A stretch of 64,000 nucleotides of DNA from Pseudoalteromonas piscicida (GTDB lineage Bacteria; Pseudomonadota; Gammaproteobacteria; Enterobacterales; Alteromonadaceae): contig NZ_CP011925.1 in assembly GCF_000238315.3 (NCBI RefSeq), positions 868,001 through 932,000 on the forward strand. Direction: 5' to 3'. The notes beneath the pieces are model-generated. The model saw only the letters and a list, made by a program, of their open reading frames with translations. It ran no database searches and was not told the origin of the DNA. Positions 1 through 64,000 of the stretch are shown here, piece by piece. The stretch's first letter is position 1; each line of letters opens with the position of its first letter. Position numbers and translations under genes: made by a program.

Positions 1-3000
1 AAATGTTGGTACATTCACAGCTACTGGTACTCTAGCAGGAGGCAGTGGTACAGATACGCTTTCAATTAGTGATGGCGGAAGTATATCTGGGGCGACAGTG
101 AGTGGTTTTGAAAACCTTTCTGTAGCAACTGGTGGCTCTGCAACAGTTTCAGTATCTCAGTTGTCATCGTTTACTGGTACGGTTTCCGGCGACGGCACTA
201 ATTCTCTAACTGTCTCTGGTGATGGCGATATTACAACGGTCTCAGCGCTTGAAAATTATACTTTATCCGATGATTCAACCAATTCAAGAACGGTGACCGT
301 GAGCAGTGCGGGTCATTCTGTTACTGGTACTTCAACTTCAGATGCAATTACCTTCGATTTAGGTTCGCTTACCTATACTGGAACAATTACAGGCGAAAAT
401 ACCACTGCCGATACTTTGTCTTTAAGTTCTGGTGCTGATATTACGGCAGCAAGTATAAACGCGGTCAGTAATTTAACGATAGCCTCCGGCGCGTCTGTTT
501 CCATGACAGTAGCTCAACATGAAAGTTTTACTGGTAATATTTCAGCAGCTGGATCAGAAACTATCAATATCTCTGGTGATGGGGATATCACAACTTTCTC
601 TTCGGTTGAAGTTTATAGTGTTGGTGACGATTCTAGCAATACTAGGACTATTACCATCAGTAACGGTACCACTGATGTTTCAGCAACTGCTAATGATGAT
701 GCTGTAACGTTTAATATAGGTGGTAGCTCCTACACTGGCGATTTAACTGGCGATCCAAATGTAGCAGACTCCGTTTTAGCGTCAGATGGTGCGGATGTAA
801 CTGGAGGTGGATTCTTCAATATAGGAAACCTCAGCCTATCTAGTGGCGCAACTGTCGCGATTGATGTAGCCAATTTGAGTGATTTTGCAACAGCGATTTC
901 AGGGGCTGCGGGCAGTGAGACATTAAAACTCATGGATGGTGGAACATTTGACTTCTCAACCACCTCGGTTTCTGCCATTGAAGGTATTGCTATAGGAACA
1001 AACAGCGCAGCAACGATCACACTCACAGACAACTTTAATGCTGACGGTCAAACTGTGTCGGTTACAAATGCCAGCGGCAGTGCAATCACGTCTGACCTAG
1101 TCATAGACGCTTCTGCCTTTTCTAGTGATGTGTTAGAAATAACGGCAACAGATTTGGATGGTTCTGATACGATCACAGGTGGTAGTGGTGCAGACACTAT
1201 ACGTCCTGGCGGCGGTACAGATACCATGACAGGTAACGATGGTAACGATAATTTTGTCGGTGAGCAAAGTGATTTAAATGGTGACACAATAGCCGATCTT
1301 AGCATCGGAGATAAGATAACAATTACAGGCGTCACAGGATTATCAACCAGCAATATTCGCTTTAATGGAACTAGTACGCTGGAGATAGATACTAATGCAA
1401 CCGATTTTTCAGGCGTAGAAATATCACTATCGCTCACAAATTCACCTGGTAGTGATCTTGCGTTTACGGTCGCTGACTCTGGCAGTGATACAGTGATCAC
1501 CTTTGAAGCTGCGAATGATGAGCCTATCTTTAGTAATTTAAATGGTGGTAATACCTTTACTGAAAATGGAACTTCGATTGCGATAGACAATAATGTAACC
1601 ATTGCAGATACTGAGCTTGACGCACTTAATGGCGGAAATGGTAACTATGATGGTGCGTCGCTAACGATCTCACGCTCAGGTGGCGCTAACAGTCAAGATA
1701 TCTTTAGTAACACAGGGTTGCTTGGTACGCTGACTCAGGGAGGTGCACTAAGTTACAATAGTACAGAAGTAGGTACAGTAACAACTAACTCTGCAGGCAC
1801 ACTGGTACTCACTTTCAACAGCAGTGCTACGTCTGCGCTAGTGGATAATGTGCTGCAATCAATTGGCTACGGTAACAGCTCTGAGGATCCAAGCTCATCT
1901 GTAACACTCAACTATACCTTTAATGATGGTACGGCAAACAGCACTGGTACAAATCAGGCCGCAGTTACTATTACTCCCGTAAATGATGCCCCTACCGATA
2001 TTGCATTGACAGCAACAAGCATAGACCAATCGAATACCGGAACTGCCGCGACCGTGGCGACAGCCAGCACCACAGATGTGGAAAGTGGTGACAGTCATAC
2101 CTATAGCTTGGTTACGGCTGGCAGTAGTGATGGTGGTACATGTAGCGCAAATACGGGTAACGGCAGTTTCCAATTTTCAGGAGATACGTTACAAACGCAA
2201 GCATCAACATCTCCGGGTGACTATGTTATTTGTATTCAAACGAGTGATGGAACCGCAAGTTACCAAGAGTCATTCATGATAACAGTCAACGATGACGTGG
2301 CCCCAAATGCGCCATCGACACCAGACTTGGATGCGGCTTCAGACTCTGGGGCTTCAAGCTCAGACAACATTACCAATGACACCACACTAACTTTCAGTGG
2401 TACTGCTGAGAGCGGGGCGACGGTTAAATTATATAGTGATCAGGTAGGTGGAGGCACCACGGTCATTGGTACTGGCACAGCAACAGGTGGTAATTGGCAA
2501 ATTACAACGGATCCGTTGACTGCAGGGTTATCACATTCGATTTTTGCGACTGCCACGGATGCGAGCACGAACGTAAGTAGTAGCTCTAGTTCTTTAAGCG
2601 TAACGATCGATAATACAGCCCCTACCGCGCCAAGCACGCCAGATCTGACCGCTGGGAGTGATACCGGCTCCTCAAATGCAGATAACATTACTAATGATAC
2701 AACGCCCACATTCACAGGAAGTGCAACTACCGGCGACACAGTGACACTAATTTCTGATCTTGATGGCGTTGTTGGCTCAGCCATAGCTGCGGGAGGTGCA
2801 TGGACTATTACTCCAAGTTCGGCGATGACCAGTGGTACGCACGCTATCACAGCGCGATCAACGGACACAGCCGGTAATATTACCAATAGCAATAGCTTAT
2901 CAATGGTCATTGATACGAGTGTTTCAGTGCCTAGTATTACGACTCCAATTGAGGGTGATGGTCAAATTAATGCCGCTGAAGACAATGATGTCTTGATTGC

Positions 3001-6000
3001 TGGCTCTGGTGCCGATGCTAACGTGACTGTTAGCGTGAGTATTACTGACGGTTCAGCAACGCTGAATCAAAATGTAACTTCCGATGGTAGCGGGAACTGG
3101 ACTATCAGTGGCAGTGAGTTCAATGTTAGCGGATTTAGTAATGGCGAATTAACTGTATCGGCGACGCAAACAGATTCAGCAGGAAATATCTCTGGTGCAG
3201 CAAGTACCACTGTTACACTCGATAATACAGCACCTTCTGCACCGACAATTACGACACCAATTGAAGGTGATGGCCGAGTAAATGCGGCGGAAGATAATGA
3301 TGTGTTGATTGTAGGAACGGGCGCTGAAGCGGGTAATAGTGTAACCGTTACTATTCATGACGGTGTAAATAGTTTTAATCGAACGGTCACTGCGGACGGC
3401 TCAGGGGCCTGGACTATAAGTGGCTCGGAATTTGATGTCAGTACGTTTAACAATGGCACATTGACTGTATCAGCTACTCAAAGTGACGCAGCAGGTAATA
3501 CCTCAAGTGCAGCTAGCACCACGATCACATTGGATAACTCAGCACCTTCAGCACCTGCGATCACAACGCCTATAGAAGGCGATGATTTAATAAATGCATC
3601 AGAAGATGATGATGTTTTGATAGTAGGAACGGGAGCGGAAGCTGGAAATAGCGTAGTTGTCACTATCAATGACGGTGCGAATAGTTTGGATCGTACTGTC
3701 ACTGCTGATAGTTCCGGCGAATGGACAATAAGTGGCTCAGAATTTGATGTTAGCACGTTTAACAATGGCACATTGACGGTAACGGCATCGCAAAGTGATG
3801 CTGCAGGCAATACCTCAAGCGCAGCGAGCACGACAGTCACGCTAGACAACTCCGCACCAAGTGGGATTTCAGCTGCGATTGACCAAGATTTAATCAATGC
3901 AGGTAATGAAACTGCATTTAGCTTCACATTAACGGGCTTGGAATCAGCGGGTAGTTTTACTTATGAAATCTCAGATGGTAGCAGTTCAGTAACTAGCTCA
4001 AGTGCAATATCTATAACGGGTACTACGCACCAAGAGACTGGAATTAATGTCACCTCATTAAACGAAGGAACATTGACGTTATCTGTTACTGTAACTGATA
4101 ACGCTGGGAATGAATCGAGTGCAGTAACTGACACCGTCACTAAAAAGTATAATGTTGCCCCTGTGCTCACAGGCACACCGGCAACGAGCGTCAATGAAGA
4201 CAGTGAATACGACTCTACGCCGACCTTGACTGATTCTGACACAGCCGATACTCATACCTTTAGTATTACGAATAAACCAAGTTGGGCAACATTTGATACG
4301 CAAACGGGTAAACTTTCAGGTACTCCGGATGACTCTCATGTTGGCACGACTTCTAATATTGAAATTTCGGTGAGCGACGGAACGGATAGCGATACACTCA
4401 CCGCATTTAATATTGAAGTTGTTAATACCAACGATGCACCAACTGGACAAAGTACTAGCTTCACGATAGATGAAGGCGCAACACTAACGCGGGACTTCAA
4501 TAATGGTCTACTGTCGCTTGCGAGTGACGATGATCTTGATTCCAACGACAGTCTAACGATAGTGAAAGACACCGATCCGCAATACGGCACGTTAACCCTC
4601 AACACCGACGGTAGTTTTAGCTATGTTCACGGGGGGAGTGAAAATCATACCGATAGCTTCACCTATCATGTTGAAGACAGCGCTAATGCCAGCTCGCCGG
4701 TGTACACCGTAACAATCAATATGAATGCAATTGAAGATGCACCAACGGCTGTGAACGATACGCTGACCACGCTTGAAGATGCTTCTAACTCGGTGAATGT
4801 GCTTACCAATGATAGTGACCCTGAAAACAATATGGTTGCTTCATCGGTTACGATTAAAACTCAGCCGACTAAGGGGCAGTTAAGCGTTAATAATGGAGTA
4901 GTGACCTTTACACCAACAGCCAATGCCAATGGCTCGGATTCATTTACTTATACGGTTAAAGATTCGACTCAGGCTGAATCAAATGAGGCAACGGTTAGTA
5001 TTACTATAACGCCGGTAAATGACTTACCAGTCGCGGCTAACTTTACACCGAACATCGATGAAGACACGCCAACATCAGCATTGGCAGTTAGGGTAAATGC
5101 AACGGATGTCGAAGATACCAACCCAACAGGGGCTATTGCACTTGAGTCTCAGCCAAGTAAAGGCCAAGCGGCAATAGACTTGAATAATGGCACCATTACT
5201 TATACGCCAAATGCCAATGAGACGGGGAGTGATAGCTTTACTTACTCGATTCTTGACAGTGAAGGTGGTAAGTCAAATATTGCCACGATTTCCGTTAATA
5301 TTGGTGCTGTAAACGACCGACCTGTGGCAGGAAATGACACGGTAACAACAAACGAAGATACTGCAACAACATTGGCAATTCTTGCAAATGACTCTGATGT
5401 TGAAGATCAAGGTTTTGATGGTTCGGATATTGTGCTTGAAGATAAAGGCGATGGTGCGGGCAACTACGACCTTGCCACCGTTACGGTTGGTTCAGATGGT
5501 GTGCTAGCGATTACACCTAAACAAGATCAAAATGGTACATTGACTTTCACTTATACTATCGAAGATAGTGAAGGATTACGCTCTGACCCTGCAACGGTTA
5601 CAGTCAATATCACCGCGGTTAATGATGCGCCAGTTGCTGTTAACAATACAGCTCAATTACTCGAAGATGGTAATATTGAAATCAACGTATTGGGTAATGA
5701 CACGGACGTAGATAGTCAGCTCAATGCCGCAAGTGTTGCAATTGTTAGTCAGCCTCAAGGCGGTTCACTGCAAATACTAACGACAGGTAGTATTGTTTAT
5801 ACGCCGAATGCTAATTTCTTCGGAAATGACAGCTTTACTTATACGGTACAAGATGCCGAAGGTTTAGTGTCGAACGCAGCGACAGTCAATATTACAGTGA
5901 CATCAGTGAATGATGCGCCAGTTATTTCTGGAGTTCCAGCGACGTCTGTCAATGAAGATGTTGCATACAACTTTACTCCTTCGGCATCGGATACCGACGG

Positions 6001-9000
6001 TGATAGCTTAACATTCAGTGTGGCGAACCTGCCAGTATGGGCAAGTTTCAACGATACAACAGGTGCGATTACTGGCACGCCAAGTGAAGGACAAGACGGT
6101 ACTTATAGCGGCATCGTAATTACGGTGTCGGATGGTCAAGCTGACGCATCCTTGCCTGCGTTTAGCATAGTGGTGAATGCTGTAAATGACGGACCAATTA
6201 TCTCGGGTACACCATCAACAACTGTCAAACAAGACGAAGCATACAGCTTTACGCCGACAGCATCCGATGTGGATTCTCAAACATTGACGTTCTCTGTAAC
6301 CAATTTACCAGCTTGGGCAAGCTTCGATACGTCCTCAGGTAATTTGACGGGAACGCCGACTAGAGATGATGTGGGCACTTACAGTAATATCATCGTCAGT
6401 GTCAGTGATGGTGCATTACAAGCAAGCTTACCGGCATTTGAAATTGACGTTGAGCCGGTTAACGCTGCGCCAGTAGCGAACAACATGCAAAGAACGGTAC
6501 TTGAAGATGGCACTACGAGCTTCTCAGCAGAGGTTAGTGATGCCGACGGTGATGCATTGACAATGGAATTAGTGTCGCAGCTACAAAATGGTGTAGTTCA
6601 AATTCAAGGTACAGTGTTTAGCTATACACCATTGCCGAACTTTAATGGCTCTGATGTATTTACTTACACAGTGTCAGACGGTGAGTTTAAGTCAAATACG
6701 GCTTCTGTTGCGATGACGGTAACTTCCGTAAATGATGCACCTATTGCCGTTGATGATAGTTTCACCTTCGATGCTGTGGCTTCCAATCAGTATGTGCTTC
6801 CTGTGTTGAACAATGATAGTGATCCTGATGGCGGAACGCTCAGAATTATCGGCGCTAAAGCCTCAATTGGTTCTGCGTTCATAGCCAATAACACCTTGAC
6901 TTACCAAGCTGTGCAAAACTCACAAGCACCAATAGTCGTTACTTATTTGATTGAAGATGATAGTAAAGCGAGGGCAAAGGCAAATGCTAGTATCACGATT
7001 AATGGTACGGGCACGGGCAATGCGCCATCAATTACTGCACCGAGTGACTTAACCGTGAACGCAACAGGCTTATTCACCAAAGTGAATCTTGGTACTGCGG
7101 TCGCATCAGATAGCTCAGGGAATCCACTACCGGTATCTTTAGTCAGAGGAATTCCTATCTTTGCGCCTGGTAAACACATTGTTTATTGGCAGGCAACGGA
7201 TAATCAAGGACAACAAGCCACTGCGAGCCAGAATCTTAACGTCAACCCTCTGGTGTCACTGCAAAAAGATAGTAGAGTTGCAGAAGATCGCAGTCACTCG
7301 ATTAAGGTGTATCTAAATGGCCCTGCACCAAGTTACCCTGTAACCGTACCTTATACCGTTTCGGGTTCAGCGGATAGCAGTGATCATGACTTACAGTCGG
7401 GTGAAGTGGTAATAAGCTCAGGCACGAGTGCTAGCATCAGCTTTAATATATTTGCTGATGGTATAAGTGAAGATAACGAAACCATTGTGATCTCCCTGAG
7501 TGACTCAGTAAACAGAGGGGCTAATTCTACTTCAACAGTAACAATTGTTGAACAAAATGTGGCACCAAGTTTATCGGCAGTTGTGCAGCAAAATGGTGAA
7601 GAGCGTAGCTTAATTACCGCCTCTAATGAAGTGGTTACCATAGAAGCCGTGGTTGCGGATCCTAACCCGAATGATCTTGTGAGTGTCAGCTGGCAGCCGG
7701 ATGCGGCGCTAGTCAATACATCGAGTGATCCATTTATCTTTGAATTTAACCCTGCCAATGTCCCGGCGGGTATTTATAAAGCAAGGGTTACGGCTGAAGA
7801 TAATGCGACGCCAAGTCTGTCAACATCTCGCAATGTCTTTATAGAAATTGTTGACTCTTTAGCACCGTTGACCGGAGAGGATAGTGACGGTGATTTAATT
7901 CCGGATGATCAAGAAGGCTATGCCGATGAAGATGAAGACGGTATTCCTGATTTCATGGATGCGATCACTGATTGTAATGTGGTGCAAGAACAAGCGTTAG
8001 AATCTAGCCAGTTCTTGGTTGAAGGTGACCCAGGTGTATGTTTACGTAAAGGCGCTACTGTGCCACAAAATAATACGGGTGGTCTACAGCTGTTGGAATC
8101 AGAGCTGCCTTCAGATCCCAATGCCAATAATGCAGGTGGTTTGTTCGACTTTATTGCGACGGGGTTACCACAATCCGGTGATGTATATAGTATCGTTTTA
8201 CCACAACGCAAACCTATTCCACTTAATGCGGTTTATCGCAAATTAATAGGTGGTGAGTGGCAAGACTTTGTGATTGGAGAAGGTAACGAGTTGCTCTCAA
8301 CTCAAGGTGAGCCAGGTTTCTGTCCTCCTCCAGGAAGCAACGAATGGAGCGCAGGCCTTAGCGATGGTGATTGGTGTGTGCAACTACGTATTGTTGATGG
8401 GGGTCCAAATGATGATGATGGTATTGCCAATGGCAGTATTGTCGACCCAGGTGGAATTGCAGTACCAATCTCAAATAACGCACAACCTGTCGCTAACGCT
8501 GATAGTGTGACAATTGTCTCTGGTCAAACAATTATAATTGATGTGCTCGAAAACGATACGGACAGTGACAATGATACACTTACCATAACGGGGGCGAGTG
8601 TCGATTTCGGTGTTGTTAGTATCGAAAATAATCAATTGAACTATACGCCTCCAGCTGCATTTATAGGCAATGCGACTATTCAATATAGTGTGACTGATGG
8701 ACAGGGCGGGTCGAGCAGTAGTACTGCGACAGTTTCTATTATCGCCAATCAACCACCGCAAGTGTCGAATGACACCGCAACCTCAAATGGTGCGCAAATC
8801 ATTATCGATGTACTTGCAAATGATAGTGACCCTGAAGGTGGAATATTAAGCATTGTTTCTGCAACTGCAAGCCAAGGTACAGTGGCCATTAATATTGATG
8901 GTACGCTGAGTTACACACCAAAAGTTGGGTTTGAAGGTGTTGATACAATTAACTATGTTGTTAAAGATGAATTTGGCGCTATGGCTGAGGGTCAGGTAAG

Positions 9001-9706
9001 CGTCACGGTATCAGTTAAACAAGTTACATCCATAACTAATAAGTCCTCAGGGACTATGGGAGGCATGTTGTTACTATTAATCAGCGCGCTGGTACTGCGC
9101 CGTAAAAAATCACTTTTACCCGCTTTTGCATTGGTGAGTACGAGTTGTTTATTAAGCACACAAGCACAGGCGAGCAATTGGCAAGTGGAGGCAACGCTCG
9201 GACAATCTACAGCAGATAGTGAAATTAACGCTTCAGACTTAAACATCGTCAACTTAGATGAAGAAAGCAGTAGTTGGTCAATAGGGGCGTTTTATGAATT
9301 AGTCCCTAATTGGCAAGTAGGACTTCGCTACATTGACCTTGGTCAAGGAAGCGTGGAGTTTACCGGCTTAAGTGCGGATCCTGAGCAAAGCCAAATGGCT
9401 TTGGCGCGAGTTGCCCCGGTTTTGCCTGAAGGTCCTGCATTACAATTCAATTACTCAAAATCATTTGCAGATAAGTTTGTTGGTAAAATGTTCTTGGGTG
9501 CGTTTAATTGGGATTACAAGATTAACAGCGTTCGGGATGGTCGATTTTCCACTCGTTACGAAGACAGCGGTACTAGCGGTTACATAGGAGGCGGTGTTCA
9601 TTATCAACTCAGTGAAGCTTTGACATTAGGAGTAGATTTTAGCCACTACTTCATTTCTGCAAATGATGTAAACGACTTAGCACTGAATTTGAGCTATCGT
9701 TTTTAA
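1..9706 (+). CDS. Giant multi-domain repeat adhesin with GlyGly-CTERM motif and C-terminal OMP barrel (5' partial)
   Basis: The reading frame is open from base 2, so the start lies outside the window; more than 3200 residues are visible. Domains in order (nt): 119-residue N-terminal repeats (two units with GDGDITT, period 357 nt); RTX-like glycine/aspartate repeats (about 1157-1270); a cadherin-like domain; bacterial Ig-like domains; three 104-residue repeats starting at 2936, 3248 and 3560; further cadherin/tandem-95 and He_PIG-type domains (4150-7015); HYR-like (7020-7250); Calx-beta-like (7250-7560); an acidic Ca-binding stretch (7870-7965); a choice-of-anchor-like domain with paired Cys; two more cadherin-like domains. 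The end is unusual: a GlyGly-CTERM-like tripartite signal (about 9038-9110), then a signal-peptide-like stretch ending AQA, then about 178 residues resembling an OmpA-like barrel with terminal Phe. Probable role is a calcium-dependent surface or biofilm adhesin (inference). Confidence 0.85.
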
Positions 9707-9730
9707 GTTTAACTACAGTTTTAGCATTGC

Positions 9731-9764
9731 AAAGGCCTCAACTACATGTTGAGGCCTTTTTATA
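9731..9764 (+). terminator. Rho-independent terminator of the adhesin gene
   Basis: An 11-bp perfect stem (9732-9742 with 9748-9758) is followed by a T-run, 25 bases after the stop codon. Confidence 0.85.
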
Positions 9765-9892
9765 TTGAACGTCACCCGGTACCAGCGTGTTTCATGATGG
9801 AGACATTTTGATGCAAGGCAAGCTTCTTCAATAACTTATTGGAAATCTTTATCTGCTTTGAATCGGAAAATACATATGAGGGATGGGATAAA

Positions 9893-9925
9893 CATTAAAG
9901 AAAAAGCTCTCTTGCGAGAGCTTTG
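9893..9925 (-). terminator. Rho-independent terminator of the lipoprotein gene (minus strand)
   Basis: The stem AAAGCTCTC/GAGAGCTTT has a 4-base loop. The A-run on its left becomes a T-run when read on the minus strand, so it serves the gene ending at 9994. Confidence 0.7.
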
Positions 9926-9993
9926 GGCTATGTTTACTCTTAATTAGTTTTTTAAAATAACTTTTAGAAGAGGGGGAAAGTTATTGAAATTAA

Positions 9994-10749
9994 CTAGTTA
10001 AGAGTAATTTGGAACTTTTCAGATTGTTTTTCCTGAATGGCATTTATTCGACTGCCAGATTTAAATTTGGTATCGATAGCGCCTTTTCGGGTACGGAACA
10101 ATGTTACAGTCGTGTCGCATGGCTTTGTTTTATCCAGTGTGTCATCATTAAAGCCTGCTAATTCACTCAATAGAATTTTATATTGCCCACCAGACTCTAG
10201 TATTTCAGATTCGAAGCTTATAAGGCTTGAGTCGCCAGTCGTCTTTGTACAAAACGATTTAAATTCGAGAAAAAGCTTGGTATTGATGTCTTTTTCCTCT
10301 CTCCACTCGACCAAAATGTCGTCATTACGGTTGAATCGTTCAGAAACTGGAGCGTAAAGTTTTATTGGTGCAGGAAGTTTCACTTTAGAGGTTAATTTTT
10401 CATTCTCTTTATCACGAATGAATTCAAGTGTTAGCTCAGAATTTTTTGCAGTTGCTGTAAAATAACCTTGATAATCGACATCGAATAGGTCGTTATCCTT
10501 TACCAATATCTTTCTTTCATTACCGAGTGTTGCTCTAACACTATCTCCATCAGAAAGAATGACGTTCGCACCAGAACTACTGTTTAAATTGAACTCAGTA
10601 ACAACTCGGGAGCCTTCAGTATTTGAAGTAACACGAATATCCGCCCAAATCCCTTCTGTTTTTACTACATCTGATTGTGTTGATTCAGTTGAACAACCAA
10701 TTATTGATGCTAAAGCAATGCAGCTCGATAAAACGCTGGCTCGTTTCAC
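9994..10749 (-). CDS. Putative lipoprotein of unknown function
   Basis: The protein has 251 residues. A signal peptide ends in a lipobox (SIIGC, Cys at about residue 19), so it is predicted to be lipidated and anchored to a membrane facing the periplasm. The rest is hydrophilic and probably beta-rich, with two further Cys (about residues 167 and 210). I recognise no catalytic motif. The start codon is GTG, placed by the AAGGAA ribosome binding site about six bases upstream. It stands alone: its terminator is at 9893-9925, and about 200 bases separate it from the phosphatase gene upstream. The lipoprotein call is firm; the function is unknown. Confidence 0.75.
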   Translation of the reverse strand: MKRASVLSSCIALASIIGCSTESTQSDVVKTEGIWADIRVTSNTEGSRVVTEFNLNSSSGANVILSDGDSVRATLGNERKILVKDNDLFDVDYQGYFTATAKNSELTLEFIRDKENEKLTSKVKLPAPIKLYAPVSERFNRNDDILVEWREEKDINTKLFLEFKSFCTKTTGDSSLISFESEILESGGQYKILLSELAGFNDDTLDKTKPCDTTVTLFRTRKGAIDTKFKSGSRINAIQEKQSEKFQITLN

Positions 10750-10947
10750 GAATATTTCCTTTTCTTCAATATGTGCAAAAAGAGTGTAGCGCTATTTTAA
10801 TGTTTCTAGAATAGGGTTTAACAAATTATAACAATTTGTGGTGATGTAAAGTAGAAAGGGAACCTCCATGTTCCTAGATAAAAACGCTGTCATATTATTG
10901 TGTAAATATGAAGAAACAATGGAGGTATCTGACTTAACTGGCGGTGT

Positions 10948-12027
10948 TTATTGAATATCAGATAGCGTAAGCATATTTGACATCACTTCTTTACCTTCCA
11001 CATCTTTTAAGCCAATTGTGATTGTGGGATCTGGTTGAGACCAATCAATATCGATGAACCCATAGTTCACATCATGAGTAAACCCAGACACTCGGTGTTG
11101 ATTTGGGCTGACTTGTTTCCACTCTTCTGTAAGCCCCGAGCTGGTGACTTCCCAAAAAGGGTAGTCCTGATGTACTACCTTCGAAATTTCACCCCAGTGT
11201 GTATCACCGCTAATAATGATAACGCCACCAAGTTTTTCGCGCGTGATGAAGTTCAGAAGGCGTGATCTATCAGTAGGGTAGTTGGCCCAAGCTTCCCACC
11301 CAGTAAATTCGGGTAATAATTGTAGACTAGAGGCGATAATTCGAATAGCGGCAGGTTTTTTTAACTCAGACTCAAGCCATTGCCACTGCTGATCACCCAG
11401 CATACTCGTATTTGGAACCGGGCTATACGGTCCCCTATTTTTTGGCTTACGTTTGTTGTCGTAATCTGATTTTGATACTGACGTTAACGCCGGTCGGTTC
11501 CATCTCAAGTCGGGCATAATGACGCGAATTAGCTGATTTCCTTGGCCATATTCATACGAGGTATAAATTCCGGAGTCTCTAGTGCGTCGCAAAGAGTTTG
11601 CAGGCTCATGCCAAAAGTCTAACATGATCTTTCGTGAGGCTTCTTTTTGAGAATATTCCAAACCTGCGTCATTTTCACCGTAGTCATGGTCGTCCCAAAT
11701 GGCGATAATTTGAGATTGTTGCCGTAGTTCTTGTATAGCCGCGTTTGCGTTAAGCTTTTCATATTTCTTCTTAAGCACATCCATATCCGTGGTGTCACCA
11801 TAGATGTTGTCTCCGAGAAAGATAAATAGCTCTGGGTTCTCTTTATTAATTGCCGCTAATATAGGCATAGGTTTATCTTGATGAGAACATGAACCAAAGC
11901 GAATTGTTGACAAAGTGGCTTGCTCATTGGCATACACGTTCATTGCAACAAACGTCATTAAAGGAAATAGCATGAGACAAGTGAAATGCTTGCGCTTAGC
12001 GAGTTTAGCTCGTTTTAGTTTGATCAT
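10948..12027 (-). CDS. PhoD-like alkaline phosphatase/phosphodiesterase (metallophosphatase)
   Basis: The 359-residue protein has a basic N-terminus and hydrophobic signal sequence ending near NVYA. Metallophosphoesterase motifs of the PhoD type follow: IRFGSCSHQ, FLGDNIYGD, IWDDHDYGEND and, near the C-terminus, ISGDTHWGE. These supply the metal-binding Asp, Asn and His residues. PhoD-family enzymes hydrolyse phosphate mono- and diesters outside the cytoplasm. The ATG overlaps the stop of the upstream phosphatase gene by four bases (12024-12027), so the two are almost certainly co-translated. With a TonB receptor upstream of both, the group may serve scavenging of phosphorylated compounds (inference). 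The exact substrate is unknown. Confidence 0.85.
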   Translation of the reverse strand: MIKLKRAKLAKRKHFTCLMLFPLMTFVAMNVYANEQATLSTIRFGSCSHQDKPMPILAAINKENPELFIFLGDNIYGDTTDMDVLKKKYEKLNANAAIQELRQQSQIIAIWDDHDYGENDAGLEYSQKEASRKIMLDFWHEPANSLRRTRDSGIYTSYEYGQGNQLIRVIMPDLRWNRPALTSVSKSDYDNKRKPKNRGPYSPVPNTSMLGDQQWQWLESELKKPAAIRIIASSLQLLPEFTGWEAWANYPTDRSRLLNFITREKLGGVIIISGDTHWGEISKVVHQDYPFWEVTSSGLTEEWKQVSPNQHRVSGFTHDVNYGFIDIDWSQPDPTITIGLKDVEGKEVMSNMLTLSDIQ

Positions 12028-13151
12028 TGCGCGATGCCTTCAAGCGGAGGTGCTATCTTGGGATTAAAGGTAGAAGAGTTTTGCCCAAGTAATTGAAGCG
12101 CAGTCGCGGTAACTTGCGACAAGGTTTGCTCTTGCTTTGGGATCACTAATCCTTTGGCTTTTATCTTGGGTCCGATTGCTGCAAACCAAACTTGCTCAGA
12201 ACCTACGATCCCCTCAGGCTGCTTCTCAAGCATGCTCGGGTAGTTCTTTTCAATCGCTGCTTTTGATGAGTGGTGTCTCCAGTCCTCACGATCCATGCCT
12301 CGGCCGTGATCGGTAGTAATGAGTAGGTAGGTGTTGTTTTTGTATTGCGGAATTGCTTGTAAGGTTTGCCATAAGTCGGCCAATATTTTATCAGCACGGT
12401 GAATACCTTTGATGTACTCGTCGTAGTTTCCACCATGCGCATAATCATCTGGCTCGCCAAGTGCTAGCATCATCACTCTTGGTTTTTGGGTTTGCAGATA
12501 GGCTTTTGCATATTGATACGTAAAGGCATCTAAGCGCACTGAGGACCAGGGGCTCGGAACTTGCTCTTGTAATTCATTTAAAAATTGCAGCTTGGGATTA
12601 GTTGTGTGTTTTGCAATTTCAAATCCAGCGTTTATGTGCAATTTGCTCCTTTCACGATTAAAAATCGCGGGGAACACGTCCCAGCTACCAAACACGGCAA
12701 GGTTTGGCTCGAAACTAGGCTGAGATTGAAGCCATTCTAAAAACGATATATTTGGGTTCGGATTTTTGTCATTTGAGTCAATATTGGGATCGGCAATACC
12801 AGTAATTACCTCGTTGTAACCCGGGTATGAAAAATACCATGGATTGGAAACTCGCATTGTTGAGTTTTGTTTTCTATCGCCGAGAATAACGCCGTTTTCG
12901 ACTACGTATTGCCATAAGAATGGCATCAGCTTTTCACGGCTTTGTTGAGCGTTGTGCCCTTGAAAAAGTGTTTTTAGCGCTTTTGGATCGCTTGTTGATT
13001 CTTTATCGGAAACTAACTGATTATCCAATCCGTAGAACACCTCTTGCCATCTAACACCATCTATTGTAACCAGAATAAGGTTCGGATCACTTTGCTTTGC
13101 TTGAGTAAATACACTAAAAGTGAGTATGAATAACCACATTGCACGCTTCAT
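12024..13151 (-). CDS. Alkaline phosphatase superfamily protein (type I phosphodiesterase/phosphatase)
   Basis: The protein has 375 residues from the ATG at 13151, which has GGGAG seven bases upstream; a TTG 12 bases further upstream would place that ribosome site inside the gene and is less likely. A short signal peptide (MKRAMWLFILTFSVFTQA) is followed by LILVTIDGVRW, the metal-binding start of the alkaline phosphatase superfamily. The Tyr/Ser-rich stretch before EVITG is the likely nucleophile region; HGGNYDEY and TTDHGRGMD carry further metal ligands. Expected to hydrolyse phosphate esters in the periplasm. It forms a four-base overlap with the PhoD-like gene downstream. Family certain, substrate unknown. 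Confidence 0.8.
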   Translation of the reverse strand: MKRAMWLFILTFSVFTQAKQSDPNLILVTIDGVRWQEVFYGLDNQLVSDKESTSDPKALKTLFQGHNAQQSREKLMPFLWQYVVENGVILGDRKQNSTMRVSNPWYFSYPGYNEVITGIADPNIDSNDKNPNPNISFLEWLQSQPSFEPNLAVFGSWDVFPAIFNRERSKLHINAGFEIAKHTTNPKLQFLNELQEQVPSPWSSVRLDAFTYQYAKAYLQTQKPRVMMLALGEPDDYAHGGNYDEYIKGIHRADKILADLWQTLQAIPQYKNNTYLLITTDHGRGMDREDWRHHSSKAAIEKNYPSMLEKQPEGIVGSEQVWFAAIGPKIKAKGLVIPKQEQTLSQVTATALQLLGQNSSTFNPKIAPPLEGIAQ

Positions 13152-13184
13152 TTTATCTCCCAATCCACATTAGGGCGTATCTGT

Positions 13185-13213
13185 GTAAAAAGGGCACTGA
13201 AGTGCCCTTATTT
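13185..13213 (-). terminator. Terminator/attenuator between the TonB receptor and phosphatase genes
   Basis: A GGGCACTTCAGTGCCC hairpin followed by T-residues on the minus strand lies 15-40 bases past the TonB receptor stop. It would limit, not necessarily prevent, read-through into the phosphatase pair. Confidence 0.7.
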
Positions 13214-13227
13214 ACTTGTTTTTATTA

Positions 13228-15564
13228 TTAAAAAGTGAGCTTAAAGTTCACAGCAGCGGTGCGTGGAGCACCTATCCATGCAGATTGACCTGCAATACCA
13301 CCCAAATAACTTTCATCAGTTAGGTTATTGATAGTTAATCTTAGTTCCATATTTTCAACACCAGATAGCGGTGAATCAATCGCAACACCGGCATAAAAAT
13401 CTGAAGTCATATAGCTATCGACTCTTTGAGTATTCTTTGCATCCATGTAGCGTTCGCCCACCCATTTCGTTGAAAGACCCGCGAAATATGGTCCCTCAGC
13501 CCAATCAATAGAAATAACGGCTAAATCTTCTGCAGAGCCAAATACTGTGTTACCCGCCGGGAAGTCATTCAAACCACCCGTGTAGGTGGAATCGTTATAT
13601 GTATATGATGCATAAATACCCCAGCTGTTGGTTACATACCAAGTTGCAGAAGCTTCAAAACCGTTCGACTCGATACCACCAACATTCACATATGAACCAT
13701 TAGTGCCAATCAGATAATCAATACCATCTGGTGAATCTGGAGCTATAAAACTAATTCGGTTATCAAACGTTACATCATAATAGGTCAGGCTGGCATTAAA
13801 TTCGGTAGATGAATACCTAAAACCTAAATCAATGTTTTCAGCAGTTTCAGGCTCGATTTGCTCTAGTGCAGAGGCTTCGCGCTCTAGTACGTTGTCTTTT
13901 ATAGCTGCAAAGTTTTCGGCATAGCCTGCAAATAACTCTAGGCCTTCGATTGGCATAGGGGCGACGATCCCTGCGCTTAGCAATGCGTCAGAGTCTGAGT
14001 CTAGCGCCACTTTTTGACCGCTAAACTTGTCGAGACCTTCTAACTCGACCAAGAATTTCTTGGCGCCAACACGCAGTCGAGCCAAGCCAAAGTCTAATTC
14101 ATCCTCAACGTAGAGCATGGTTGTATCGACATTAAACTCACGGCTATATTGGATCCAATATGGCGTATGATCAAAATTAGCTGAGACTCGAGCATCAATA
14201 CGCTTGTGCCAATCTCGCCATTCTTCACGTTGGTAGTCTTCATACCAAAACCCTGCGCGAATGGTGTTATCCATATCGGCAATTTTGCCGTAGAAAGTAA
14301 AATCAGCATTGATCCCGAGACGGTCTTTACCGTAGTGCGTATGTCGATAAGAGCCTACCGGAATTGCGCCTGTACCATAACATGCCGGATCATACTCTTC
14401 GTCAGCACCACCGTATGGGAAAGTCAGGCTTGAGGTACATTTTGCATTTGGTTTTAGTGCTTTACCTTCGCTATCAACGAAGTAAATGCGTCCGATAGGA
14501 CTACCGCCAGTATAAGGTACAGTACCTGTTACTTCTGAATGAGGTTGATTTAATCCGTCGTTGTTGATATCAACTAAATAGGGAGGAACCCAATCACCAC
14601 GACCTTCATTGGTGTGATAATAGACATTACTCGTTAGTGCCCAATTAGTTTGTTCATAGGTTGCTTCTATGTAGCCGAAAATGTTTTCGCGGTGTGTACG
14701 CCAGCCATTGCGGTATACTTGGTCTATATGTGGAATACCGGTGATAGTATCCGTTAGTCTATCCCATGCTGGATCTGCTTCAAATTGTTCTTGACTTACA
14801 CGTTGGTAGTTTGCTTCAACCACATCGTCATAAGATGCATAAGCTTTTACCGTTAGCGGGCCTTTTTGGTGTTTTATTTTAGCGGCTAAATGGTCGCGTT
14901 CATTATTCGCGACTTGTTGGATCCAGTCTGAGTTACTTGAGCTAGAAACGCTGATCCAAGCATAGGTATTCTCAATTATTTCACCGGTTTCATAACGAGC
15001 GAAGTACTTTTGAGCTTCAAAGTCACCACTGGTGATAGAGAGCGTTAAGCCTTGTTTTTCAGTGGGATCGATGGTTGTGAAGTTAAGTGTACCACCCAAT
15101 GCCTCATTGGAGCGTGAGGCAATATCAGCGGTACCTTGAGATACTTGCACTGCACCCAAGTTTTCAGTATCAATGTAGCGGTTTGCTTTCGCACCACCAC
15201 CATAGTTTGAGTTACCATTGGCAATGCCATCAACCGTAATACCGATTTGCTGCTCGTCTAAACTCAGCTGAAAGCCACGAATAGAAACAGTGGTTGACCA
15301 GTCGTCAGAACCAAAAGTATCCCCTTCGTTGATGAGTACACCAGGTAAATTATCGATAACTGCCAAAGCTGATGTCATAGCAGACTGTTGCTTGCTCATT
15401 TCGTCACTTGTTGCGTTATTTGCAAAGGAAACACTTTGTCCAACAACCGTAACTTCTTCAATGACTTTATCGTCTTTAGTCTTGTCATCGTTAGCGTAGG
15501 CGTTAATTGCTAGGGTGGATAATAGTGCGGTAGTGATCAGGTTTAGCTTGCGTTGCGTTTTCAT
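13228..15564 (-). CDS. TonB-dependent outer-membrane receptor
   Basis: The 778-residue protein has a signal peptide ending INAYA, a TonB-box-like IEEVTVVG near residue 35, a plug domain (LPGVLINEGD, SIRGFQL, VQVSQGTADIASRSNEALGGTLNF) and a beta-barrel ending in NFKLTF with the terminal Phe expected for BAM-assembled porins. It imports a large or scarce ligand across the outer membrane using ExbBD-TonB energy. The ligand is not deducible from sequence; the two phosphatase genes just downstream suggest a phosphorylated substrate (inference). A loop includes DINNDG, resembling a calcium-binding loop but lacking the final acidic residue. The promoter region holds a 14-bp palindrome and a partial Pho-box-like sequence. 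Confidence 0.9.
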   Translation of the reverse strand: MKTQRKLNLITTALLSTLAINAYANDDKTKDDKVIEEVTVVGQSVSFANNATSDEMSKQQSAMTSALAVIDNLPGVLINEGDTFGSDDWSTTVSIRGFQLSLDEQQIGITVDGIANGNSNYGGGAKANRYIDTENLGAVQVSQGTADIASRSNEALGGTLNFTTIDPTEKQGLTLSITSGDFEAQKYFARYETGEIIENTYAWISVSSSSNSDWIQQVANNERDHLAAKIKHQKGPLTVKAYASYDDVVEANYQRVSQEQFEADPAWDRLTDTITGIPHIDQVYRNGWRTHRENIFGYIEATYEQTNWALTSNVYYHTNEGRGDWVPPYLVDINNDGLNQPHSEVTGTVPYTGGSPIGRIYFVDSEGKALKPNAKCTSSLTFPYGGADEEYDPACYGTGAIPVGSYRHTHYGKDRLGINADFTFYGKIADMDNTIRAGFWYEDYQREEWRDWHKRIDARVSANFDHTPYWIQYSREFNVDTTMLYVEDELDFGLARLRVGAKKFLVELEGLDKFSGQKVALDSDSDALLSAGIVAPMPIEGLELFAGYAENFAAIKDNVLEREASALEQIEPETAENIDLGFRYSSTEFNASLTYYDVTFDNRISFIAPDSPDGIDYLIGTNGSYVNVGGIESNGFEASATWYVTNSWGIYASYTYNDSTYTGGLNDFPAGNTVFGSAEDLAVISIDWAEGPYFAGLSTKWVGERYMDAKNTQRVDSYMTSDFYAGVAIDSPLSGVENMELRLTINNLTDESYLGGIAGQSAWIGAPRTAAVNFKLTF

Positions 15565-15616
15565 AATTGTTCCAACTTCTAGGTTAATTGTGATCGCTGA
15601 AAGAGTCGGCGCAAGT

Positions 15617-15664
15617 ATGGGGAGCTTTTATGACAATTCAGGCCATTTTTATTGAACGTTCAAT
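15617..15664 (-). promoter_or_regulatory. Upstream region of the TonB receptor: Pho-box-like half site and 14-bp palindrome
   Basis: Minus-strand 15636-15617 reads TTGTCATAAAAGCTCCCCAT: its first half matches the Pho-box heptamer plus A-rich spacer, the second half is poor. At 15651-15664 lies a perfect palindrome, ATTGAACGTTCAAT, a possible repressor site. Binding proteins are not known. Confidence 0.3.
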
Positions 15665-15809
15665 TAATAAAAGTTTAAAGAATTAAGACACTGGGCATAT
15701 TTGTATTTTATTCGTGGGAGGTAAGATCTATATTTGAGAGTGACTCTGAATAGCAAACAAAGGAAAAGCGGAGTTATTCACAACGAATAACTCGAGGATT
15801 AGTTAGGAA

Positions 15810-16163
15810 CTAAATTAATTGGGCACTGGGAGCTGCCGAGTAAATCCAGCAGGTTTTCCCCGAGCTTAGTGTTGCTGAAATACGTTGATAGTCATCCACT
15901 TCGTACTCGTCTGCTTGAGCTAATTCAGCTTCAGTGATTAAAAATACAGTGCCCTCGACTTCATCCTCTACATTACCTGTCGCGATTAAAATAGGATGAA
16001 TATCCTTTTGGCTACTGGCAATCACAGTGGGATCTGTTATTTTAACTTGGCCAATTTTAAATCCACAAAGTACCGCTTTCTCGCCTTCTAATCGTCTGCC
16101 GAATGTATCAAGTTGCACTTGCTCCTGTTGCAATGTGCCGTACGAAAATAATGCTTGTATCAC
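15810..16163 (-). CDS. AIG2/gamma-glutamylcyclotransferase-like protein
   Basis: A small protein of 117 residues. The N-terminal LFSYGTLQ is the YGTL substrate loop of the AIG2/GGCT-like fold, and the Glu in EAELAQADEYE matches the position of the family's catalytic acid. Related enzymes release 5-oxoproline from gamma-glutamyl peptides, but many bacterial members have unknown substrates. It follows the 716-residue hydrolase gene by 59 bases on the same strand, so the two may share a transcript. Family call is good; activity is inferred. Confidence 0.75.
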   Translation of the reverse strand: MIQALFSYGTLQQEQVQLDTFGRRLEGEKAVLCGFKIGQVKITDPTVIASSQKDIHPILIATGNVEDEVEGTVFLITEAELAQADEYEVDDYQRISATLSSGKTCWIYSAAPSAQLI

Positions 16164-16222
16164 TTAATTCTAACCCGTTGTTCCCCTGTTAGTTCTAAGT
16201 CTAAGCCGCGACATTTTCTCGG

Positions 16223-18373
16223 TCAATCAAGATCTTGCGGTCTACCCATATCGGACTGACTATAATCGCATACGCCCTTAGGATAAATTTGTTTAAGTGT
16301 GGTGAGTTGTGTTGAGATATCTACATCCCCGTATATCCCTTGGGCACGCGCCTCTTCAATCGATATTTTATGACACTTAAATATATCACCAGCCCAGTTT
16401 GCACCGGCTTGAATTCTGCTAGTAGAAAACATCGGATATCTCGCAGTACAGGTCCCTTGCGGCTGGTTATTCCAGATACCATTAAACACAGCTTTGCCGC
16501 TGGCGATGACTTTACCTTGTTCGTCGAAACACGTATCAGCAAGTGTCTTCGGTTTTGCGTCTGCAACGGATAAATTTGGCTGTGCTTTGAGGTTGAGTAA
16601 CCATTCATCCATTTTTTCAAATGCGAGTTGAGTTGGATTAAACGCTTGATGTGCGACCCAAATTACTTGATTCTCTGGGTTTGAATCTGCGGCGGACATT
16701 CTCAATCGAGTATAAAATGAAGCAGACATATGATGCATATCTAGCTCATTCTCAAGATAATGTCTGGCGTCAATGATGGGAATATCAACTTTGCCAATAA
16801 ATACCTGTCCAGAGCGATATGCTTTTTCCATCGCCGCGAGGCTACCGCTGTGCCTCGGTGCGACACCATTATCATCTGGCGTGGTGATATTATGATTGCC
16901 CCAAAGAGTGAGCCAAATAGGTACTTTGTGGCCAAACGGTAATACAATTTCTTCTTGTTGCATTTGGTTTTGGGGCTTCCATCCGCCTATTTTTTTGTTG
17001 AGATCAATAAATTCAGCCATTGTGATTTGCTGAGCCTTTAATGCTTCTAGCCCATATTGAACGCCTTCGTTATCCCAAGTGCTTAATCCTAAGCCTGATT
17101 GATCCGTGCCAAATACGTTGGCCATGTCCTGCCAGTAACTCCAGTTTGTTCTCTCTACTACCTCATCCTCAAAAAAGGCCCTTAAAAACCCTTGCCTTGG
17201 ATTATTAATAAAAGTAGATAATCCAAAGTAGCCATTAATACATTCACTATTACCATCAGGAAAGGAGGGCACAAATCCTGACATTAATTGGTTGAGTGGT
17301 TGCAAAAAACCAGCCCTTTGCGGAAAGTCGTTAATTGCATTCATGCCTTCAATATGACGGCGGCGGGTCCAATCACGCCATGCTTTTCTGTCATTAGCTC
17401 TAAAAGTAAAGTAGTTATTTAGTAAATCACAATCTAACGCGTAAGTGGTTTGGGTGATCATATCAGGGTAACTATAAAGTGGGATAAGGCCGTCTAAGAT
17501 CCCTTGGCTATTTTGTGCAATCAAATATTGTGCGAGTCCACCGCCAGAGCCGCCAATTCCGACCGTATAGAGCGGCTCTCCGTACAAACTTGTGAATTGC
17601 TTTTTTACCCGTCTTGCGGTGTCTTCGGCCAGTAACATGTTGTAGGTGTAGCTGGTTTTATTGCCACTAGAGCTTATAACTGCGTAGCCAAGCTTTAACT
17701 GCTCAAGCTGTCTATCTATCACACGCTCTGGTTTTTGCCTGCCTTGTCTAAAGCCAATCCCAGAACCACCATTAAATTGGTAGATAAGTCGGTTATTCCA
17801 TTGAGACTTTGCCTGTCTATCACCCATTTCGTCAACTGTGATTGGCATTACTATGGTATAAATGAAGCGATTTATGGTGCCTTGCTCAACGCGTAACAGT
17901 AAGTTTGTGTCTATCGTTTTGCTTCCCTTGTCTAACTGCTTGATTTGATTGTCAGAGGTTATCGCAAAGTAGCGTAACCGTGTTTTTGCCATGCAATCTT
18001 TACTAAAACCAAGTACTTGGTTTGATTGCTCATCCATCACCGGCACTCCGAGTCCCGCGTGGTTATCTATCTCTGGCTGACCAAGGCCAGAATCGAGAGT
18101 CATACAGTAAAAAGGATATTGGTTAGGGCCAGAGTATAGGTTGGTATTAGGACCAATATCTCCTATCGCAATCGGAAATACGAAGGTATCGACGGGCCTT
18201 GTAACTTTTGAAATATGCGGATAAAACTCAAGAATAGGATTGCTTTCGCTGTTTGCTATTTTTTCTACACTGTGTATTTCTTCTTGCTCACTCGTTAGCC
18301 AAAACCAATAACCACAAGCGCCAAGAATAATCAAAGATAATAATGCAGTGAGCCAAGAAAATAAGGACTTCAT
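16223..18373 (-). CDS. Large envelope protein with alpha/beta-hydrolase features (DUF6351-like)
   Basis: The 716-residue protein has an N-terminal hydrophobic segment ending ILGAC, readable as a lipobox, so it is probably exported and possibly lipidated. In the centre, NNRLIYQFNGGSG resembles an oxyanion-hole region, and GIGGSGGGLAQY around residue 270 resembles a nucleophile elbow with Ser. Length and these motifs fit the poorly described DUF6351 group of putative hydrolases; that name is from memory and unverified. AAGGAG sits immediately upstream of the ATG. The substrate is unknown; several paired cysteines suggest disulfides in the periplasm. Confidence 0.6.
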   Translation of the reverse strand: MKSLFSWLTALLSLIILGACGYWFWLTSEQEEIHSVEKIANSESNPILEFYPHISKVTRPVDTFVFPIAIGDIGPNTNLYSGPNQYPFYCMTLDSGLGQPEIDNHAGLGVPVMDEQSNQVLGFSKDCMAKTRLRYFAITSDNQIKQLDKGSKTIDTNLLLRVEQGTINRFIYTIVMPITVDEMGDRQAKSQWNNRLIYQFNGGSGIGFRQGRQKPERVIDRQLEQLKLGYAVISSSGNKTSYTYNMLLAEDTARRVKKQFTSLYGEPLYTVGIGGSGGGLAQYLIAQNSQGILDGLIPLYSYPDMITQTTYALDCDLLNNYFTFRANDRKAWRDWTRRRHIEGMNAINDFPQRAGFLQPLNQLMSGFVPSFPDGNSECINGYFGLSTFINNPRQGFLRAFFEDEVVERTNWSYWQDMANVFGTDQSGLGLSTWDNEGVQYGLEALKAQQITMAEFIDLNKKIGGWKPQNQMQQEEIVLPFGHKVPIWLTLWGNHNITTPDDNGVAPRHSGSLAAMEKAYRSGQVFIGKVDIPIIDARHYLENELDMHHMSASFYTRLRMSAADSNPENQVIWVAHQAFNPTQLAFEKMDEWLLNLKAQPNLSVADAKPKTLADTCFDEQGKVIASGKAVFNGIWNNQPQGTCTARYPMFSTSRIQAGANWAGDIFKCHKISIEEARAQGIYGDVDISTQLTTLKQIYPKGVCDYSQSDMGRPQDLD

Positions 18374-18488
18374 ATGAGCTCCTTCGAGTGCGAGGCAAAT
18401 GGATAAACGGATATTATAAGTGTAGAACTAGATCATCGCAGTGTGGTTATTTGTTTGTTATTTGAACATGAAATTATTGCGTTAGGAA

Positions 18489-19238
18489 TTAAAAATCATC
18501 ACCTAAGTATTTAATCTCAATAGTTTTAATTGTTTTATCCGAAACCTTTTCTAAGAGCGATTCGATACGTTTTGCCATCGCTTGGTTAGCGATGTTGTAT
18601 CCCATAAATTGCTGCTCAGCATGAAAAGGACGCGGTAGAAAAGTAACTTCTAGTTGATGGCGGCGGATCATCTCTAAAGCCCACACTTTATCAACTAAAA
18701 TGGCATCAACTCTGTTGTTATTGAGTACGCTAAAAAACTTTTTGCCGTCGTCATGGTTTTGCTCATAAAACGAACGGCTGACAATGGCTGCGTTGATTTT
18801 TTTCAGCCCTTGTACAGCCGCTTCCGGGTAGCTGTAATCCTCTGAGATCATGACTCTTGGGGCGGCAAGTTGATAAAAGTCATCAGGGTTGCTGAAGCGA
18901 CCTTGTTTTACCGCAAGAGAGAGCAGCCAAGTGGTGAATGACATATCAATGATTGGAAAGCCATCGGCCTCATCCACATGTAAAGTAAAATCAAAAGTAC
19001 CATCGGCAACGCCTGCTAAACAGCGACGATAAGGAAGTTCATGAAATGTCACTCGATAGGGAGTGCCAATAAGTGCTGATTTAATTATATCAACCTCTAT
19101 GCCCCGAACTTGTTTTTGCTCATTAACAAAGCTATAAGGCCACCACCGCTCAAAGCAAATGTGTACCGCACGACTATCCGTTTTTGCCAGCGCGTTGGTA
19201 CTAAGTAGGGCGAGTAGCAATAAGAGAACAATTTGCAT
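18489..19238 (-). CDS. Periplasmic solute-binding protein, family 3-like (transporter substrate-binding domain)
   Basis: The 249-residue protein has a signal peptide ending NALA. The pattern ICFERWWPYSFVNEQKQVRGIEVDIIKSA is the first lobe of amino-acid-type (SBP_bac_3) binding proteins, and a hinge and second lobe follow. No ABC permease or ATPase is adjacent, as is common for these orphan paralogues in Alteromonadales, where the real role may be sensing or remains unknown. It is the first gene of its strand run; a 284-base gap separates it from the divergent iron-type operon. Confidence 0.8.
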   Translation of the reverse strand: MQIVLLLLLALLSTNALAKTDSRAVHICFERWWPYSFVNEQKQVRGIEVDIIKSALIGTPYRVTFHELPYRRCLAGVADGTFDFTLHVDEADGFPIIDMSFTTWLLSLAVKQGRFSNPDDFYQLAAPRVMISEDYSYPEAAVQGLKKINAAIVSRSFYEQNHDDGKKFFSVLNNNRVDAILVDKVWALEMIRRHQLEVTFLPRPFHAEQQFMGYNIANQAMAKRIESLLEKVSDKTIKTIEIKYLGDDF

Positions 19239-19415
19239 CAGTGCGTTTATCCTAAATTACCTTCTCTAAGCGTAATGATAGATTGGAAAAAGTGCAACAA
19301 AAGAACATATTATGGGCGTTTCATGTTTATACAAAAATCAATTCAATGTGGCTACTATTAACATGCCTTTGCACACAGAAGTATCAGGATATTCACTATA
19401 ATTCTTTGTGTAATA

Positions 19416-19434
19416 AAAATGATTATCATATCAA
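19416..19434. promoter_or_regulatory. Fur-box-like operator
   Basis: An AATGATTATCAT core (ATGAT-T-ATCAT inverted repeat) lies about 90 bases upstream of the PepSY operon. I count about 11 of 19 matches to the classical Fur consensus, so this is suggestive only. Confidence 0.4.
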
Positions 19435-19522
19435 TTGCATTTTGTGTTGCTGAAAATAAAACATTAGTTATAATCTTAACCTCACCTTAATCCTCAATCT
19501 AATTGTAAAACGGAGTTTTACC

Positions 19523-19783
19523 TTGTTAAGTGTGTTTTTTGTCGCTCTTCTGAGCCTTGCAATTGCGTTAATTTACTGCACAAACAAGCATCAGCGCTTG
19601 TTAAAGCGACCTCTGCCAAACAATGCCAGATCTGCTGGCTACATTCTTCTGGCAATTACATTCATTTTTGCAATACAAATTTTTGCAGGTGCAGCGGTCG
19701 TATTTAGTTGGCTTATCGGTGTCATGGTGCTCACTGCACTTATTCCCTTCACCATCTTAATACTTTTTAGGAAATCACAATGA
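19523..19783 (+). CDS. DUF3325-like small membrane protein
   Basis: 86 residues with an N-terminal transmembrane helix, the motif NKHQRLLKRPLP, and two more helices. This matches by pattern the DUF3325 proteins that accompany PepSY membrane proteins in iron-uptake loci. The start is TTG, supported by CGGAG seven bases upstream. It overlaps the next gene by four bases. A role in siderophore or iron handling at the inner membrane is inferred from gene order. Confidence 0.65.
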   Translation: MLSVFFVALLSLAIALIYCTNKHQRLLKRPLPNNARSAGYILLAITFIFAIQIFAGAAVVFSWLIGVMVLTALIPFTILILFRKSQ

Positions 19784-20100
19784 GCCGGTTGTCTCAAGCC
19801 GAAAAGGTTCAACCCGATTGGTTAGGTAAAACGCTGGCAGGCATTATTTTAGGCCTAGCGTTGAGTTTTGGTCTAGTTGGCCTTTTTGCTTGGCTTGGTA
19901 GTGACGGCCTAACCCAAACGATAAGTGTCGAGAAGCACAGTTGGCGCACCCAGTTCAATATGTGGATGGTTTCACCTATTTGGCTGTTAATTTTAAGCTT
20001 TGTATTTATGTTTAAAAATTATAAGCAAGCAGTACTTTGGTTGGGTGGGGCGAATATCGTTGTGTATGTATTATTGTATTTTGTAAGAGGGATGGCATGA
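19780..20100 (+). CDS. DUF3649-like small membrane protein
   Basis: 106 residues with three predicted transmembrane helices and a short cytoplasmic N-terminus. It sits in the middle of an overlapping three-gene operon (four-base overlap with the gene before; an ATGGCATGA junction with PepSY after). Position and hydrophobicity fit the DUF3649/iron-uptake partner usually found with DUF3325 and PepSY genes. Sequence alone does not give a function. Confidence 0.6.
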   Translation: MSRLSQAEKVQPDWLGKTLAGIILGLALSFGLVGLFAWLGSDGLTQTISVEKHSWRTQFNMWMVSPIWLLILSFVFMFKNYKQAVLWLGGANIVVYVLLYFVRGMA

Positions 20101-21710
20101 AGATCCGCGCTGATATTTTAAGGATTTACCAGAGCGTTCATACTTGGACGGGGATCACCACAGGATTGCTGCTGTTTATCGGATTCTTTGCTGGTGCTAT
20201 TACGATGTTTGCGAGCAGTATCGATAAATGGGCTACGCCTCCTTCCCATCATTTGTCTCAAGTAGAAACCACCCAGTACGATGAGTTGCTCCGACGTGCT
20301 TTCGTACAATATCCAGAGTCACAAAACGGGATTAAAGTCAGTTTTGAGGAAGGACAATCTCCCATTACGTGGTACCAACAAGGTAATGCGAGAGGGTTAA
20401 GCTTAGATAAGCAGCTATGGCATGGGACCTTGAATGAGTCCGGTGAGCTTGAAGCCCATACCAGCTATATCAATGAGCTGTCGTCATTGGTTGATTACCT
20501 TCACCGCAGCGCAGGTATTGTAGGTGAAATCGGTCACGACCATGCTGGAGTTTATGTACTTGGAATAGCTGCAATCTTGTATTTTGTAGCACTGGTATCT
20601 GGGGTGATCTTCTTATTGCCAACCCTAGTGAAGAGCTTCTTTGCGTTAAGAGACAAAAAAGGGGCTAGCCGTTTTTGGTTAGATACGCATAACTTAATTG
20701 GGATCACCAGCCTACCGTTTCATATTATTATCGCGATTACGGTGATTGTATTCGCATTTCATGATTTCTTATACGATGGTCTAGGCAAACTTTACGGTGA
20801 TAAACCACTATTTGGGCGTGAAGCGCCGTCAGCGGTTGAGTTTAAAGTTGAGAACTTACCCAGCATTGAAGAAATCATGGAAAAGGCACGTGCTTATGCA
20901 CCTGAACATCAAATTAAAGAAATTACCCTCAGTCGCTTAAATAGCAAAGGACCTTCAGCTTCTATACAACTCGTAAGTGATGAGCACTTAATGCGCGGAC
21001 CTAACACAGACTTTTTGTTTATGAATCCTTATACGTTTGAGATTTCTACAAGCAGTGTTATGAACGGCGATCAAGGTATCTGGGGGGCGGTGGTTACCAC
21101 GTTATTCGGTCTTCACTTTGGGAGTTACGGTGGTGAATTTGGACGCTGGGCTTATTTTATTATGGGGATTTTAGGCGCAGTGCTGTTTTATACAGGTAAC
21201 TTATTGTGGCTTGAGAAGCGCCGTAAGCAAAAACAACCAGAGCAATCAAAGTCAAGCCGAGTGATGGGTAAATTAACTATTGGCGTGGCAATGGGCTCAT
21301 TATTGGGTGTAGCCGCGGCGTTTGCCGTAACAAAATGGACTGCGTTGACCACAATGAACATTAATGTTGTGTATATGTGGGTCTATTATCTGTGTTTTGG
21401 GTTTACCTTGATTGCGGCATTCGTTATCGGTATGAGTAAAACGGCAATTTGGTCACAAAGGGCGATTGCCATTTTGTGCTCCTCGTTGCCACTGACTTCA
21501 GTCATTGCTTTGGCAATCCCAAGTCTTGGCATTTGGCCTGCGACAGCTTGGTCCTCTATTGGTTTGGAGTTAACTGCTGTGCTCTTAGGTGTTATTTTTT
21601 GGCGAATGGCAGATAAGACAAAGCATAGAGCTTACTATGGCGAAGCCAATAGCATTTGGTTTATTGGTCAGCATAAAACAGAATGTGAATTACAAACGCA
21701 GTCAGCGTAG
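20097..21710 (+). CDS. PepSY-associated TM-helix protein (iron-uptake related)
   Basis: Start set at the ATG at 20097 (MKIRADIL), which overlaps the preceding stop and has AGAGG upstream; an upstream extension would run through the previous gene. About 537 residues. The pattern RIYQSVHTWTGITTGLLLFIGFFAGAI is the first helix of PepSY_TM proteins. Periplasmic PepSY-like segments follow, then His-bearing helices (WLDTHNLIG, FHIIIAI) and further C-terminal helices. Members are thought to reduce or handle ferric siderophores at the inner membrane (family knowledge, incompletely proven). The operon lacks a neighbouring TonB receptor. Confidence 0.85.
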   Translation: MKIRADILRIYQSVHTWTGITTGLLLFIGFFAGAITMFASSIDKWATPPSHHLSQVETTQYDELLRRAFVQYPESQNGIKVSFEEGQSPITWYQQGNARGLSLDKQLWHGTLNESGELEAHTSYINELSSLVDYLHRSAGIVGEIGHDHAGVYVLGIAAILYFVALVSGVIFLLPTLVKSFFALRDKKGASRFWLDTHNLIGITSLPFHIIIAITVIVFAFHDFLYDGLGKLYGDKPLFGREAPSAVEFKVENLPSIEEIMEKARAYAPEHQIKEITLSRLNSKGPSASIQLVSDEHLMRGPNTDFLFMNPYTFEISTSSVMNGDQGIWGAVVTTLFGLHFGSYGGEFGRWAYFIMGILGAVLFYTGNLLWLEKRRKQKQPEQSKSSRVMGKLTIGVAMGSLLGVAAAFAVTKWTALTTMNINVVYMWVYYLCFGFTLIAAFVIGMSKTAIWSQRAIAILCSSLPLTSVIALAIPSLGIWPATAWSSIGLELTAVLLGVIFWRMADKTKHRAYYGEANSIWFIGQHKTECELQTQSA

Positions 21711-21719
21711 TAAAAATGT

Positions 21720-21746
21720 AAAAAGGGGTGAGTAACTCCTTTTTAC
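21720..21746 (+). terminator. Rho-independent terminator of the PepSY operon
   Basis: A 10-bp stem (21720-21729 with 21735-21744, one G-T pair) whose right arm ends in a T-run, just after the PepSY stop. Confidence 0.75.
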
Positions 21747-21814
21747 TTACAAAGTGTCATCTATTTTTTCAAATCTGTTATCCTACTCGTTTTGCAATTC
21801 TCTACGGAAAAATT

Positions 21815-22435
21815 ATGGAGCTTACAGCCTGGTTAAGCCTTGCTGCTATTTGTGCTTTTGGTGCGATGTCACCAGGTCCAAGTTTAGCGGTTGTCTTGCG
21901 TTATAGCCTATTTCATAGTGCCAAACACGGTATCGTCGCAAGCCTTGCGCATGGTTTGGGAGTTGGAATTTATGCCAGCCTAGCAATCTTAGGGTTGTCA
22001 GGGCTTATTCATCAATTTCCGATTGTATACCAATTTTTGGTTTACGGTGGTGCTGCCTACTTGGCATGGATGGGGATAAAAATCTTAATGAGTAAGAGCC
22101 AAGGGTTGGCGGTATCACAACCTCAAGCAGCAACGTCGTATGCCAAAGCTGCGCAGGATGGTTTTGCAATTGCATTTTTGAATCCGAAATTGGCTATTTT
22201 CTTCGTCGCACTCTTTTCGCAGTTTATCGACCCAGAAAAGATGACATTAACGGTAGGTTTTATCATGTGTATCACCGTGCTAACGATAGATGCGTTGTGG
22301 TATTTTATTGTCTCAATTTTGAGTGCTTCAGCAAGAGATAAATTCGATTTAACGGCCAAGCGTGCTGTAATTGATAAAATACTGGGCTGTGCCTTTTTAC
22401 TGCTCGCCATGCGAGTGATTTACCAATCCTTGTAG
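21815..22435 (+). CDS. LysE/RhtB-family amino-acid exporter
   Basis: Start chosen at the ATG at 21815 (MELTAWLSLAAICAFGAMSPGPS); the longer reading frame adds 29 residues that overlap the terminator and lack the family N-terminus. 206 residues with six hydrophobic segments; MSPGPS in helix one and NPKLAIFF in the middle are LysE/RhtB signatures. These proteins export amino acids or homoserine-lactone-like compounds across the inner membrane. Single gene with its own promoter region. Confidence 0.85.
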   Translation: MELTAWLSLAAICAFGAMSPGPSLAVVLRYSLFHSAKHGIVASLAHGLGVGIYASLAILGLSGLIHQFPIVYQFLVYGGAAYLAWMGIKILMSKSQGLAVSQPQAATSYAKAAQDGFAIAFLNPKLAIFFVALFSQFIDPEKMTLTVGFIMCITVLTIDALWYFIVSILSASARDKFDLTAKRAVIDKILGCAFLLLAMRVIYQSL

Positions 22436-22488
22436 CCATTGTAAGCACTTCTTGGTCGGCGCTCTATCTTTGCGCCCATCAAGCTGAA

Positions 22489-23109
22489 CTAATCTAACCC
22501 CTTGCGCTGTATGTAGTTATGAAGAATAAATGCTTTGAGTTTTTCGTTATCGGTTTTATTCATTGCAAAGGATACGGCGAGCTCAAGTGGGCTTGCCACT
22601 TTTATCGAGTGGACATTTGCAAACAGTGGAATGGGGTCGGCAAGATATAATTTAGCAATCCGACTGATCACATTAATTTGGATTGCATTTGCTTGGTAGG
22701 GAAAAGTATTAATCAGTCCACCAGATTGGGATATGGAGACCATGTTAAACGGCATCATTTGAGGAGACAATCTAAATCTGACCGGCGTTGATGGGCAGGT
22801 ACGCCAGCTACGTGGCGCACTAGAGTTAGCGGCTTCCACGATATTAGGTGCTTCTAAGTTGTTGTCTAAAATCTCCATCAATGCCGATAGGTCGCTAAGT
22901 GGAAACTCGACCTGCTCGTTGGCATTTTTGGCAACGAGACTAAACTGAGAACTATTTGAAATACTCGCAAGTAACTTTTTAATCTCACTGTGAGTTTGCT
23001 GTTTTTGATCCCAAGCTTCCGGCAATAGCGAGCCTGCAACGCGATTACCGGCTAGGGTTCGGTTTATGAATTGTAATTCTTCCTTCGTCAATTTCATGAT
23101 TAAGCACAT
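22489..23109 (-). CDS. Hypothetical protein, possible PilZ-like C-terminal half
   Basis: 206 residues (202 if the second ATG at 23097 is used; neither has a good ribosome site). Soluble, no signal peptide. The stretch RFRLSPQMMPFNMVSISQSGGLI resembles the basic beta-strand entry of PilZ-like domains, but the defining RxxxR and D/NxSxxG motifs are not clear, so I do not call it. Converges with lysE on the opposite strand. Function unknown. Confidence 0.55.
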   Translation of the reverse strand: MCLIMKLTKEELQFINRTLAGNRVAGSLLPEAWDQKQQTHSEIKKLLASISNSSQFSLVAKNANEQVEFPLSDLSALMEILDNNLEAPNIVEAANSSAPRSWRTCPSTPVRFRLSPQMMPFNMVSISQSGGLINTFPYQANAIQINVISRIAKLYLADPIPLFANVHSIKVASPLELAVSFAMNKTDNEKLKAFILHNYIQRKGLD

Positions 23110-23375
23110 CCATTGGGTGGTTGATATTTATACAGCAAGGTTTATACCAAATTCCGCTTTCGTTGCTATTGCGGCGTTTCTTTTTTAAGTACGGGCTTTG
23201 CAATTTGTTCAGCAGTAGACTTGTTGCCATTTAGCCTTCAAATAGGGCAACCTAACGTACCTAAGCGGCAATGAATTGCCCATGAAGCTGTACGAGTTAT
23301 TTAAGAAAATGAAATATTTCCGTGTTCAGTGGCTATTGATATGAATTCATCGGCTGATTGTTGAAAATATTTATT

Positions 23376-23391
23376 TGGAATAATGCTTGCA
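23376..23391 (+). promoter_or_regulatory. Candidate sigma-54 promoter
   Basis: TGGAATAATGCTTGCA keeps the -24 GG and the full TTGCA of the -12 element with correct spacing (about 9 of 12 conserved positions), 38 bases upstream of the next ATG. The rest of 23110-23428 shows no gene I can support. Confidence 0.4.
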
Positions 23392-23428
23392 AAGGTCTAG
23401 CACCGAGATTGTTTTTTAGCCTTGCCCA

Positions 23429-24127
23429 ATGCCAACGTTTTTAACTGGACATCAAGTATCGCTCATAGAGCCTACTTCACTGAACTTTTCACCTGTAGAG
23501 CGAGAGAAGTTAGTGATCCCGAGCGCTCATAATCAGCTTACAGCAAATGACAATCACCTTGCTGCTGGTGGGGGGCGTGCTCACACCTTTAAACAAAACT
23601 TTATGAATGCCATGAGCAGTGGCTCGGCTAGCGAAACGTCGCAACATGACAAAAATGAAGCGTTACTGCAGTTCCAATTTGCGGATCACGAAGTTCTATT
23701 CGACCTTACAAGCATCGCCTCTCATGATGAGGCTGCTTACGAAAAGCTCCGAGCGTTGCTGGCTGATATGATGACAAGGCCTGTAAAGGTTGATATCAGT
23801 AGTAAAGATCAAGCGCAGCAATTACTGTTTAAAAATTTAGAGCTAGATTTTTTAGCGTACAAGGAGCTCTCTGAGCGGTTGGAAATGTTAGCAAAGCTTG
23901 ACCATGAAACCGAAAGTCAAAAAGCATTGGCACAGCAAGATAGAGATCGCATTCGTGCGGTAATTGCCAGTTTACATGCACGTCTAGAGAAGGGCCAAGA
24001 GGCGTTACTCGGTGGAACAACATTAAAAGCGTTGGATGTAAATCGCAAAGATTTTGAGCTTGAATTAGATAGCCTATTTACCAGTGTTGGCTTTGATTCG
24101 GATATGCCAGTAACTGGCATGACTTGA
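23429..24127 (+). CDS. Hypothetical cytoplasmic protein with coiled-coil segment
   Basis: 232 residues with no signal peptide or membrane helix and no cysteine. The C-terminal half (about residues 135-205) is charged and heptad-rich, probably a coiled coil. No ribosome site is obvious before the ATG. A sigma-54-like promoter lies 38 bases upstream, which would fit a regulated motility or stress role, but that is inference. The last codons form an inverted repeat (ATGCCAG/CTGGCAT, 24104-24120). It borders the accessory island that begins immediately downstream. No family recognised. Confidence 0.55.
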   Translation: MPTFLTGHQVSLIEPTSLNFSPVEREKLVIPSAHNQLTANDNHLAAGGGRAHTFKQNFMNAMSSGSASETSQHDKNEALLQFQFADHEVLFDLTSIASHDEAAYEKLRALLADMMTRPVKVDISSKDQAQQLLFKNLELDFLAYKELSERLEMLAKLDHETESQKALAQQDRDRIRAVIASLHARLEKGQEALLGGTTLKALDVNRKDFELELDSLFTSVGFDSDMPVTGMT

Positions 24128-24405
24128 TTACCGTGATCATTATTGTTTGCTGGGATTTGTACTTTTTACCAGGTATAAAATGTAGTAGCCCATACCCGAA
24201 TCTCACCGTTTAAAAAGAACGGGGCTAGACTTTATCTGACATACGTTTTGAGCGAACAAAAGACGGTCGTCAACGTTACTTTTGTTCCACAAAGCGCACG
24301 TTCTATTAAGCTAACCCACTAAAAGCGAAGGCTAACACCGTGTGGGAGTCATTATGTCTATAACACAGAATCAACTCCTTGCTCAAAACGGTTAGTTGAA
24401 CTATT
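24128..24405. other. Non-coding left margin of the accessory island
   Basis: No supportable gene in any frame; only short interrupted frames. I see no insertion-sequence ends or tRNA-like structure here. Confidence 0.5.
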
Positions 24406-24429
24406 ATTTGTACGTTATTTTGTACCAAT
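24406..24429. promoter_or_regulatory. Candidate toxin-antitoxin operator
   Basis: Inverted repeat ATTTGTAC-N8-GTACCAAT (7 of 8 positions paired) directly upstream of the antitoxin ribosome site, where Phd/YefM proteins usually autoregulate. Confidence 0.45.
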
Positions 24430-24440
24430 TGGAGTTCAAT

Positions 24441-24722
24441 ATGAGTCGTATTCATTTCGATCAAGATATTCAGCCGTTATCTGAATTTCGCTCAGGTGTG
24501 GCTTCTTACATCAAACAAATCAATGAGACTCGCCGTCCATTGGTCATTACACAACGTGGTAAAGGTGTAGCTGTTGTTCTCGATGTTGCAGAGTATGAAG
24601 CAATGCAAGAGAAAATCGAATTACTTGAAGAAATGCGCACAGCTGAAGCTCAATTTGCTTCAGGGCTTGGTGTTTCCAATGAAGATGCTCGTGCTCAAGC
24701 ACTGGGGCGCATTAAGAAATGA
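24441..24722 (+). CDS. Phd/YefM-family antitoxin
   Basis: 93 residues from the ATG at 24441, which has GGAG six bases upstream (a longer frame from 24396 lacks a ribosome site and would cover the operator). RSGVASYIKQINETRRPLVITQRGKGVAVVLDVAEYEAM is the characteristic DNA-binding Phd/YefM fold; the C-terminal part (about 55-93) should neutralise the toxin. It overlaps the toxin gene by four bases (ATGA), the usual arrangement. As a DNA-binding antitoxin it probably represses its own promoter. Confidence 0.9.
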   Translation: MSRIHFDQDIQPLSEFRSGVASYIKQINETRRPLVITQRGKGVAVVLDVAEYEAMQEKIELLEEMRTAEAQFASGLGVSNEDARAQALGRIKK

Positions 24723-25006
24723 AAGTAGTTTGGTCTCCATTAGCGCTTCAGAAGCTAGGAGATGCAGCAGAATTTATTTCTTTGGATAATCCACCTGCGG
24801 CAGAAAAGTGGGTAAACGAAGTTTTTGACAAAACTGAACTACTTGGAAGTATGCCTGAAATGGGGCGTTTTGTTCCTGAAATGCCCAATACTAACTATCG
24901 TGAAATCATTTTTGGTCACTATCGTATTATCTATAGCTTAAGCCATGAGATTCGCGTACTAACAGTTCGTAATTGTCGTCAAATGTTGTCAGAAGATGAC
25001 GTGTAA
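24719..25006 (+). CDS. RelE/ParE-family toxin
   Basis: 95 residues with the family pattern: VVWSPLALQKLGDAAEFISLDNPPAAEKWV (two N-terminal helices), PEMGRFVPEM, YREIIFGHYRIIYSL and a closing basic strand. The R-x(n)-YRIIY core suits either gyrase-poisoning ParE or ribosome-dependent RelE activity; the sequence cannot decide. Translationally coupled to the antitoxin. Probably stabilises the accessory region (inference). Confidence 0.88.
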   Translation: MKVVWSPLALQKLGDAAEFISLDNPPAAEKWVNEVFDKTELLGSMPEMGRFVPEMPNTNYREIIFGHYRIIYSLSHEIRVLTVRNCRQMLSEDDV

Positions 25007-25027
25007 AACTGTTTTATAATCGAGTAG

Positions 25028-25118
25028 CCGAGGGTATCTAGCCCTCAGCCCCACAACACCCTGCATACGGGTCCGTACAGGGCGTTTCATCTAACAGATT
25101 ACCCGGTTGGGTAATGCA
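25028..25118. other. Three consecutive hairpins, structured non-coding element
   Basis: Within about 90 bases lie GAGGG/CCCTC, an interrupted 10-bp stem (CCCTG-ca-TACGG with CCGTA-CAGGG) and TTACCC/GGGTAA. There is no gene here. It may be a BIME-like cluster, the scar of a larger element or a structured RNA. The stretch 25119-25241 shows nothing else except a short G-run. Confidence 0.45.
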
Positions 25119-25241
25119 CTTTTATCCATCCGTCTCTGAGTGAATATAGTCCCTCGTTTTTCAGATAATTTAAGCTTAAAGCCTGTTGAATACCGGGGGG
25201 GGAACTGCGCCAAGGCCCTTTACTTGTGAGGAAAAAAAGGG

Positions 25242-25641
25242 AAAATAAGTGACATCCATCTCAGAAAAATAAGTGACATCCATCACTATTGATATTCAAG
25301 CTGGGGAAGTGAAGTAAAAAAGAGAAAAATAAGTGACATCCATCACTATTGATATTCAAGCTGGGGAAGTGAAGTAAAAAAAGTATGTAAACACTCCAAT
25401 CATTTTGGTCAAAAACGTTCATTAGATAAGAAAATAAGTGACATCCACTGAAGAAAATAAGTGACATCCACCACTATGGAAAATAAGTGACATCCATCAC
25501 TATTGATATTCAAGCTGGGGAAGTGAAGTAAAAAAGAGAAAAATAAGTGACATCCATCACTATTGATATTCAAGCTGGGGAAGTGAAGTAAAAAAGTATG
25601 TAAACACTCCAATCATTTTGGTCAAAAACGTTCATTAGATA
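25242..25641. repeat. Nested REP-like tandem array
   Basis: Seven copies of the core AATAAGTGACATCC begin at 25244, 25268, 25328, 25433, 25456, 25482 and 25542. Four lie in about 60-base units carrying an identical tail, and a 46-base trailer recurs at 25383-25428 and 25596-25641, so a block of about 213 bases has been duplicated. The units are non-coding. The adjacent RAYT gene and an inverted core copy on its far side (26793-26807) suggest these are its cognate REP sequences. Confidence 0.8.
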
Positions 25642-25753
25642 GGCTAATTCTTATCGCCTAGGCGTATCTCTACAATAAAACTGGGTTATCGCGCACGACA
25701 ACGCGCTGTAAATACAACAGTAAGAAATTCTAGCGTTGAGAATGTGAGTTTTG

Positions 25754-26725
25754 CTAAGCCAACAAGCGCTCGCAGTTTGTTAGGTTTGTCCGTCGTCGTT
25801 TTTGAAGTGTTTCGCAGTAAGCGGTTATTGTCCGCTCTCGACCAACTGCACCGTGAAATACCCGTGAAAATTGTGTAGTGAGTTTTATCCAGTTTTCAGG
25901 TTCGATATTTAATCGAGAGAGTATAGGTTGTGACTCAAAGATATGACCTCGCTTGTCGGCGCGAATACATTGGCCTGTGAGTTCAACCAACTCAATATAG
26001 GATTTGAGCTCAAAAGGCAGTCCTTTCGGCATATGTTTTTTTGGGCTGCCAGCAAAGCGTAGTAGGCTTTTTGGCTGTTTACCTAATTTCGCATGGTCAA
26101 TTCGCTTTTTGATGCTGGTGTAGTCTGAGGTTTCAGGCGTTGCGGCGATGTTGGCTCTAATGGGGTTTAGGTCTACGTATGCGAGACAAGCTACCAGTGC
26201 AGCTTCATCCAGTAATGCTTGGGATTTAAATCGTCCTTCCCAAAATCTGCCTGTACAATTATCTTCTTTATTTGCTCGGCGGGCGATGTCTTCGTTAAGC
26301 ACTCGCATAAACCAGCTAATATCTGCGAGCCTTTCTCTGCACTCATCAACCAGCTCGTCGAATATCAATTGCTCCGATTCATTGAGAGCCTCACCTTCAA
26401 TAAACTTTTGGCTTATCCAATTACCTTTAAACAGTTTGTGCCATCGTATGACAATCGCTTCATCCGACAGGCGCTCAGTCTTTCTATCATCAACATATAA
26501 AACAATGTGAGTGTGATTACTCATCACGGCATAAGCACAGATATCAATACAAAACACAGACCCCAACATCAGGAGCTTTTCTTCAACCCAATCACGGCGG
26601 TGTTCGTATGATTTGCCAGTAAATTTATCTTCACCACACAGAAAAGCACGCCTTACGCAACGGGAGATACAGTGGTAGTATTTGGTGTCGGTTAAACTAA
26701 TTTGTCTTTTACGGGCAATAGCCAT
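25754..26725 (-). CDS. REP-associated tyrosine transposase (RAYT, Y1_Tnp family)
   Basis: 323 residues. N-terminal SLTDTKYYHCISRCVRRAFLCGED is the RAYT signature; the HUH metal site is NHTHIV (His71, His73), and the likely nucleophile is Tyr183 in AYVDLNPIRA. The C-terminal extension resembles marine-gammaproteobacterial RAYTs. These single-copy transposases nick and move REP hairpins. The gene is flanked by the REP-like array downstream and an inverted core copy upstream, and its upstream flank abuts the truncated integron integrase. It appears intact. Confidence 0.88.
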   Translation of the reverse strand: MAIARKRQISLTDTKYYHCISRCVRRAFLCGEDKFTGKSYEHRRDWVEEKLLMLGSVFCIDICAYAVMSNHTHIVLYVDDRKTERLSDEAIVIRWHKLFKGNWISQKFIEGEALNESEQLIFDELVDECRERLADISWFMRVLNEDIARRANKEDNCTGRFWEGRFKSQALLDEAALVACLAYVDLNPIRANIAATPETSDYTSIKKRIDHAKLGKQPKSLLRFAGSPKKHMPKGLPFELKSYIELVELTGQCIRADKRGHIFESQPILSRLNIEPENWIKLTTQFSRVFHGAVGRERTITAYCETLQKRRRTNLTNCERLLA

Positions 26726-26792
26726 AGTTTGGTTTCCTCAATCCTTTGAGTGCAGAATTAAAGCTTAGGCGGTATCTTAGGAAGGTGCAAAT

Positions 26793-26811
26793 TAGTGGTG
26801 GGTGTCAGCGA
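26793..26811. repeat. Inverted single REP-core copy at the integrase junction
   Basis: Reverse complement reads TGACACCCACCACTA, 14 of 15 identical to the copy at 25456. It lies between the RAYT gene and the end of the truncated intI. Confidence 0.65.
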
Positions 26812-26818
26812 TTTACCG

Positions 26819-27394
26819 CTATTTTAAGTATTCATCAGCCTGAGCAATTTGATTTCTTAGCAAAGGTATAAGTTCTGTGGCGAGAGTAACCACCCGATGT
26901 TTATTCCCTTTTCCATTCCAGATCCGAATGCACTTGTAGTCAAAGTCAATGTCCTGAACTCGTAGTTGAACAGCTTCCATTACACGTAAGCCGCTACCAT
27001 ACATTAAGCCTGAAATTAAATAATATCGTTTACTTAAAAACGACATGAGACGTTTAACCTCCTCGGGGGCCATAACAATTGGCAACTTAGATTGGCGCTT
27101 GCTTCTGATAAACGTTAGATTGGGGCACAAATCCTGTTTAATTATTTGCTTATACAGAAAAGATAATGCATTTAACGCTGTCGCTTGTGTTTTAGGCGAC
27201 ACATTACGTTTAAGCACAAGGTAGTCGAGATATTCGACAACCTCGTTATCGCCCATTGAAGCTGGGTGACGCTTATCATGAAAATGAATATAGGAAGAAA
27301 TCCACTTAAGATATGTATCAACTGTTCTGAGCGAATATTGCTTAGTCAGCATAAACTCTGCGATGTGGTTTAGAAATGGTGAACGAGTTCTCAT
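26819..27394 (-). pseudogene. intI: Truncated integron integrase (IntI)
   Basis: 191 residues versus about 320-340 for full IntI. The N-terminal SAM-like domain is typical of integron integrases (SLRTVDTYLKWISSYIHFH then KRHPAS). The first catalytic Arg region (YGSGLRVMEAVQLR) and the Lys region (NGKGNKHR) are present. Everything after EYLK is missing: the IntI-specific insertion, the HxxR box and the tyrosine nucleophile. The frame ends a few bases from the REP-core copy beside the RAYT, so that element probably truncated it. A LexA box precedes the gene. Recombination activity should be lost. Confidence 0.9.
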
Positions 27395-27415
27395 TGAATT
27401 AGCTCTAAAAAGAAA

Positions 27416-27431
27416 CTGTATTTATATACAG
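27416..27431 (-). promoter_or_regulatory. LexA (SOS) box of intI
   Basis: CTGTATTTATATACAG matches the gammaproteobacterial LexA consensus (CTG-N10-CAG with AT core), about 25 bases upstream of the intI start. Integron integrases are known to be SOS-controlled. Confidence 0.85.
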
Positions 27432-27458
27432 TATTGGCGTATTTCTCCTATAGTCAAG

Positions 27459-27616
27459 AAAACGACTCACTGGGTCGTTTTTATCCTTTTCATAGTTTCT
27501 ATAATGATTAAAATATATCTGTAGCAACAAGTTAGTTATTGTGATAAAACTGGTACAATGAGAATAATGACCCATGACTCGGTAGATAAACGACCCATTG
27601 GGTCGATATTAAATTG
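27459..27616. other. Integron attI region with two related palindromes
   Basis: Palindromes with an ACGAC...GTCG core lie at 27459-27481 and 27590-27605, and a partial TGACCCATGACTCGG lies just before the second. The recombination point GTTAAGAG (27616-27623) follows. A cassette promoter is possible (TTGTGA at 27539, AATAAT at 27563, spacer 18). Confidence 0.55.
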
Positions 27617-27638
27617 TTAAGAGCCACAAGGAGAAATC

Positions 27639-28409
27639 GTGAGCATCAAGGAATTTTCCGAATCTGCTAAGGGGTTTACGAAAAGCCCGCTAGGCATAAT
27701 AGCTCTATTTATTGTGCTTGTTTATGGATTCGCATCGCTAGTGGTGGGCTTCGGGCAAAATCTCACAAATCATATAGCGCCACTCATATACTTTATGGTG
27801 TTCTTCCCTGTAATTGTATTCTGCGGGTTTCTTTGGCTTGTAGCAAAGCATCACAATAAGCTTTACGACCCCTCTGACTTTAAAGACGAAGAAAACTTCC
27901 TCAAAACACAGATTTCATCGGCAGTTTCCCTAGCCGCTGCCGTATCAAAACATCCAGATAATTCAGGAGAGCTTCATCAAGATCAACTTGATGAAATTGT
28001 AGAGCTTGTCTCTAAAACCAAGAAATCCGCTCCTAATGAAAAATGGAAAAATCGCGTGCTTTGGGTTGATGATCGACCCGAAAATAATGTTTATGAGCGG
28101 CAGGCTTTTGAAGAGCAAGGTTTACATTTCGAACTAGCGTTATCTACTGATGAGGCGATTCAAACACTAAAACATAAGAAGTTCGCCGCGATAATTTCCG
28201 ATATGGGAAGAAAAGAAGGGCCCCAAGAAGGATATGTACTTCTTGATCGGCTCAGAAAATCAGGCAATAACACGCCTTTTGTAATATATGCAGGTTCAAA
28301 TTTGCCAGAGCATAAGCGAATGGCTCGTGAGCGTGGTGCGTTAGGTAGCACCAATAGAGCTCAAGAGTTATTTCAACTAGTCATGGGGGCCGTGCAAAAT
28401 GACTCTTAA
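27639..28409 (+). CDS. Integron cassette 1: two-TM protein with receiver-like domain
   Basis: 256 residues; GTG start with AAGGAG upstream. Two transmembrane helices (about 18-38 and 44-69), a linker, then a receiver-like domain (about 138-255). LWVDDRP carries the acidic pair Asp144/145 and ISDMGR the acceptor-like Asp188, but the conserved Lys of true receivers is absent (GALGSTN instead). The gene lies in a cassette whose boundaries match (GTTAAGAG at 27616, CTCTTAAC at 28403). A membrane-anchored signalling or effector role is possible, and antiphage defence is plausible for an integron cargo, but no function is known to me. Confidence 0.8.
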   Translation: MSIKEFSESAKGFTKSPLGIIALFIVLVYGFASLVVGFGQNLTNHIAPLIYFMVFFPVIVFCGFLWLVAKHHNKLYDPSDFKDEENFLKTQISSAVSLAAAVSKHPDNSGELHQDQLDEIVELVSKTKKSAPNEKWKNRVLWVDDRPENNVYERQAFEEQGLHFELALSTDEAIQTLKHKKFAAIISDMGRKEGPQEGYVLLDRLRKSGNNTPFVIYAGSNLPEHKRMARERGALGSTNRAQELFQLVMGAVQNDS

Positions 28410-28470
28410 CAAAGCCAGCCAGAGGGACTTCCGCACTGCGTGCTCCAGCCCCTGCTGGCGGCGTTAGGTG
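28403..28470 (+). other. attC: attC recombination site of cassette 1
   Basis: R'' CTCTTAAC overlaps the stop codon; R' GTTAGGTG is at 28463. Between them GCCAGC pairs with GCTGGC, and an imperfect inner stem with unpaired bases follows, the usual folded attC form. R'' is the exact complement of the cassette start GTTAAGAG at 27616. Confidence 0.88.
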
Positions 28471-28479
28471 TACAAGCAG

Positions 28480-28899
28480 ATGCAGCCCAGATTAGAGATC
28501 GAATTTTTACGAGATGACCCTGCGAAAATATGGGTAAAGGCGAGCAATGAAACCTTCGCTGGAGAAACGGAGCACTACATAAATGCTCAAATGTTGGAAA
28601 AACTAGCAGAACAATTATCACTGTTTCCTCAATCTAACTCTGATAAAGTTACCTTTAAAGTTGGTGACATTGACTCACATTATGGGCATTGTGAGCTCAA
28701 ATTTCATTGCTTCGATTCTGCTGGTCATACGGCTGTATTAGTCTCTGTATCAAATGACAGAGCATGTATTGCAAAATTTGTTGTTCAATTTGAAGCTTTA
28801 TCATTGGATGCCTTTGTAGCTTCTATGAAATTAGCTTTAAAATCGGGGTCAGGTGTTTCAGAATTAATTGGTATAAAGCCGTATACACAAAACGTGTAA
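28480..28899 (+). CDS. Integron cassette 2: hypothetical protein
   Basis: 139 residues from the ATG at 28480; a GTG at 28468 is in frame but overlaps the attC R' box, and neither has a ribosome site, as is common in cassettes. Soluble, no signal or membrane helix. Mixed alpha/beta composition with three Cys/His-bearing strands (SHYGHCELKFHCFDSAGH). I recognise no family. The cassette start GTTAGGTGTAC and the sequence after the stop (GTACACCTAAC, 28900-28910) are exact complements, so it is a genuine cassette unit. Confidence 0.7.
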   Translation: MQPRLEIEFLRDDPAKIWVKASNETFAGETEHYINAQMLEKLAEQLSLFPQSNSDKVTFKVGDIDSHYGHCELKFHCFDSAGHTAVLVSVSNDRACIAKFVVQFEALSLDAFVASMKLALKSGSGVSELIGIKPYTQNV

Positions 28900-28910
28900 G
28901 TACACCTAAC
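28900..28910 (+). other. attC R'' box of cassette 2 (rest of site unresolved)
   Basis: GTACACCTAAC is the 11-base complement of the cassette 2 start. No convincing partner arm and GTT point are visible downstream; the site may be long or truncated. Confidence 0.65.
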
Positions 28911-29232
28911 ACATATGAACCTTATCCGGTCAAGTAAGCATAACGATTCTTTTTAGCTGCTTTTAAGCAGCTAATTTGTATTGGCAACGCTTAAACCTGT
29001 TCAACTTCGTTATGTCGGTTAGCCGTTAAATCGTTTACGGCAAACACATATAGGGGCGTTACGCCGTAATCTCTTAATGCGATCTCATCGCTGCTTAAAT
29101 CAGTCGATACAACTTATTGTTTAGGGCCACTAGACATTCATCGGTTAACCTTAATCTTGCGCTACTCAAGGGGATGTTTCGACTTAGAATTACAAACAAG
29201 TGTTCATCACTCATATCAAAAGTGTTTCTAAA
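28911..29232. other. Non-coding right margin of the integron
   Basis: No gene supported. A perfect 10-bp stem with a two-base loop (28953-28962 with 28965-28974) flanked by T-runs resembles a bidirectional terminator. The rest is featureless to me and may be decayed cassette sequence. Confidence 0.5.
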
Positions 29233-29560
29233 ATAAGCGAGTTATTGGCGTTTACGTACTTCTCGACGTCAAAATCAGCTTATCGCGCACGGCATTGGGA
29301 GGCTACGGTTAACGCAGCTTGAGGAGTTATTGCTAAAGCCTCTATTTGGTCCAGCCAGCAAACGTTCACAATTTGCTAGGTTTGTGCGCTGTCGTTTTTT
29401 GAGTTTTTTACAATAAGTGGTCAGTACTCGCTCTCGGCCATTCTTCAATGAATTTCTAAGTTACCCAGTTGCTTTTAAACAGCTTGTGCCAGCGTATCAC
29501 AATGGCTATATCAGATATACGACTAGCCTTTTTATCATCAACATGCAAATACAAACTTGA
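29233..29560 (-). pseudogene. Remnant of a second RAYT transposase
   Basis: Minus-strand homology to the intact RAYT at 25754-26725, in two pieces. The segment around 29330-29445 matches its 3' end (25740-25850), including non-coding sequence beyond the stop (shared TTATCGCGCACG). The segment around 29465-29555 matches an internal part (about 26410-26500; shared TTATCATCAACAT). The sequence between these parts is deleted and frames are broken, so it cannot encode an active enzyme. Confidence 0.75.
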
Positions 29561-29676
29561 GAGATAAACAGGCTCTTGTGCTAAATAGCCTAAAGCTAAG
29601 TAAATTTTACGCAAATTATACGGCAACGGAATTTCGACAAGGATAGAATAAAGACATAGCGCAAGTTGGAGTCACT

Positions 29677-30711
29677 ATGTTTTCCGAGAATGGATTTATT
29701 GCCAAGAATGAGTATCTCGTTAGTTTTCTGGTTTTGCTGTTAACCAGCGCCTTTGCCGTTGCCTTAGACTCGTTGCTGCATTCGGCGATCAGTGTGCTGC
29801 TGGTATTACAGTTGGGCGTTGTTGTTGTTTCTCTCATCGCAAAACGTTGGATGGCACTGGGAGTGGCGATTGTTAGCAGTCTAGTGTTCAACTTTTTTAT
29901 CACAGAGCCCAGATACACGCTTCATATGAATAACACCGAAGACGTGGTCAATTTAGTGGTATTTATCGCGGTGGCATTAGCTACCAGCTATTTATCGAGC
30001 TATATCAAAGAGCAAAAGCAGCAGCTTTTAGTTGCGAATGTGCGCTCTAATATCTTGTTGTCGGTTTCTCATGATTTACGTACACCGCTCGCTGCGGTGA
30101 TGGGCGCGCTCGAAACGCTAGAAACCTATCGTGATAAGTTAGACTAAGATGAGCAAAATGAGCTGTTGGGGTCGGCACGATCAGAGAGCCACCGTTTGTT
30201 TCGCTATATCGAAAATATTTTGCAAGCCACCAAGTTACAGCATCAAGGGGATGAGCTTTCGCTGTTGAAGCAACCTACGTCTATTGATGTCTTGATTGAT
30301 AACGTGATTTTGCGGCTAGGCGCGCCATGCGTCTCGAGAATGCCACAGAATATGAGTCCAATTCTCACGATACAAGCTGCACTCATTGAGCAAGCCCTGT
30401 TTAACTTAATTGAAAATGCAGTCACCTTTAGTCCCGATGGAGAGCGGGTTGAGATTTCCTTAGGAGAAACGCAGCAAGCGTTGTTGATATTTATTCAGGA
30501 TAACGGCCCTGGGATCCCCGTTGCTCGGCAAAAGGAAGTCTTTACCGCCTTTAGCTCGTTTCGACAAAGCGTCAGCAAAGACGGTGGCAGTGGCTTAGGG
30601 CTGAGTGTGGCGAGAGGTATTATTCGTGCGCACGGCGGTGATATTCGCATTTTGCCCACGACGCAAGGCTGCACAATGGAAGTTAGTTTGCCAAAAGAGG
30701 AGGCGCATTGA
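29677..30711 (+). pseudogene. KdpD-like sensor histidine kinase interrupted by an in-frame TAA
   Basis: GGAG precedes the ATG. Residues 1-156 hold four hydrophobic helices of the DUF4118/KdpD type and the H-box SHDLRTPLAAV with His132. Codon 157 is TAA (30145-30147), and the frame continues directly as DEQNELLGSARSESHRL with the N-box (LIENAVTF), DNGPGIP and GGSGLGLSVARG of a HATPase domain. Full length would be 344 residues, without the N-terminal KdpD/Usp domains of E. coli KdpD. A single substitution (such as CAA or GAA to TAA) explains this. The second half could start at TTG 30166 but lacks the H-box. Its stop overlaps the response-regulator start by one base. Confidence 0.85.
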
Positions 30712-31412
30712 TGACTCACACCATTTTATTGATTGACGATGAAGAAGAGATCCGTCGTTTTATCCGCTTAGCATTAAAAGCTGAAGGGCTGAATTATGTG
30801 GAAGCCAGCACCGGAAAGGAAGCCATGTCGGTGTTAAAAGGTGAGCTGCCAGACTTAGTAATCTTAGATCTCGGGCTACCAGATTTTGATGGATATAGCA
30901 TTTTGAAGAAGATCCGAGAAACCAGCAAGCTACCTGTATTGATCTTAACTGCGCGAGATCAAGAGGCTGAGAAGATTAAACTGCTGGAGGGCGGCGCAAA
31001 CGACTACCTGACGAAGCCTTTTAGCATCAAAGAGCTGGTGGTACGCGTCAAAGTGCTATTACGAGATTTAGTACCGAACAAACGCTTGCTCGCCATTGAC
31101 TACGGCAAGTTGATGATAGATCTACAAAAGCATCAAGTCATTATGGATAACGCACCATTAGCACTATCGAAAAAGGAATTTGCACTACTTAGTATGCTTG
31201 CGCAAAGAGCACAAGAGTTAGTCAGTCAGCAAACTTTATTAAAGCAAATTTGGGGCGAAAGCCATGTCGAAGATAGTCACTATTTACGGATTGTGGTCAG
31301 CCAGTTACGTAAGAAACTCAGTGACGATGCTGCTACACCAAAAATCATAGAAACTGAGCCCGGGGTTGGTTATCGGTTTTTACTTTTACCGCTCAATAAG
31401 CATTTCTCATAA
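30711..31412 (+). CDS. OmpR/KdpE-family response regulator
   Basis: 233 residues from ATG 30711, preceded by AGAGGAGG and overlapping the kinase stop (TGATG). Receiver domain: Asp9/10, phosphoacceptor Asp53 (LVILDLGLPD), Lys in YLTKPF. C-terminal winged helix with LSKKEFALLSML, RIVVSQLRKKL and GVGYRF. Closest in style to KdpE. It probably controls the potassium genes that follow. If the kinase is truly dead, phosphorylation must come from another source. Confidence 0.9.
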   Translation: MTHTILLIDDEEEIRRFIRLALKAEGLNYVEASTGKEAMSVLKGELPDLVILDLGLPDFDGYSILKKIRETSKLPVLILTARDQEAEKIKLLEGGANDYLTKPFSIKELVVRVKVLLRDLVPNKRLLAIDYGKLMIDLQKHQVIMDNAPLALSKKEFALLSMLAQRAQELVSQQTLLKQIWGESHVEDSHYLRIVVSQLRKKLSDDAATPKIIETEPGVGYRFLLLPLNKHFS

Positions 31413-31432
31413 CGGAGTATATAGAGGTTGTT

Positions 31433-32089
31433 ATGGCACAATTTGTAGTAATTGGTTTAGGTCGATTTGGTTTTGCGGCTTGTTTGGAATTAAAGCGGCT
31501 TGGAAACAAAGTGATAGGGGTAGATAGTCGCGAACGTGTGGTGAACCAAGTTGTTGAGCATATTGATTATGCCACCTCTTTAGACGCGACCGATGAAACG
31601 GCATTACGCCAACTAGATATTACGAGAAGCAAAGCGGTATTGGTCGCCATAGGTGAAAACCTAGAATCGAGCATTTTATGTGTACTGTCGTTAAAGAACT
31701 TAGGCGTTGAGCAAATTTGGGTTAAGGCCAGCTCAGAAGCGCATCATACAATTTTATCCCGCTTAGGCGTAACACGCGTGATCCGCCCTGAAGAAGAAAT
31801 GGGGATCAGGGTCGCACAAACACTGAATTACCCCATGGTCAATCAATATATGCAATTGGGGCATGGTTTTTATATGGTGGAAGTCATCGTGAATAAATTA
31901 AGCTGCGGGCAGTCTTTGGCAACGCTATTAAAGCGCGCAAAGGGCGAAATCAAGGCTGTGTTAGTGCAGCGCGGCAAAGCGTGTTATAGCAATCCGGCAG
32001 AGTCATTTTTGATCAACGAAGATGATAAAGTGATCCTCAGTGGTCAGTTAAAAGCGTTAAATTCTATCGCGCAAAAACTGGGGGCGTAA
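31433..32089 (+). CDS. Potassium channel regulatory subunit (TrkA/KtrA-like, RCK domain)
   Basis: 218 residues. Rossmann RCK-N domain with GLGRFGFAAC and GVDSRERVV for nucleotide binding, an acidic strand end (ATSLDATDETALRQLD), and a shorter RCK-C domain after residue 140. Single RCK-N/RCK-C architecture is that of KtrA rather than the doubled TrkA of E. coli. It gates the membrane subunit next door in response to nucleotides. The stop overlaps the ATG of the transporter gene by one base (TAATG), indicating coupled translation. Confidence 0.88.
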   Translation: MAQFVVIGLGRFGFAACLELKRLGNKVIGVDSRERVVNQVVEHIDYATSLDATDETALRQLDITRSKAVLVAIGENLESSILCVLSLKNLGVEQIWVKASSEAHHTILSRLGVTRVIRPEEEMGIRVAQTLNYPMVNQYMQLGHGFYMVEVIVNKLSCGQSLATLLKRAKGEIKAVLVQRGKACYSNPAESFLINEDDKVILSGQLKALNSIAQKLGA

Positions 32090-33459
32090 TGAAAACATGG
32101 AGTCCCCACTATTACCCCTATCCAAATAGCAAGCCCAAAGCCCACAAAAAGCCGCTGAGGTTAAGCCCCCCAGCAGTTCTGTTTATTGGATTTTGTGGGC
32201 TGATAGCTTTAGGTACTATGTTGCTGTTGCTACCGATAGCACACACCCAAGACATCAAAGTAATGCAAGCATTATTTACTGCAACTTCCGCGGTAACGGT
32301 GACAGGACTTGCCGTTTTGAGTACGCCAAATGATTTTACGACCTTTGGCCATCTCGTTATTGCCAGTCTAATTCAAATCGGTGGACTGGGGTTTATGACC
32401 ATTACGGTTGTGGTGCTGCGGGGGATGGGGCAGCAAATGGACATTAGTAAACAACTTATCGCAAAAGAAAGCTTTGGCATAGCTCGGTTTGATCAGTTGG
32501 TTGATACAGCCAAGTGCGTGTTAGTTTATGCGCTGATCATCGAATCAATTGGGTTTATCATTTTGCTTGCTCATTGGTATCAAACGCTACCGCTTGGTGA
32601 TGCGATAATGCAAAGCTTCTTCTACACTATTTCGGCTTTTAACAATGCCGGATTTGCATTGCATGATGACAGCCTAACCAGTTTTCGTGGTGATTGGGTC
32701 GTTAATCTTGTGATATCAGGGTTATTTGTGATTGGCGGACTTGGATTTGTGGTGTTGATGGATATAGTGAAAAGACGCCGTTGGAGCCGCTTTGGATCTG
32801 CCACTAAGTTAGTGTTGATAGCAACCACGGTGTTAAATGTGCTGGCATTTAGCTTATTTTGGCTTTTTGAAGCACATAACCCAGAGACCCTTGGAACCTT
32901 GCCGTTGTCCGAGCAAGTTATCACTGCCTGGATGCAAGCGGTGACGCCACGTACAGCGGGCTTTAACAGTATCGACTTTGCGCTGGTGAATGACGAAAGT
33001 ACCGTGCTGACCATTTGGTTAATGATAATAGGGGGCGGCTCTATGAGTACCGCCAGTGGTCTTAAAATAACCACAGTAGTGGTGCTATTAATGGCAACTT
33101 ACGCTTATCTGAGACGCAGAGAACAGGTCGCTATCGGACACAGACAAATTTCGCCTGAAACGGTGTTTAAGGCGCTTAGCCTCACCGTGGTGTACTTTTT
33201 TACCGTGATGCTCGCAACCCTTATTTTGACGATCACCGAGCAGGCAAATTTAACGGATATCACGTTTGAGGCGGTGTCGGCATTAGGCACGGTTGGCTTA
33301 TCTCGAGGGATCACCGGCTCATTGTCTGAACCCGGTGAAGCGGTAATCATCTTTTTAATGCTGATTGGACGCTTGGGGCCGTTAACCTTTCTATACTTGA
33401 TAGCTCGCCCGAAACGGGAGAATTTGAAGTATGCAAAAGCGGAAATTCAGGTAGGATAA
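32089..33459 (+). CDS. Potassium uptake channel subunit (TrkH/KtrB family)
   Basis: 456 residues, eight or more hydrophobic segments in the four-fold M1-P-M2 arrangement. Selectivity-filter-like glycines occur in SAVTVTGLAV, SAFNNAGFAL, TPRTAGFNS and SALGTVGLSRG. The intracellular gate region GGGSMSTASGLKITT matches KtrB/TrkH. It takes up K+ coupled to Na+ or H+ as a dimer under control of the RCK subunit encoded upstream. Clustering with a KdpD/KdpE-type sensor pair suggests regulation by potassium limitation or osmotic stress. Confidence 0.9.
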   Translation: MKTWSPHYYPYPNSKPKAHKKPLRLSPPAVLFIGFCGLIALGTMLLLLPIAHTQDIKVMQALFTATSAVTVTGLAVLSTPNDFTTFGHLVIASLIQIGGLGFMTITVVVLRGMGQQMDISKQLIAKESFGIARFDQLVDTAKCVLVYALIIESIGFIILLAHWYQTLPLGDAIMQSFFYTISAFNNAGFALHDDSLTSFRGDWVVNLVISGLFVIGGLGFVVLMDIVKRRRWSRFGSATKLVLIATTVLNVLAFSLFWLFEAHNPETLGTLPLSEQVITAWMQAVTPRTAGFNSIDFALVNDESTVLTIWLMIIGGGSMSTASGLKITTVVVLLMATYAYLRRREQVAIGHRQISPETVFKALSLTVVYFFTVMLATLILTITEQANLTDITFEAVSALGTVGLSRGITGSLSEPGEAVIIFLMLIGRLGPLTFLYLIARPKRENLKYAKAEIQVG

Positions 33460-33479
33460 GCAAAAAAATAACGGAAATC

Positions 33480-34511
33480 ATGATGAAGTATCCCAAACCG
33501 TTGAAAGCGGGCAGTAAAATTGCGATCACGGCATTCTCAGCGGGCGTACCTGCTGCTATGCACGCGAGATTAGACAACGCTTTGGATTATCTAGCGCAAC
33601 AAGGTTTTGAACTCGTGGTTGGTGAATGCCTGCGAGCTAACCACAACTACGTTAGCGCGGATGTCAAAATCCGTGCGAATGAGCTTATGGGGTACTTACT
33701 CGATGACACAATCGACGCGGTTATGCCGCCATGGGGCGGTGCAATTGCAATGGATTTACTGACATTACTTAATTGGGAAAAGTTGGCGCATGCTCAGCCA
33801 AAATGGCTCATCGGTTTCTCTGATGTCAGCACTTTGCTGAGCGCAGTGACTTGCAAACTAGGCTGGGCAAGCGTGCATGCGACTAACCTTATGCAATTAA
33901 ATGCCCATCAACAAGACGTGTTAACGGTTGGACTTTTTGACCATTTGAGGTGCGTACCTAATGACTCCTTTACGCAATTTCCCTCTACTCATTTTGAAGC
34001 TGAGTCACTCAATTTTGTTGACTTTCCCGATGTTGGATTTAACTTATCCGGCAGGACTCAATGGCGTATTTTAGTTAATGGCAACGACCGTCAGCAGTTT
34101 TCTGGTCGATTATTAGGCGGCTGTTTGGATATTCACATGTTATTGGCTGGTACGGAATATTTTGATCTGGACGCTTTTTCACAGGCGCACCCTGATGAGT
34201 CGATTATCTTATATTTTGAAAATGGTGAAATGCCGCCAGCGGCATACTATCGTGCGCTGCAAAGTATTGAATTACGAGGTTGGTTTTCGAAAGTCGCTGG
34301 AGTTTTGATTGGTCGAAATCCAGAGCCGCTGGCAAAAGATAGTGACTGGACGCACCTAGATGCATTGCAAAAAGTCTTTACTGGTTGCGATTTCCCCGTG
34401 CTATACGATGTGGATATAGGCCATCAAGCGCCGAATTTAACGCTGATTAACGGCGCATATGCCGAAGTGACTGTTGGCGATACCTTTTCAATTACACAGA
34501 CATTAATATGA
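33480..34511 (+). CDS. S66-family serine peptidase (LD-carboxypeptidase/MccF-like)
   Basis: 343 residues. N-terminal KAGSKIAITAFSAGVPA and the nucleophile elbow IGFSDVSTLL (Ser114), followed by an acidic residue in YFENGEMPP and a His in DIGHQAP, give the Ser-Glu-His triad of family S66. Members cleave murein tetrapeptides (LdcA) or inactivate microcin C-type compounds (MccF). No signal peptide, so cytoplasmic. It is followed by an acetyltransferase gene with a four-base overlap, a pairing that could suit detoxification (inference). I cannot choose between the two activities. Confidence 0.85.
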   Translation: MMKYPKPLKAGSKIAITAFSAGVPAAMHARLDNALDYLAQQGFELVVGECLRANHNYVSADVKIRANELMGYLLDDTIDAVMPPWGGAIAMDLLTLLNWEKLAHAQPKWLIGFSDVSTLLSAVTCKLGWASVHATNLMQLNAHQQDVLTVGLFDHLRCVPNDSFTQFPSTHFEAESLNFVDFPDVGFNLSGRTQWRILVNGNDRQQFSGRLLGGCLDIHMLLAGTEYFDLDAFSQAHPDESIILYFENGEMPPAAYYRALQSIELRGWFSKVAGVLIGRNPEPLAKDSDWTHLDALQKVFTGCDFPVLYDVDIGHQAPNLTLINGAYAEVTVGDTFSITQTLI

Positions 34512-34951
34512 ATCTAGAATATAAAGTCGGCTCGATAGATGACCTCCTTGCGATAGAAAACCAAATTCCGGAGTTTGCCACGCCAAGAAAGGGTGAGGAA
34601 GTCGTAGACAAACTGCGAGATAAACAACACTTATTGCTGGTGGCGTACGTTCAAGGTATGCCTGTTGGGTATAAGCTAGGTCACGAACTGCCAAATAACG
34701 AGTTTTATAGCTGGTTAGGCGCGGTCATCCCCGAATATCGCGGCAAAGGTATTGCCAAGCAGTTGTTGGTGATGCAAGAAACTTGGTGTAAAGCGCAAGG
34801 CTATAGCGCCATTAGAGTAAAGTCGAGAAACCTATTCAAAAACATGCTATTGATGTTAATAAGCCGCGATTACCAGATTGTAAAATGTGAACAAATCAAC
34901 GGCTCATCGGATTGCAAAATTCACTTTTATAAGCAATTACAAAAAGCCTAA
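34508..34951 (+). CDS. GNAT-family N-acetyltransferase
   Basis: 147 residues. Motif A appears as WLGAVIPEYRGKGIAKQLL, the acetyl-CoA pyrophosphate loop (RGKGIA). It overlaps the S66 peptidase gene by four bases, so they are co-translated. Substrate unknown. Its last codons form the left arm of the terminator shared with the convergent transporter gene. Confidence 0.85.
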   Translation: MNLEYKVGSIDDLLAIENQIPEFATPRKGEEVVDKLRDKQHLLLVAYVQGMPVGYKLGHELPNNEFYSWLGAVIPEYRGKGIAKQLLVMQETWCKAQGYSAIRVKSRNLFKNMLLMLISRDYQIVKCEQINGSSDCKIHFYKQLQKA

Positions 34952-34970
34952 CCTTTGATATTAGGCTTTA
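34943..34970. terminator. Bidirectional terminator built from the ends of two convergent genes
   Basis: AAAGCCTAA/TTAGGCTTT stem; each arm is the final Lys-Ala-stop of one gene (GNAT on plus, BASS transporter on minus). Confidence 0.75.
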
Positions 34971-35905
34971 TTGTTATCAGATGAGCTGGTGGCGCTTCGT
35001 CGCCATATTCCTGCTAATATTGAGCCGCTGACATTATGCCAAATAGAAAATAGGGTACCTGCTACGGCCGCTGCAGGAGTAAAAAACTTCATGGCAAGCG
35101 CGACGGCAAGCCCCGAGTTTTGCATACCCACCTCAAAGGCCATGGTGCGACATACCTTCTCGTCAAAACCGAGCCGTTTCGGAATGAAATAGCCCAAAAG
35201 TAGCCCTGTAGTATTGTGCAGGATCACGGCAACCAGCATAACGAGCCCGATGCTTTGAAGTTTAGGTTGATTAAGAGCAACGATCACCGCAATGATAAAA
35301 ACGATTGAAAGCATTGAAAGTAAAGGCAGTATCGGAGTTGTTTTGATAACAGAATGCGCCAGTGGCTTGGCAAGCAAGGTATTGAAAGCAACGCCCACAG
35401 CCACAGGAAATAGCACAATTTTTAGCAGGCTGATCAACATATCAGAAAACTGAATATCAACCACCTGGCCTATCATCAATGTGGTTAGTAGTGGCGTTAA
35501 GAACACGCCGAGTAAAGTACTAATCGCGGTCATAGAAATCGATAACGCGACATCTCCTTTGGCGAGATAACACAAAACGTTACTTGCTGTGCCGCCAGCA
35601 ACCGTGCCCACTAAAATCATACCAATTAATAGGTCGGTTTCTAAGCTCATTGTGGTTGCAATCAAGTAAGCAACACTCGGCATCACAGTAAATTGAAGCA
35701 GCACGCTAATGCAAATGGCTTTTTTGTTGTCGAGCACGCGTAAAAAATCTTTTGTAGTCAGGGTTAAACCCATTGTCAGCATGATCAACATTAATAACGG
35801 AATAATACTGCCTTTAAACGCGCTAAATAGAGTCGGAAAAAGATAAGCGGTTACTGAGCAAATAATGGCCCAAAGAGGGAATTGTTGTACGATTCTTGTC
35901 ATCAT
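34961..35905 (-). CDS. BASS-family (bile acid:sodium symporter-like) transporter
   Basis: 314 residues with about ten hydrophobic segments. Hallmarks are the LTMGLTLTTKDF stretch after helix two, GTVAGGTASNVLCYLAKGDVALS in the core crossing helix, and FEVGMQNSGLAVALA near the C-terminus. Relatives (YocS/PanS-like) move organic anions such as pantoate or pyruvate with Na+. The substrate cannot be told from sequence. Monocistronic, convergent with the S66/GNAT pair. Confidence 0.88.
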   Translation of the reverse strand: MMTRIVQQFPLWAIICSVTAYLFPTLFSAFKGSIIPLLMLIMLTMGLTLTTKDFLRVLDNKKAICISVLLQFTVMPSVAYLIATTMSLETDLLIGMILVGTVAGGTASNVLCYLAKGDVALSISMTAISTLLGVFLTPLLTTLMIGQVVDIQFSDMLISLLKIVLFPVAVGVAFNTLLAKPLAHSVIKTTPILPLLSMLSIVFIIAVIVALNQPKLQSIGLVMLVAVILHNTTGLLLGYFIPKRLGFDEKVCRTMAFEVGMQNSGLAVALAMKFFTPAAAVAGTLFSIWHNVSGSILAGIWRRSATSSSDNNKA

Positions 35906-36162
35906 ATTTTTACTTTATTTTTCTCTAGATATTAACGAAATTTTCGTCAAACACCTAACTCCAGAGAGCTGGCTCATGGGCGTTAATGGTTATCTTAGGT
36001 AAAACAATTTGTTACATTTTACGAATTTATAGTTGGGCCCGTTTGAGGGAATTAGGTATAGTCGTTACTACGAAAATGATAAGTAGAAAATAGGAATAAA
36101 AAATGAAGGAAAGTATGCTCAGTAGCAAAATGGTTAAAGGTTGGAGGGGGTAATCTTATTTC

Positions 36163-36525
36163 ATGGAAACAAAACTGCTAAAGATAAAATTAAATTTGAA
36201 TACTCGCCCTCAAGTGGATGAATTACTTGCTTATATGCAGGATAATATCGCGTTTCCAAGGGAAGAAATGCGACAGAAAGGCTACTTTTGGGATTCCGTA
36301 TTTTTTGCTGAAGAAGGCGGAAGAGAGTATCTTTATATTGTAATAAAGTCCGAAGACTTTAGCTGTATTATGATGGATGAATCTGAGCTAATTTGTACAC
36401 CTTTTCGTGAAGTGTATGAGCGCTTTAGAAAAACATGTTGGTCAACAGAGCCATATCAAGATATTGAAGCCTTGGCGTGTTTCAATTCACAAATGGAGTT
36501 TGACTCTGTCGAATCCGGTAAATAA
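36163..36525 (+). CDS. Small hypothetical protein, DUF6176-like
   Basis: 120 residues, soluble, acidic. N-terminal KIKLNLNTRPQVDELLAYMQDN and the middle SVFFAEEGGREYLYIVIKSED look like the alpha/beta-barrel-type fold of DUF6176 proteins (pattern from memory, unverified). GGAGGGGG lies 12 bases upstream of the ATG. Convergent with the EamA gene, only ten bases apart. Function unknown. Confidence 0.65.
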   Translation: METKLLKIKLNLNTRPQVDELLAYMQDNIAFPREEMRQKGYFWDSVFFAEEGGREYLYIVIKSEDFSCIMMDESELICTPFREVYERFRKTCWSTEPYQDIEALACFNSQMEFDSVESGK

Positions 36526-36535
36526 GTCAAAGCGG

Positions 36536-37387
36536 CTATACTTTTACACCGCTTTTACTATAGAGCAATGCCGCAAAAATAATGGTACTGCCAATTCCAA
36601 GACGAATGAGGTCAGCTTCCCGGTTCCAAATCAGCAAATTGACAATGATCCCAGCTGGGATCAGCACATTGTTCATTACCGCGAGCTCACCCACCGAGAC
36701 GCGGGTCAGTCCTAAGTTCCAGACGTAATATCCTACACCTGAAGCAATCAAGCCTAAATAAATCAGTATTCCCCATTGTAGATTAGTACTTGGGAGTTGC
36801 TGGGGATTGCCGAATAACATAAACCCAATGGCGAGCACGAGGGACGCACCAATAAAGAAAAAACCGAAGCTTTGGTGATGTACCAGCTGGTAATGGTTAC
36901 TTAAGCGTTTGTAACTTACTTGGCCTATTGCAAAGCAAAGGTTTGCGCCTTGCACTAGAAGCAAGCCAAAAAGGTAGTCGCTTGTAAGCTCTGTAAATCT
37001 AATGGTGATTGCACCAATGATAGCTATGAGCGCAGACAGCAAGAAGGTGGCATTGAACGACCGGTTTAGTAAGTCATTGAGTGCAGTAATATAGATGGGT
37101 GTCATCACAGTGAATAGCAACACTTCAGGTACGCTTAGGTATAAAAAAGAATGATAGTAAAAGCCATACATCAGACCAATCTGCACTGCACCGATTGCCA
37201 TCAGCTTGATTATCAACTCTTTATTTACCGAGTTCAATTTCAAAAATGGAATAAACACAATTGCTGCAAGCAAGGTTCTAGACAAAGCGCTAAACCAAGC
37301 ATCGACTTGGCCTGCCAAATAAACACCAATCAAAGAGAATGAGAACGCCCAAAGTAAAGTAACAATCCAAAGTAATGGCATAGACAA
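36536..37387 (-). CDS. EamA/DMT-family permease
   Basis: 283 residues with ten predicted helices in two five-helix EamA repeats (the second begins near GLLLVQGANLCFAIGQVSYK). Motifs such as LWAFSFSLIGVYLAG and a late GVGYYVWNLGLTRVSVGELAVMNNVLIP fit drug/metabolite transporters of the carboxylate/amino-acid subgroup (YdcZ/RhaT-like). Export of a small metabolite is likely; no substrate can be given. Single gene. Confidence 0.85.
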   Translation of the reverse strand: MSMPLLWIVTLLWAFSFSLIGVYLAGQVDAWFSALSRTLLAAIVFIPFLKLNSVNKELIIKLMAIGAVQIGLMYGFYYHSFLYLSVPEVLLFTVMTPIYITALNDLLNRSFNATFLLSALIAIIGAITIRFTELTSDYLFGLLLVQGANLCFAIGQVSYKRLSNHYQLVHHQSFGFFFIGASLVLAIGFMLFGNPQQLPSTNLQWGILIYLGLIASGVGYYVWNLGLTRVSVGELAVMNNVLIPAGIIVNLLIWNREADLIRLGIGSTIIFAALLYSKSGVKV

Positions 37388-37489
37388 TTCGTTGTAGTTT
37401 TTAATTTCGCGATTGTATCACGAGTACCACACAAATAGACTGTTCGAAAAAAGCGATGATAACAATCTTTATAATGTGATTTTAATTTA

Positions 37490-37582
37490 TAATTGTTCGC
37501 ATAATATAGCTCGTGTATTCACACTTACATCCCTTCATTGTTTTACCCATGATGTGTTTGGCCGCCGCTGCGGCCTTTTTTA
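37490..37582 (+). ncRNA. Candidate small RNA ending in an orphan terminator
   Basis: A strong Rho-independent terminator (GGCCGC/GCGGCC, 37560-37575, then six T) points rightward but no plus-strand gene precedes it. TAATAT near 37502 could be a -10 element, giving a transcript of about 70 bases. Nothing else is evident in 37388-37795. Confidence 0.35.
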
Positions 37583-37795
37583 TTTAGTCTATTATTTAGA
37601 TAATTTCTATAGCTTGTCTCTTCACCGTTTATATCACTTCTCATGAACTTACTCGATTTAATGTCTTTTGAATGGTTTGTAATTTTAAGGTTTATTATAG
37701 GTTAAAATAATTGAGTTTCTTACTATTGTTGTGTTAGGTTGTTTTTTGACCAATACAGTTGGTTGTAAACTAATACATAAATAAAGGACATATTA

Positions 37796-38167
37796 ATGAA
37801 AACAGTATTAATTGCTTCAGCATTGGTAGTAATGGGTACCCTGTCGTTTAGTTCTCAAGCAGCTGACTTAAGATGCTCTCTCAATGTTAAGTCGGGTGGT
37901 AATGTATCGGGTAACGGCACTAGCTATTGTTCAGGAATTGATTTTTCTTTCGGTAATTCAACTTCTGGTAAATTCTATATCGCAAATGCCACTAAAGCGA
38001 TTAGCAAAGTAATTTGGAATGGTGATGCGAGTTGCAGCGGTGGTACAACGTGTAACATGACCATTCGTGCTTATCGTCAGTACAATGCGACTGCAACTAT
38101 TCTTTATACTGATGGTACATACGAGACGACAAACTCTGCTCATATTGACTATGAAACAGGTTTCTAA
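37796..38167 (+). CDS. Small secreted cysteine-containing protein
   Basis: 123 residues. Clear signal peptide (MKTVLIASALVVMGTLSFSSQA). The mature protein is about 100 residues with four Cys (RCSLN, SYCSG, ASCSGG, TTCNM) likely forming two disulfides, and alternating Ser/Thr/Gly/aromatic residues typical of a small beta-sandwich. ATAAAGGACATATTA gives a good ribosome site. Monocistronic with its own terminator. No family recognised; possibilities include an inhibitor or matrix protein, unproven. Confidence 0.7.
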   Translation: MKTVLIASALVVMGTLSFSSQAADLRCSLNVKSGGNVSGNGTSYCSGIDFSFGNSTSGKFYIANATKAISKVIWNGDASCSGGTTCNMTIRAYRQYNATATILYTDGTYETTNSAHIDYETGF

Positions 38168-38186
38168 GTCTCGATTTTTATAATAA

Positions 38187-38215
38187 AACAGCGGGAAAAC
38201 CTTTTCCCGCTTTAG
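38187..38215. terminator. Bidirectional terminator
   Basis: GCGGGAAAA/TTTTCCCGC stem with a two-base loop and A/T flanks, between the convergent small secreted protein and fructokinase genes. Confidence 0.8.
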
Positions 38216-38218
38216 GTA

Positions 38219-39190
38219 TTAACCCAACAAAGCCTCAGGGTTGAAGGAAGAAAACCGTTCAGACACATCTATAAGCGTTGGCATAAAGGGCATGATACCT
38301 TTGTGTTCACAGGTAAACGCACCGCATTTCACGGCAAAGCTAAGTGCCTTTTTTACGGTTGGGAAGTTTTGCGATAGTGTATCTTTTGAGATCCCATGTT
38401 GGCTGAGTTGAAATAGAAACCCTGCCATTAAGCTATCCCCAGCGCCGGTTGTATCAACCGCATCAATAGTAGGAGAGGCGACGGAATAAAAGTCTTTAGC
38501 TGTTAATACGCTGCAAGGGTTTGGCCCATCGCTTGAGATGACCGCTTGTACGCCGACACTAAGTAACCAATCTAAATAGCTAGCCTCCCTCATGTTCTTT
38601 TCTTCAGCGAGATACCTCAGCTCATCTTTACTCATTTTTAATATGTCGACATAGGGGTAGCAAGTCTCTATACGTTCGGATAAGCAAGATAAGTCCTGCC
38701 ATAGACCCAAACGCAGGTTAACATCAAATGAAATTAATTGATTATGAGCAGCAGCAGACTTTAATAACGCCATGGTGGTACTTGTAACTTCTGCATCGGT
38801 AAGCGTGTTTGAGCAAAAATGAAATATCCCGTGATCTGGCCATTGCAAATGCTCAAAGTCTTTTGGGCGGATTGCGATATCAGCGGTATTGTCGCGGTAA
38901 AACGAAAAGCTTCGTTCTCCTTGAGCGTCTAGGTGGACGATGGCCAAGGCGGTTTGTGCTCCACTTATGGATACACAATATTCTGTTCCAACAGCATATA
39001 ACGCCAAGGTTGATTTTAATTGCAGCGAAAAGGGATCTTCAGCAAAACCTCCCACAAACCGAGCACTGCCACCAAGTTTAGCAAAGCCTACAGCCACGTT
39101 CGCTGGAGCGCCGCCAGCAATAGGGTTAAGGCTACCGTCGCCGGTAGGTAACAAATCAATAAGCATCTCGCCAAAACATGTTAATTGCAT
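38219..39190 (-). CDS. Fructokinase (PfkB/ribokinase family)
   Basis: 323 residues. FGEMLIDLLPTGDG at the N-terminus, GGAPANVAVGFAKLGG (PfkB signature 1) and DTTGAGDSLMAGFLFQL (signature 2, anion hole and catalytic Asp) are typical of ScrK-type fructokinases. It phosphorylates the fructose released by sucrose phosphorylase. It follows the TonB receptor gene by 15 bases on the same strand, so both are transcribed from the operator-bearing promoter at 41640. Confidence 0.9.
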   Translation of the reverse strand: MQLTCFGEMLIDLLPTGDGSLNPIAGGAPANVAVGFAKLGGSARFVGGFAEDPFSLQLKSTLALYAVGTEYCVSISGAQTALAIVHLDAQGERSFSFYRDNTADIAIRPKDFEHLQWPDHGIFHFCSNTLTDAEVTSTTMALLKSAAAHNQLISFDVNLRLGLWQDLSCLSERIETCYPYVDILKMSKDELRYLAEEKNMREASYLDWLLSVGVQAVISSDGPNPCSVLTAKDFYSVASPTIDAVDTTGAGDSLMAGFLFQLSQHGISKDTLSQNFPTVKKALSFAVKCGAFTCEHKGIMPFMPTLIDVSERFSSFNPEALLG

Positions 39191-39205
39191 AACTACTACC
39201 CCTAA

Positions 39206-41599
39206 TTAGAAACGGTATTTTAAAGTGACAGACGTAGTTCTGCCGTTAATACTGCGAGCGCGAATAATATTGTTAGTTGGAATTACACCTTCCTCGGCTT
39301 CTGTTAATCCTGTGGTATCAAAGAGATTGTTTACGTTTAACGCGATATTGAAGCGTTCAGTCAGATCATAACTTGCAAACGCGTTGACCTGAGTGTAACC
39401 GTCAAATTTTAACTCGTTGTTGTCTTGTGCGTACGCGTCGGTGGTGCCGATGAGGCTTAAACCGATAGCACCTTGATCGAAGTTATATTTACCCAATAGG
39501 GAATAAACAAAGTCAGCTTGCCGTCTTGGCGTGTTACCTTCGAGTTCGGGAGTGAGTGCATCTTTTGCGATTTCAGCATCGGTCCACGTCAAACTACCTC
39601 GTAAGTCGAAGGAGCCAATAAAATAGACACCCTCAAGTTCAATACCTTGTGCTTCGTATTGCCTGTCAAAGAACTTTTGGCTGGTTGCCTCAAAGTTTTG
39701 CTCTTCTGTTTCAGCGTAAAATAAAGTTGCAAATAGACGACCTTGTTCAAACTTTTGTTTGAGACCAAATTCGTATTGTGTCACTTCATCCACAGCATCT
39801 TCATCAGCTACACTGCCATCAATATTCACTTTACCGAACAATAGTCTATCTGCATTTGCACGACCGCCCTCACTGAATCTGCCGAATATGGCGCTGCTTG
39901 AGGTCATTTGGTAGTTTGCGCCAACAGAGTAACTTGTGTAGCTCCAATCGTAATTAACTACATTGGGGTTAGCGAGATCGATGGCTGCAACTTGCTCCTC
40001 TGGCTTTGAAATAGTGCCATCACGGTTGATGTCTACACGAGATGTTACAGCACCTGCAAATGTACCTGTCGCTTTACCTGAATCATGACGCACACTCGCA
40101 TCAACTGAAATATCGCCGAGCTTTGTTGAAAAGGCGATATATGGGGCACGAGTATCGTATTCAGTGTCGTAGTTGCGCTGACAGCAATTTCCCCAATAGG
40201 GCGTACCATAGGCATATAATCCGTTTTCAGAATATGCAGTGCTATCCGCAGCGGCCACGTTGACAAGCGCTGCGTTATCTCCTTTAACCTCGAGCAAGTA
40301 TGAATTCCATAACCAAGACATATTGATATTTTGCGATGACATGAAATAGCCGAAGGTGAGTGACGTGTCAGTACCAAATGATTTGGTGAGCTTTAGGTCA
40401 TTCATGATGTTGTCGAAATCATTCATTTTCACTTCGAAGGTATGAACGCGCATTAGTAGTGCTTGATTGAACGCTTGATCCGTTTTTGGTCCGTTGGCAA
40501 AGGTGAGTGTTGCACCGGTACCTGCTATGCTCTTGGCAATTGCTTGGCTATTAGCGACCTCAGCAGGGAAAGGCGACATAAATGTGCCTGAGATACTCGA
40601 CTTTCTGGACCTGTTTTCGATTTGCCAGTCATTACCTAGTTCGAAATTTGCTTCAAAGCCGATACTATCAACAACAGGGTGCATTCCGTCTCGCATATCC
40701 CCTTGACGAATTTGATTGTTACCACCTAAGCCTTGCGTGGCGGTGAAATAAACAGAGTGAGGGGTATCTGACAGTACATCAAAGCCGCTGATGGAGTCGC
40801 CATTAGAATACATTGGCATAGGAAGGTAGCCTGCTGTTTTATCATCAAGGTGTTTTATATACAAACGAACGTAGCCACTTTCAAATTCCTTGGTGATATT
40901 AGCTTTGAGTTGACCGCCTTTATTTGCGGTATAGCCGGTGTCACGCGGGCCTTCACCTTGTCGCACAAAGCCACCAATATGAAATTTTATGTCGTCACTT
41001 AGATAACTCCCGTACTCAAAGTCCGTTCTAAACTCGTCATAATCTAAACCAAACGTGGTGGCAACACTGCCTGACTCATTTTCACCCGTTTTTGAAATCA
41101 AGTTAATAATGCCTCCGGGAGCGTCGCTGGCGGCAGTCGAAGCCGAGCCACCTCTAATGGACTCGATTGACTCCACGGTATTATCAAGGCGCATAAAAAT
41201 ATCGGCGTTACCAAAAGCAATATCACCAAATTGCAGAATCGGCAAGCCATCTTCTTGTAGCTGTAAAAATTTAGCGCCACCGGATGCAACAGGAAGACCA
41301 CGTACAGCGATATTTGCATTACCTTCACCACCGGTTGATTCAGATCTTACACCTGGAATTAGTTTGAATGCTTCAGCGGTAGTTCTGGGGGTTGCAACAG
41401 AGATTTGCTCCAGCCCTATACTGCTAACAGAAACACTCGATTCCATAATGGTTGTTCGCTTTGGTACACCCGTTACGACTATTTTCTCGAAGCCATCGGC
41501 AGGCTTTGTGTGTGCTTTTTCTTCAGCGGCCGCCGAGTGAGAGATTGCAAGCGTGAGTGCGCTGAGTGTAAATAGGGTGGTTTTGATTGTTGTCATCAT
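39206..41599 (-). CDS. TonB-dependent receptor, probably for sucrose
   Basis: 797 residues. Two adjacent ATG codons with AGAGG upstream; signal peptide ending HSAAA; TonB-box-like FEKIVVTG; plug with IPGVRSES, IAVRGLP and IESIRGGSASTAASDAPGGIINLI; C-terminal barrel ending VTLKYRF. Operon with fructokinase and shared operator with sucP identify sucrose as the likely ligand (inference). An extracellular loop contains a complete EF-hand-like sequence, DINRDGTISKPE (39998-40033). That is unusual for this family and may bind calcium from seawater. Confidence 0.9.
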   Translation of the reverse strand: MMTTIKTTLFTLSALTLAISHSAAAEEKAHTKPADGFEKIVVTGVPKRTTIMESSVSVSSIGLEQISVATPRTTAEAFKLIPGVRSESTGGEGNANIAVRGLPVASGGAKFLQLQEDGLPILQFGDIAFGNADIFMRLDNTVESIESIRGGSASTAASDAPGGIINLISKTGENESGSVATTFGLDYDEFRTDFEYGSYLSDDIKFHIGGFVRQGEGPRDTGYTANKGGQLKANITKEFESGYVRLYIKHLDDKTAGYLPMPMYSNGDSISGFDVLSDTPHSVYFTATQGLGGNNQIRQGDMRDGMHPVVDSIGFEANFELGNDWQIENRSRKSSISGTFMSPFPAEVANSQAIAKSIAGTGATLTFANGPKTDQAFNQALLMRVHTFEVKMNDFDNIMNDLKLTKSFGTDTSLTFGYFMSSQNINMSWLWNSYLLEVKGDNAALVNVAAADSTAYSENGLYAYGTPYWGNCCQRNYDTEYDTRAPYIAFSTKLGDISVDASVRHDSGKATGTFAGAVTSRVDINRDGTISKPEEQVAAIDLANPNVVNYDWSYTSYSVGANYQMTSSSAIFGRFSEGGRANADRLLFGKVNIDGSVADEDAVDEVTQYEFGLKQKFEQGRLFATLFYAETEEQNFEATSQKFFDRQYEAQGIELEGVYFIGSFDLRGSLTWTDAEIAKDALTPELEGNTPRRQADFVYSLLGKYNFDQGAIGLSLIGTTDAYAQDNNELKFDGYTQVNAFASYDLTERFNIALNVNNLFDTTGLTEAEEGVIPTNNIIRARSINGRTTSVTLKYRF

Positions 41600-41637
41600 T
41601 TGCCTCTTGTTATCGTTGTCAAACTCGTGCGGTCTAT

Positions 41638-41671
41638 TAAAAATAAACTTAATCGATTAAGTTTATTTTTA
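41638..41671. promoter_or_regulatory. LacI-type operator, 34-bp perfect palindrome
   Basis: Seventeen-base arms meet at a central CG; core ACTTAATCGATTAAGT. Located 39 bases upstream of the TonB receptor start. The same core recurs at 43153. The central CG is typical of LacI/GalR-family sites. Confidence 0.85.
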
Positions 41672-41779
41672 GCACAATTTAATTTGGTTGCAATTAAAAA
41701 TTAATCAATAATTCAAACAAAATTTTAATGCTTTGGTTTTTATGAATTTTAACCCGTGAAAAATTTGTGGTCGGAGGGG

Positions 41780-43006
41780 TTACACTCGCTGAAACTTAGC
41801 GTTTTTGCTCAATGGTAAGCGGGCAGGGTCCTTTAACCAGTTGTACAACATGGCTGCAAAGAGTAAAAATGCAAACCCAGTCGCAAGTATAAAGCCATAG
41901 CTAACATGGCCAAAGTAATCGCTCACCATGCCCATCAGAAGTGGTGCTAGCGCAGCAGAAAGCGCGGTGAAGAATAACATCACACCAGCAACAGAGCCAT
42001 GCTGAGCTTTGTCAAAACAAGAGATCCCTTTTGAGTTTAATGTTGGGTAAATCATAGACATAAATAAACCACTTAGCGGGAGCGTATAGATAGCGGCATT
42101 AACACCATAAAGATAAGTTAAAAAATAGCATACAAATATAGCAAAGCTCAGCGTTAGCATTACGCTTTGCCAACGATACTTAGCGAGTAACCATACAGCC
42201 ATAAAGCGACCTATTGCACGTAAAATAAAAAAGATGGTGAGCGCATAAGTTGCAAGCCAAGTTAAATCACCTTGGTAATCCTGTAATAAAGTGGGCATCC
42301 AGACATAAATTGCGACTTCAGTTGCAACGTAGAGTGCTATGGCGAGGGAAAAGCCAAGTGCATATTTGTTCTTGAGCATGGCTGCTGTATGAGATAGGCC
42401 TGCATTGTTTTGTGCATGAGCGGTATTAAACTTGGGAAACTCAGTGCTTAAAGTCACGATACTGAGTATTAAGCACAGCCCACCAGCAAGCACATAAAGA
42501 TAGGTCCAACTCACCCCCTGTATCAATAGATAACTGACAATTGCAGGGCCAATTATCGCGCCGATGGCAAAGAAGCCTTCGACTTTATTCATGGTTTGAG
42601 TATGTTCTTGTGCGCCGTTAGAAATGTCACCTAGAAGAGCGAGGGCACCTGTTTTAAATAGACCAATGGCTAACCCAATGACACATAAAAGCATTAAAAA
42701 CATGGTGAAAGTTTCACCCAGTGCGAACAGAAAACATGCAGATGAAAATAGTATAAGGCCAATTAACACCGTGAGCTTACGGCCTATTTTATCTGCCAAA
42801 AATCCTAAGCATAAGCCGCTAAAGGCAATTAAAATCATTGGGGCATAGTGGAAGGCGCTAGCTTGGGTCATGCTAAGTTGATATTCGCTGATCAGTGTTG
42901 GAATGATCACGCCAACGGCGTCTGATGTCATCGCAAACATCAAAAACATCATATAAGTTAACCAGCGCAATGTGTTGAGCTGAGTGTGATTCGACTTGCT
43001 GCTCAT
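41780..43006 (-). CDS. MFS sugar permease (sucrose uptake)
   Basis: 408 residues, twelve predicted helices. GFLADKIGRKLTVLIGL is the conserved MFS loop between helices two and three. The gene lies between the two operators and divergent to sucP, so it is the probable inner-membrane sucrose (or glucose/fructose) carrier of the cluster. Specificity is inferred from context only; no phosphotransferase components are present. Confidence 0.85.
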   Translation of the reverse strand: MSSKSNHTQLNTLRWLTYMMFLMFAMTSDAVGVIIPTLISEYQLSMTQASAFHYAPMILIAFSGLCLGFLADKIGRKLTVLIGLILFSSACFLFALGETFTMFLMLLCVIGLAIGLFKTGALALLGDISNGAQEHTQTMNKVEGFFAIGAIIGPAIVSYLLIQGVSWTYLYVLAGGLCLILSIVTLSTEFPKFNTAHAQNNAGLSHTAAMLKNKYALGFSLAIALYVATEVAIYVWMPTLLQDYQGDLTWLATYALTIFFILRAIGRFMAVWLLAKYRWQSVMLTLSFAIFVCYFLTYLYGVNAAIYTLPLSGLFMSMIYPTLNSKGISCFDKAQHGSVAGVMLFFTALSAALAPLLMGMVSDYFGHVSYGFILATGFAFLLFAAMLYNWLKDPARLPLSKNAKFQRV

Positions 43007-43152
43007 TGTTCACCTCTTGAAGGGCTTTGTTATGTAGCTGGTCTACTTCTTTACATAAGACTGAGTGTAATACTAATCTGCATTAAGCGAATTATTTTTA
43101 GTAGAACGCTACGATAAAACTTGATTATTGTTTGTTCATGATTAAAGATATA

Positions 43153-43168
43153 ACTTAATCGATTAAGT
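43153..43168. promoter_or_regulatory. LacI-type operator between the MFS and sucP genes
   Basis: ACTTAATCGATTAAGT, identical to the core of the 34-bp palindrome at 41638, placed in the divergent promoter region 25 bases before sucP. Confidence 0.85.
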
Positions 43169-43192
43169 CTCAACTTTTTTAATGAGTAAATT

Positions 43193-44662
43193 ATGAAAAA
43201 CCAAGTTCAGTTGATCACGTATGCTGATCGCCTGTCTGGCGGCGGCCTTGCACAATTAAATACGTTACTAACGGGCCCGTTAGCTGGACTATTTGGTGGT
43301 GTCCACATTTTGCCTTTTTACTACCCAATTGATGGCAGTGACGCAGGTTTCGACCCGATTGATCATGCCAAAGTCGATGAACGATTGGGCGATTGGCAAC
43401 ATATTAAGTTGATTGCCAAGCACTGTGAGGTAATGGCGGATCTTATCGTTAACCATGTATCAGGAGAGTCTGCGGAATTTGCAGATGTGTTGGCTCATGG
43501 CCAAAAGTCACCCTTTTGGCCGATGTTTTTAAAAGAGAAAGATGTCTTTCCTGATGGGATTACGCAAGCACAAGCGCAAGCAATTTATCGTCCGAGGCCA
43601 GGAAGTTGCTTTTCTAAAAAGGCGTTAGCGAGTGGCGAAGTTGTGGATTTTTGGACCACTTTTACTGATAACCAAATTGATATTAATGTTGAATCAGAAG
43701 CGGGGCGCGCTTACTTAGAAAAAGTCTTAATATTATTTGCAGACAGTGGAGTGAAAATTATTCGACTAGATGCCGCAGGGTATGCAATCAAACGCGTAAA
43801 TACCAGCTGCTTTATGACTGATGAGGCCTTTGCTTTTATTAATCAATTATCTAAGCGCGCCAATGAGCTTGGCATGGAAACCATTGCCGAAATTCACAGT
43901 TATTACAAAACTCAAGTAGAGGTTGCCAGCAAAGTTGACCGTGTTTATGACTTTGCGCTCCCTCCGCTTATTTTACACAGTTTATTCAATAAAGATTTCT
44001 CGGCTTTAGCCAAGTGGTTGGATATTGCGCCGCGTAACTGTCTAACTGTGCTGGATACTCATGACGGAATTGGCATTATTGATGCTGGGCCTGAAGGGGA
44101 TAAACCTGGGTTACTTGATGCTAATCAAATTGATGCCTTGGTTGAGCAAATCCATAGCAACAGTAAAGGCCAAAGTCGCAAGGCAACCGGCGCTGCAGCG
44201 AGCAATGTTGACTTGTATCAAGTCAATTGCAGTTATTATGAAGCCTTAGGGAAGCATGATTTTTATTATTTGGTAGCAAGAGCAATTCAGTTCTTTTGCC
44301 CTGGAGTACCACAAGTTTATTACGGTGGTCTATTGGCTATGGAAAATGACATGGTGCTCCTAGAAAAAAGTAATGTTGGACGCGATATCAACCGACCTTA
44401 TTTGGATGTAGCGATGGTGGAAGCCGCACTCGATAAACCTGTCGTGAAAGGTCTGCAAACACTAATTAAACTGCGTAATACTAGTTGTGCATTTGATGGC
44501 AATTTTGCATTAACATGCCAAGGCTCAGATCTGGTTATAACTTGGGAGGGCAATAATGCCAAAGCGGAGTTGCGAGTTGATCTCGCAAAAGATGAAGCCG
44601 TGATTAAGATTTCTGAAAACGCCATAGAACAGGACTATAACATTCAATCGCTGCTTTCCTAA
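43193..44662 (+). CDS. sucP: Sucrose phosphorylase (GH13)
   Basis: 489 residues, the usual length. Motifs: QLITYADRL at the N-terminus, IVNHVS, nucleophile Asp193 in RLDAAGYAIK, acid/base Glu233 in IAEIHSYY, and THDGIGIID with His290/Asp291. The GPLAGLFGGVHILPFYYP start is typical of sucrose phosphorylases and separates it from glucosidases. It converts sucrose and phosphate to glucose-1-phosphate and fructose in the cytoplasm, saving ATP. The fructose is handled by the fructokinase. Divergent from the MFS gene. Confidence 0.93.
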   Translation: MKNQVQLITYADRLSGGGLAQLNTLLTGPLAGLFGGVHILPFYYPIDGSDAGFDPIDHAKVDERLGDWQHIKLIAKHCEVMADLIVNHVSGESAEFADVLAHGQKSPFWPMFLKEKDVFPDGITQAQAQAIYRPRPGSCFSKKALASGEVVDFWTTFTDNQIDINVESEAGRAYLEKVLILFADSGVKIIRLDAAGYAIKRVNTSCFMTDEAFAFINQLSKRANELGMETIAEIHSYYKTQVEVASKVDRVYDFALPPLILHSLFNKDFSALAKWLDIAPRNCLTVLDTHDGIGIIDAGPEGDKPGLLDANQIDALVEQIHSNSKGQSRKATGAAASNVDLYQVNCSYYEALGKHDFYYLVARAIQFFCPGVPQVYYGGLLAMENDMVLLEKSNVGRDINRPYLDVAMVEAALDKPVVKGLQTLIKLRNTSCAFDGNFALTCQGSDLVITWEGNNAKAELRVDLAKDEAVIKISENAIEQDYNIQSLLS

Positions 44663-44730
44663 CCATATCTAGGAACCAAAATTGCGCGTAGAAAGCTGGC
44701 TTTAAATACCTCAACATCGATTATCCTTGG

Positions 44731-44760
44731 TAGCGGCTCGCAATCTTAGGCGAGCTGCTA
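44731..44760. terminator. Hairpin downstream of sucP
   Basis: TAGCGGCTCG pairs with CGAGCTGCTA (one G-T pair) across a ten-base loop. No T-run follows, so termination is uncertain. Confidence 0.45.
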
Positions 44761-44788
44761 TGTAAAGATAAATACCAACAAAGCGTAA

Positions 44789-44830
44789 TTGACATAGCGG
44801 GGTGATTATATAACAATAAAGTTATATAAT
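44789..44830 (+). promoter_or_regulatory. Arsenic operon promoter with ArsR-type operator
   Basis: A consensus -35 (TTGACA, 44789) is followed by a perfect 10-bp inverted repeat, ATTATATAAC-N6-GTTATATAAT (44805-44830), covering the expected -10 and ending 15 bases before the ATG. Confidence 0.75.
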
Positions 44831-44844
44831 TAATTTGTTATGCG

Positions 44845-45606
44845 ATGATGAAGATACTTTTTCTTTGTTCTGGAAACTCAACGCGGTCAATTTTAGCACA
44901 GGCGCTAGCTAACTTTCATGGCGGTTCGGATGTTCATGCCTATAGTGCAGGCACTAAGCCAAGCACTGTGAATGCGACTACGCTTTCAATGCTACGCCGT
45001 TTAGGGATTAATACGGACAATCTGTACAGTAAACACCTCAATGAGTATAAGGACGAACACTTTGATGTGGTGGTAACTTTATGCTCTGAAGTGCGATCTG
45101 AATGCGAAAGTAAACTGCAAGGAGAACATGTCCTAGCGTGGGATATTGCGAGTCCAGCTGAGAGAAGTCGCAATAACGCTTATGAGCAAACCTTGTTCGA
45201 CATCAATGAACAAGTTATTTCCCTACTACGCGAAGGTAAGCCACAACATACGCTACTTACACCCTTGCAATTTTATAAATCCCTAGCGGATGAGATCCGC
45301 TTAAAAACGCTTGCCATGTTGATGGTGGAAGGTGAGCTATGTGTTTGCGAGCTAATGGCTGCGCTTGAACAAGATAGCCAACCCAAGGTTTCACGGCATT
45401 TAGCGCAGCTAAAGAAGGCTGGAATTCTATGTGATCGCAAGCAAAAACAATGGGTATTTTATTCTATAAACCCAACACTACCGCTATGGATGAAGGCGGT
45501 GATAAACGCCACGGTTATGCATCAACCAGATTATATAAAAGCTGAGTTAGTGAGGCTAAATGCGATGGGCGAACGGCCAACACGCATGGCAACTTGCTGT
45601 AACTAA
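44845..45606 (+). CDS. Arsenate reductase-ArsR repressor fusion
   Basis: 253 residues. Residues 1-135 form a low-molecular-weight phosphatase-like domain with the loop CSGNSTRS (C-X5-R-S) used by thioredoxin-type ArsC arsenate reductases. Residues 140-235 form an ArsR winged helix (FYKSLADEIRLKTLAML, then SRHLAQLKKAGIL) with the As(III)-sensing CVC in ELCVCEL. It should repress its own operon through the adjacent inverted repeat and be released by arsenite. A CysCys pair ends the protein. Fused forms are known with arsJ-type modules. Confidence 0.9.
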   Translation: MMKILFLCSGNSTRSILAQALANFHGGSDVHAYSAGTKPSTVNATTLSMLRRLGINTDNLYSKHLNEYKDEHFDVVVTLCSEVRSECESKLQGEHVLAWDIASPAERSRNNAYEQTLFDINEQVISLLREGKPQHTLLTPLQFYKSLADEIRLKTLAMLMVEGELCVCELMAALEQDSQPKVSRHLAQLKKAGILCDRKQKQWVFYSINPTLPLWMKAVINATVMHQPDYIKAELVRLNAMGERPTRMATCCN

Positions 45607-45627
45607 TAATTAGATTTTGGAGTTCTT

Positions 45628-46638
45628 ATGACGATTAAAGTAGGGATCAATGGTTTTGGTCGAATGGGGCGTTTGGCGCTTCGCGCTAGCTTTGACTGGC
45701 CTGAAATCGAGTTTGTACAAATTAACGATCCTGCGGGCAATGCAGAAACCCTAGCACACTTGCTAGAGTTTGATTCTGTCCATGGTAAATGGCATCACAG
45801 TGTGTCTTTTCAAGATGAACAGATCCAAATAGGTGAAACTGTGTTGTCGGTGACTCAAAACAAAGAGATTGCGCAAACCGACTGGTCTCAATGTGACGTC
45901 GTGATCGAAGCGTCCGGAAAAATGAAAACCAAAGCTTTGCTGCAACAGTATTTAGATCAAGGCGTTAAGCGTGTTGTTGTTACGGCGCCGGTAAAAGAAG
46001 AAGGCGTATTGAATATTGTGATGGGAGTGAATGACCATCTATACGACGACATGCCCCACCAAATCGTAACAGCCGCTTCTTGTACCACGAACTGCTTAGC
46101 GCCAGTCGTAAAAGTATTGCAACAAAATATCGGCATAAAACATGGTTCGATGACAACTATTCACGACATCACCAATACGCAAACCATTTTGGATGCGCCA
46201 CATAAGGATTTACGCCGCGCGCGGGCCTGTGGCATGAGTTTAATTCCGACAACAACGGGTTCAGCGACTGCTATTACCCATATCTTTCCAGAATTAAAAG
46301 GTAAGCTAAATGGTCACGCCGTTCGTGTTCCGTTAGCAAATGCTTCATTAACAGACTGCGTGTTCGAGGTCGAGCGGCCAACTACAGTGGAAGAGATTAA
46401 CCACTGGATGGCGCAAGCCGCAGCTACTGAGCTTAAGGGTATTTTAGGTTATGAACCAAGACCATTAGTTTCTATTGACTATAAAACGGATCCTCGCTCT
46501 AGCATCGTCGATGCATTATCTACAATGGTAGTTAATGGTACTCAGGTTAAGTTGTACGTGTGGTACGACAACGAGTGGGGCTATGCAAATCGTACCGCGG
46601 AATTAGTACGTAAAGTCGGATTGTCGTTAGGCGAATAA
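45628..46638 (+). CDS. ArsJ-associated glyceraldehyde-3-phosphate dehydrogenase
   Basis: 336 residues. NAD-binding [14 protein letters not shown], catalytic SCTTNCLAP with the active-site Cys, [13 protein letters not shown] at the C-terminus. Lying between the arsR fusion and arsJ, it fits the GAPDH that forms 1-arseno-3-phosphoglycerate from arsenate and glyceraldehyde-3-phosphate, the substrate of ArsJ. GGAG precedes the ATG. Six bases separate it from arsJ. Confidence 0.9.
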
Positions 46639-46644
46639 GGCATT

Positions 46645-47844
46645 ATGCAGCTGCGCAATATACCTCAAGATATCAAGCAGTACCTCATTGTGACAGGCAA
46701 CTATTGGGCGTTTACCTTAACGGATGGTGCGCTCAGAATGTTGGTGGTGCTTTATTTTCATCAATTGGGTTATAACCCGCTTGAAATTGCCATGCTATTT
46801 CTCTTCTATGAAATTTTTGGTGTTGTCACCAATTTAATTGGAGGATGGCTTGGCGCACGCATTGGCTTAAACCGCACCATGAATATTGGGTTAGGCATAC
46901 AAATAGTGGCATTATTGATGTTGGTAGTACCAACGCACTGGCTCACCGTGCCTTATGTTATGGCAGCACAGGCGCTCTCAGGTATTGCCAAAGATCTCAA
47001 TAAAATGAGTGCCAAAAGTGCGATAAAGGCCATCGTAAAATCGGGTGAAGAAGGGACCTTGTTTAAATGGGTAGCAATACTTACCGGCTCTAAAAATGCG
47101 CTAAAAGGCGTCGGATTTTTTCTTGGCGGGTTGTTGCTTACCTTACTTGGCTTTACCGGCGCGATGTGGTTGATGGCAATCATGTTGCTATTAGTGTGGC
47201 TATTTAGCCTTATCAGTTTAAAAAGCGATTTAGGCAAGGCTAAAAGCAAACCCAAATTTAGTGATGTATTTTCAAAAAGCCGAGCCATTAATATGCTGTC
47301 AGCCGCGCGATTGTTTTTATTTGCCGCACGGGATGTTTGGTTTGTGGTTGCGCTTCCTGTCTTTTTATCGCAGCAGTTCGGTTGGGATCATTGGTGGGTT
47401 GGTGGCTTTATGGCTACTTGGGTCATCGGTTATGGCATCGTGCAATCAACAACTCCTAGATTTATTAGTCGTGATACGTTTGCATCAACACCAAGTAAAG
47501 TCAGCGGATGGGCGTTGTATTTAGCGGCTATTCCGCTGTTGATTGCTATCTCACTTCAAGCGCAGCTCTGGACAAGCTTAGCCGTAGTAGGTGGACTTTT
47601 GCTCTTTGGTTTTGTGTTTGCTATCAATTCATCTATTCACAGCTATCTTATTGTGAGTTTGGCCGATAGTGATGGAGTGTCACTTGATGTGGGCTTCTAT
47701 TATATGGCGAACGCTATCGGGCGATTACTCGGTACAGTACTGTCAGGTTGGATCTTTTTGGAGTATGGATTAGCGGCTTGTTTAGTAATATCTTGTATAT
47801 TCTTAATCACAGCAGGACTGATTTCAAACAAAATTGTTAGGTAA
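46645..47844 (+). CDS. arsJ: Organoarsenical efflux MFS transporter ArsJ
   Basis: 399 residues, about twelve helices. N-terminal QYLIVTGNYWAFTLTDGALRMLVVLYFHQLGYNPLEIA is characteristic of ArsJ. It exports 1-arseno-3-phosphoglycerate, which breaks down outside to arsenate, giving net arsenate extrusion with the GAPDH. Last gene of the arsenic operon; no arsenite pump gene (arsB/acr3) is present in the window. Confidence 0.88.
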   Translation: MQLRNIPQDIKQYLIVTGNYWAFTLTDGALRMLVVLYFHQLGYNPLEIAMLFLFYEIFGVVTNLIGGWLGARIGLNRTMNIGLGIQIVALLMLVVPTHWLTVPYVMAAQALSGIAKDLNKMSAKSAIKAIVKSGEEGTLFKWVAILTGSKNALKGVGFFLGGLLLTLLGFTGAMWLMAIMLLLVWLFSLISLKSDLGKAKSKPKFSDVFSKSRAINMLSAARLFLFAARDVWFVVALPVFLSQQFGWDHWWVGGFMATWVIGYGIVQSTTPRFISRDTFASTPSKVSGWALYLAAIPLLIAISLQAQLWTSLAVVGGLLLFGFVFAINSSIHSYLIVSLADSDGVSLDVGFYYMANAIGRLLGTVLSGWIFLEYGLAACLVISCIFLITAGLISNKIVR

Positions 47845-47938
47845 ATGTGTTTGCTTGTGAATATTCTTGTTCCTTATATGGTTTCATGCTTTACTAATCT
47901 GGATTTATTCAGCTGACTATATATTAAGGAGAATATAA

Positions 47939-49036
47939 GTGAATAAATACCTGTCAGTTTCAAGTTTGGTGCTAGCGGCTATATTAACTTTAACTAAGGT
48001 TGCTACAGCTGAAGCTTCAGCCAGAGAAATGTATGATTCGGAATTATATTATACATGTGATGCAAGTAACGCTGAAAACTTTGCTAAAAAGTATCTGCCA
48101 GTACTGACGTGTTATGAAAATGAAGGAGTAATTGGTAGAGAGCACATCCAAGAATGTTGCTCTGATACTAAAGAAGTCTCAATTATCAATGCAAACTCTA
48201 AGCTGAAGTGGCTTTATAAGTTATGGCATGCTAATCAAGGAGGGGTTAGTGCGGAAATGGAGCTTCTAAGTCAAATTTTACCTGTACCAAATCATGCAAA
48301 TGCATTAGCGGACGAGTTAATCAAGTCTTATGATGCTTGGGGCCGAGCAACAACGATAGTTTCCCAAGAGTATAATTCATCAAGTATGCAATCTACGCTG
48401 GCTATCGATACTAGCACTAGCCGCCAGCAAACGTTATCTGAAAATAACTGTGAAAATGAAGCTATTACCCGAGCTGCAAAACTCGCTTTCGACGATAGGA
48501 CAAGAACGACTCTACGAAGACGTGCGGAAAATGAATTAATTGAAGAATATGGTAGCTTAGGGGTGGCATTTGAGACTACTCGTGTTACTCAGTTTGGCTT
48601 CAAGATAGGTTTGGGAAGTGTTGGATTTAAAGATCAAGTAGAGTATGTACCGCGAAGAAGAATGATAGATATAGAGTTTCATGATGCACTGAATGGCAAC
48701 CATAGAGTGGTATATAATTTAGAGTTTAGTAATGGTATTCGCATGGATTTAAACAAAGACATGACGAAATTTGCAGGAATAACCGTGCGCCATTTAAGGG
48801 AGAGTCCTGCAAGCCAAAACGTAATGAGGAATTGCATTATCGAAACGCTTAATATATATAGAAAAGCGAGTGTGAAAAGTAGTGATACTTCAGATGGTGC
48901 TATTGATTTACCGCCAGCTACTGGGCGATATCCAAGTCGCAATTCTGGTGGAGGTGTAGGTGGAGAGTTTTGTACATGGACTTTCTATGATCCTTGGGGA
49001 GAGGTGCTTTTCGAAATGGAAGGCGGTTGTCCGTAA
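47939..49036 (+). CDS. Secreted hypothetical protein
   Basis: 365 residues; GTG start with AAGGAG seven bases upstream. Signal peptide about 25 residues (ending ATAEA). About eight Cys, including an adjacent pair (ECCSDT), and a Gly-rich segment before the C-terminal EFCTWTFYDPWGEVLFEMEGGCP. No family recognised. It sits between the arsenic operon and the lacI-type gene, and nothing shows a functional link to either. Confidence 0.65.
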   Translation: MNKYLSVSSLVLAAILTLTKVATAEASAREMYDSELYYTCDASNAENFAKKYLPVLTCYENEGVIGREHIQECCSDTKEVSIINANSKLKWLYKLWHANQGGVSAEMELLSQILPVPNHANALADELIKSYDAWGRATTIVSQEYNSSSMQSTLAIDTSTSRQQTLSENNCENEAITRAAKLAFDDRTRTTLRRRAENELIEEYGSLGVAFETTRVTQFGFKIGLGSVGFKDQVEYVPRRRMIDIEFHDALNGNHRVVYNLEFSNGIRMDLNKDMTKFAGITVRHLRESPASQNVMRNCIIETLNIYRKASVKSSDTSDGAIDLPPATGRYPSRNSGGGVGGEFCTWTFYDPWGEVLFEMEGGCP

Positions 49037-49072
49037 GGAGCTTCTCATATTTAAGTATTTAGCTTGGGGCAA

Positions 49073-50103
49073 TTAACAGCTTTGCCCCATTTTTAAGGTA
49101 TAGCCAAGCATTACTTTAGCATCGCTTTTATCTAAGAAGAGTTTGGCTGCTTCTCGGCCTTTTTCTTCACTATTTTGATGAATGGTAGTTAGGCTGGGGC
49201 TAAAGCGTAGCGCTTCATCAACGCCATCAAAACCAACGACTTTAAGCTCCTGCGGTATCTTTACACCAAGTTTTTTGGCTTCTCTTAACAGCGGTAGTGC
49301 AATTAAGTCACTCATACACAGTACGGTATTAGGCCTTGGTGAGAGGTTAAGTAGTTCTTTTGCTGCGATATTTGCAAACCTTTCGCTGCTTTCAGGAATA
49401 TTCCATACTCTGTCTTCGCCAAGTGTTAACCCACACTCTTCAATGGCTTTGAGATATCCGCTATAGCGCTGATGCGCAATAGAAGTCTCTAAGTCTATTA
49501 GGCTTTGCTCGTATACGCGGCAGAGCAAATCAGTGTCTAATAATCTCAAACCAAAAATAGCAACATCACTTTCGTCGTTTAGTGCTTTACTCGCTACGTC
49601 AAAGGCGGCTTGTTGGTTGTCTATATTAATACTGGCATGCGAGGGCAAATCAAAGTCAACCGTCACAACCTGTTTGCTAACATTCGCAAGATGCTCAATT
49701 AACTTGGGATTACGCGGGCGGCCATAACAAATTAAGCCGTCGACGAAATCGACAATGTCTCCGACATTATCTGCGGTGCCTGAGAACAGTAGTAGGTTAA
49801 TATGCTGAGCTTCTAAAACGCTTGCAACTCCTCGCATAAAGCTACTTGCAACGGGATCTGATACCATATATTCAACGCTATCGGGTAGTACCAGCGCGAC
49901 AATGTTAAACGAGCCCTTACGCAGCGATTGGGCTGCCTTGTTAGGTCCAAAATAACCCAATTCTTTACAGGCTTTTAAAATTTCTTCTCGTTTGGATTTA
50001 GAAAGTTGATCTGGTCTGTTAAAAGCATTCGATACAGTTGCATTTGACACGCCTAATTCCGCCGCAATGCTTTTGAGCGTCCATTTTTTTTGTCGTTACT
50101 CAT
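49073..50103 (-). pseudogene. LacI/GalR-family regulator of the sucrose genes, frameshifted at an A8 tract
   Basis: From the ATG at 50103 (AAGGGG eight bases upstream) the frame reads MSND and then shifts at eight A residues (50084-50091). One more A would join it to KKWTLKSIAAELG, completing the helix-turn-helix (TLKSIAAELGVSNATVSNAF). The remaining frame then continues uninterrupted through a normal periplasmic-binding-like sensor domain (RKGSFNIVALVLP, VVGFDGVDEALRFSPSLTTI). A GTG at 50050 gives 325 residues but no complete DNA-binding head. Probable regulator of the TTAATCGATTAA sites. The lesion may be a sequencing error, true mutation, or a slippage-regulated site. Confidence 0.8.
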
Positions 50104-50274
50104 TGGCAGGACCCCTTAATACAGTCAGGCATATGGCAATGGTTTAGTTCATCTTAACTAGTAAACACCTTAAATAACAAGCAATAATAGATTATTGTCG
50201 CAATCTAGTTTAAAGAAAATAGTCAATGAGGTATGATGCGCCCATACTTTTATTGCAAATTGTTCTCATAATCA

Positions 50275-50502
50275 ATGACATTAGATAAACTTTCCAAAAA
50301 TAGCGCAGCGACCATCACTTCTCTTACCCATCCAGATACTGCGTTACTGAGTCGAATAATGGCACTTGGAATTATTCCTGGTGAGCAAATAGAAGTCATT
50401 AACGTCGCCCCACTTGGATGCCCGATGCAAGTGAAAATTGGCGACACCTTTGTGAGCGTGCGTAAGGCCGATGCACAGTTCGTTGAAATTGAAGTTTTAT
50501 AA
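50275..50502 (+). CDS. feoA: FeoA, ferrous iron transport protein A
   Basis: 75 residues forming an SH3-like fold. MTLDKLSKNSAATITSL at the start, RIMALGIIPGEQIEVINVAPLGCPMQVKI in the middle (the FeoA signature) and VSVRKADAQFVEIEVL at the end. It supports FeoB function at the membrane. Eighteen bases precede feoB, so they form an operon. A partly Fur-like stretch (TTGTTCTCATAATCA) overlaps the start region, but it is weak. Confidence 0.9.
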   Translation: MTLDKLSKNSAATITSLTHPDTALLSRIMALGIIPGEQIEVINVAPLGCPMQVKIGDTFVSVRKADAQFVEIEVL

Positions 50503-50520
50503 GTTATTAAGGGCTCACGT

Positions 50521-52605
50521 ATGAAAATTGCGTTAGTGGGCAACCCGAACTGCGGGAAAACCACATTATTTAACCGCCTGACCGGCTCTAAACAAAAAGT
50601 AGGGAGCTGGCCAGGGGTAACTGTCGAGAAAAAATTCGGCTATTTTGCTTTAGAAAACACAAACGTAGAATTGGTAGATTTGCCCGGGCTCTATAGCATG
50701 GAACAAATTGAACCAAGCCAAGATGAGCAAATCGCGTGTGACTTCCTAAAGCAAAATGAAGCTGACGTCATCATTAACATCGTGGATGCCGCAAACTTAC
50801 AGCGAAATCTAGTATTAACTTCCCAGCTGAAAGAATTAGGCAAACCTATTCTCGTTGTTGCAAATATGGTTGATGTCGCAACACAGCGTGGGAGAAAGTT
50901 AGATTTAAAAAGACTCTCTGAACAGTTAGGGTTACCTGTAGTGCCATTCCACGGTGCTAAAGGTACAGGGCAAGAAGCGTTGTTGGAACAACTCGCACAG
51001 ATCACTCGGTTTCCAAAAGCACCTGTGATGGAAAACACCGAAAGCACTAGCAGCGATCCACTCGAAAAAGCGGTTGCTCGTCACCGAGCAGTGAAAAAGT
51101 TGGCTGATGGCGTAAGTATCATTACGCCAAAACGTGCAGATACGACAGAAACGCTTGATAAAATCGTGCTCAACCGCTGGCTTGGTGTACCTATTTTCTT
51201 AGCCATGATGTATTTAATGTTTACCATTGCGGTGAATGTTGGTGCTGTATTTATCGACTTTTTTGACATCGCCGTGGGCGCCTTACTTATCGATGGTGTA
51301 AAAATCTTGCTAACAGATATTGGCGCACCTCAATGGCTGGGTGTGTTATTGGCTGATGGTTTTGGTGCGGGTATTCAATTAGTGGCGACCTTCATCCCTG
51401 TTATTGCGGTGCTATATCTGTGCTTATCCATTTTGGAAGATAGTGGTTATCTTTCTCGGGCCGCGTTTGTTATTGACCGTTTGATGTCATCCATTGGTCT
51501 ACCGGGCAATGCTTTTGTACCTTTGATCGTTGGATTCGGCTGTAATGTGCCTGCGGTTATGGCGTCAAGAACGATGGGTCGAGAGTCAGATAGATTACTG
51601 ACGATTATTATGGCGCCATTTATGTCCTGCGGTGCACGTTTGACGGTATATGCGTTATTTGCAGCGGCTTTCTTTCCAACGAACGGAGCCAATGTTGTTT
51701 TTGGTCTGTATTTGCTTGGCATAGTGGTTGCGGTAGGTTCTGGCTTTTTATTTAGAAAGCAAGTATTCAAAACGCAAAAATTACCCTCATTTACCGAGAT
51801 GCCAGCGTATCATATGCCAATTTGGCGCAATATATTCATTACCACTTGGCAGCGTCTGAGCGGCTTTATCAAACGTGCTGGCAAAACAATTGTCATGGTG
51901 GTTATTTTACTCAGTGCATTAAACTCGATTGGTACCGATGGCTCGTTTGGCAATGAGAATACAGATAGGTCACTTTTGGCGAAGGCTGCACAAGTGGTCA
52001 CGCCAATCTTCGAGCCAATTGGGTTAAAAGAGGAAAACTGGCCTGCTACGGTTGGTGTTGTGACTGGTATGTTTGCCAAAGAAGCTATTGTCGGTACTTT
52101 AGATGCGCTTTATACCGGTGTCGAAGAAGAAGGTGGAGAGTTTTCATTGTTGGCTTCGTTAAAAGAAGCGTTGATGACCATAGTAGACAATAGTAAAGAT
52201 CTTATCGCAAACCTTGGTGATCCATTAGGACTTAACGAATTAGAGTCAGGCGCTGAAAGTGGCACTGCGCTACTTACTGCAATGGCCGCGAAATTTAATG
52301 GTCAAATCGGTGCATTTAGTTATCTTGTCTTTATCTTACTTTATACGCCTTGTGTAGCGGTATTAGGTGCAATTAAACGTGAATCTGGCGGTAAGTGGAT
52401 GTGGCTAGTGATTGGCTGGACGACCTCAATTGCTTATATCATGGCGACTTTAGTTTACCAAGCTAGTCAGTTAAACACCTCGCCAACGAGTGCTTCGCTT
52501 TGGATTATAGCGATGTTGTTGTTTGGATTTGCATGGTGGAAAGGATTATCCCGACTGGGTAATAAACTTAACCAACCACCAACCTATCAAATAAACTTAG
52601 GTTAG
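50521..52605 (+). CDS. feoB: FeoB, ferrous iron transporter with G domain
   Basis: 694 residues. G domain: G1 GNPNCGKTT, G3 DLPGLYSM, G4 NMVD. A helical bundle precedes the membrane part (from about residue 220) with two Gate motifs and the Cys-containing CGARLTVYALF. Imports Fe(II) in a GTP-dependent manner. Shorter than E. coli FeoB but usual for marine relatives. No feoC follows. A terminator lies just downstream. Confidence 0.95.
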   Translation: MKIALVGNPNCGKTTLFNRLTGSKQKVGSWPGVTVEKKFGYFALENTNVELVDLPGLYSMEQIEPSQDEQIACDFLKQNEADVIINIVDAANLQRNLVLTSQLKELGKPILVVANMVDVATQRGRKLDLKRLSEQLGLPVVPFHGAKGTGQEALLEQLAQITRFPKAPVMENTESTSSDPLEKAVARHRAVKKLADGVSIITPKRADTTETLDKIVLNRWLGVPIFLAMMYLMFTIAVNVGAVFIDFFDIAVGALLIDGVKILLTDIGAPQWLGVLLADGFGAGIQLVATFIPVIAVLYLCLSILEDSGYLSRAAFVIDRLMSSIGLPGNAFVPLIVGFGCNVPAVMASRTMGRESDRLLTIIMAPFMSCGARLTVYALFAAAFFPTNGANVVFGLYLLGIVVAVGSGFLFRKQVFKTQKLPSFTEMPAYHMPIWRNIFITTWQRLSGFIKRAGKTIVMVVILLSALNSIGTDGSFGNENTDRSLLAKAAQVVTPIFEPIGLKEENWPATVGVVTGMFAKEAIVGTLDALYTGVEEEGGEFSLLASLKEALMTIVDNSKDLIANLGDPLGLNELESGAESGTALLTAMAAKFNGQIGAFSYLVFILLYTPCVAVLGAIKRESGGKWMWLVIGWTTSIAYIMATLVYQASQLNTSPTSASLWIIAMLLFGFAWWKGLSRLGNKLNQPPTYQINLG

Positions 52606-52630
52606 TTATTCAAAAGCTTGGTTAATTGAG

Positions 52631-52653
52631 CGGCACTTAGAGCGCCGTTTTTT
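52631..52653 (+). terminator. Rho-independent terminator of feoAB
   Basis: CGGC-A-CT / AG-C-GCCG stem with six T residues, 25 bases after the feoB stop. Confidence 0.7.
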
Positions 52654-52671
52654 ATGTCTGGTATTGAGCAA

Positions 52672-52703
52672 AAAAAAGCAGTGCTAACTGAGTCAGCACT
52701 GCC
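52672..52703 (-). terminator. Minus-strand terminator without a recognised gene
   Basis: GCAGTGCT/AGCACTGC stem with an A-run on its left, giving T residues when read on the minus strand. No minus-strand gene lies upstream (52704-52870); it may end a small RNA or act as extra feoAB insulation. Confidence 0.5.
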
Positions 52704-52871
52704 AACAACTCTAAATCAATCAAGGGGAGTCTTCAAAAAGGAGATTACGCCGCTTTATTGACGGAAGAGTGACGCAACAATGAAAGATTTATGACTGTGA
52801 AAATTTCACTTTGCTTCTAGCTTAAAATCGCTTAATTTTTAGCTCTATTCTTGCTGTTAACAGGGACAATA

Positions 52872-53300
52872 ATGATAACCACTGATACTCCTCTAATTTT
52901 ACGCCATCTTGATACTATCCATGCGCTGATCTCTAATTCTTATTGGGCAAAACAAATGCCTAAAGTATTGCTAGAAAAAGCCATTCAAAATAGTCTGAGC
53001 TTCATGTATTTGGATGATAAAGGCGAGTTTCAGGGTTTTTGTCGCGTGATAACCGACTATGCCACCTTTGCCTATCTTGCCGACGTGATAGTTGAGGAAA
53101 GTGCCAGAGGTAAAGGGGTAGACAAAGCGATTGTTCAAGCCGTGGTTGACCATCCAGAGCTACAAGGCTTAAGGCGCTTTATGCTGGCAACTTTTGATGC
53201 GCATACTCTATATGAAAAATTCGGCTTTGCAGCGGTGCCAGATCCAAGTATTTTGATGCAGATCAGCCATCCTACAATATATTCGGATTTACAAAATTAA
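52872..53300 (+). CDS. GNAT-family N-acetyltransferase
   Basis: 142 residues from ATG 52872, which has AGGGA upstream; the longer frame from 52851 lacks this. The core reads LADVIVEESARGKGVDKAIVQAVV with RGKGVD as the acetyl-CoA loop, then FMLATFDAHTLYEKFGFAAVPDP, the typical C-terminal GNAT end. Substrate unknown. Stands alone between feoAB and the Kef-type gene. Confidence 0.85.
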   Translation: MITTDTPLILRHLDTIHALISNSYWAKQMPKVLLEKAIQNSLSFMYLDDKGEFQGFCRVITDYATFAYLADVIVEESARGKGVDKAIVQAVVDHPELQGLRRFMLATFDAHTLYEKFGFAAVPDPSILMQISHPTIYSDLQN

Positions 53301-53405
53301 TTGCTGGATTTTAGTCACTTATATTTTGTTTTTTAGAACGAAGACTGGATAAATGGACTTACCCTGAACATAATAAAGACGATAACAACAACAGGTGTCT
53401 TTATT

Positions 53406-55259
53406 ATGTTACTGCTCGCGACTATCTATTTGGCTGCTGCGATATTGGCGGTGCCAATCGCTAAACGGCTAGGGCTCGGCTCTGTGCTTGGATATTTATT
53501 GGCAGGGATCCTAATTGGTCCTCATCTTCTTCATCTTGTGGGAGAGCAAACTGACGTCATGCACTTTGCCGAGTTTGGCGTGGTGATGATGCTATTCTTA
53601 GTCGGGCTTGAGTTACAACCCAAAAGGCTCTGGACGATGCGCCGCTCTATAGTTGGTCTCGGTGGCTTACAAGTGGTTATCACAACGGCTGTACTCTATT
53701 TCGCGATTGATTTAGCGCTTGACTTTTTGTGGCAGCAATCATTAGCTATTGCGTTAATGTTGGCACTGTCTTCTACCGCCATTGCACTGCAAACCTTAAA
53801 TGAAAAAGGCTTGATTAAACAATCTGGCGGTCAAAATGCGTTTTCGGTGTTGTTATTTCAAGATATAGCCGTGATCCCCATTCTCGCGATTATGCCGTTG
53901 TTAGCATTTAGTGATTTGGCTGTGAGTGATGGCCACGGCAATTTGTTACATGCTTTCCCGACTTACCTCCAAGTGGCTATTTCTGTTTTTGTGATTTTGG
54001 CTATCATCGCCGCTGGGCATTATGTCGCCGCGCCGTTATTTAGATATATTGCCAGCACTCGAATGCGCGAGCTATTTACCGTAGTGGCGCTATTTATCGT
54101 TATCGCCACCGCGTTATTGATGCAAAGCATTGGTTTATCCCCAGCGCTTGGAACATTTCTCGCGGGTGTTGTTCTCGCGGAAAGTGAATTTCGCCATGAA
54201 TTAGAAGCCGATATTGAACCGTTTAAAGGGTTACTTCTTGGCCTCTTTTTCATGACAGTCGGCGCATCAATCGACTTTTCCTTATTGGCACAAAAATGGT
54301 TATTTATTTTAGCGTCAGTGGTGCTATTAATGGGGTTAAAGGCGGTTATTTTATATTTGTTGGCAACGGTGTTTTCACTGCATAAGCGAGCGACATGGTT
54401 ATTTACCGCAGCCCTGTGTCAAGGCGGGGAGTTTGCGTTTGTACTACTTTCTGTTACTGGCAGTTTAGCAATCTTAACTCCAGATCAAGTCGCGTTAGTT
54501 ACACTGGTTGTTGCGGTATCTATGCTCGGATCACCCCTCATTTTTATTCTTTATGACAAAATAGTTGAACGTCAGGCCAATACTACTCAAGAACAAGATA
54601 GCTTAGAGACGATGGAAGCGACACAAAACGTTATTGTGGTCGGCTACGGGCGTTTTGGCCAAGTGATAGGGCGCTTGCTCCATGCTCAGGGTTATCATTT
54701 ATCGATCTTGGATCACAGCCCAAGTCAAATTGAATTACTCCGTCGCTTTGGCAATCAAGTGTTTTATGGCGATGGTGCACGATTAGATTTGCTCGAAGCC
54801 GCAGGGGCTCACGAAGCGCAAATGCTGGTCGTAGCGATTGATGAACCAGATAAAACCCTCAAAATCGTCAGGTTAGCGCAACAACACTTCCCTAATCTAA
54901 AACTTGTTGTCCGTGCGACCGACCGTCGTCATGCCTACCAACTAATAAAATTGGGTGTCACTGCCTTTGAGCGAGAAACTTTTGTCTCTGCTGTGAAGCT
55001 AGGTGAGCAGGCGCTTAAGTTATTGGGCCATAGTGAAGAAGATGTCGCACGAGCGGGTTACCTCTTTACCAAACACGATGTTGAATCTATGCACATGCTC
55101 GCCGATGTGTGGGGAGACGATGAAAGCTATGGTATTGCGATCCGTCAGCGTATGGCTGACCTCAAACAGGTACTTCAGGCGGACGAAAAAGCGCAAGAAG
55201 ATCTTAATACCTGCCATGGTGAAAATTGTGAAGATAAACCACCAGCCATAAAACAATAA
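53406..55259 (+). CDS. CPA2 (Kef-type) cation:proton antiporter with RCK domain
   Basis: 617 residues. N-terminal twelve to thirteen helices of the Na+/H+ exchanger fold (GSVLGYLLAGILIGP, FLVGLELQPKRL, ALSSTAIALQTLNEKG) followed by an RCK-N domain (about 400-520; NVIVVGYGRFGQVIGRLL, nucleotide loop). Resembles KefB/KefC, which extrude potassium in exchange for protons, often gated by glutathione adducts. The soluble ending has a His/Glu/Lys-rich tail. 25 bases separate it from the LysR gene on the same strand. Confidence 0.88.
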   Translation: MLLLATIYLAAAILAVPIAKRLGLGSVLGYLLAGILIGPHLLHLVGEQTDVMHFAEFGVVMMLFLVGLELQPKRLWTMRRSIVGLGGLQVVITTAVLYFAIDLALDFLWQQSLAIALMLALSSTAIALQTLNEKGLIKQSGGQNAFSVLLFQDIAVIPILAIMPLLAFSDLAVSDGHGNLLHAFPTYLQVAISVFVILAIIAAGHYVAAPLFRYIASTRMRELFTVVALFIVIATALLMQSIGLSPALGTFLAGVVLAESEFRHELEADIEPFKGLLLGLFFMTVGASIDFSLLAQKWLFILASVVLLMGLKAVILYLLATVFSLHKRATWLFTAALCQGGEFAFVLLSVTGSLAILTPDQVALVTLVVAVSMLGSPLIFILYDKIVERQANTTQEQDSLETMEATQNVIVVGYGRFGQVIGRLLHAQGYHLSILDHSPSQIELLRRFGNQVFYGDGARLDLLEAAGAHEAQMLVVAIDEPDKTLKIVRLAQQHFPNLKLVVRATDRRHAYQLIKLGVTAFERETFVSAVKLGEQALKLLGHSEEDVARAGYLFTKHDVESMHMLADVWGDDESYGIAIRQRMADLKQVLQADEKAQEDLNTCHGENCEDKPPAIKQ

Positions 55260-55284
55260 CGTATAAATATTAGGTTAAATCAGT

Positions 55285-56184
55285 ATGTTGAGAGTGACAT
55301 TAGAACAGTGGCGGATGTTTAGAGCCGTTGTTGAATATGGTGGCTTTAATCAAGCTGCTAAAGAAGTACATAAAAGCCAGTCAAGTATCCACACTGCGGT
55401 CCATAAAATTGAGAAAGGTCTTGGTGTTAAGCTTTTTAGAGTCGAAGGGCGAAGAACCCTGTTAACCGAAGCGGGCGAAATGATGCTGCGCCGTGCCAAT
55501 TATCTCTTGGAAGAAGCGGCAAAAGTGGAAGCGGTAGGGCAGACGCTGGGCGAGGGGGTCGAGAGTCAATTGCGTATAGCGGTCGATGAAATTTTCCCAC
55601 AGCAGGTACTATATAAGGTGCTAGAAAATACATCTGCACAATACCCTTTATTGCGTGTTGAGCTGGTTGAGTCAGTATTAACAGGCGCATCTGAACTTTT
55701 GCAAAATACTGACGTAGACATCGCTATCTCGCCGGTGACTTTACAAGACGGGTTCAGTGAAGAATTGTGCCAAATTGAGTTTGTTGCAGTGGCAAATCCC
55801 AATCACGCATTACATCAATTTGGTCGCGCGCTTACATTCGAAGACTTAAAATCCCATCGCCAAATCGTAGTGAGAGACTCTGCAATCTCACGTAAAAAAG
55901 ATGAAGGTTGGTTGGGGGCGCATCAACGTTGGACGGTGAGCCATATGACAACCTCGATAGATATGATAGCGCAAGGCTTAGGATTTGCTTGGTTACCTAT
56001 TCCGGCTATCAAAACGCAACTAGATTCTGGCGTCTTGAAACCACTACCACTATCGCAACATAGTCAGCGTAAAGCACAGCTTCATCTTATTTTTAAAGAT
56101 GGTGACAGGCTTGGGCCCGCAGCGCGCGCATTTATTGGTGAGTTAAGATATCGGTGCATGCAGCTGGAAGATTCTGTTGAGTAG
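55285..56184 (+). CDS. LysR-family transcriptional regulator
   Basis: 299 residues. N-terminal winged helix with AVVEYGGFNQAAKEVHKSQSSIHTAVHKIEKGLGVKLF, then a substrate-binding domain (about 90-295). It lies between the Kef-type gene and the pirin gene on the same strand, so it may control either or both (inference). The inducer is unknown. Confidence 0.9.
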   Translation: MLRVTLEQWRMFRAVVEYGGFNQAAKEVHKSQSSIHTAVHKIEKGLGVKLFRVEGRRTLLTEAGEMMLRRANYLLEEAAKVEAVGQTLGEGVESQLRIAVDEIFPQQVLYKVLENTSAQYPLLRVELVESVLTGASELLQNTDVDIAISPVTLQDGFSEELCQIEFVAVANPNHALHQFGRALTFEDLKSHRQIVVRDSAISRKKDEGWLGAHQRWTVSHMTTSIDMIAQGLGFAWLPIPAIKTQLDSGVLKPLPLSQHSQRKAQLHLIFKDGDRLGPAARAFIGELRYRCMQLEDSVE

Positions 56185-56267
56185 AATGATTGATGTTAGA
56201 TTATCAAATTTTATTCGTTTCAAACAGGTAATAGACTAAGGTCATCAACATGCGTTTGGAGCGAAAC

Positions 56268-56957
56268 ATGCGATATATTCGAAAAGCACAAGATAGAGGT
56301 AAAGCAGATTTTGGTTGGTTGCAAAGCCAACATAGTTTCTCATTTGGTCGATATTATGATCCCGCCCACATGGGATTTGGTAATCTTAGGGTGATCAATG
56401 ATGACACGGTGCTTGGTGGTCATGGCTTTGATACTCATGGTCACCGAGATATGGAAATTATTTCCTATGTCATTGGCGGTGAATTAGCACATCAAGATAG
56501 TATGGGTAATCAGTTTACTGTGGCGGCAGGTGAAGTTCAGAGAATGAGCGCAGGTAGTGGCATTCTTCATTCAGAATATAATGCTTCAAAGACAGCGCCT
56601 GCACACTTTTTACAAATTTGGATAGAGCCAAAGCTTAAAGGCATAATGCCAAGTTATGAACAAATTCAAATTAAACAAAGTAGCGCACTTACGCCCATTG
56701 TTACGCCTACAGGCGTGGAGGGCACTCTGAGTATCAATGCTGAAGCTGAAATATACCGCTTGCAGCTACATCAAGGTCAACAGATTGAGCTGAATGCGCA
56801 CGCGCAAAAAGCCTATTTGCACATTGTTGGCGGCGAAGCGACGCTTGATGGTGAGGGGTTTCAGCAAGGCGATGGCATCGGTCTGATTGCTGGTGACAAC
56901 ATGCAGGTTACCGCAGTAACAGATGTTGAAGCGCTGTGGTTTTTATTACTTAACTAA
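56268..56957 (+). CDS. Pirin-family protein (YhhW-like, possible quercetin dioxygenase)
   Basis: 229 residues from ATG 56268, preceded by GGAG; another ATG 18 bases upstream with a weaker site is in frame. The bicupin metal site is visible: FDTHGHRDMEII (two His), HQDSMG, SGILHSEYN (His, Glu). Residues 55-105 carry the metal ligands. Such proteins can oxidise quercetin in vitro; their cellular role is unclear. Next to a LysR gene, so possibly a stress-response pair. Confidence 0.88.
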   Translation: MRYIRKAQDRGKADFGWLQSQHSFSFGRYYDPAHMGFGNLRVINDDTVLGGHGFDTHGHRDMEIISYVIGGELAHQDSMGNQFTVAAGEVQRMSAGSGILHSEYNASKTAPAHFLQIWIEPKLKGIMPSYEQIQIKQSSALTPIVTPTGVEGTLSINAEAEIYRLQLHQGQQIELNAHAQKAYLHIVGGEATLDGEGFQQGDGIGLIAGDNMQVTAVTDVEALWFLLLN

Positions 56958-57003
56958 GCAAATTGGTATTAAATTCAGCGCCTAAAATTAAAGGAATTGA
57001 AGA

Positions 57004-57741
57004 ATGACAGAACCAATTCAACTTGCAGTAATTGCCCTTGTCGTTCTGCTAAGTGGTATTTCAAAGTCTGGCTTCGCAGGTGCGTTAGGGGCGTTTTCTG
57101 TTCCAATTTTGATGATGGTGTTGAACCCAAGGGATGCCATTGCGTTGATGCTTCCGCTACTTATCGTCGCGGATGTTTTTAGCCTGAAGAGCTATTGGCG
57201 CTTATGGAATGTGTCAGAATTAAAGCGGCTATTGCCAGGTACACTAGTCGGGATAGCCTTAGCAACGCTTTTTCTTCAAGGTGTCAGTGAGTTTTGGCTG
57301 ACGGTTGTGATTGCAGCGATGAGTATAGTATTTGCGCTTAAAAGCTTACTGATTAAAAATACACCTGAAAGTGTTGGGCACTTAAGGTTACTGGCCGCGA
57401 GCACCTCTACCGCAGCTGGTATCTCCACGACCTTAATTCATGCAGGCGGCCCACCACTCATGGTGTATTTTAACGCTCGAAAATTAGAGCCAACGGCTTA
57501 TATCGCGACGGTTTCGGTACTATTTGCGCTGATGAATGTGATTAAGTTGGCGACCTTCTCTGCAACTGGGTTGTTACAGTGGCAACATGTGCTGCTTGCT
57601 ATCTGTTTTACACCTTTAGCGTTGCTTGGTAATAGGCTCGGTGTGCACCTTGCGAAACGCTTACCTAAAAAGCAATTTTTGCTGGTGATGAATGGACTAC
57701 TGCTCATGCTTGGACTGGTATTAATTGGTAAATTGTTGTGA
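57004..57741 (+). CDS. TauE/SafE-family sulfite/organosulfonate exporter-like permease
   Basis: 245 residues with about eight helices and two-fold repeat. ALVVLLSGISKSGFAGALGAFSVPILMMVLNPRDAIALMLPLLIVADVFSL and AAGISTTLIHAGGPPLMVYFNARKLEP are the two hallmark half-repeats. Members export sulfite, sulfoacetate or related anions; substrate here unproven. Follows pirin by 46 bases, convergent with the hemerythrin gene. Confidence 0.85.
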   Translation: MTEPIQLAVIALVVLLSGISKSGFAGALGAFSVPILMMVLNPRDAIALMLPLLIVADVFSLKSYWRLWNVSELKRLLPGTLVGIALATLFLQGVSEFWLTVVIAAMSIVFALKSLLIKNTPESVGHLRLLAASTSTAAGISTTLIHAGGPPLMVYFNARKLEPTAYIATVSVLFALMNVIKLATFSATGLLQWQHVLLAICFTPLALLGNRLGVHLAKRLPKKQFLLVMNGLLLMLGLVLIGKLL

Positions 57742-57774
57742 TGGTATCGGCTTACCAACATTCAGCAAAATAAA

Positions 57775-57796
57775 TGCCCACAACATGTTGTGGGCA
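57775..57796. terminator. Bidirectional hairpin between convergent genes
   Basis: A 22-base perfect palindrome (TGCCCACAACA and its complement) lies between the TauE/SafE gene and the hemerythrin gene. Confidence 0.65.
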
Positions 57797-57803
57797 TAGA
57801 AAA

Positions 57804-58238
57804 CTATAACTGCTCTTCCATCTCTTTTTGATACTCATCTGCAAGTTGCGACTTTTCACTTTTATCAAGTACCTTACCCGCACGCTGGAAAAACGCTTGC
57901 TCTTCGTCGGCCAAGTGATGCTCAACTTTGTCTTTGAGCTTTTTCAATTTAGTAAGCCAACTAGGGTCGGAAAACTCCGTATTATCCAGTGCCTCAATTA
58001 ACTCATCAATTTCATGGTGCTCCGCGATACCGTGGCGAGAGTCTTCGATCGTCATATCGCTGTCCATGAGAGGGGCGTAAAAGTACCTTTCTTCTGCGAT
58101 GGCATGCGCTTCTAGCGCGTCTTTCAACTCTTTATAGTATTTTTCGCGGACCTTTGAATCACCAGACGTGTCTGCCAACATATTCAATAGGGCGCGTTGA
58201 TGATCGTGATCTTGCTTTATTGCATTAAAAATTTCCAT
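57804..58238 (-). CDS. Hemerythrin HHE-domain protein
   Basis: 144 residues, four-helix bundle. Iron-binding His/Glu positions visible: IKQDHDHQRALL, ALEAHAIAEERYFY, GIAEHHEIDELI and KVEHHLADEEQAFF. Family members bind oxygen, NO or iron and appear in stress responses. It follows the membrane stress protein gene by 17 bases on the same strand, so the two form an operon. Confidence 0.88.
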   Translation of the reverse strand: MEIFNAIKQDHDHQRALLNMLADTSGDSKVREKYYKELKDALEAHAIAEERYFYAPLMDSDMTIEDSRHGIAEHHEIDELIEALDNTEFSDPSWLTKLKKLKDKVEHHLADEEQAFFQRAGKVLDKSEKSQLADEYQKEMEEQL

Positions 58239-58255
58239 GTAGGTTACCTCTTGTT

Positions 58256-58783
58256 TTAGTTTAAAACATCTGCTTTGGTGCTGTTTTTAAAAAACGACAT
58301 GAGTTTGCTGCGATGCGCCTCATTATTCGTTTTAATGATAAGCAGCCACTTGCCCTCTGCGATTTTATTCATCACCGCCTGATTAAACGCATCTTTGTCC
58401 GGACGCAAAGAAATAAGGCCTGAAGCAAATAGCCCTAAAAATAAGCCGGGGCTTAATAAAGCGATAAACGTTAAGTAAGGATTAGCTTGTGTGAAAGCCG
58501 GTCCATAACTTACCAATAGCCCTGCGATGAGAAAGCCTAATATCACCCCCATGCTGCCAAGGTATAAATGCCAATTAAGCATGTTTCTGGCAAGACGGCT
58601 TTCGCTTTTAGGTTCAAGTCTTTTGTCGGCATCTTTGTCATACGGATTAACCAGTTGTAGATGCTCATGTTGAACAAGGTGGCTATTTAACAATTCATTT
58701 TGCAATTCTTCTGCGGCTGCTTTCCCTGTTAGAACGGCCCCAACTCTATGATCTGCGTAGGATAATATTTCAAAAGTATCCAT
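58256..58783 (-). CDS. Membrane protein, general-stress-17M-like
   Basis: 175 residues. A soluble N-terminal domain (about 1-75), then two transmembrane helices (about 75-93 and 103-125) and a short alpha/beta tail (GKWLLIIKTNNEAHRSKLMSFF). This order matches the loosely defined group of stress-related membrane proteins encoded beside hemerythrins. Exact function unknown. Confidence 0.65.
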   Translation of the reverse strand: MDTFEILSYADHRVGAVLTGKAAAEELQNELLNSHLVQHEHLQLVNPYDKDADKRLEPKSESRLARNMLNWHLYLGSMGVILGFLIAGLLVSYGPAFTQANPYLTFIALLSPGLFLGLFASGLISLRPDKDAFNQAVMNKIAEGKWLLIIKTNNEAHRSKLMSFFKNSTKADVLN

Positions 58784-59319
58784 TACTCCTCCTAATTTCG
58801 TTGCAGCTTGTAATTATTCAAACTGCAAGTGTTATACCGAGTGAGTAAGATTTCTAATGTATTGAATTTTATTAATAATTTTAAATTCTATATGTTGTTG
58901 GGTTGAACAAATGAAGCACAAACAAGAAAGAATTACCGAGTAGTTACTACATGTTTTGATACAACATAATGATTGTAAAGTTAGTTTAGGGAAGAAATTG
59001 GCATATTTACTCATATCGTATCAAAAAATTTACAAAGATGTGTTTTGTTACTTAATTCAAGATATTAAGCCTGGGTCTATTTTTTAAACAAATGCATGAA
59101 AGCATTGCATAAATATTTAAAGTAAATTAAATATTATTAAAATGTTAACTTTGGGGTTTATTTATTTGATTTGCTGCCTAGTCTAATAAGGCGTGGCAAA
59201 AGCTAATGGCTTGCCATGTCTTCTGCAGTTGAAGGAGAAAACAGTCACATTTCATCTAATGCTTTTTGTTAAGCAATGATGAAAAGGACAATAAAACAAC
59301 AATACTAGGAGTGTAATTC
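58784..59319. other. Long AT-rich leader upstream of the M4 protease
   Basis: A 536-base gap between divergent genes. No gene supported. A hairpin with TGGCA/TGCCA arms lies at 59193-59217, about 100 bases before the protease start. The length suggests a regulated promoter and untranslated leader, but I see no clear operator. Confidence 0.5.
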
Positions 59320-61503
<2,184 letters not shown>

Positions 61504-61515
61504 GTAACAATTATA

Positions 61516-61540
61516 GGGAGCGAAAGCTCCCTTTCTTTAT
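61516..61540 (+). terminator. Rho-independent terminator of the M4 protease gene
   Basis: GGGAGC-GAAA-GCTCCC followed by a T-rich stretch. Confidence 0.8.
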
Positions 61541-61638
61541 TAATAAATAAAATCATAAATTTACCTCATTTGAATAATCCTTTTATTTTGCTCAGCGCTT
61601 AAATCATGTTGTTATTCAAATGAGTTGAGGATACAACA

Positions 61639-63468
61639 ATGAAATTAACTACACCTATGCTACTGAGCATTGCCTGTTTGAGTGGCTTTTCTGAAGCGTC
61701 TGAAGAGGTTTGGGTGACGATGGATGCGAAGTCTAGTCAGCATTTCCAAGTCCATAATTCTATTCGCGGTACTCATTTCGAGCAGCTTTCTTTACCAAAC
61801 AGTGAAGTCAAAGCGTTAAAAGTACCTGCAAACTTACACTCACACCTGAGTGCATTTATGCACGACGAATATCACCGCTGTGGTGGTTTTGTCGCCCATG
61901 ACTCCTTAGAGCAGGCGCAAAGCTATCTTGCACAGTTAGAAAGCGTAAACCCAAGTGCGACGCTGGTTAACTACAGCATTGATAACCCCACTCGGGTTAA
62001 CAGCTTAATCTCAAAAGTCAGTACAGTGAACTTGGACAGCAGCGTCAACTCGCTAACCAGTTTTTATAACCGCTATTATACCTCGCAAACAGGCATTGAT
62101 GCTGCTGCATGGGTCAAGCAAACATGGAGTGATATTGCAGCAAGTCGCTCAGATATTAGTGTTGAATATTTTAGCCATTCTTGGGCTCAATCTTCAGTGA
62201 TTGTCACCATTCCAGGTAGTGAACTGAGTGATGAAATCGTTATTATCGGCGGGCATCTTGATTCAATTAACCAATCTAACTCGAGTGGGCTTGCGCCGGG
62301 TGCGGATGATAATGCCTCTGGGATAGCTGTGCTTACCGAAGCGCTAAGCGCTATTGTTGAAGATGGTTATCAGCCTCAGCGGACAATCCAAATCATGGGC
62401 TTTGCGGCAGAAGAAGTTGGGCTTCGAGGTTCTAAAGCTATCGCGCAGTCGTACAGCTCTCAGGGAAAAAACGTAGTCGGTATGACACAATTTGATATGA
62501 CTGGCCGCAATGGCAGTAGTGCGGATATTGTGATGATGACAGACTATACAAACAGCGCACAGAATCAGTTCTTAGGCCAATTAATAGAAACTTATTTGCC
62601 AAACCTAAGCTATGCTTATGACCAATGCGGTTATGGTTGTTCTGACCATGCATCTTGGTATCAGCAAGGGTTCCCAGCTTCTATGCCATTTGAATCAAGA
62701 ATGTCCGAGATCAACAGAAAAATTCATACCACCAACGATACCGAATTTGATTCAACACATGCACAAAAATTTGCAAAACTCGCGCTGGCGTTTGTTGCTG
62801 AGCTTGGCAAAAATGCGGGTGATACACCTCCGCCACCGCCAAACAATGAGCTTGAAAATGGCGTGGCTAAAACGGGGATTTCTGGCGCTTCTAAAAGCCA
62901 ACAGTTTTTCACCATGGAAGTACCACAAGGTGCAACTAATTTAAGTTTTACCACGTCAGGTGGTACTGGTGATGCCGATCTCTACGTTCGCTATGGCTCC
63001 AAACCTACTTTGAACACTCATGACTGCAAAAGCACTAACTCGTCTAGTAACGAGCAATGCAATATTTCCGCTGTGCAAACTGGCACGTATTACGTGATGG
63101 TAGAAGCATGGAACGCGATTTCGGGGGTCAGTTTGGTAGGGCAATACGATACCTCAAGTGGCAATACGCCTATTGACGAAACTATCAATAATATTTCTGT
63201 CGCCAGCGGACAGTGGCAGTATTTTAGTCAAGCACTAACCGCGGGATACCAAACCCTGACAATTACGACGTCGGGAGGCACGGGAGATGCGGATCTTTAT
63301 GTTAATTTTGGCACGCAACCAAATACCAGCACCTACCAATGTCGGCCATACAAAAATGGCAATAATGAGGTATGTACAATCTCCAATCCTCAGGCTGGCA
63401 CTTGGCATATCGGCCTGCAAGGTTACCAAGTAGCAAGCAATGTAACGCTAAATATTAACGCGAATTAA
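61639..63468 (+). CDS. Secreted M28 aminopeptidase with two PPC domains
   Basis: 609 residues. Signal peptide (ending EAS), N-terminal propeptide-like part, then a di-zinc site: GGHLDSI (His206, Asp208), GADDNASG (Asp223/224), AEEVGLRG (Glu258/259), FDMTGRNG (Asp286) and SDHASW (His337). This matches Vibrio leucine aminopeptidase-type enzymes. Two C-terminal PPC domains (about 62850-63160 and 63180-63465) closely resemble those of the M4 protease upstream, including the GDADLYV and NNE-CTI patterns. Together they would degrade extracellular protein: endopeptidase then aminopeptidase. Confidence 0.93.
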   Translation: MKLTTPMLLSIACLSGFSEASEEVWVTMDAKSSQHFQVHNSIRGTHFEQLSLPNSEVKALKVPANLHSHLSAFMHDEYHRCGGFVAHDSLEQAQSYLAQLESVNPSATLVNYSIDNPTRVNSLISKVSTVNLDSSVNSLTSFYNRYYTSQTGIDAAAWVKQTWSDIAASRSDISVEYFSHSWAQSSVIVTIPGSELSDEIVIIGGHLDSINQSNSSGLAPGADDNASGIAVLTEALSAIVEDGYQPQRTIQIMGFAAEEVGLRGSKAIAQSYSSQGKNVVGMTQFDMTGRNGSSADIVMMTDYTNSAQNQFLGQLIETYLPNLSYAYDQCGYGCSDHASWYQQGFPASMPFESRMSEINRKIHTTNDTEFDSTHAQKFAKLALAFVAELGKNAGDTPPPPPNNELENGVAKTGISGASKSQQFFTMEVPQGATNLSFTTSGGTGDADLYVRYGSKPTLNTHDCKSTNSSSNEQCNISAVQTGTYYVMVEAWNAISGVSLVGQYDTSSGNTPIDETINNISVASGQWQYFSQALTAGYQTLTITTSGGTGDADLYVNFGTQPNTSTYQCRPYKNGNNEVCTISNPQAGTWHIGLQGYQVASNVTLNINAN

Positions 63469-63483
63469 TACGCGTTTAAAATC

Positions 63484-63519
63484 AAGACCGGAGATAAAAC
63501 CTTGTTTATCTCCGGTCTT
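63484..63519. terminator. Strong hairpin after the M28 gene
   Basis: Perfect 15-bp stem (63484-63498 with 63505-63519), six-base loop. Only weak T-tract afterwards, but stem strength suggests termination. Confidence 0.65.
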
Positions 63520-63608
63520 AGCGCTTAGTGATATATTGATTTAAAGAGATTTGATTTAATTGATATTCTGCTTCTGATAGACTCAGTGAGTTCAATTAGG
63601 AGTTGCGT

Positions 63609-64000
63609 GTGTCACATAAGTTCTCAGTTAAGATATTAATTTATCTTTTATTATTATTTTGTGGGCTGTGGGCAAGCTATTTGTTCAATGTGGCACAGGA
63701 TGAGGAAAGCGTTCTTGTTCAGACTAAAACCAATCTAGAAAAGCTCAATAGTTATATCCAGACTGAATTTACTCGTTATCAAGCTATCCAAACGCAATTG
63801 AGCTTAAGCAATTTAGTGCAATCAGGCTTACAGCAAGCAACTGCTATAAACTCCAATGAACTGGACAGATATCTACAGGACATTCAAATATCCAGTGGTG
63901 CGTCAGACGTTTACCTGCTAGACCTCAGTGGAACTGTGATTGCAAGTAGCAACTGGTATTTGCCGCATAGCTATAAAGGCAGCAATTTTGCCTTTCGCCC
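63609..64000 (+). CDS. DctB-like sensor histidine kinase, 5' part
   Basis: Begins at GTG 63609 with AGGAG six bases upstream and runs off the window. Visible 130 residues: one transmembrane helix (about 6-26) followed by a dCache-type periplasmic domain. The stretch SSNWYLPHSYKGSNFAFRP resembles the DctB C4-dicarboxylate sensor. The kinase domain is outside the window, so the family call rests on this part only. Confidence 0.65.
   Translation, partial: MSHKFSVKILIYLLLLFCGLWASYLFNVAQDEESVLVQTKTNLEKLNSYIQTEFTRYQAIQTQLSLSNLVQSGLQQATAINSNELDRYLQDIQISSGASDVYLLDLSGTVIASSNWYLPHSYKGSNFAFR

Follow-up and report, generated by a model that had tools for sequence, protein, structure and literature searches.

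Results

Organization of the integron locus

The window, the whole stretch of 64,000 nucleotides analysed here, lies on the 1.23-Mb second replicon (chromid) of a two-contig Pseudoalteromonas genome of the piscicida group. The locus carries a truncated integron integrase gene (intI) with its promoter, the attI side and two cassette genes, flanked by dispersed repeats, a RAYT element and other mobile DNA (Table 1).

Table 1. Features of the chromid integron locus, with positions in the window
Feature	Position	Strand	Remarks
232-aa gene	23429..24127	+	Conserved intI-side flank
58-bp dispersed repeat	24305..24362	+	Outer junction; the insert starts at 24310
Phd/YefM antitoxin and ParE toxin pair	24396..25006	+	Domain matches; the unit recurs elsewhere
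213-bp dispersed repeat	25017..25229	+	Three copies in G018 among the matches listed
RAYT right end	25230..25753		Tandem copies of the terminal part; unit common to other copies begins at 25548
RAYT gene	25754..26725	-	323 aa; REP_Tyr_transpos family, under the cut-off; HTH at 71, Y---NP at 183
RAYT left end	26726..26817		Abuts intI codon 191
intI remnant	26819..27394	-	191-aa ORF, codons 1-191 of 323; integron integrase family
LexA-type (SOS) box, intI promoter	27416..27431		CTGTATTTATATACAG; intact in sequence
attI-side sequence	27440..27619	+	Intact; conserved as far as ATTAAATTGTTA, diverging beyond
First cassette gene	27639..28409	+	256 aa; response-regulator receiver domain, residues 140-235
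attC of first cassette	28404..28469	+	Hand-made attC finder
Second cassette gene	28468..28899	+	143 aa; no family match
Dispersed repeat after second cassette	28907..29176	+	270 bp; adjoins an IS110-family transposase elsewhere in the genome (L119)
Decayed RAYT remnant, far end of array	29353..29560	-	Similarity to RAYT copies
Sensor histidine kinase gene, first reading frame	29677..30147	+	156 aa; DUF4118, HisKA; conserved cassette-side flank

The intI remnant matched the integron integrase model TIGR02249 at model positions 1-184 of 315 with 228.7 bits and belongs to this family, although it is truncated and scores under the cut-off of 265; the full-length paralogue on the chromosome of the same genome reached 462.4 bits over positions 1-314. 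The N-terminal SAM-like domain is retained. Alignment with the paralogue revealed that the GLRVMEA box (residue 135), which we take to be the first Arg box, is present, while the HTFRH box (residue 269), presumably the HxxR box, and the LGHSDVKTTQIYTH segment (residue 293), assumed to hold the tyrosine, are missing. With both regions gone, the locus holds no catalytically complete integrase. The initial annotation had stated that IntI ends after 191 residues and has lost the HxxR box and the nucleophilic tyrosine, while the SOS box and the attI side remain; the ORF, the TIGR02249 match, the alignment and the intact sequences outside the gene agree with it on each point.

The LexA-type box was also found, with few changes, in aligned intI-linked relatives. 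In the attI alignment, conservation extends to GTTA (ATTAAATTGTTA), and past that the DNA differs in nearly every relative, with the exception of one cassette common to NC201 and G104. The locus thus has the attI beside intI, followed by variable cassettes, of an integron, and the attC at the end of the first cassette supplies the attC-bearing cassette. This attC was the only one recovered in the window array by a hand-made finder that replaced two stricter earlier versions and still misses sites, so that all attC counts given here are lower bounds, and the default setting for a CALIN is at least two. In two control parts of the window, 1-22000 and 32000-64000, the same finder returned zero sites.

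The N-terminal part of the first cassette product is hydrophobic as judged by eye, and its gene was covered by none among the matches listed (two candidates scored per genome). DNA like the second cassette gene occurs in G065, G064, G055 and G023 among the matches listed. The repeat behind it is probably the remnant of an IS110 end. We take the histidine kinase of the cassette-side flank to be KdpD by name.

The DNA that replaces the 3' part of intI

The homology of intI to P. piscicida 2515 stops at window position 26821 and the homology to other RAYT copies stops at 26804-26817, with few bases between the two (ACTTAAAAT / AGCGGTAAATCGCTGACACC). The RAYT copies have a common unit of ~1.27 kb, and intI breaks off at the left end of this unit. 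The genome contains the RAYT gene in six full-length copies, one of them interrupted by a stop, as well as in several fragments; the other full-length copies are 92-94% identical in protein to the window copy.

HuH and Y---NP motifs are the RAYT signature given in PMC6006769, and the window protein carries an HTH at 71 and YVDLNP at 183. It remained below the curated cut-off (NF047646, 35.8 bits vs 80) and had no Pfam match. The GTGG tag is present at the RAYT ends, and DNA folding of four stretches gave no significant hairpin, with z of -0.13 and -1.54 for the two strands of the window left end and of 0.27 and 0.27 for the left and right end of another copy; 'REP' is therefore more a label than a result. 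The break had been placed next to an inverted REP core. A RAYT end does lie a few bases away, but a REP palindrome could not be demonstrated.

The far junction of the insert, at 24310, is not a RAYT end: the 58-bp repeat stands there, followed by the ParE/Phd pair and then by the second dispersed repeat. An origin of the latter (25017-25229) from a group II intron, guessed from the sequence, was unsupported, a search of Rfam having given nothing at E values up to 0.5. The toxin-antitoxin unit (24357-25020) was considered as a RAYT passenger and set aside, as it lies near a RAYT in G072 and G047 but in opposite relative orientation in G072. It is also unlikely to be a gene cassette, because just ~14 bp remain behind the toxin stop and no attC turned up at that place.

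Some further features of these elements were observed. The RAYT right end (window 25241-25641; also L035 and L081) carries a tandem repetition that differs in extent between copies, and several left ends are repeated as well. The 58-bp repeat has dozens of sites in the genus, sometimes directly before a gene start, and part of one copy of the 213-bp repeat lies beside a RAYT in G072.

The same locus in relatives

By this locus, the closest named relatives were P. piscicida 2515 and Pseudoalteromonas sp. NC201 (both plasmid records). Strain 2515 shares the flanking genes of 232 aa and 206 aa, and the intI next to them has 323 codons. Window 26821-27619, from intI codon 191 outward, was 98% identical to 2515, and window 22469-24309 on the opposite side of the locus was 95% identical. 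Between these matching flanks lie 420 bp in 2515 (the last 132 codons of intI and 22 bp past the stop) and 2,511 bp in the window.

Two of the checks proposed in the initial annotation were carried out. The search of the own genome for the missing 3' part of intI recovered it only inside the full-length paralogue C1:3006989 (98%), besides distant recombinases of at most 61% identity, and the part has therefore been deleted, not moved. The comparison with strains possessing a full-length intI at the same locus found such genes in P. piscicida 2515, G018 and G040 and, more divergent (83%), in G072, all of them RAYT-free at the breakpoint. The same truncation in relatives lacking the RAYT, which had been named as an observation that would speak against a role of this element, was not seen among the alleles read.

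Nine alleles of the chromid locus were readable, of which four are intact and five broken, by five routes: a nonsense mutation with a stop at codon 46 (G071), the loss of four residues at the HxxR box (NC201, the same as G075), an IS66-family insertion (G045), a loss leaving codons 264-323 alone beside a Y2-transposase (IS91-type) fragment (G034), and the cut at the RAYT end in the window. The chromid intI has thus been broken repeatedly, by several agents of which RAYT is one. The capture of the integron by a RAYT-linked event, as first proposed, was not supported as a RAYT-specific one, given these five routes and a far junction that is no RAYT end.

RAYT elements near integrons

A related intI is cut by a RAYT end near codon 93 in G018, G071 and G083, which represents a separate event; the rest of this gene was not found beyond the RAYT in these three genomes. 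Twelve of 50 full-length RAYT copies, in eight genomes, lay within 10 kb of intI or a remnant, against 0.48 expected by uniform placement; the 50 are matches of at least 74% identity without partial copies, and the four full-length matches of 60-67% identity that were left out, none of them near a listed intI, would make it 12/54. The intI list consists of the matches listed and the remnants seen at loci, and G072 and G075 may each hold one further weaker match.

An IS3-type transposase (rve domain) served as control, with 21 copies of 99-100% identity from two of the eight genomes after seven weaker matches were dropped. One of the 21 was near intI, compared with 12/50 for RAYT (Fisher P = 0.09); within the two genomes holding IS3 copies, the comparison was 1/21 against 3/10 (P = 0.09). 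Several of the RAYT copies share loci by descent, so that a general RAYT-integron link rests on few independent events. Cassette arrays tolerate insertions, and this is a further caution on the RAYT enrichment near intI. A targeted association of RAYT with attC or attI is not claimed, given that no common target was visible, that descent is shared and that the IS3 control was not significant. At the RAYT junctions only a pyrimidine before AAATCGCTGACACC recurs, in most piscicida-group copies. No title on RAYT elements in integrons was found among the literature titles listed.

One RAYT copy (G051) lies within an attC-like sequence as judged by eye, and a RAYT left end in G034:C8 (L093 7916-8114) directly adjoins a second, partial attI copy.

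Other integrases and attI copies of the genome

The chromosome encodes an intact IntI (C1:3006989) that is 97% identical to the window IntI over the common part, and its attI is 95-97% identical to that of the window. A second type of IntI is also encoded in the genome. A third attI was located at G000:C1:1989923-1990102 (L119 10922-11102), where, by eye, intI is internally deleted to a few first and last codons and the LexA box is retained. With this intact enzyme and its near-identical attI on the chromosome, the window array could be served in trans, and judged from these identities it is possible that its cassettes are exchangeable by the chromosomal IntI. The freezing of the array suggested in the initial annotation was not supported, with this IntI, its attI and the third attI in the same genome.

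attI sites across the genus

The attI search matched 41 of 108 genomes at E 1e-10; at most seven candidates were scored per genome, which makes the attI copy number a lower bound. The 180-bp attI sequence also occurs in genomes in which the window IntI has no match (E 1e-20), among them G024, G027 and G029. Lacking an IntI of the window type, these genomes hold cassettes that it cannot move now, and such platforms count against a trans reading.

In the alignment, sites without intI carry one of two short 'caps' in the intI position. The tally was made from the best 60 matches (E to 2.2e-42, weaker ones dropped), of which 58 cover the attI body and two do not. Half of the 58 sites, 29 in 20 genomes, have a cap, and 29 in 18 genomes have none. 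Among the uncapped sites, by our reading of the loci, three have an intact adjacent IntI (the chromosome of this genome, G018 and G080), 20 a damaged, truncated or internally deleted one and five no adjacent IntI, and one runs into a contig end inside intI. As a rule, then, close copies of this attI in the genus (best 58 sites) stand without a working intI, and the window locus exemplifies a broader tendency of such integrons to part with the integrase while retaining the attI.

No IntI match stood beside the capped attI in any of 23 sites examined; at one capped site (L120) a decayed IntI lies ~4 kb off. An attC in the right orientation was found within 2.5 kb downstream at 13 of the 23 capped sites, and none by this finder at the other 10. 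Their counts were 21 attC downstream, one site serving two neighbouring attI copies, vs one upstream that is attributable to an adjacent attI. Over all 45 attI matches, into which one locus entered twice (L006, L081), 30 had an attC within 4 kb downstream, and the totals were 51 downstream vs three upstream. A search with the cap-attI sequence gave nothing among 50,697 phage records; among 72,556 plasmid records, the replicons of 2515 and NC201 were its sole matches.

An outer boundary motif, TTTTGGGGCAGAAACGAGTTA (at most five mismatches), is common to attI sites with and without a cap; 43 matches were counted in 557 kb of examined loci, some of these loci overlapping, vs 1.3 in mononucleotide shuffles. 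The 3' end of an IntI accounts for 14 of the matches and the neighbourhood of a cap or attI for 16; the remaining 13 have other positions. The motif may delimit a mobile platform on its outer side.

In complete integrons TTTTGGGGCAGAAACGAGTTA lies immediately past intI; the capped sites that carry it as well include L105 2877-3165, L106, L107, L109 and L113, and the host DNA past the motif differs between sites.

Discussion

We read the window locus, with considerable confidence, as a formerly complete chromid integron. Its intI now stops where a multicopy RAYT element has its left end, and the LexA box, the attI and a cassette with its attC have been retained; the present state would have arisen by a RAYT insertion and a second event, with cassette exchange in trans as a possibility. 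The RAYT element would have inserted into intI, and a second, separate event, either a deletion or a recombination with another repeat, would then have removed the 3' part of the gene. In place of the 420 bp now stands the 2,511-bp mosaic of RAYT element, dispersed repeats and toxin-antitoxin pair. The second step is inferred from the far junction, which is not a RAYT end, so that one insertion does not explain the whole replacement. Among the loci compared, no intermediate was found in which a RAYT sits within an intI that is otherwise complete, and the order of events given here is accordingly a reconstruction. What is left would be an integrase-less attI platform, on which the chromosomal IntI could still exchange cassettes in trans.

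Neutral decay is about evenly poised as an account of the breakage: the chromid intI would be weakly constrained, and RAYT would merely be one of several elements that broke it. The four intact and five differently broken alleles favor it, as does the survey PMC3108266, in the accessible text of which 43-46% of integron integrases are predicted inactive, and the IS3-type control failed to separate RAYT from another element in both comparisons. On the other side, 12 of 50 RAYT copies near intI or a remnant far exceed the uniform expectation, and intI was cut by RAYT ends in two separate events.

That the array is frozen, the loss of the local integrase having ended cassette exchange at the site, appears somewhat less likely than not. 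The local IntI has lost catalytic residues and the finder used gave one attC only, but the chromosomal IntI and its attI, with the identities given above, reside in the same cell. An assembly error at a junction of repeated elements is very improbable: the RAYT is six-fold in the genome and assemblies err at repeats, but the other full-length copies differ from the window RAYT in protein, the genome was assembled as two contigs, and analogous RAYT-intI junctions occur in three other genomes.

The integron cut at the RAYT left end resembles a chromosomal integron with an inactivated integrase, in that IntI is broken while cassettes, attI and LexA box are kept. In the part of PMC3108266 available, inactivation correlates with the loss of the LexA site, with outliers named; the inactivated integrons described there tend to lack this site, whereas in the window the LexA box is intact and the breaking element, a RAYT end, is identified. 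With a CALIN the window shares attC-bearing cassettes without a functional neighbouring integrase, but it keeps a recognisable attI, and its single attC found is under the IntegronFinder 2.0 default. According to the available text of PMC9024848, CALINs are proposed to be degraded integrons and number 2,961 against 2,760 complete integrons in a public survey, and IntegronFinder 2.0 does not detect attI outside class 1. Loci such as the present one would thus be counted as CALIN or missed.

The window element is akin to RAYT / TnpA-REP (REPtron) systems in its HTH (HuH-type) and Y---NP motifs, the GTGG in the terminal tag and a sub-cut-off REP_Tyr_transpos match. As far as PMC6006769 was available, RAYT genes generally occur as one full-length gene per REP type, do not transpose as a unit and are of low copy number except in subclass 2.3. 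The window RAYT differs from this by six full-length copies with common ends and by the lack of a significant hairpin at the ends folded.

The origin of integrase-less cassette clusters has so far been argued more than shown. One genome here makes three stages visible, an intact integron, an intI cut at a mobile element and an intI internally deleted, with attI kept in all. Rather speculatively, and with fairly low confidence, Pseudoalteromonas may hold satellite integrons, that is, attI and cassettes with no working integrase of their own, which would outnumber the complete ones of the same type and be usable in trans where an intact IntI is kept; the window would then be a recent recruit by way of the RAYT cut. 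If attI platforms were served in trans, the capacity for capture would be set by the number of attI, not of integrases. The literature titles listed yielded nothing on attI platforms without intI in Pseudoalteromonas.

Other tyrosine recombinases were observed next to attI copies. The third attI of this genome (L119) is adjoined by a recombinase of 198 aa, and directly behind the attI of the integron in G083:C41 (L142 768-1568) lies the gene of a second such enzyme, which shares 28% identity with IntI.
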